A stretch of DNA of 20,785 nt from a virus: positions 1-20,785 of IMG/VR virus record IMGVR_UViG_3300046683_000248; one strand, given 5' to 3'. The notes under the pieces were generated by a model, which did not search any database, was not told the origin of the DNA, and saw only the letters and a list, made by a program, of their open reading frames with translations. A program made the position numbers and the translations under genes. Every line of letters starts with the position of its first letter. The first letter of the stretch is position 1. Shown here in pieces: positions 1 to 20,785 of the stretch.

Positions 1-185
1 GTCCTGTGTAGACGTGACCTAAAAAAATCGGCGACCATTTCCGAATTTAGTGATTTCGATTTGTGAATTCGGAATTTGGATTTCGATATCGGGTTATGGT
101 TATCGGTTGTCGGATATGGGTGGTGGATATCGGGTATCGATATCGGATATCGGATATGGTCGGGGGAATTGGACGGCGGTTCCAT
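1..185 (-). CDS. Possible junction-spanning small ORF (partial at window edge)
   Basis: An ATG at 185, 4 nt after the stop of the PAPS-reductase-like gene, opens a frame with no stop through position 1. If the molecule is circular and the ends abut exactly, the frame continues from 20785 to a TGA at 20673-20671, giving about 99 residues and ending 3 nt before the GTG of the terminase frame. It begins MEPPSNS, matching the leader peptides of the neighbouring genes. The product would be basic and rich in Arg, Ile, Tyr and Ser, largely because GATATC repeats are read in three frames. Codons such as ATA, AAA and TAT are unlike the GC-ending codons of neighbouring genes, which argues for non-coding DNA with a fortuitous frame. 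I recognise no family. Its position next to TerL makes a small-terminase-like DNA-binding protein conceivable, but nothing in the sequence shows it. Confidence 0.3.
   Translation of the reverse strand, partial: MEPPSNSPDHIRYPISIPDIHHPYPTTDNHNPISKSKFRIHKSKSLNSEMVADFFRSRLHR
85..158. repeat. Left GATATC palindrome cluster
   Basis: GATATC occurs at 85-90, 126-131, 139-144 and 146-151, with the near variant GATATG at 113-118 and 153-158. The sites sit in an unusually AT-rich stretch (about 20-160) of a GC-rich genome and mostly read CGGATATCGG or CGATATCGG. The right end of the window carries the same family, so in a closed molecule they form one intergenic cluster upstream of the terminase. Candidate roles are cos/pac recognition, late-promoter control or replication iterons. 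Confidence 0.75.
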
Positions 186-188
186 TGC
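165..188. repeat. 24-bp imperfect inverted repeat, copy 1
   Basis: Plus strand: arms of about 10 bp around a central GGCG at 175-178, related to the consensus GCTATCGRAC / GTYCGATAGC. In this copy the start codon of the junction ORF (185-183) lies inside the right arm, and the element encodes M-E-P-P-S. It is the most degenerate of five copies. Confidence 0.5.
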
Positions 189-189
189 G

Positions 190-1068
190 CTACCCCATCT
201 CCGTCTCGGCGAGGGCGCACAGCAGTGAGCATTCGATGGCGGGTTCGTTGTCGGTGCCACGGTCGGGGTCGAGGGTGTCGAGCCACACCGGGCCGTACTC
301 ATCCGACAGCAGTGAGTGTCCGATGTCGCGTTCGAGGAACGCCATCCGCTCGAACGTGGTCGGGAAGTGGCGGCGTATCCGATTCCAGTAGCCCATGCCG
401 CCCTTGACGCAGCCGACGCAGTTGTTGTGTCCGAACCCGAGCCGGTACATGACGGGCAGTTCGATCCCGGCGCGTTCGATGAGGGCGAGACAGTCGGCGT
501 GGGTGAGTCCACGTTCGATGAGCGGGGTCACCAGCTCGATGCCAGGGTTCTCATGCCGGAACCGGTCGGCGCGGTGCGCTTCCTCTGCCGTGTAGCCGAA
601 CACCTGACGGTCGGTCGGGCGTTGGAATGTGTACCGCGGGCGCTTCTTCAACTCGACCGTGCAGAGTGCGCCGGTCGGCCCGTTGAGGAAGCGGCGCTCG
701 GACCAGACCTGCCATGTGTCGACGTAGCGGTCGGAGCGGATGATGTCGATCGGACGGCCGATCCACTCCGACACGTCGACGAGGAACCGTGCGTTGTCGG
801 GATGCTCGGAGCCGGGGTCGCAGTAGACGACGGTTGCGTCGGGTGTGAGCTTGGCGGCCACCGCGCTGGCGGCACCCGCGCTGAACCAGACGACGGTGCG
901 ATCGGAAGCGGAACTGCTATGGAACGGCGGTTCGACAGCGGGGTCAGGCATCTTCACCTCCCGAAGTTGAAGCTCGGCGAGACGGCGCATGGAGTCCAGG
1001 TCAGACGGTGCAACTCGCTCGACCTTGAACGGCTCATCGCTATCGAACGGCGGTTCGTCAGCGGTCAC
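190..1068 (-). CDS. PAPS reductase / DndC-like PP-loop family protein
   Basis: A 292-residue protein of the phosphoadenosine-phosphosulfate-reductase-like superfamily common in phages. Visible features are a PP-loop-like SAGAAS at 63-68 after a hydrophobic strand, a Cys in LCTVELKK near 136, and the family-typical block FGHNNCVGCVKGGMGYWN at about 212-229 with C217 and C220. A further Cys pair is at C280 and C284. Such Cys sets can hold an Fe-S cluster in relatives like DndC; that is family knowledge, not shown here. The GTG start at 1068 overlaps the methyltransferase stop (GTGA) and has AAGG upstream. An internal ATG at 951 (Met40) is preceded by a much stronger GGGAGGTGA, so a 253-residue form is equally possible. 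Both starts carry the repeated leader motif EPPF. Substrate unknown; a role in DNA sulfur modification or sulfur metabolism is inference. Confidence 0.85.
   Translation of the reverse strand: MTADEPPFDSDEPFKVERVAPSDLDSMRRLAELQLREVKMPDPAVEPPFHSSSASDRTVVWFSAGAASAVAAKLTPDATVVYCDPGSEHPDNARFLVDVSEWIGRPIDIIRSDRYVDTWQVWSERRFLNGPTGALCTVELKKRPRYTFQRPTDRQVFGYTAEEAHRADRFRHENPGIELVTPLIERGLTHADCLALIERAGIELPVMYRLGFGHNNCVGCVKGGMGYWNRIRRHFPTTFERMAFLERDIGHSLLSDEYGPVWLDTLDPDRGTDNEPAIECSLLCALAETEMG
916..939. repeat. 24-bp imperfect inverted repeat, copy 2
   Basis: Plus strand arms GCTATGGAAC and GTTCGACAGC flank GGCG; 8 of 10 positions pair. It lies just after the internal ATG at 951 of the PAPS-like gene and encodes A-V-E-P-P-F on the minus strand. 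Confidence 0.6.
1039..1062. repeat. 24-bp imperfect inverted repeat, copy 3
   Basis: Plus strand arms GCTATCGAAC and GTTCGTCAGC flank GGCG; 8 of 10 positions pair, including five next to the loop. It follows the GTG at 1068 of the PAPS-like gene and encodes A-D-E-P-P-F-D-S. Confidence 0.65.
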
Positions 1069-1592
1069 AGCATCATCCTTCCGACCGTTTCCCCTACGAC
1101 CCCGGTACCGGGGAACAGGTCGGTGAGCTCATCGCCGGGTTGCCAGCCGAGCAGCACGCACAGCCATCGGGCGAACGCTTCCGGTTTGGCACCGACCAGG
1201 CCGCGCCGGAGCGCGATCGGACACGACAGGTAATCGCGGCCCACGGGATCGCCGGGGCGACGCGGGGCGGTGCGCTTCCACAGCACCGGTTCCCACGCGT
1301 ACGCCACCCGCACGTTGCGTTTGTAGGCGGCGAACGGTTTGACCCATGCTGCGACGCGGGTGCCGTCGGGCATCCGTCGCAGCAGGTCGGCGAGCGACGG
1401 CGTGGAGCAGCTGAGCGCCCAACCGTCGTAGTCGTAGTCGAGGTCGCGGGCGAGCTTGCAGTGTTCGTCGGGATGGTCCCATCGGGCGGCGTCCGGGTGG
1501 TCGTAGAGGTGCGAGCACCCGACGTACGGCGGGTCGGCGTAGGCGAACGTCAGCGGGGAATCGGACGGCGGTCCGATAGCAGGCTCAGGCAT
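1065..1592 (-). CDS. DNA methyltransferase, DPPY type
   Basis: A 175-residue AdoMet-dependent DNA amino-methyltransferase (N6-adenine or N4-cytosine class). The catalytic motif IV DPPY is at 20-23, and the AdoMet-binding motif I, seen as DLFPGTG, is at 158-164 near the C terminus. Motif IV before motif I is the permuted order of beta-type enzymes. GAKPEAF at 134-140 fits the motif X region. At 175 residues it is short and has no obvious target-recognition domain, as in many phage orphan methyltransferases. ATG at 1592 overlaps the upstream Cys-motif gene by 8 nt; the stop overlaps the PAPS-like gene start as GTGA, implying translational coupling. The likely role is protection of phage DNA from host restriction. 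No endonuclease partner is seen. Confidence 0.88.
   Translation of the reverse strand: MPEPAIGPPSDSPLTFAYADPPYVGCSHLYDHPDAARWDHPDEHCKLARDLDYDYDGWALSCSTPSLADLLRRMPDGTRVAAWVKPFAAYKRNVRVAYAWEPVLWKRTAPRRPGDPVGRDYLSCPIALRRGLVGAKPEAFARWLCVLLGWQPGDELTDLFPGTGVVGETVGRMML
1557..1580. repeat. 24-bp imperfect inverted repeat, copy 4 (best arms)
   Basis: ATCGGAC and GTCCGAT at 1560-1577 form a perfect 7-bp inverted repeat around GGCG; the outer three positions are mostly mismatched. It lies 15 nt inside the methyltransferase gene and encodes A-I-G-P-P-S-D-S. Compared with copies 2 and 3, both arms change together (GAAC/GTTC to GGAC/GTCC), so pairing is kept. Confidence 0.7.
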
Positions 1593-1755
1593 CCCACGTC
1601 ACCCCGCATCGTGGGCAGCGGTGTGGCCCGTGGTGTCCGCGGTCGCGGTCGCACGTGTGGGTGGCGTCGCGATCGCCGCCGGGTGGACCGTCGAAGTAGT
1701 CGACACAGGTCACGACTCCGACGCTGATGGACGGCGGTCCGATAGCGGGGGTCAT
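1585..1755 (-). CDS. Small Cys/His-rich protein (putative zinc-binding)
   Basis: A 56-residue protein beginning MTPAIGPPSIS and ending in a Cys/His-rich segment with HTCDRDRGHHGPHRCPRCG, which looks like a small zinc-binding knuckle (CPRCG near 49-53). ATG at 1755 overlaps the stop of the preceding 55-residue gene (ATGA), and its own stop overlaps the methyltransferase start by 8 nt, so it is embedded in a tightly coupled operon. The N terminus shares the repeated leader with the methyltransferase and PAPS-like genes. The function is unknown; such mini-proteins in phage early operons are often host-takeover or DNA-binding factors, but that is only context. Confidence 0.7.
   Translation of the reverse strand: MTPAIGPPSISVGVVTCVDYFDGPPGGDRDATHTCDRDRGHHGPHRCPRCGVTWDA
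1723..1746. repeat. 24-bp imperfect inverted repeat, copy 5
   Basis: Plus strand arms GCTGATGGAC and GTCCGATAGC flank GGCG; 7 of 10 positions pair. It lies about 10 nt inside the 56-residue gene and encodes A-I-G-P-P-S in the same frame as the other copies. Confidence 0.6.
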
Positions 1756-1919
1756 GGGATGTCCCATTCGGGTGGGTCGTTGGTCCAGTGCCAGGTGCAG
1801 GTCGTCCACGTCTGGTACTCGTGCGGCTTGCCGTTGATCGTCTCGTACTCGGGTGGGGCGGGCATCCATCCGGTGCCGCCGCACATGGTGCAGGTCGATG
1901 GGTGCTGTGCAGGTTTCAT
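1752..1919 (-). CDS. Small protein with DnaJ-like CxxCGGTG zinc motif
   Basis: A 55-residue protein starting MKPAQHP with CTMCGGTGW near 10-18, which matches the CxxCxGxG repeat of DnaJ-type zinc fingers; another Cys (C41) and His (H44) follow in a Trp-rich C-terminal half. A single CxxC knuckle is common in very small phage proteins. ATG at 1919 has a weak ribosome-binding site. The stop overlaps the next gene as ATGA, supporting the call. It is the first gene after the repeat-rich gap at 1920-2055 and may therefore have its own promoter, though none is clear. Function unknown. Confidence 0.7.
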   Translation of the reverse strand: MKPAQHPSTCTMCGGTGWMPAPPEYETINGKPHEYQTWTTCTWHWTNDPPEWDIP

Positions 1920-1984
1920 CTTGCAACCGCCGACATGTCGCGAAGATAGGAGTGAATCAACGATGTAAGAGACAGGGGACGGGT

Positions 1985-2054
1985 CCGGTCGGTCGGTCGG
2001 TCGGACGGGAGCGGCGTGAGTCCGTTCGGAATCCGTTCGGAATCCGTTCGGAAT
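1985..2054. repeat. Iteron-like tandem repeats in the 1920-2055 intergenic gap
   Basis: The 136-bp non-coding gap contains three exact tandem copies of the 11-mer TCCGTTCGGAA (2021-2053), followed by TC, and a GGTC tetranucleotide run (about 1986-2003) bracketed by GTCCG and CGGAC. The 11-mers start immediately after the stop of the replication-type gene. An origin with iterons, an operator, or a structured transcript end are all possible. No convincing promoter was identified here. Confidence 0.7.
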
Positions 2055-2055
2055 C

Positions 2056-2418
2056 TCATGGCGGGCGGGGCGTCCACTGACCGGTCAACGGGTCGTGTCT
2101 GGCGGCGTCGTGACCGCGTCGTTTCCGTTCGGCGTCGACCTTGCGGCGTTGCTCGACGTCGGCCTTCGACGGGTTGTAGTCCAGGTAGTCGGGCATGAGC
2201 ATGCCGCCGTCCATCCGCACCCACAGCCGCGACGTGACGAGCTGTTCGACTTCGCGGGTGCGGCCGTAGCTGCCGTACACCTCCGGTGGGATCAGACCGT
2301 CGGTCAAGTACTGGGCGGACCAAGTGCCGCACCGAACCCACAGCCCGGCGGCGGCGTTTCCGGCCTGTTGCACCTTCGGATGGGAGTGGAAACTGTCCTC
2401 TAACCGGAACCACGGCAT
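2056..2418 (-). CDS. Phage replication-associated protein, N-terminal domain only (putative)
   Basis: A 120-residue protein opening MPWFRLEDSFHSHPKVQQAG, followed by AGLWVRCGTWSAQYLTDGLIP. This resembles the N-terminal module of actinophage proteins usually annotated as replication or DnaD-like winged-helix proteins, where W-F-x-D/E-D and LTDG are typical. It ends in a basic tail (EQRRKVDAERKRR) likely to contact DNA. Compared with longer relatives it stops early, so it may be a minimal version. ATG at 2418 follows the previous stop by 3 nt. The 11-bp tandem repeats directly after its stop are a candidate binding site. The family call rests on my recollection of the sequence pattern and is moderate. 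Confidence 0.6.
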   Translation of the reverse strand: MPWFRLEDSFHSHPKVQQAGNAAAGLWVRCGTWSAQYLTDGLIPPEVYGSYGRTREVEQLVTSRLWVRMDGGMLMPDYLDYNPSKADVEQRRKVDAERKRRGHDAARHDPLTGQWTPRPP

Positions 2419-2421
2419 CGC

Positions 2422-2571
2422 TCATGTGCCCTCGCTGGTGGCGGGTGGACCCTGGGGCGGGGCGGGGTCTAGGCCTTGCCGGCGGGTGTGGACTAGCGGC
2501 ATCGGATAGCCGAGCGGGGTACGACACACCTCACCCGGCAGGGCGCCACACACGGGGCAGGTGTCATCCAC
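2422..2571 (-). CDS. Small zinc-binding protein, CPVCGA...C...H type
   Basis: A 49-residue protein starting with GTG at 2571 and overlapping the preceding gene by 8 nt. CPVCGALPGEVCRTPLG at 5-21 with HTRRQ after it gives a Cys-Cys-Cys-His set, the pattern of a small zinc finger widespread in actinobacterial phages and hosts (CPVCGAxPGxxCRTPxGxxxxxxH). The C-terminal half is Pro-rich and probably disordered. The spacing to the replication-type gene (3 nt) implies co-translation. Nucleic-acid or protein binding is inferred from the fold only. Confidence 0.72.
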   Translation of the reverse strand: MDDTCPVCGALPGEVCRTPLGYPMPLVHTRRQGLDPAPPQGPPATSEGT

Positions 2572-2836
2572 CGTCGATCACTTCCTCGAGGTCCAAGATG
2601 CGGATGCGTTGATCCCGACACCGCGCCTCGTACCAACGGATCAACGCCTCATCGACCTTGACCCAGGCTTCGAGCTGGGAGCGGGTCGGCGGCTGATTGT
2701 GGACGGCGAGGCGGATCATCTCCGACATCAGGTGATGCCGGTCGTGGTGTGGGTCGTCGGGGCGGACCGGGACATCCCACCCACACTGGGCGCAGCCGTG
2801 CGCCGTCGGGGTCGGTGGACGGTCACCCCTCGGCAT
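2564..2836 (-). CDS. Hypothetical protein with CxxC motif
   Basis: A 90-residue protein. An N-terminal HGCAQCGWDVPV (13-24) supplies one CxxC pair, with His residues at about 30-35 as possible further ligands. The C-terminal 50 residues (LEAWVKVDEALIRWYEARCRDQRIRILDLEEVI) look like one or two amphipathic helices. ATG at 2836 has GAGGG upstream and overlaps the RecT-like gene end by 14 nt. No family is recognised. The operon position right after the annealing protein suggests a recombination or replication accessory. Confidence 0.65.
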   Translation of the reverse strand: MPRGDRPPTPTAHGCAQCGWDVPVRPDDPHHDRHHLMSEMIRLAVHNQPPTRSQLEAWVKVDEALIRWYEARCRDQRIRILDLEEVIDGG

Positions 2837-3632
2837 CGTCGCCCTCGAGCATCAGGTCCAACTTGTCCGCCAGGGCCTGCGCCTGGTCATCGGCGTCACG
2901 TTCGGCACGCTGCCGCAGATACGCATTGTGCGCATCGACCGCGTCGACGATGTCGGCCGCCAACAGGTCGACCGGCGAGTCGTCATCCACCACGTCGTCG
3001 TCGACGATCTCGCCCGTCGTGTGGTCGACCCGCGGGTCGTAGTCCACATCGATCGCCGAATACGGGCCGACCGCACCGACCTCCTCGGGCGTGTACGCGA
3101 TGCCGTGCAACACGTCGGAGAACAACAGCCGGGCCATCTCCGACGTGGCGCGGGCGGCGAGCATGGCGCGGGGGTAGGTGGTCCAGTTCCCTTTGCCCAA
3201 CAGCTTGGCCCGGCGGGCGTCGTCGAGTGTCCACACGACGACGCCGTCGGCACCCGTGTCGCGGCGGCGGGCATACAACTCGACCCGCTCCGATGACACC
3301 TGACGCCACGCCAACAGATGGCCGGCGGCTTGGATCAGACCGCGCATCAACTGCGCCGAACACGTCGGCTGGCCTTCGATCAGGAAGATCGATCTCATCG
3401 CCGCCATCGGCTCCAACCCCAACTCGGCGCCGTACACCATGACGGCGAACGCCGCATCAGGGCGACCCCTGAGCGGCTTCGGGACCATCTCAGTGTTCGT
3501 CGTCAACCGGGCCAGGTTGTACAACTCGTTGTACGCCTGAGCGCGGGGCGACTTCGACGTCATCTCATCCCGCACCGCCGGCGCGTTATTCCCGACATCG
3601 GGAGTATCGGCATGCTCGACATCGGTACTCAT
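2823..3632 (-). CDS. recT: RecT-family single-strand annealing protein
   Basis: A 269-residue protein with a RecT-like core at about 35-185: AAFAVMVYGAELGLEPMAAM, then LIEGQPTCSAQLMRGLI, then LGKGNWTTYPRAMLAARATS and ARLLFSDVLHGIAYTPEEVG, the usual order of this family. These proteins anneal complementary single strands during phage replication and recombination, with a nuclease partner that makes the 3' tails. The C-terminal third is acidic (a DDDVVDDD stretch near 210-217), like the regulatory tails of such proteins. ATG at 3632 has a strong GAGAGGAG. Two PD-(D/E)XK nuclease genes lie directly upstream in the same operon and are candidate partners. The family call is firm; partner choice is inference. 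Confidence 0.88.
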   Translation of the reverse strand: MSTDVEHADTPDVGNNAPAVRDEMTSKSPRAQAYNELYNLARLTTNTEMVPKPLRGRPDAAFAVMVYGAELGLEPMAAMRSIFLIEGQPTCSAQLMRGLIQAAGHLLAWRQVSSERVELYARRRDTGADGVVVWTLDDARRAKLLGKGNWTTYPRAMLAARATSEMARLLFSDVLHGIAYTPEEVGAVGPYSAIDVDYDPRVDHTTGEIVDDDVVDDDSPVDLLAADIVDAVDAHNAYLRQRAERDADDQAQALADKLDLMLEGDDAEG

Positions 3633-3642
3633 CGCGCTCCTC

Positions 3643-4149
3643 TCACGATCCGAACCCTTCGCGCAACGACATCACGCACGGGTCGTGCTTCGGCAGTAGC
3701 GAGAACGACACTCCCGACCCGTTCCCGCGGTACGTGCCCTGGTGGCGGTCCGGTGACGTCCACACGTCAGCCGCCCGAGCGCATCGCAGATCGGGGAACA
3801 CCACCCACACATCGACGTCGAACAACGCCCACCGCTGGTACGCCAGCACGGCGGCGTTGTCGAAGTCGTAGTTCGGGGTGTCGGTGCGTCCGGCCTTGGC
3901 GTCGATCAACCGGATGCAGTCGACATACGGATCGGGGTGGCGGCGGGTAGCGATCAGATCCGGCAAGTAACGCATCAGGCTGTCGGTCGTCTTGACGTCG
4001 CCGAACATCTCCTCTGTCAGCAACGCGTGAGCGAACGGACCGACATGCCAGCCGCAGGCGCGCACCGCGGCGGCGACCCGCTCCTCGTTCGGGATCCCGA
4101 GCGCGAACCGGGTGGTGTACACCTCGGGCGGACGGCGCGTGGACGTCAT
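3643..4149 (-). CDS. PD-(D/E)XK-type nuclease (putative)
   Basis: A 168-residue protein with the core nuclease pattern YLPDLIA (P63-D64) followed about 17 residues later by IRLIDAKAG (D83-x-K85), with an upstream Glu near 22-23 in the first helix. Helix and strand segments after it (AAVLAYQRWALFDVDVWVVFPD) fit the small Holliday-junction-resolvase-like fold. The ATG at 4149 overlaps the preceding stop (ATGA). It sits 10 nt upstream of the RecT-like gene, so the simplest hypothesis is a DNA-processing partner for annealing. It does not look like a standard RecE or lambda exonuclease, being too short. A restriction-like or anti-host nuclease is the alternative. Confidence 0.65.
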   Translation of the reverse strand: MTSTRRPPEVYTTRFALGIPNEERVAAAVRACGWHVGPFAHALLTEEMFGDVKTTDSLMRYLPDLIATRRHPDPYVDCIRLIDAKAGRTDTPNYDFDNAAVLAYQRWALFDVDVWVVFPDLRCARAADVWTSPDRHQGTYRGNGSGVSFSLLPKHDPCVMSLREGFGS

Positions 4150-4331
4150 TGGTCGCCCCATCCGTTGTGGTACGGCTGCCGGCGGAGTTCGGCCATCAGT
4201 TGGCGGTGCCGGTCGCCGTGGACGCTGCGGTCGAGGCGTCGGCGTTCCGTCCGGCGCACGGCGTCCACACACAGCGATGCCACGAGGATCCCGGTGAGGA
4301 TGAGGACGGCGAGCCAGTCATGGGCGGTCAT
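4146..4331 (-). CDS. Small single-span membrane protein
   Basis: A 61-residue protein with one N-terminal hydrophobic helix (about 5-24, WLAVLILTGILVASLCVDAV) followed by a strongly basic, His-containing cytoplasmic tail (RRTERRRLDRSVHGDRHR). ATG at 4331 overlaps the VRR-NUC stop as ATGA, and its stop overlaps the next nuclease start as ATGA, so it is translationally locked between two nuclease genes. No signal-peptidase motif is obvious, suggesting a membrane anchor. Function unknown; anchoring DNA processing at the membrane is speculation. Confidence 0.7.
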   Translation of the reverse strand: MTAHDWLAVLILTGILVASLCVDAVRRTERRRLDRSVHGDRHRQLMAELRRQPYHNGWGDQ

Positions 4332-4780
4332 GTCCCTGCCCCCACGGAACCGGCAGGAGGCGCGGGGGCAGGGACGACCTTGGTGGCGGCGGCGGCGACG
4401 GGCGAGGCAACCGCCGCCGCCTGGCATCCAGTGTGACGAGGCGAACGGGCGGCGATCGCCATGTCGTCGAGGAATTCGGACAGCCCGGCGCGGCCTTTGA
4501 CGACGCGGAACCCGGCACCGGCCCGAATCAGTGCTTCGCCCCACGCCTCCTGATCGACCGACAGGCGGCCGGTCTTCGTCTTCAGCTCGACCCACCACAC
4601 CAGTCCGGCGGCCGGGTGGATGAGGACGAGGTCGGGGAACCCGGCGCCGTCACCCTGCACCGCGGTGCGCCAGCCGTGACGGGTCAGGGCGGGCCGGAAG
4701 TGGGCGGTGCGCCAGCCGAGGAACCGGGACGCCTCGAGGATGGCCGACGTCATGGCGGCTTCGGTGGGTTCGGCGTTCAC
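4328..4780 (-). CDS. VRR-NUC domain endonuclease
   Basis: A 150-residue protein with a VRR-NUC domain at about 12-105: GAGFPDLVLIHP (D50), WWVELKTKTGRLS (E65, K67), then VDQEAWGEAL (Q77) and AGAGFRVV, the complete PD-(D/E)XK set of this family. VRR-NUC proteins are structure-specific or flap-type nucleases, standing alone in phage replication modules. After 105 there is a low-complexity Ala/Pro-rich tail to 150, longer than the minimal domain. GTG at 4780 overlaps the lipoprotein stop as GTGA; ATG at Met10 is an alternative start. Its closeness to the RecT-like gene suggests it resolves or trims recombination intermediates. Confidence 0.88.
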   Translation of the reverse strand: MNAEPTEAAMTSAILEASRFLGWRTAHFRPALTRHGWRTAVQGDGAGFPDLVLIHPAAGLVWWVELKTKTGRLSVDQEAWGEALIRAGAGFRVVKGRAGLSEFLDDMAIAARSPRHTGCQAAAVASPVAAAATKVVPAPAPPAGSVGAGT

Positions 4781-5226
4781 TGCGTCACCGGCAGACCAGG
4801 CGCGGCGGGTGTGGTCGTGGGTGGCGGCGGGCCCGGCTGTGGAGGCGGGCCCGCCGCCGTGGTCGTCGATCCCGACGGCGTCGATGGCCCAGACGTCGTG
4901 GAGGTGGTCGACGAACTCGAGGACGTCGTGGTGGGGGCGCCCTGCGTGTTGGGGACGCAGTCCGGGCAGGCGGGCCGCGTCGTCGTCGTGGCGGGGACGG
5001 TGGTGGTGGTGCCACCACCGATTTGGGTGTTCGGGGTGCAATCCGGGCAGCCGGTCGTCGTCGGCGCCACCGTCGTCGTGGCGGCAACGGTCGTTGTGGT
5101 CGTCGGGTACGTCGCCTTGGTGGTGGTGGTCGACGGGCACGGGCCACCGCAGCCGTGGGCGGGGTCCGCGGGCGCGCCGCAGGCAGCCAGGACGGCCAGG
5201 GCGACGACGGCGATCAGGGCGCGCAT
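4777..5226 (-). CDS. Thr-rich lipoprotein with duplicated CPDCxPNTQ motif
   Basis: A 149-residue exported protein. The first 15 residues (MRALIAVVALAVLAA) are a signal peptide and C16 fits a lipobox (LAAC), so the mature protein should be lipid-anchored outside the cytoplasmic membrane. The rest is low-complexity Thr/Pro/Ser, interrupted by CPDCTPNTQ at 60-68 and CPDCVPNTQ at 87-95, an internal duplication that may form disulfides; an earlier Cys pair is at 26 and 30. It lies second in the early operon, right after the HTH gene, an odd place for a virion protein. Phage lipoproteins of this kind can block superinfection at the envelope; that role is an inference. No homologous family recognised. 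Confidence 0.8.
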   Translation of the reverse strand: MRALIAVVALAVLAACGAPADPAHGCGGPCPSTTTTKATYPTTTTTVAATTTVAPTTTGCPDCTPNTQIGGGTTTTVPATTTTRPACPDCVPNTQGAPTTTSSSSSTTSTTSGPSTPSGSTTTAAGPPPQPGPPPPTTTPAAPGLPVTQ

Positions 5227-5423
5227 CAGATGTCGGCGCCGATGCTGGCCCGGCGGGCGTCGCGGCGGGCGTCGACGAAGGCGATCCAGTCGCGTTCGTC
5301 GATGCGCCAGGCGACGCCGAGCTTGACGCCGACCAGTTCGCCGGCGCGCAGCCAGTCATAGATCGTGTCAACGGAGAGCTGCTGTTCGTCGGCAAGCTCC
5401 GCGACGGTGTACAGGCGGGTCAT
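5226..5423 (-). CDS. Helix-turn-helix DNA-binding protein (excisionase-like)
   Basis: A 65-residue MerR-like/excisionase-type winged helix: YTVAELADEQQLSVDTIYDWLRAGEL (5-30) is the helix-turn-helix, followed by VKLGVAWRIDERDW (33-46), the wing and closing helix. This is the standard small 'helix_turn_helix_17' layout. It is the first gene of the leftward early operon, facing the plus-strand repressor gene across a 221-bp control region, so it is likely either the excisionase or an early-operon regulator acting there and near attP. ATG at 5423 has GGGAG about 8 nt upstream. Its stop overlaps the lipoprotein start by 1 nt (TGATG). Confidence 0.85.
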   Translation of the reverse strand: MTRLYTVAELADEQQLSVDTIYDWLRAGELVGVKLGVAWRIDERDWIAFVDARRDARRASIGADI

Positions 5424-5520
5424 TCGGTGTCTCCCAGGCTTCGGGCGGTGCCGGATGGGAGCATCCTGGACCCTTCGCCCTGTGGGGTGCCAGTGGAGGG
5501 CTTGTGTTTTTCGGACCGAC

Positions 5521-5529
5521 TTGTCCACA
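5521..5529 (+). promoter_or_regulatory. DnaA box TTGTCCACA
   Basis: TTGTCCACA equals the DnaA box consensus known for Mycobacterium and Streptomyces. It is the only perfect copy I noticed, in a locally AT-richer part of the immunity control region and 4 bp from the first TGGGA repeat. A single box may mean host DnaA control of early transcription rather than an origin. Confidence 0.5.
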
Positions 5530-5532
5530 GTT

Positions 5533-5566
5533 TGGGACTCGTTGGGAATGACTGGGAGTAATGGGG
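5533..5566 (+). repeat. Helically phased TGGGA repeats
   Basis: TGGGA starts at 5533, 5543 and 5553, with TGGGG at 5562, giving 10-bp spacing and the same helix face. The last unit is part of TGGGGTTAAC, which recurs at 7523-7532 beside attP. TGGGG and TGGGA recur with 10-bp spacing at 7564 and 7574. A shared binding site for the HTH protein or repressor is likely. Confidence 0.55.
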
Positions 5567-5644
5567 TTAACTGTGTGTAGGGCGGGCTACAAGTCCCCCG
5601 GCCAACACCGCCGCACCCGGTGCAACGAAGGACAGGAGGCGGGC

Positions 5645-6076
5645 ATGGCGACGGCGCCACGCGGTGACTTAGCGTCATCGACGGACATGGATGACCTCGC
5701 CGCCGCGCTCGAACGAGCTGCGACGGGCATGACACAGAGCGCGTTGGTGCGGACCACCGGCCTGTCGGCGCGCACCCTGCGCCAGTTGATGGACCCGGAC
5801 ACCACCCGGGTGTTCGGGCGACCCACCCTCAACAAGTTGGACAAGGCGTTCGGGTGGGCCGACGGCACCGCCTGGCGGGCCTACCGCCGCGGCCAGGCCC
5901 CACCGGACCGGGCCGCCGAGGTGGCCGCCGAAGCCCTCAGTCTGATCGAGGAACGCTTTGCAGCACTGGCGGCGGAGCCCCCGTGGGTTGCCGAATGGCT
6001 CGACGCAGGGCGCTCATTGTCGCCCCGAGATCGAGCCCTGGCCTTGCAGTTCGTTCGTCGCCTCGGGGAGGGCTGA
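5645..6076 (+). CDS. HTH immunity-repressor candidate
   Basis: A 143-residue plus-strand protein. A Cro/CI-like helix-turn-helix lies at about 28-72 (MTQSALVRTTGLSARTLRQLMD, then RPTLNKLDKAFGW), followed by a helical region with SLIEERFAALAAE and a short C-terminal domain. It is one of only two supported plus-strand genes, transcribed divergently from the early operon, which is the classical position of a lysogeny repressor. ATG at 5645 has AGGAGG 5 nt upstream; an upstream in-frame ATG at 5561 lacks a comparable site and would run into the DnaA-box region. No peptidase motif for SOS autocleavage is apparent. The 3' end overlaps a minus-strand gene by 140 bp. Confidence 0.8.
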   Translation: MATAPRGDLASSTDMDDLAAALERAATGMTQSALVRTTGLSARTLRQLMDPDTTRVFGRPTLNKLDKAFGWADGTAWRAYRRGQAPPDRAAEVAAEALSLIEERFAALAAEPPWVAEWLDAGRSLSPRDRALALQFVRRLGEG

Positions 6077-6251
6077 ACATCAGGTCGTGGAGCCCGTCGG
6101 CGAGGTGGTCGGCGTAGTCGGGGTCGGCGGCCCACGCCGTCAGGTAGTAGTCGCGCACCACCTGGGCGCAGAACCACACGACATCGCCGGCCCCTTCGGG
6201 GTACGGGATGACGACCGGTTCGGGCGGGTCGTCGGCGCGGTCCACGGTCAT
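5937..6251 (-). CDS. Hypothetical protein overlapping the repressor gene tail-to-tail
   Basis: A 104-residue protein, MTVDRADDPPEPVVIPYPEG at the start, then DVVWFCAQVVRDYYLTAWAADPDYADHLADGL, which reads like a genuine helical domain. ATG at 6251 has GAGAGGGG about 5 nt upstream. Nothing else explains 6077-6251, so I accept it, but residues beyond about 60 are antisense to the repressor C terminus (140-bp convergent overlap) and look like lower-complexity shadow sequence. It lies 87 bp downstream of the integrase, behind a hairpin, on the same strand. No family is recognised. The overlap could allow transcriptional interference between integrase-side transcription and the repressor. Confidence 0.6.
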   Translation of the reverse strand: MTVDRADDPPEPVVIPYPEGAGDVVWFCAQVVRDYYLTAWAADPDYADHLADGLHDLMFSPPRGDERTARPGLDLGATMSALRRAIRQPTGAPPPVLQSVPRSD

Positions 6252-6298
6252 GTTGCCCCTCTCGGTGGTGCACCCCTCGCCGACCGCCCCCGGCCCCC

Positions 6299-6320
6299 GG
6301 CCGTTTACCCCGGAACGGCC
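6299..6320. terminator. Hairpin downstream of integrase
   Basis: GGCCGTT at 6299-6305 pairs perfectly with AACGGCC at 6314-6320 across an 8-nt loop. It begins 18 nt after the integrase stop on the minus strand. There is no T-run, so it is either a GC-type actinobacterial terminator or an RNA stability element. Confidence 0.45.
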
Positions 6321-6338
6321 CCAACTTAGCCGCGGCGG

Positions 6339-7331
6339 TCAGGCCCGACGACCTCGGCGCGACCCCAACTCGTCGGGGGCGGCGTCGACGACGTCGAAGT
6401 AGCGGTCGATGCCGGCTTCGGCTTCCTCGTCGGCCAGGTAGCGGCGCGGCATCCGGTGATCGGACCAGCCGCCGATCACCTCCAACCCCAACACGTCACC
6501 GCGGCTGGCCCGCAGGTACTGGGCGACGAACCCGCGCCGCAACTGGTGCGGGGACACGTCGACCCCGGTGGCCTTGGCGGCCCGTTTCATGACGTCGCGG
6601 ATCGCTTGGGTGGTGAGGCGGCCGTCGCGGTCGCTGGTGTGGCCGATGCGACCCATGAACAACGGGCCGGGCAGCCGACCCCGTCGCCGCAGGTAGCGCT
6701 CGAGGAGGTGTTGGGTTTCGGGGTGGACCGGCACCATGCGCGGCTCGGCGGTCTTGGTGTTGTCGGCGGCCAGGCGGATCACCTTGCGGCCGGTGGTGCC
6801 CCAGTCCATGACGTCGGCCAGGTCGATGCCGCACAGCTCGCCGACCCGCAACCCGGACCGCCACATCAGCGACACCATCGCCGCGTTGCGGCGACCGGCG
6901 GTGTCGGTCCCGAAGTGGTCCATCAGTTTCTCGATCTCGTCGGGCTTGGCGGCCCGGGTCGCCGGCTTGGACGACACGTAGGGGGCTTTGATGCCGAGCA
7001 TCGGGTCGGTCCGCAAGATGCCGCCACCGCGGCGGTCGTCGCGGTGGCGGGGCCGCGCCGGGCGCGACGCCCAGGCGTAGAACCCGGTGACGAGCTGCCA
7101 GTCCTTGCGGCGGGTCGACGGGGCGATGCCGGCTTCGCGGCGGGCGTCGAGGAAGGCGCGTAGGTCGCGGTGGCCGGCGCCGCGCACGGTGGTGTGGGTG
7201 TCGGCGCACCAGCGGGCCCACCGGTTGAGGGCCGAGATGGCGACGGCGCGGCCGTGGGGTGACCAGTCCTGGTCGTCGAGGTAGTCGGCGACGTCGAGGT
7301 CGAGGGGGCCTTGGGCTGGTGTGCGGGGCAT
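6339..7331 (-). CDS. int: Tyrosine recombinase integrase
   Basis: A 330-residue phage integrase. The N-terminal core-binding (SAM-like) domain spans about 10-120 and the catalytic domain about 125-315. Catalytic residues are R162 in SGLRVGEL, a likely K193 in NTKTAEPR, H262 and R265 in PHQLRRGF, W289 in GGWSDHR, and nucleophile Y298 in RRYLADEE. The ATG at 7331 has GGAGA 7 nt upstream; a TTG-started extension to 7370 lacks a site. The tRNA-Gly-derived attP core lies about 120 bp upstream, with a long hairpin between. The protein lacks a recognisable N-terminal arm-binding extension of the lambda type, being short before the core-binding domain. It should catalyse integration at tRNA-Gly(GCC), with the small HTH protein as possible excisionase. 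Confidence 0.93.
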   Translation of the reverse strand: MPRTPAQGPLDLDVADYLDDQDWSPHGRAVAISALNRWARWCADTHTTVRGAGHRDLRAFLDARREAGIAPSTRRKDWQLVTGFYAWASRPARPRHRDDRRGGGILRTDPMLGIKAPYVSSKPATRAAKPDEIEKLMDHFGTDTAGRRNAAMVSLMWRSGLRVGELCGIDLADVMDWGTTGRKVIRLAADNTKTAEPRMVPVHPETQHLLERYLRRRGRLPGPLFMGRIGHTSDRDGRLTTQAIRDVMKRAAKATGVDVSPHQLRRGFVAQYLRASRGDVLGLEVIGGWSDHRMPRRYLADEEAEAGIDRYFDVVDAAPDELGSRRGRRA

Positions 7332-7409
7332 GGGTTTCTCCGATCGTGGGTGAGGGTCGAACGCCTGCAAAGTGAGGTGCTGGACCCGTTTTCTGCCCCT
7401 GCCCCGGTC

Positions 7410-7445
7410 CCCCTGGTAGATGGCCTTTGTGCCATCTACCAGGGG
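7410..7445. repeat. 15-bp perfect stem-loop between int and attP
   Basis: CCCCTGGTAGATGGC (7410-7424) and its exact complement GCCATCTACCAGGGG (7431-7445) enclose a 6-nt loop. It is the strongest hairpin in the window, lies 4 bp from the tRNA-like CCA end and 78 bp upstream of the integrase start. There is no T-run on either side. Options are a terminator shielding int, an accessory recombination site, or an int leader control hairpin. Confidence 0.75.
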
Positions 7446-7448
7446 TTA

Positions 7449-7496
7449 TGGAGCGGACGACGGGATTCGAACCCGCGACCCTCACCTTGGCAAGGT
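7449..7496 (-). other. attP: attP core: 3' half of tRNA-Gly(GCC)
   Basis: On the minus strand this reads the 3' half of a tRNA-Gly: anticodon loop TTGCCAA (anticodon GCC), variable region, T-arm GCGGGTTCGAATCCCGT, acceptor CGTCCGC, discriminator T and an encoded CCA. The anticodon stem is no longer paired on its 5' side (CGACC against GGTGA), and no D-arm or 5' acceptor strand follows beyond 7500. It is therefore not a functional tRNA but the phage copy of the host attachment site, sited next to the integrase as expected. About 47 bp should be identical to attB. Confidence 0.85.
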
Positions 7497-7509
7497 CGAT
7501 GGCGCGAAA

Positions 7510-7592
7510 TGTTCCGACGTCCTGGGGTTAACCGGACACTACCAGGAACAACATCCGAGTCAATGGGGACCGATGGGAACATTTAGTGTCCG
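7510..7592. promoter_or_regulatory. Candidate integrase/excisionase arm sites beside attP
   Basis: Short repeats flank the core on its right: TGTTCC at 7510-7515 and GGAACA at 7545-7550 and 7576-7581, plus CGGACACT (7533-7540) inverted as AGTGTCCG (7585-7592). TGGGG/TGGGA at 7564 and 7574 echo the phased repeats of the immunity region. Roles as arm-type or excisionase sites are inferred from position. Confidence 0.45.
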
Positions 7593-7610
7593 CATGGTGA
7601 CGTGCGCGGG

Positions 7611-7623
7611 TAGCGTCACCGGC
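7611..7623 (+). promoter_or_regulatory. Possible leaderless promoter (-10 TAGCGT)
   Basis: TAGCGT at 7611-7616 lies 7 nt before the ATG at 7624, the spacing of actinobacterial leaderless transcripts (TANNNT box, RNA starting at the A of ATG). No Shine-Dalgarno sequence is present. It also overlaps an inverted repeat GTGACG/CGTCAC (7597-7602 and 7614-7619), a possible operator. Confidence 0.45.
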
Positions 7624-7785
7624 ATGCGTGATTACGGACAAGGGTTCCTCGCCGCGGTGGCCCTGGTCGCCGTCCTCGCGGTCTACGTGGTGGCAGGTCC
7701 GGTGGCTGGCACGGTCGTCGCGGTCCTCGGGATGCTCGGGGTGATCATCGTCCTGTTGACCCGGATCGCTCACCGCCAGCCATGA
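7624..7785 (+). CDS. Small two-helix membrane protein (lysogeny accessory candidate)
   Basis: A 53-residue protein that is almost entirely two transmembrane helices: about 8-25 (FLAAVALVAVLAVYVVAG) and 28-47 (AGTVVAVLGMLGVIIVLLTR), with a short basic end (RIAHRQP). It lies between attP and the lysis genes but on the opposite strand, so in an integrated prophage it would sit just inside one attachment site and be readable while late genes are silent. ATG at 7624 is chosen because a TAGCGT box lies at leaderless spacing; an in-frame ATG at 7594 is possible. Its stop is 1 nt from the stop of the convergent 51-residue gene. Candidates are a superinfection-exclusion protein or an antiholin; neither is proven. 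Confidence 0.65.
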   Translation: MRDYGQGFLAAVALVAVLAVYVVAGPVAGTVVAVLGMLGVIIVLLTRIAHRQP

Positions 7786-7786
7786 T

Positions 7787-7942
7787 CTAGCGGTCGGCGT
7801 CGTCGGCGTAGAGCTGGTCGATGGCGGTGCGGATCGGGTGCGGGTCGTCGGGGTCGGCGTGTTCCCGGATCCAGATCAGGGATCGTCGGGAAAGGATGTG
7901 ATCTTCCCGCCACTCGTGACTTATCAACGGGTGTAGCTCCAC
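7787..7942 (-). CDS. Small acidic hypothetical protein at the end of the lysis operon
   Basis: A 51-residue protein with GTG at 7942 and GGGAGG 7 nt upstream. It starts MELHPLISHEWREDHILSRR and continues with an acidic, Asp/His/Pro-containing segment (HADPDDPHPIRTAIDQL) ending DDADR. No membrane segment or family is seen. It is the last gene of the late minus-strand operon, 55 nt after the holin candidate, and its stop faces that of the plus-strand membrane gene with a single base between them. Good ribosome-binding site and GC-rich codon ends support it as coding. Confidence 0.65.
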   Translation of the reverse strand: MELHPLISHEWREDHILSRRSLIWIREHADPDDPHPIRTAIDQLYADDADR

Positions 7943-7997
7943 GACGACGCCTCCCGGGTTGGGGCGTCCGGGGGTCTGGGGGCGCTACGGCTGGGTA

Positions 7998-8282
7998 TCA
8001 GTTTCCCACGCCGCCGGGTGGCTCGGGGGGACCATCCGGCGGCGGCCCCGGCTTGCGGCGGCGCCAGCCGGGCCGCACCAACAGCTCGTTGACGGCGACG
8101 TAGGCGATCAACCCGACCGCGGTGCAGACCTCGGACGCGGTCAGGGTGTCGAGGACGTCGAACGCCATCAGCATCGTGATCGTGGCTTGGCTCAGTCCGA
8201 AGATGATCCAGACCCACAAGGTGGCGTCGGCCCGGTAGACGCGGTGACGCGGGTCGAGGATCTCGGCGTCGTCGAGGTCCAT
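7998..8282 (-). CDS. Holin candidate with two transmembrane helices
   Basis: A 94-residue protein directly after the endolysin and a 29-residue membrane peptide. Two hydrophobic helices at about 21-43 (TLWVWIIFGLSQATITMLMAF) and 50-69 (SEVCTAVGLIAYVAVNELLV) are followed by a basic cluster (RRRK at 74-77) and a Pro/Gly-rich tail. Acidic N terminus, two helices and charged C terminus are the layout of class II holins, which form the membrane lesions that release endolysin. ATG at 8282 is 4 nt after the previous stop. The pairing with an amidase supports the role; sequence family not recognised. Confidence 0.72.
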   Translation of the reverse strand: MDLDDAEILDPRHRVYRADATLWVWIIFGLSQATITMLMAFDVLDTLTASEVCTAVGLIAYVAVNELLVRPGWRRRKPGPPPDGPPEPPGGVGN

Positions 8283-8286
8283 CGGG

Positions 8287-8376
8287 TCATGGTCCGCGGC
8301 GGACCAACCCCACGAGGTAGGCGGCGGCGATGATGCCGACTTCGACGATGAGTATCCAGGACTGTGACTCGGACAT
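8287..8376 (-). CDS. 29-residue single-span membrane peptide
   Basis: MSESQSWILIVEVGIIAAAY begins this 29-residue peptide, which continues LVGLVRRGP: one transmembrane helix (about 7-25) with a basic C-terminal end, so N-out/C-in topology is likely. ATG at 8376 has GCGAGGTG 2-4 nt upstream, and it sits 11 nt after the endolysin stop and 4 nt before the holin candidate. Such tiny proteins are easily missed by gene callers. A holin regulator or pinholin-like partner is plausible. Confidence 0.65.
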   Translation of the reverse strand: MSESQSWILIVEVGIIAAAYLVGLVRRGP

Positions 8377-8387
8377 CACACCTCGCT

Positions 8388-9242
8388 TCAGGTCGGTGGC
8401 TGGTTGACGAAGACGGCGGCGACGAGCATGTCGTAGTCGTAGTCGGACAGTTCGACGGGTGGCCCGTAGGCGCGTTCGAACACGATGGGTTCGTCGTCGT
8501 TGGTGGCGTAGTGGCGGAACCCGGGGCCGATGAGGGTGGCGCCGCGGCCGGGTGCGGTGACGTGGAGCATGGTGTCGACCTCCGACAGATCAGGTGGCGG
8601 CGGGGTGCCGGCACGCCTCGAGCATTCGGCCCGGATGTCCTCGAGCGCCCATGTCCCCGAGCTGGTGACCGACCGGGGTTGCCAGGGTCCTTCGACGGTG
8701 TCGGCGGTGGCCGGGTCGATCTTTCGGTCGGTCCAGCCAGGGCAGTCGCCATCGCCGAGGGCGTGGCTGAAGACGTCGGTCGGCAGGTTCCCGAACAGTT
8801 CGTTGAGGGCGTTCGACCCGGCGAAGTAGGCGTCGATCTGGACGGTGGGCCACGGCTCGACGCCGGTCCCGGCGTTCGCGGCTTCGATGGCGAATGTCGT
8901 CGAGTTCGCCGAATCGGTCTTGACGGTGCCGCGGGACAGGGTGAGCGGGCCACCCTTGCCGGCCGTGTTCGCGGCGCCGGCGGCGATGGGCCAGAACGTC
9001 CCGGTGCGGTCGAGGAGGAGGTTGCCGACCGGGGCGTCGGGACATCCGTCGATCATGTAAGACAAGTCGTTGGCGGGGCTTGTCTGGCTGGCGGTGTGAT
9101 GCCACTGGACACCGAGCGGCGGCGCCGCGAATCCGCCGCTCGACCGGGCCCTGGTTTGCCAGCCGGCCGTCGTCGAGTTCTCGGCGACCGTGCAGCCGGC
9201 GGCCGTCAGGACGTCCAACAGCTCGACGTAGTAGATGCTCAC
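8388..9242 (-). CDS. Endolysin, N-acetylmuramoyl-L-alanine amidase (Amidase_2)
   Basis: A 284-residue lysin. The amidase/PGRP fold covers about 40-180: VQWHHTAS with zinc ligand H48 or H49, TTFAIEAANAG with E120 in the catalytic neighbourhood, then FSHALGDGDCPGWTDRKIDP with second ligand H160, the D165/C167 region and K174 in the usual H...RKxDP motif. It cuts the amide between MurNAc and L-Ala in the wall. The C-terminal 60-70 residues (from about 215) form a separate segment without a recognised cell-wall binding motif. GTG at 9242 overlaps the 68-residue gene stop (GTGA). No signal peptide, so export depends on the holin genes downstream. Confidence 0.87.
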   Translation of the reverse strand: MSIYYVELLDVLTAAGCTVAENSTTAGWQTRARSSGGFAAPPLGVQWHHTASQTSPANDLSYMIDGCPDAPVGNLLLDRTGTFWPIAAGAANTAGKGGPLTLSRGTVKTDSANSTTFAIEAANAGTGVEPWPTVQIDAYFAGSNALNELFGNLPTDVFSHALGDGDCPGWTDRKIDPATADTVEGPWQPRSVTSSGTWALEDIRAECSRRAGTPPPPDLSEVDTMLHVTAPGRGATLIGPGFRHYATNDDEPIVFERAYGPPVELSDYDYDMLVAAVFVNQPPT

Positions 9243-9445
9243 GACGCGCCTTGCCGGTGGAGCCAGGCCAACAGGACGGCGATGATCTGGATGAGTGACC
9301 CGCGGTCGGCCGGGGACAGGTCGTCCCAGTCGGCGATCTCGAACCCGTCGTCGCGGCGCAGCCGATGTAAACGCCGGGCGACCTGTTCGGGGTCTGCCGG
9401 CGCCGTGTCGAACGCGTCAAGCGGGTCGAAATCGCCGAACGTCAC
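9239..9445 (-). CDS. Small acidic protein upstream of the lysin
   Basis: A 68-residue protein starting with GTG at 9445 (VTFGDFDPLDAFDTAPADP), overlapping the previous stop by 4 nt (GTGA), and ending in an overlap with the endolysin start. The C-terminal half (SPADRGSLIQIIAVLLAWLHRQGAS) contains a hydrophobic amphipathic helix that is too short and polar to be a confident membrane span. The double overlap strongly supports it as a coupled gene. Function unknown; it lies between tail-tip and lysis genes. Confidence 0.65.
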   Translation of the reverse strand: MTFGDFDPLDAFDTAPADPEQVARRLHRLRRDDGFEIADWDDLSPADRGSLIQIIAVLLAWLHRQGAS

Positions 9446-9705
9446 GGCGGGAACAGGGCTTGGACGGCGGACAGGATCTGGGCGTCGGAGATGACGGCTG
9501 GGTCTTTGCCGGGGTTGGGGACACCGGAGGCGACGGCGGACGCGTAGGCGTCGGCGAACCCGGGCGCCGCCGCGACGGTCCACTGGTGGTCGGATGCCCA
9601 CACCAGCGGGTTCTGCTCGAGGTCGAGCTCGGTCGATCCGCACGCCGCGAGACGCCGTTGGAAATCGACGTCGACGGCGAGGTCGGCCTGATCGGTGTAC
9701 GCCAT
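9442..9705 (-). CDS. Small conserved-looking late protein, tail-tip/lysis boundary
   Basis: An 87-residue protein, MAYTDQADLAVDVDFQRRLA at the start, with ILSAVQALFPP at the end and SDHQWTVAAAPGFADAY in the middle. The ATG at 9705 has an excellent AGGAGA 7 nt upstream, which decides it over upstream in-frame starts. The mix of Trp and Ala-rich helices resembles small structural proteins of unknown role encoded after tail genes in many phages. Its stop overlaps the next gene as GTGA. No specific function is assigned. Confidence 0.72.
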   Translation of the reverse strand: MAYTDQADLAVDVDFQRRLAACGSTELDLEQNPLVWASDHQWTVAAAPGFADAYASAVASGVPNPGKDPAVISDAQILSAVQALFPP

Positions 9706-9721
9706 CAGCGTTCTCCTGTGT

Positions 9722-10216
9722 TCATGGTCGGAACCACACCTGACCGACGGTCGAGGAGCCGGCGGCGTAACGGAGGAACCCGGTCCCGCCAACGCGGCGA
9801 GCCTCGACGATGACCGTGTTGACGACCCCCGGTGTGATCGTGAACTGTCCGGCCGCCCGGTACGACGTGAACCGGTTGGCGAACCCGGAATACAGCGCTT
9901 CTTGTCCGCCGGAGTTGCAGGTCGTGCGGAGGTAGTAGTCGCAGTCGGCGGTGACGCACTGGATGCCGGCGATGGTGATATCGACCAGGATCTTGGTCGA
10001 CCATGACGGCGGGATCGGCGTCGCGATGGAGATCCACGTCGCGTAGCTGGCGCCCGTGTTGGCGTCGATGTTGGTCGACCCGGCGGAACTGTTGAAGTAG
10101 CTACCGGCGGCGGCCCAGCCGTGGCAGAACACGAGGTCGGCGACGACGGCGTTCCCCCATGGCGACGTGATCAGCTCACCGGAGACAACCGGGGACGGCG
10201 AGGTGGGGATGGCCAT
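9722..10216 (-). CDS. Minor tail protein (tail-tip or fibre-like, putative)
   Basis: A 164-residue beta-rich protein starting MAIPTSPSPVVSGELITSPW, followed by GNAVVADLVF; this short Pro/Ser N terminus with ITSPWGNAV resembles the attachment segment of small tail fibre or tail-tip proteins. The body is Ser/Thr/Gly-rich with alternating hydrophobics and Cys at about 87, 92 and 100, as in jelly-roll-like receptor-binding domains. It overlaps the preceding gene by one base (TAATG). No catalytic motif is visible. Receptor binding is inferred from position at the end of the tail module. Confidence 0.65.
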   Translation of the reverse strand: MAIPTSPSPVVSGELITSPWGNAVVADLVFCHGWAAAGSYFNSSAGSTNIDANTGASYATWISIATPIPPSWSTKILVDITIAGIQCVTADCDYYLRTTCNSGGQEALYSGFANRFTSYRAAGQFTITPGVVNTVIVEARRVGGTGFLRYAAGSSTVGQVWFRP

Positions 10217-11520
10217 TAGACGAGAACCTCCGTGGAGACGAGCGCGGGTGTCGCCCACAGGGCGAGGTCCCATTGGGCTTGATCCCAGCGGCCGCCGACA
10301 GCGGCGAACGGGGCGGCGACGTCCAGGTTCAGCTGCAACGTCCAGGCGGACGGGGTGAGGTCGTGGGCGACACCGGTGGCGAAGTACTCGGCGTCGAACA
10401 CCGGGCCGCGGGGCGGCGGGTAGGTGAGCCGGCACCGGTAGCGGGACGGCCGGTAGACGTCGACGGTGGCCATCAGGTCGAGGGCGGCGTCGGTGGTGGC
10501 GGCGTCGAGTGACACGGACCGCACCCGCGGCGCCGTGGCGGACGCCCGGGTGTTGAGGATCCGCGAGGCGAACAAGGCGAGCGACGCGTCGTTCTGGGTG
10601 AGGAGATCGACCCGTTCGAACGGTTCGATGCCGTACTTGTTGATGCCGTCGGTGTCGTCGGCGACGACGGCGGTGGCGAGGTCACGGCCGATGATGGCCC
10701 GCGTCGCGATGTCGGCCCGATCGAAGGGCCGTTCCCACCGGGTGGGGCAGACATCGCCGGGGTCGACGTTGCCGATGGTGCCGTCGACCGGTGTGCCCGG
10801 GGTGTAGGTCTGCCAGTCGCGGGGACGGAACGCGATGCGGCCGTCGAGGTCGCCGAACACGGCGCCACCGGCGGAGTCGGCGACCTGGCCGAGGAGGTCG
10901 GCGACCTGGCCGCCGAGGTCGTCGGCGATCAAGGCTTCCGATGATGGGCGGATGTCGCGGGCCGCCGCGGACCACATGGCGGCGTCGAGGATGCGGGCCG
11001 TGCGGATGCTGGCCCATTCCCCGCCGTACCCCGCGGTGGCGGCCGGTTTCAAGGTGGCCCGGCCGACTTCGCCGAGGGCGTCGATGCAGGCCAGTTCGAC
11101 GGTGTCGACATCGACCGGTGAGTGGACGGGGGTCATGGCGTCGACGAACCCGCGGAACAGGACGCGACGCCCGTAGAGGGCGTGGTCGACGGAGATCCTC
11201 ACGGCCCGCCCGGGGCGGACGGTGAGCTCAGCGGGTGGGTCGGTGGTGTTGGGGTCGGCCCACCCCGACGTGTTGTCCACGACGATCGTGGCGGTGCCGG
11301 GGATGAACCGGTCGGTGGTGGCTTGGCGGCCGTACTCGCAGCGGGCCGAGAACGTGTCGCAGGTGATGTCATGCCATTCGGGTTCGTCGCCGGACCACAG
11401 GGCGGCCGGGTTGTCCCAGCGGGCGGTGTCCCACACCGCCGACGCGGTGACGGTGTCGCCGATGCCGAGTTCGATGACGGGCCGGGCCCGGTCCGTGAAC
11501 GTGAACGCGGCGAGAGTCAC
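10216..11520 (-). CDS. Minor tail protein (baseplate/tail-hub-like)
   Basis: A 434-residue protein directly after the tape measure. The N-terminal region has TASAVWDTARWDNPAALWSG, then CEYGRQATTDRFIPGTATIVVDNTSGWADP, a pattern frequent in actinophage minor tail proteins; the C terminus returns to W-D-x-A-x-W motifs (RWDQAQWDLALWA). The middle, about 100-380, looks like mixed alpha/beta tail-hub domains. GTG at 11520 overlaps the tape-measure stop (GTGA). A longer frame reaching 12570 is open, but its extra part is antiframe shadow of the tape measure (Arg/Gly-rich), so the GTG is preferred. It probably forms the distal tail cap or hub. Confidence 0.8.
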   Translation of the reverse strand: MTLAAFTFTDRARPVIELGIGDTVTASAVWDTARWDNPAALWSGDEPEWHDITCDTFSARCEYGRQATTDRFIPGTATIVVDNTSGWADPNTTDPPAELTVRPGRAVRISVDHALYGRRVLFRGFVDAMTPVHSPVDVDTVELACIDALGEVGRATLKPAATAGYGGEWASIRTARILDAAMWSAAARDIRPSSEALIADDLGGQVADLLGQVADSAGGAVFGDLDGRIAFRPRDWQTYTPGTPVDGTIGNVDPGDVCPTRWERPFDRADIATRAIIGRDLATAVVADDTDGINKYGIEPFERVDLLTQNDASLALFASRILNTRASATAPRVRSVSLDAATTDAALDLMATVDVYRPSRYRCRLTYPPPRGPVFDAEYFATGVAHDLTPSAWTLQLNLDVAAPFAAVGGRWDQAQWDLALWATPALVSTEVLV

Positions 11521-13556
11521 GACCGGGTTCCGGTGATCCGGTTTTCGGCGGCCAAAGATGCTTTCGTGTTGAGGCGGATCGTGCCGATCTGACGGGCCAG
11601 ATCGGCCGCCGACGGGAGGGCGAAGCGGACCGGGATCACCACCGCACCCGCACCCGTGGCGGCGGGGACGGCACCGTACGGCGTCGCCCCCACCCCGGCC
11701 GGTGGCGCCGGGGTGACCGAACGGGGCCCGGCCCCCCGGATCTGGGACAGGGCGGTGGATGCGGCGGTGGTCGACACGGTGGCAACGATCTGGGCGGTGC
11801 GCGGTCTGCCGCCCGGGTTGGCCGTGTTCGCCAGCTCCGTGTTCGCCGCGGCGGTGTCGGCGTCGGCTTTGACGGTCGACGTCCGGGTCTGCGACACGCC
11901 GGCCAGCAGCCGGTTGGCTTCGTCGATGTCGCCCCGGTCGATCGCCGCCTTGATGTCGGTCATCGTCTCGGTCGGGATCTGGTTGACCGCCCCGATGTAG
12001 TCGAGGATCGCCGAGCGGGCCGGACCCTTCGCCGTCGCCGCCGTGTTCAACAGGTTCGAGTTGAGGTTGTCGAGGTTGTTCGTCGCCGACAGCGTGGTCC
12101 CCGCCGCTTCGGCCTGCTTCTTCGAGAGTTCGGACTGCGCCTTCGCGAGGTTGATCGCGGAGTCTCGGACGTCGTCCGACGTCTTCTTGTGATCCTTCAA
12201 CGTGTCGCCGTAATCGACGAGTGCCTTCTGCACGTCGAGCTGTTGGTCGGCGGCCGATTGGGCGGCGTCGGCCTGGGCGTTGAGGGCGTCGGCCTGGTCG
12301 CGCAGCAGGTTGTTGATCCGCTCGGCTCCGTCGGCGCCTTCCTGCTGGGCGTCGGCGAACGCGGTCGACCCCCGCGCCGCGGCGTCGTAGGCGTCGTTCA
12401 GATCCTTGACGTGGGTCGATGACTGCTGGGTCGACTCGTTGAAGAAGTCGTTGAGCGTCTTCGCTTTGGTCGCCTCGATGCCGTACTTCTCGATGGCCGC
12501 CGACAGCGCGGTGTACTGGTCCTCGGTGATCTTGCCGGCGGCCACGCCCTCGCGGAGCGTCTGCCACCACGTGTCGCCGACCCGGCCACCGTTCGCGATG
12601 GCGTCCGCGAAGTCCTTCGCCGAGAACCCGGCGGCCTTCATGATCGGGATGAGGTCGCTGACGTTCTGGCCGGCGTCACCGACAAGGCCGCCGACCACCG
12701 GCAGGTTCTTGGCGACCGCGGCGAGCCCCTCGACGACGTTCTCGCCGAACCCTTCGCCGTGGTCGTCGAACTTCGTCAACATGTCGACGTTCTGTTTCAG
12801 CGTGTCGACGAGTGCTGCGCCCTTGTCGACGGCGCCATCCATCGCGTCGCCGAACGCCTTGGTCCGCTTCGTCGCCGCCTCGGCGGCGGCCTTCTGATCG
12901 TTGAGAACCCCGGTCAACGTCTGCGTGACGACGGTGATCAAAGCGATCGGTCCGGCCACCGCCGCAAAGTTCTTAAGGACCGTCCCGAGCTTGTCGCCGT
13001 CAGCCGAGGCGTCGACCATGTACTCGCCCATCTGGCCGATCGCCACACCCGCGGACCCGGCGATCCCGCCGAGCGCCCCCAGGTCTTGGGTGGCGTTGCC
13101 GACCATGTTCGCCAACACGCTCTTGGATGAGCCGGCGGACTTGGCGACCTCGTCGAGCCCGCCCGACGCCGCTTTCGACCGGGTGCCGATCTCATCCAGG
13201 CCGGCGCCGGACTCGCCGCCGATCTCTTTCAGCTTGGCGCCGAGCTGGTCGGCGTTCTGTGTGATCTCGTCGAGCGACAGACCGGCCTTCTCGAACCCGG
13301 CGACCATCGACGACAGATCAGCCTTCGACGCCAACTCGGGGCCGAGCGCGGCACCCAACGCGTCGGCGGCGGCGGCGGCCTTGCGGGCGTCGGCCGACAA
13401 CTCGTCGAGGGCGCCGAGCGCCTGGTCGATCTTCGCTTGGACGGTGATCTCGACGTCGGTGCCGTCCAGCTTGTCGACGGCGGCCGCCGCCTTCTTGACC
13501 GCCGGGGTGAGCTGGTCGTCGGCTTTGAGGCGGACGGTGAGGTCCTCGTTCGCCAT
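11517..13556 (-). CDS. Tape measure protein
   Basis: A 679-residue protein, by far the longest of the tail module. The N-terminal 130 residues are Ala-rich coiled coil (VKKAAAAVDKLDG and DARKAAAAADALGAAL), with hydrophobic patches at about 150-176 and 198-218, a further helical region around 420-500, and a Pro/Gly/Ala-rich end. At about 0.15 nm per residue this predicts a tail of roughly 100 nm, a typical siphovirus length (inference). No lytic transglycosylase or peptidase motif is visible. ATG at 13556 is 4 nt after the gp10-like stop. Unlike most siphophages, no frameshifted chaperone pair precedes it. Confidence 0.9.
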   Translation of the reverse strand: MANEDLTVRLKADDQLTPAVKKAAAAVDKLDGTDVEITVQAKIDQALGALDELSADARKAAAAADALGAALGPELASKADLSSMVAGFEKAGLSLDEITQNADQLGAKLKEIGGESGAGLDEIGTRSKAASGGLDEVAKSAGSSKSVLANMVGNATQDLGALGGIAGSAGVAIGQMGEYMVDASADGDKLGTVLKNFAAVAGPIALITVVTQTLTGVLNDQKAAAEAATKRTKAFGDAMDGAVDKGAALVDTLKQNVDMLTKFDDHGEGFGENVVEGLAAVAKNLPVVGGLVGDAGQNVSDLIPIMKAAGFSAKDFADAIANGGRVGDTWWQTLREGVAAGKITEDQYTALSAAIEKYGIEATKAKTLNDFFNESTQQSSTHVKDLNDAYDAAARGSTAFADAQQEGADGAERINNLLRDQADALNAQADAAQSAADQQLDVQKALVDYGDTLKDHKKTSDDVRDSAINLAKAQSELSKKQAEAAGTTLSATNNLDNLNSNLLNTAATAKGPARSAILDYIGAVNQIPTETMTDIKAAIDRGDIDEANRLLAGVSQTRTSTVKADADTAAANTELANTANPGGRPRTAQIVATVSTTAASTALSQIRGAGPRSVTPAPPAGVGATPYGAVPAATGAGAVVIPVRFALPSAADLARQIGTIRLNTKASLAAENRITGTRS

Positions 13557-13560
13557 CAGG

Positions 13561-13989
13561 TCACCCGACCAGCCGGCCCAGGCGCGCCTTGGCGTCGGCC
13601 TTGGCTTCGTCGACGGCCCGACCGATGTTGCGCGACCACGTCCGCTTCGCTCGCATCCCGCGCACCTTCACCTTTGCCCGTGGCCCCTGCGGTGTTCTGA
13701 GGGCGTGCCCTGGGGCCGCCTGAGAGGTGTGGCCGCGGGTTCCGTGTTCCAGCCAGGTCCACACCCCTTGCGAGCCTCCAGCGGCCACAGAGGCACCACC
13801 GGCGGCCGTCTTGGCGTCGACGGTGCCGGCACCCATCTTCGAGTTGGTGAAACGGCCGTCGCCGCCGGTGTCCGCCCGCAGCGCGGTCGTCATCCGCTGC
13901 GCGATCAGGTCGGCGGCGTCACGCGGCCATTCATCGGCGAACCGGGCTGCGCCCTTGGCGAGCCGGTCGAGCGCATCGGACGCAGACAC
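13561..13989 (-). CDS. HK97 gp10-like neck/tail completion protein
   Basis: A 142-residue protein with LDRLAKGAARFADEWPRDAA as an N-terminal helix, then VWTWLEHGTRGHTSQAAPGHAL and a basic, HTH-less tail (RGMRAKRTWSRNIGRAVDEA). The W-x-E-x-G-T-R-x-H segment resembles the HK97-gp10 family of small neck or tail-completion proteins, which are often ahead of the major tail gene. Here it lies after the major tail protein and before the tape measure, where tail assembly chaperones usually are. GTG at 13989 has an upstream AAGG. The family assignment is moderate; a chaperone role cannot be excluded. Confidence 0.6.
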   Translation of the reverse strand: MSASDALDRLAKGAARFADEWPRDAADLIAQRMTTALRADTGGDGRFTNSKMGAGTVDAKTAAGGASVAAGGSQGVWTWLEHGTRGHTSQAAPGHALRTPQGPRAKVKVRGMRAKRTWSRNIGRAVDEAKADAKARLGRLVG

Positions 13990-13996
13990 CCCGGCC

Positions 13997-14743
13997 TTAG
14001 ACGCCGGCCGTCTCGGACTCGTCGGCCGCTTGGTCGTCGGCCAGGGCGTGAGCCCCAGCCGCCCACGCCGTGGACGACCAGTTGAAGTCGTAGGCGGTGG
14101 GCGGGGTCGGCGACAGAATGCTGATCTTCTGGCCGGTCGTCCACGCCGACGTCGGCGACGCGACGTAGCCGAGCCCGGTGAGCTTGGCGGCGTTCGTCGC
14201 GTCGGACCCGGTGATCGTCGGCTCGTTGGCGAACGTGGAGCCGGGGGTCGCCGCGGACTTGACGCCCTGCGGCCGCAGGCTGGTCCCGGACGGGCCCTTG
14301 ATGTCGGGGTAGCCCTGGATGCCCATCTCGACCGCGAAGGTGAGCGGTTCCTGTGGGAGCCCGGCGTAGTTGCCGGCCTGCACCACGACCAGGCCCATCG
14401 CGGACGGGTTCGTCTGCCCGTTCAGGAACAGGGCGAACGCCTTGGTGGTGGCGTCGTTCGTGAACAGCCATGCCGAGATCCCCGCGGCGACCGTCCAGTC
14501 CTGGAACCCCTCGAGGGCCAACGCGAACGACGATGCGACGGGGACGTTCGACTGTGATGCGGCCTGGCAGAACGTGGCGGCCCGATCGGTCGTCGTCGCG
14601 TTGCTGGTCGACGTGATCTCGGCCCGGGTGACCTGACATTTGTAATCAGTGAGGTTGGCGACGAGGATCGGCTGCCCTGTGGCCGGGGCCGGGCCGAGGG
14701 CGACGGTGGCGTCGGTGATCGTGATGACGGTGGGATCAGACAT
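13997..14743 (-). CDS. Major tail protein (tail tube)
   Basis: A 248-residue protein, MSDPTVITITDATVALGPAP at the start. Beta-strand-rich with Thr/Ala/Gly and TSTSNATTTDRAATFCQAA (about 44-62), and LEGFQDWTVAAGISAWLFTN, like tail-tube proteins whose strands stack into the hexameric tube. Length and position between tail terminator and tape measure fit. The ATG at 14743 overlaps the terminator stop by 8 nt; a longer frame to 14818 has a low-complexity Pro/Ser prefix and is rejected. The C-terminal 30 residues are Ala/Asp/Glu-rich. Expected to be one of the most abundant virion proteins. Confidence 0.82.
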   Translation of the reverse strand: MSDPTVITITDATVALGPAPATGQPILVANLTDYKCQVTRAEITSTSNATTTDRAATFCQAASQSNVPVASSFALALEGFQDWTVAAGISAWLFTNDATTKAFALFLNGQTNPSAMGLVVVQAGNYAGLPQEPLTFAVEMGIQGYPDIKGPSGTSLRPQGVKSAATPGSTFANEPTITGSDATNAAKLTGLGYVASPTSAWTTGQKISILSPTPPTAYDFNWSSTAWAAGAHALADDQAADESETAGV

Positions 14744-15182
14744 TGACCGACTCCTGGATTTGTTCGGGTGGGATGGTGGCGGGGGTGACGTCGGCCGGGC
14801 ACAAGGTCGCGGCGACAACGGTGACGTCGACGGCGATGCGGGTCAGACGGCGGTTCGAGGTCGGGTCGACGGGTTCGGCCCGATGCCCGGCATACGCGGC
14901 CATCGGCATCAGGGCGGCGGCGTCGATGACCCGGGCCACGATGTCATCCAAGCCGGCGACCTGGGCCCGGTCAGCACCGTCGTAGGACACCCACACCGGG
15001 AACGTGACCACGACGACCTTCGTGCGGTCCCCGATCGTGGACGGGTAGCCGTCGGTGTCACCGACCCACAGATACGGCGAGCCGATCAGGTTCGACGTCG
15101 GCGGATACGGCGCGGTGCGGCCCGGCAGGATCGGCGCGATCGCGGTATGCAACGCGTCGCGGGCGTCGGCGAGCCGGTTCAT
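14736..15182 (-). CDS. Tail terminator / tail completion protein
   Basis: A 148-residue protein with MNRLADARDALHTAIAPILP at the start, then SPYLWVGD and a strand-rich centre (RTKVVVVTFPVWVSYDG), ending in VTVVAATLCPADVTPATIPP. Alternating helix and strands and the size fit the tail-terminator ring that caps the tube before head joining. ATG at 15182 overlaps the adaptor stop (ATGA) and sets the start; an upstream in-frame extension to 15257 is rejected. The position just before the major tail gene is canonical. Confidence 0.72.
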   Translation of the reverse strand: MNRLADARDALHTAIAPILPGRTAPYPPTSNLIGSPYLWVGDTDGYPSTIGDRTKVVVVTFPVWVSYDGADRAQVAGLDDIVARVIDAAALMPMAAYAGHRAEPVDPTSNRRLTRIAVDVTVVAATLCPADVTPATIPPEQIQESVNV

Positions 15183-15541
15183 GCGACACCGTGCCGGGCT
15201 CGTTTGGTGCCGATGATCGGGTCCAGCAGGTTGCGGACCACACCTTCCGGCAACCACGACACGACAGCCGCCGCGGTGGCCGGGGTGCCGGCGACGTACA
15301 GGTCGATGACGGTGCGCTCGAGGGCGTGCTGCACCTGAGGCAACGCGGGTGGCCCAGTCAGGGCGACGGTGCCGTCGATGTAGTCGTCGATGATGCCGGC
15401 CGCCACCGGCACCAAGGCGGTCAGGCGGTCTTCGTCGACGTCGCCTGATTGGAGGCGCAGCACGGCTTGCACCGCGGCGACGGTCGCCGCGGTGTCGTAC
15501 CAGATGCCGGTGGCCGGCGGGGCGACACCGACGTCGGACAT
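15179..15541 (-). CDS. Head-tail connector (gp6-like adaptor)
   Basis: A 120-residue protein. Residues 15-60 and 65-115 look like helices (DTAATVAAVQAVLRLQ, RLTALVPVAAGIIDDYIDG, LPQVQHALERTVIDLYVAG), with conserved-type VAAGIIDDYI, as in gp6-like connectors. The adaptor ring attaches below the portal and receives the tail. It starts at ATG 15541, 2 nt after the preceding stop. No separate head-closure (stopper) gene is recognisable between it and the tail terminator; one of the neighbours may fill that role. Confidence 0.75.
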   Translation of the reverse strand: MSDVGVAPPATGIWYDTAATVAAVQAVLRLQSGDVDEDRLTALVPVAAGIIDDYIDGTVALTGPPALPQVQHALERTVIDLYVAGTPATAAAVVSWLPEGVVRNLLDPIIGTKRARHGVA

Positions 15542-15543
15542 GG

Positions 15544-15786
15544 TCAGCGCGCCTCGAGCGCCTCGACGAGCGTCACCCGGTTCTTACCGGCCCGCTCCGC
15601 GGCCAACACGGCGCCGAGCTCGTCGGGGTGTTCATCGACGTACGCCTCGACGTCGCCGACGGTGTGATCGGCCGGGTCGAACCCCGCCGACTGCGGGTCC
15701 GGGTCATCCGAGATGATGCCGACCGGTTCGCCGTCGCGGACGACCTGCTGGTTCGGTTGCGACCAGTACACCGGGGATTCGCTCAT
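15544..15786 (-). CDS. Small acidic head-associated protein (putative)
   Basis: An 80-residue acidic protein, starting MSESPVYWSQPNQQVVRDGE. The C-terminal part TVGDVEAYVDEHPDELGAVL, followed by AAERAGKNRVTLVEAL, is a helix-extended-loop-helix (HeH/SAP-like) module seen in small head or head-fibre proteins after capsid genes in actinophages. ATG at 15786 overlaps the capsid stop (ATGA), so it is co-translated with the capsid gene. Decoration or head completion is inferred from position. Confidence 0.65.
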   Translation of the reverse strand: MSESPVYWSQPNQQVVRDGEPVGIISDDPDPQSAGFDPADHTVGDVEAYVDEHPDELGAVLAAERAGKNRVTLVEALEAR

Positions 15787-16985
15787 GGCGTCTTGGTGAC
15801 CTTGACGATCCCGGTCGGCTCGATCACGACGGCGTCGAAGTCACCGGCGTAGCCGACCTGGACACCCCACACCGACGGCTCGACGACTTGGAGGTTGCCG
15901 TAGCTGTATTCGAACGTCTTCGCCGCCGCGGTCGAGAACACGAGGATGGTGCCGGCGGCGAGCCCGGCCGACATGACGACCGACAGGCCGGCGATCGACC
16001 CGTTGACGCCCTGGTCGAGCGGGAGTTGGAACCCGGACGAGTAGGCGTTCGTCGGGTTGACCGGCGGGAAGATCGGACCGATCAGACCGAGCATGTCTGG
16101 GGCCACCGCGACGACCGTGGTGCCTTGGCCCTTCGTGTTCGCGAACACGGTCCCCGCCGCCGTCCAGATCGCCGCCGCGACGGCTGCGGGGGTGGCGGGG
16201 CCGGTCGGGATCACCGGGCCGGCCGTCGCCGCGGTCGTGAGGGTGGTGCCGGTTTCGAGTTCGGTGGCAATCGCGTATTGCTCGGCGAGATCGTTGATGA
16301 TCATGTCCAAGATGGCCGGGGACGAACGGTTGATGTCCTGCTTCGACACGTTGACGTAACCGCCGAACGTGTCCGCGCCCAGCGGGGTCTTCGTCACCGT
16401 CATCTTGCGGGACGCCAACTCGGTCTTCTCACCGGCCTGCTTCGCCACCGAGGTGTGCTGCGTGACCCGGGCATACGACCAGGCGCCGGACCCGAGGCTG
16501 GTCACGCCGATCGTGTTGACGAGCGGACGGGCAACCTGGATGTAGTTGACGATCGGCGCCACGATCGTCTCCGGCAACAGACCGGGGTTGTCGGCGGTGG
16601 TCTGGTGGGCGGCGACCCGGTTGAACGTCTCCTGCCGGCGGATGGCGTCGGTGTCGCCGAGCTGGGCCAGGTACAGGTCGACGATGTAGGCGCCGGCCGT
16701 GCGGTATTCGACGTTCGACTGCGGGGAGCGGGCCTGCTGGTACATGCCGACCAGCTCGGCGGTCCGCGCCCTGGACTCGACGGCGATGCGGGCGCCGTCA
16801 CGCAACGGTTCCATCTGGCGGACGATGTCCTGCATCCGGTCACGGGCCCGGGTGAACAGATCCATCTCCTCGGACGACAGGTCACGGCCCGCCGATTCGG
16901 CCGCCTCGACGAGCCCATTCGCGAACGTTTGACGCTCCTCCAGTTCGGCCTGGAACCGCGACAGCATGGCGTCAGTCGCAGACAT
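15783..16985 (-). CDS. Major capsid protein, HK97 fold
   Basis: A 400-residue capsid protein. The N-terminal 1-80 is a charged coiled coil (LSRFQAELEERQTFANG, RARDRMQDIVRQMEPLRDG), the scaffold-like delta domain expected to be removed by the prohead protease. From about 135 on, the HK97-type body follows, with LLPETIVAPIVNYIQVARPLV, the E-loop region, FGGYVNVSKQDINRSSPAIL, and a strand-rich end (VEPSVWGVQVGYAGDFDAVV). ATG at 16985 has AAGGGGG 4 nt upstream. It is separated from the protease by the longest gap of the late operon (103 bp), which may give it its own signal for high expression. Confidence 0.92.
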   Translation of the reverse strand: MSATDAMLSRFQAELEERQTFANGLVEAAESAGRDLSSEEMDLFTRARDRMQDIVRQMEPLRDGARIAVESRARTAELVGMYQQARSPQSNVEYRTAGAYIVDLYLAQLGDTDAIRRQETFNRVAAHQTTADNPGLLPETIVAPIVNYIQVARPLVNTIGVTSLGSGAWSYARVTQHTSVAKQAGEKTELASRKMTVTKTPLGADTFGGYVNVSKQDINRSSPAILDMIINDLAEQYAIATELETGTTLTTAATAGPVIPTGPATPAAVAAAIWTAAGTVFANTKGQGTTVVAVAPDMLGLIGPIFPPVNPTNAYSSGFQLPLDQGVNGSIAGLSVVMSAGLAAGTILVFSTAAAKTFEYSYGNLQVVEPSVWGVQVGYAGDFDAVVIEPTGIVKVTKTP

Positions 16986-17088
16986 GCGACCCCCTTGAAC
17001 AATCGAAACGGATGTGGGTTTCGAAGTCCGGTGACGTCGCTTCGCTCGATCCGGCGGCGCTAGGCCACTCGCCCGAGGGTCTCCTCGA
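16986..17088. promoter_or_regulatory. Capsid gene leader with small hairpin
   Basis: This gap holds CGAGGGTCTCCTCG at 17074-17087, a 5-bp stem with a 4-nt loop placed directly after the protease stop. The capsid ribosome-binding site is at the left edge. I see no clear promoter. The hairpin is too short to call a terminator; RNA processing or partial attenuation are options. Confidence 0.4.
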
Positions 17089-17670
17089 CTACGTGGCAGA
17101 GGATGTTAGATCGAACCCGGTGCGGGCGGCAAGCATCTCGAGGCGGATGCGGTCCAGGTTCGGGGTGGGGATCGCCGTCCGCTCGCCCTCCTCCCCGGAC
17201 TGCGAGCGGACGGCGAGAACCTTCGCGCCTTTATAGGCGGGGTCACCGGTGAGCGCGATATGGACCAGTTTCGCCCGGGTCACCCTGACCGTGGAACGAT
17301 CCGCTGACCAGTCCTCGCCTTCGGACTGGAACCCGATCGACGGTGCCAACAGCCCGTCGGCGGCCAACTCCAACACGTCGTCACCGGACGCGGTACGGGA
17401 GATCCGCAGCTCGGCCCGCAGGCCGCGGGGGTCGTTCGGATGGAACGCCGACACCCGGCCCAGCGGCGATTCGAGGTCGTGGGCGCGGTTGACGGTGACG
17501 TCGCCGTGGACGCCGGTGAATGCCTGCGGATCAACGGATTCGGTGACCCACCGGCCGCGGCGCAACACGTCGGTCGGCTCGTTGTACGGCACCGCGATCA
17601 AGTCGATGATGCGTTGGGCGTGGCGCACCTCGAGGGTGTCCGCGGTGCGGTACTGGATGCCGTCGTTCAC
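17089..17670 (-). CDS. Prohead protease (HK97 family, peptidase U35/S78)
   Basis: A 193-residue protease. IIDLIAVPYNEPTDV (21-35) opens the domain; catalytic H64 is in NRAHDLESPLGRV, and S111 is in LLAPSIGFQ, the two diagnostic motifs of the family. It processes the capsid delta domain inside the prohead. The GTG at 17670 overlaps the portal stop by 4 nt (GTGA) and fixes the start; the same frame stays open to 18132 but that part is the portal gene's shadow. The C-terminal tail from about 155 is charged and may be autocleaved. Confidence 0.9.
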   Translation of the reverse strand: MNDGIQYRTADTLEVRHAQRIIDLIAVPYNEPTDVLRRGRWVTESVDPQAFTGVHGDVTVNRAHDLESPLGRVSAFHPNDPRGLRAELRISRTASGDDVLELAADGLLAPSIGFQSEGEDWSADRSTVRVTRAKLVHIALTGDPAYKGAKVLAVRSQSGEEGERTAIPTPNLDRIRLEMLAARTGFDLTSSAT

Positions 17671-18893
17671 AGGGTGACTCCTTGCGACAGTGGGCCGGTG
17701 ACCTCGTACCGTTCGATTTCGGCGACCTGTTGCGGGGTGAGGACACCGATGCCGGTGAGGATCTGCCAGGTCTGCGCCCGTTCGTAGGGGCCGGGTTGGA
17801 CGTAGCTGTCGCGGTTCACTTCGACCGTGGTGCCGCGGGGCAGGAGCCGGCTGGACAGGTCGGCCATCAGGTGGGCGGCCATCGGGCGGAGCCCGGCCCG
17901 CCAGTGATAGTCGAACAGGGCCGTCGTGTTGGAGTACGTCATCGAGTCGCCACCGCTGGGCAGGCCCATCAGGAACGGTGGCAGACCGAGGAGGACGGCG
18001 ATGCGGGCTTCGTTCCAGGCGGACAGTTCGACCATCGCCATGTCGGCCGGGTTGAACTGCAACGTCTTGAAATCGATCCCGCCGGACAGCACCGCCGGCA
18101 GGCCGAGGGTCGACATGCGGGCTTCGACCCATTGGGATTGCAGGTCGTAGGCCTGTTTCGCGGTGAGGTCGTCGGGGTGGGTCAGCACGGCGTTCGGGAT
18201 CCCGCCCGACGCGGCGAACTGGGAGGCGTAGCGGGCCAGGGCGACGGCCGCGACGAGACGGGGGCCGGCAACCTCGAGCGGGCCGTGACCGTGGGCGTCA
18301 CCGACCCTCGACTGGTAGCGGATGTGGATCATGTCGGCGGTGACGTCGGCACCGCCGATCTCATAGGAGCGGAACCCGCCGGCCAGGTCGGCTTCGACGT
18401 CCCACGGCGGCACCACATGGAACCGGGCCGGATAGCCCGTCGCGTAGTACGCGGTGACCAGCACGAACGCCTCGCCGGCGGACTGGTAGTCCCACAGGAG
18501 CTGTTTCGCGAATTCGTTCCACGACCCGTACTGGTCCGGGTCCGGGTTCGTGAGCCAGTCCGCCGACAACGACGGCGCGGCGGAGACGAGGTAGGGCGGC
18601 ATCGACGCGAAGATGCTCGAGTTCTTGTCGAGGCACGCCCAGGCGGTATCGGTCAGTGATTGGACCTGGCCGAACCAGTTCGGGGTGTTCCACTCGGCGG
18701 GCCAACCGGACCATGCCGTCGGGCGGGGCGGGCCGGCACCGAACGGGCGTCCGACACCTTCGTCGATGAAGTCGACGGCGCCCGGATCGCCGGGGCGGGC
18801 GGTTGGTGGGCCGACAGTGGCCGGCGGGTGAGTCGCCGGGTCGTTGTCGTTCGGGATCAACTGGCGATGCTCGACAACTGCGCGCTTACTCAC
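17667..18893 (-). CDS. Portal protein (HK97/SPP1-type)
   Basis: A 408-residue portal. The first 60 residues are Pro/Asp-rich and flexible. The clip and stem core follows: WNEFAKQLLWDYQSAGEAFV, PPWDVEADLAGG, then ARYASQFAASGGIPNAVLTHP, the helical VELSAWNEARIAVLLGLPPFLMG with SMTYSNTTALFDYHW, typical of phage portals. The ring of 12 subunits is the DNA entry gate and docks terminase. The GTG at 18893 lies inside the terminase end (8-nt overlap), so terminase and portal are coupled. Length is in the normal range. Confidence 0.9.
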   Translation of the reverse strand: MSKRAVVEHRQLIPNDNDPATHPPATVGPPTARPGDPGAVDFIDEGVGRPFGAGPPRPTAWSGWPAEWNTPNWFGQVQSLTDTAWACLDKNSSIFASMPPYLVSAAPSLSADWLTNPDPDQYGSWNEFAKQLLWDYQSAGEAFVLVTAYYATGYPARFHVVPPWDVEADLAGGFRSYEIGGADVTADMIHIRYQSRVGDAHGHGPLEVAGPRLVAAVALARYASQFAASGGIPNAVLTHPDDLTAKQAYDLQSQWVEARMSTLGLPAVLSGGIDFKTLQFNPADMAMVELSAWNEARIAVLLGLPPFLMGLPSGGDSMTYSNTTALFDYHWRAGLRPMAAHLMADLSSRLLPRGTTVEVNRDSYVQPGPYERAQTWQILTGIGVLTPQQVAEIERYEVTGPLSQGVTL

Positions 18894-20652
18894 CGGTGGA
18901 CGACGCTACACCGCTATGCACCGCCGGGACAGGATGCGGCTCCTGCGCCGCCAACAGGGCCCAACATACACCCCGCAACAAATCCGATCGGGGACCGCGA
19001 ACCAACGTCAGGCCGGTGTCGATCTTGGTGACCCGGGACGCGTCGACCTGGGCGTCCAACCCGACGGTGCTGTCGTGGACGAGGCGGCCGCCGGTCGCCA
19101 ACGACCGCAACAGGGGCAGGCCGAGACGGGTGCCGGAACGGGGCGGCTTGTCGAACCGGGTCCCCGCCGGGAACACCTTCAAATCGGGGGCCATGCCGTC
19201 GCCATAGATCACCGTCGAACGCGGGTGGAGGCGGGCGATCATCGCCGCCTGATCCCACGCCGCGTCCCAATCGGTGCCCTCCGACCCGCCGACCTCGAAC
19301 CGGTCACCGTGAACCTGGACCACCGCGGTAGCGGCGCCCTGGCCGTGGTTGTCGACGACGGCGACGAACACGGGTCCACCATCGAAAGGGACGGCCGCCC
19401 CGAGCGACGCCCACAGGCCGTCGATCAGCAGCCGTTCACCGCGGCCCTCGACGCCGCCCTTCAACGGCCACACGTTGAACCACTGGGCGTACACACCGGC
19501 CGGGAGCTCATGCATCCCCGGCCCGTCAGTCACATACGGCAGGGCGGTGCGGACGGCGGCCCGGATGTCACGCTCACGATGCTTCGACCAATGCGGCGAC
19601 GACTGGAACCATGCGACCTCGTCGGCCAGATCGGCATTCCTCGGCGCCGACCACTCCAACAGCAGCGTGCCCTCACCGGAGTCGAGGGCGTCGATCGCTT
19701 CGGCCCGGTAGGTCGGGATCAGATCGGTGCATTCGGTGTGCGCCGTCGACGACAACAGGAGTTGCCCGGAACGTTTCTCGACCGTCGTCGGCGACAGGTT
19801 CTGCTGCACATGCTTCAGCTTCACGCCGAACGCCTCATCGGCGTAGGCGAGCGACGTCGAATAGCCAACCGTCGACACCTGCGACCGGACCAGCCACTCG
19901 CCGTGAACGTCCGGTTTGCGGATCCCATGCTCACCGGCCGAGTACCGCCGTTTCCACCCGTACCCCTCGGCCCGCGGGGTGGCCCGGTCCATCAACATCT
20001 GCGCGGCCTGCAACGTCTTCGCGACATGCAACACGAGCTGTGGTTCGCCGAACAGGTCGGACCGCTCCGACCGCCAATCACACAGCAGCATGCCCAGCTC
20101 GGACTTGCCGCACTGGCGGGCCACCGTCAACAACACCACTGCCCACACCAGGTCATCGGCGGCGTCATGCTCGAGGAGGCGATAGGCGGCCAACTGCTGC
20201 CACCAGTACAGGGTGACGCCATGCTCAACCTGGCACCACAAGTCGAACTCGGGTCCGTACGTGTCGACAGCGTCCCGATGCGGGACCGACATGAGCCGCG
20301 GCCACCAGCCATCCTCCGGGACCTCCCGCAAGTCGTCCAGCCACGGCGCCGCATCCCACACTGGCGAGGCTTCGTCGAAGCCGACCGGTTCCTCCGATAC
20401 GACCAACAGCCGACCGGCCGCCATCTTGCCGTTCGCCAGATCGATCGCCTGACGGCGTTGACACGGCCCGCACGCCGCCACCAGCCGGCAACACCCCGAC
20501 CCGTTCCGATGCCGATGCCGCGACAACGGAGGCTGATGATCCGCCTCCGTCGCCCGCCGGCCGCACCCATGAGCGCATGACGGGTTGCCGGCCAGAATGG
20601 CACGACGCGCCTTCTGATATCCCGGACCGTACGGCGAATTCCTGCGCGGCAT
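18886..20652 (-). CDS. terL: Large terminase with N-terminal HNH domain (fusion)
   Basis: A 588-residue protein (593 from GTG 20667). Numbering here is for the 593-residue form. The HNH domain is at about 15-75: C31 and C35, ADHQPPLS with the general-base H44, then CGPCQ with C66 and C69. The positions usually Asn and His/Asn appear as R61 and Q70. The terminase ATPase has Walker A-like ARQCGKSE (183-190), Walker B AYADEA (274-279) and coupling motif LLSSTA (304-309). The RNase-H-like nuclease shows candidate metal ligands D439 (AVVDN), D490 (VIYGDG) and D538 or D542. It packages DNA through the portal and cuts concatemers. ATG 20652 has GGGG 9 nt upstream; the GTG at 20667 is the alternative. 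No separate small terminase gene is found. Confidence 0.9.
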   Translation of the reverse strand: MPRRNSPYGPGYQKARRAILAGNPSCAHGCGRRATEADHQPPLSRHRHRNGSGCCRLVAACGPCQRRQAIDLANGKMAAGRLLVVSEEPVGFDEASPVWDAAPWLDDLREVPEDGWWPRLMSVPHRDAVDTYGPEFDLWCQVEHGVTLYWWQQLAAYRLLEHDAADDLVWAVVLLTVARQCGKSELGMLLCDWRSERSDLFGEPQLVLHVAKTLQAAQMLMDRATPRAEGYGWKRRYSAGEHGIRKPDVHGEWLVRSQVSTVGYSTSLAYADEAFGVKLKHVQQNLSPTTVEKRSGQLLLSSTAHTECTDLIPTYRAEAIDALDSGEGTLLLEWSAPRNADLADEVAWFQSSPHWSKHRERDIRAAVRTALPYVTDGPGMHELPAGVYAQWFNVWPLKGGVEGRGERLLIDGLWASLGAAVPFDGGPVFVAVVDNHGQGAATAVVQVHGDRFEVGGSEGTDWDAAWDQAAMIARLHPRSTVIYGDGMAPDLKVFPAGTRFDKPPRSGTRLGLPLLRSLATGGRLVHDSTVGLDAQVDASRVTKIDTGLTLVRGPRSDLLRGVCWALLAAQEPHPVPAVHSGVASSTGE

Positions 20653-20752
20653 TACCGATATCCCCACATATCAATATCCCCCATATCCCGATATCCGTGA
20701 CTGATATCCCCGATACGGATATCGAATAGCGTGATATCGGGATATCGATATC
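20616..20752. repeat. Right GATATC palindrome cluster
   Basis: GATATC at 20616, 20657, 20690, 20703, 20718, 20733, 20741 and 20747 (first base of each), plus CATATC at 20667 and 20682 and AATATC at 20673. Spacings of 13, 15 and 15 bp recur. The first two lie within or at the start of the terminase gene. The remaining sequence up to 20785 shows no gene on its own strand other than the junction ORF. With the left cluster this forms one region upstream of terL. Confidence 0.75.
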
Positions 20753-20785
20753 GGGCGGAATTCAGAACACAATAGTCGGGCGGAC

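Follow-up and report, generated by a model that had tools for sequence, protein, structure and literature searches.

An HNH endonuclease domain fused to the large terminase in a family of phages with no recognisable small terminase

The stretch of viral DNA analysed here (the window: 20,785 nucleotides, positions 1 to 20,785 of IMG/VR record IMGVR_UViG_3300046683_000248) carries near one end a gene for an HNH domain joined to a large terminase (TerL), followed on the same strand by genes for a portal protein, a prohead protease and a major capsid protein (Table 1). The frame opens at ATG 20652, with an alternative GTG at 20667, and runs without internal stops to a stop codon that ends at 18886. 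Elsewhere, positions 2056-7331 encode a RecT-like annealing protein, a replication initiation protein, a VRR-NUC nuclease, an excisionase and an integrase, and the final gene ahead of cos (190-1068) is phosphoadenosine phosphosulfate reductase-like (phrog_424, E 4e-48). The virus is a small temperate phage.

Table 1. Features of the window and gene halves in relatives whose contig ends split the fused gene.
Feature	Position	Strand	Basis
HNH-TerL fusion gene, 588 aa	18886..20652	minus	single open frame, PHROG TerL and HNH matches, AlphaFold2 model, 69-sequence alignment
HNH (beta-beta-alpha-metal) domain, residues ~6-73 (ATG numbering)	20434..20637	minus	PHROG, alignment, AlphaFold2, structure match
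HNH domain residues D38-H39, H46, H48; Zn-type Cys 26/30/61/64 (ATG numbering)	20434..20637	minus	
Low-confidence linker, residues ~74-96	20365..20433	minus	pLDDT < 50 at residues 77-84
TerL ATPase domain	19468..20364	minus	residues invariant across 69 sequences; Foldseek to HK97 TerL
TerL ATPase motifs: Q152, R179-K183 (Walker A), D272-E273 (Walker B), S302-T303			
RNase H-like TerL nuclease domain, triad apparently degraded	18928..19416	minus	69-sequence alignment
Portal protein	17667..18893	minus	phrog_12, E 3e-41
Prohead protease (Peptidase_S78)	17089..17670	minus	Pfam E 1.8e-12
Major capsid protein	15783..16985	minus	phrog_2263, E 2e-59
65-aa HTH_17 excisionase-like protein	5226..5423	minus	phrog_66 3e-8; HTH_17 1e-9
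Genome end upstream of fused gene, putative cos, gene side: GTCCGCCC... (minus strand)	20760..20785		contig end, family end clustering
Other genome end, putative cos, far side, T7 tract on minus strand, ...TTTTTTTAGGTCACGTCTACACAGGAC	1..27		
GATATC iterons, gene side of cos, 8 copies	20616..20752		
GATATC iterons, far side of cos, 4 copies	85..151		
End-split gene halves: L290/L291 (G055), L279/L280 (G041), L283/L284 (G043), L285/L286 (G044)			

The body of the protein matched a PHROG large terminase family (phrog_9, E 2.4e-11), and residues 6-90 matched two PHROG HNH endonuclease families (E 0.0012 and 0.0037). A preliminary description of this DNA had proposed a profile check of both parts. 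Pfam and NCBIfam searches with the same protein returned zero matches, and the family profile likewise found nothing among PDB sequences by hmmsearch. An AlphaFold2 model built with 69 relatives (mean pLDDT 90.8) begins with a helix (residues 10-20), two strands (36-40 and 56-60) and a second helix (62-73), which is the beta-beta-alpha fold foreseen for this part, and continues through an unstructured linker into a two-domain terminase. The closest PDB match of the whole model was HK97 TerL (6z6d, Foldseek E 6e-16), and with the phrog_9 match and the invariant Q152, K183 and D272-E273 both the motifs and the fold of a TerL ATPase are present. The HNH domain alone had as its top PDB match the HNH endonuclease of GVE2 (probability 0.89, with a weak E of 0.23). 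A gene caller based on codon usage placed the start after the HNH part; the reading that this part is untranslated was rejected on its conservation and on a dN/dS of 0.098, compared with 0.15-0.19 across TerL, measured against the 83%-identical relative L002, which carries the same fusion. The HNH part is under strong purifying selection. The gene is a fusion of an HNH domain and TerL in one chain, as the preliminary description had proposed, and the single frame, the PHROG matches and the model agree on this.

This domain order, for which a survey of TerL proteins had been suggested, turned out to be common to a large family: 209 relatives in viral contigs came from one scan, which combined a motif scan with a search by alignment, and 80 of them were kept. 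In that set an N-terminal HNH domain was found in essentially every locus whose 5' end is not cut by a contig edge. A scan with TerL motifs, blind to the HNH part, yielded 107 usable loci, among them 36 with the HNH subtype of the window, 36 with a canonical HNH (D..H...H..CN) and one with NL..C..CH..K; the remaining 34 were unclassified, mostly because a contig edge cuts them, and L183, L212 and L240 were ambiguous. Both subtypes are interspersed on the TerL tree, so the HNH domain was exchanged without ceasing to be fused, and the N-terminal nuclease of this TerL family has been replaced repeatedly. Phage HNH genes are often mobile, and an exchanged domain of this kind could be a homing-type or selfish in-frame insertion in TerL that plays no part in packaging. 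We regard this as extremely unlikely, given that no TerL of the family with a complete N-terminus clearly lacks the domain, that purifying selection on it is strong, and that the same HNH adjoins TerS and TerL in the split relatives described below.

Several further features of the family were recorded. Other HNH subtypes are fused at the same TerL site in L177, L179, L184, L188, L208, L238, L229 and others, and 6 of 69 members gave sub-threshold matches to Pfam Endonuclease_7 (best E 0.03), a resemblance only to Endonuclease VII. In two records (L162/L163 in G018, L164 in G029) the HNH-TerL gene points the opposite way to the portal and capsid genes. The pre-cos genes of one clade include a small conserved C2H2 zinc-finger-like ORF (~74 aa, 'CHxCGxxFxTxAAETRHVAAT'), which lies upstream of the fused gene in L052, L053, L054 and L057. 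The plasmid collection yielded only distant, non-fused terminases, and a first scan of genome contigs found no fused relative; a second gave one match (L138, JAUHYJ010000002.1), the only one in a cellular genome, on an Acidimicrobiia MAG contig that offers a weak hint of the family's host. The phages with fused terminases, which are uncultivated, are probably actinobacterial. Structure-library searches with the whole model retrieved over its full length two UniProt entries from uncultured Caudovirales phage, A0A6J5RK67 (602 aa) and A0A6J5QUV0 (586 aa), automatically named 'HNHc domain containing protein'; judged from the model match and the name, they are probably the same fusion, already deposited. 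In the open-licence literature we found no published description of an HNH-TerL fusion.

As the preliminary description had also noted, no small terminase (TerS) is recognisable near the gene: PHROG, Pfam and phrog_6299, a TerS family, were all negative in the window. The last of these was found in none of 30 fused-gene records and in both of two split relatives (E 4e-18 and 2e-20), one of whose TerS also matched Pfam Phage_terminase above the cut-off. These relatives (G002, locus L006; G006, locus L013), found by their HNH motif, encode HNH, TerS and TerL in this order as separate genes; G002 is 59% identical to the window in the portal, 47% in the protease, 53% in the capsid protein and 67% in HNH, with 71% identity for the HNH domain, and the HNH domain of G006 is 57% identical to that of the window. 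PF03592, PF05119 and PF10668 gave no credible match in the fused records, with one sub-threshold 21-residue match in G026; the first two are weak tests, since even the TerS of the split relatives escapes them. Because the fused family has split HNH-TerS-TerL relatives, the absence is meaningful, and across these records the absence of a recognisable TerS goes together with the fusion. A TerS might still be present but too divergent to recognise, the fusion then making a tighter HNH-TerS-TerL machine: TerS families differ widely in sequence, several genes of the window gave no family match, and the window encodes two small HTH proteins. We consider this unlikely, for upstream of the fused gene of the window there is only the genome end, and no common candidate emerged across 22-30 fused records with four TerS models. 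Both HTH proteins were rejected as TerS, the 65-aa one because it scores as an excisionase (phrog_66, 3e-8, versus 1e-3 for the TerS family phrog_57) and the other (5687-6076) because its family matches are repressor-like. It is plausible, as had been suggested, that the fused HNH domain replaces TerS in its recognition role.

The HNH site itself departs from the canonical motif. The preliminary description had placed R61 and Q70 where Asn and His/Asn are normal, and the alignment agrees that they sit at the central Asn and the last Asn/His sites; that numbering starts at the GTG, and counted from the ATG the same residues are R56 and Q65. The central Asn is absent from all 69 sequences (mostly R or V), and the helix metal ligand, missing from the window, is N in 28 sequences, the other 41 having A, S, Q, R, G or M there. 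The rest of the site is preserved: D38, H39, H46, H48, C54, C55 and C61 are invariant in all 69, so that the acidic residue before the first catalytic His is always present, and the zinc-type cysteine pairs accompany the beta-beta-alpha fold, Cys 26/30 in 68/69 and the second pair with Cys at position 64 in 64/69 and His in the other five. EADHQPP was a selection criterion of the first scan but not of the TerL-motif patterns, and the loci found by the latter also keep the Asp-His pair. In the GVE2 enzyme the first His is critical (94% activity loss), and N109A and H118A cost 60% and 83% of activity (PMC5304195).

The RNase H-like domain of TerL fares differently. Its acidic residue at motif I is kept. 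At motif II nearly all fused members have Gly in place of the Asp that is found in HK97 (D388) and in the split TerLs, and at motif III 29/69 have His in place of Asp, the window keeping D557. On this alignment the RNase H triad appears degraded in the fused family, and the HNH would be the better conserved of the two nucleases. In the window clade D485 lies one position off motif II, and its RNase H site may not be dead. An association between N65 and H557 (27/28 versus 2/41), considered as compensation, follows a clade and was discounted as independent evidence. The preliminary description had raised the possibility that the HNH domain binds rather than cuts. A degenerate HNH that only binds cos in place of TerS, with TerL RNase H doing all the cutting, would fit the replaced central Asn, the helix ligand lost in 41/69 including the window, the absence of TerS and the acidic D485 and D557 of the window clade; it sits poorly with an Asp-His pair and two further His that are invariant over deep divergence, with a canonical HNH in the same slot at 36/107 loci and with an RNase H motif II missing in nearly all, and we think it improbable. 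The invariant Asp-His pair, the canonical HNH of relatives and the apparently degraded RNase H make the domain more likely a cutter than a binder only.

Evidence on packaging comes from the contig ends. Of the 80 contigs, 51 have an end no more than 400 nt upstream of the fused gene, mostly at 30-190 nt, when 5.5 would be expected (P about 4e-43 under independence, the contigs being only partly independent); among those of at least 10 kb the figures are 22 of 38 and 0.96 expected. Many carry a common signature, in which a T-tract precedes the far end by some 25-45 nt and TTTCCCCCC or TCTCTC follows the near end at about 10-15 nt. Terminal direct repeats of 12 nt (G016) and 11 nt (G021) were found, and two contig ends carry sequencing-adapter tails. 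Where the gene is inverted relative to the portal (G018, G029) the end remains next to the gene, on the flank that faces away from the portal, and the split relative G002 ends just upstream of its HNH. This pile-up of ends suggests a fixed-end (cos) packager with cos beside the fused gene. Joined bluntly, the window ends (...TTTTTTTAGGTCACGTCTACACAGGAC followed by GTCCGCCCGAC...) resemble continuous sequence in G007 (...TTTTTTTAATGTCACACACCCGCAGGACGTCCTCCCGCC...), which makes the window very likely a complete genome of ~20.8 kb whose cos lies some 150 bp upstream of the gene. The window contains 13 copies of GATATC where 2.0 would be expected; 12 of these lie no more than about 170 nt from one or the other end, and other members have different iterated motifs at the same place (CAAACA in L060, CATGCA in L068); we infer that these iterons are candidate recognition sites. 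Since the junction has GATATC iterons on both sides in the window clade, the clustering might instead be a repeat-driven assembly artefact and not cos. This is very unlikely, as most members end at the same place without such repeats, the T-tract signature is common to far ends, terminal repeats of 11, 12 and 14 nt occur in three records, and adapter tails were read at two ends.

Taken together, these observations are best explained, with a probability that we put at about 0.58, by a single-chain cos terminase whose HNH domain cuts at cos and whose separate TerS has been lost. The C-terminal part would be an ATP-driven motor that docks on the portal, and the N-terminal HNH, on its flexible linker, would be carried to cos by the motor itself and make one or both of the strand cuts from which the fixed ends arise. 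The separate TerS, which in HK97-like phages recruits and positions TerL and HNH at cos, would have been lost because motor and cutter form one covalent chain, and cos recognition would probably be shared by the HNH domain and the short iterated motifs beside cos (GATATC here). The proposal takes it that the HNH domain cuts, that it is enough without a TerS and that the iterons are read. Several points weigh against it: (i) the window HNH lacks the two residues whose counterparts were altered in GVE2 N109A and H118A; (ii) with D485 beside motif II, its RNase H site may be alive; (iii) the non-fused TerL of Gordonia phage Vendetta also appears to be without RNase H motifs; (iv) a divergent TerS could hide among the proteins of unknown function; and (v) cos is placed by contig ends, not by mapped virion ends, in records that are not fully independent.

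In a sister clade the genome ends appear to fall within the gene, whereas in the window cos lies outside it. About 20 contigs of the TerL-motif scan end inside an open frame between HNH and TerL, and 17 of them belong to one clade of 21 (support 0.94). In G041, G043 and G044 the near end encodes the linker and TerL, open at the edge (in G041 with no start codon before a conserved WPRLM), and a canonical HNH runs off the opposite end in an open frame; at the far end of G042 no HNH was seen. G055 has an exact 14-nt repeat, TCTGGACAAATCTC, at both ends, in the same frame (SGQI) on each side, and merging the ends there gives one HNH-linker-TerL frame of 723 aa. Supposing that the ends of G041 and G044 lack 10 nt, their two parts fall into one frame again (1, 4 or 7 would also do, this being arithmetic only), and 10 nt would fit a trimmed 3' overhang of that length. 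In these relatives the gene seems to be packaged as two halves, which circularisation rejoins. A wider form of our explanation, in which the TerS-less one-chain terminase both recognises and cuts cos through HNH, RNase H has decayed, and the sister clade, with cos inside the gene, packages this gene split by its own product and encodes the whole enzyme only on circularised or concatemeric DNA, is a tentative one, to which we give less than even odds. Such relatives suggest a link between packaging and the circular or concatemeric form of the genome.

HNH proteins have reportedly been described in packaging machines, by Kala et al. in PNAS in 2014. The best comparison is HK97 (TerS gp1, TerL gp2, HNH gp74), where gp74 stimulates cos cleavage and may cut one strand (PMC9410871, PMC11331095) and TerS is needed for cos termination (PMC11331095). 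At issue there is which nuclease, TerL RNase H or HNH, cuts which cos strand, and TerS is regarded as essential for cos cutting; a one-chain HNH-TerL with no recognisable TerS and an apparently degraded RNase H site, set beside its close split relatives on the same head module, allows a direct comparison on both questions, and with the fusion it can be tested directly to which part the recognition and to which the cutting of the genome ends belongs. The split relatives share a similar HNH domain adjoining the terminase genes, but keep HNH, TerS and TerL separate, with a different TerL that has the motif II Asp. The GVE2 endonuclease (PDB 5h0m) has the same beta-beta-alpha fold, CxxC...CxxC zinc site and catalytic His, although it is stand-alone, with a canonical H-N-H, and only weakly matched in structure. 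In Mycobacterium phage Charm the HNH protein gp4 (41% identity over 61 aa) adjoins the TerS gp5 near the left genome end; there the genes are separate and the motif is a canonical DH...N...H. The likeness to HK97 extends to cos packaging, an HNH partner, the TerL fold and the order portal-protease-capsid. Although HK97 uses three separate proteins where the window has HNH and TerL in one chain and no TerS was found, fixed genome ends lie beside the terminase gene, and it is HK97-like, HNH-assisted cos packaging that the system resembles.
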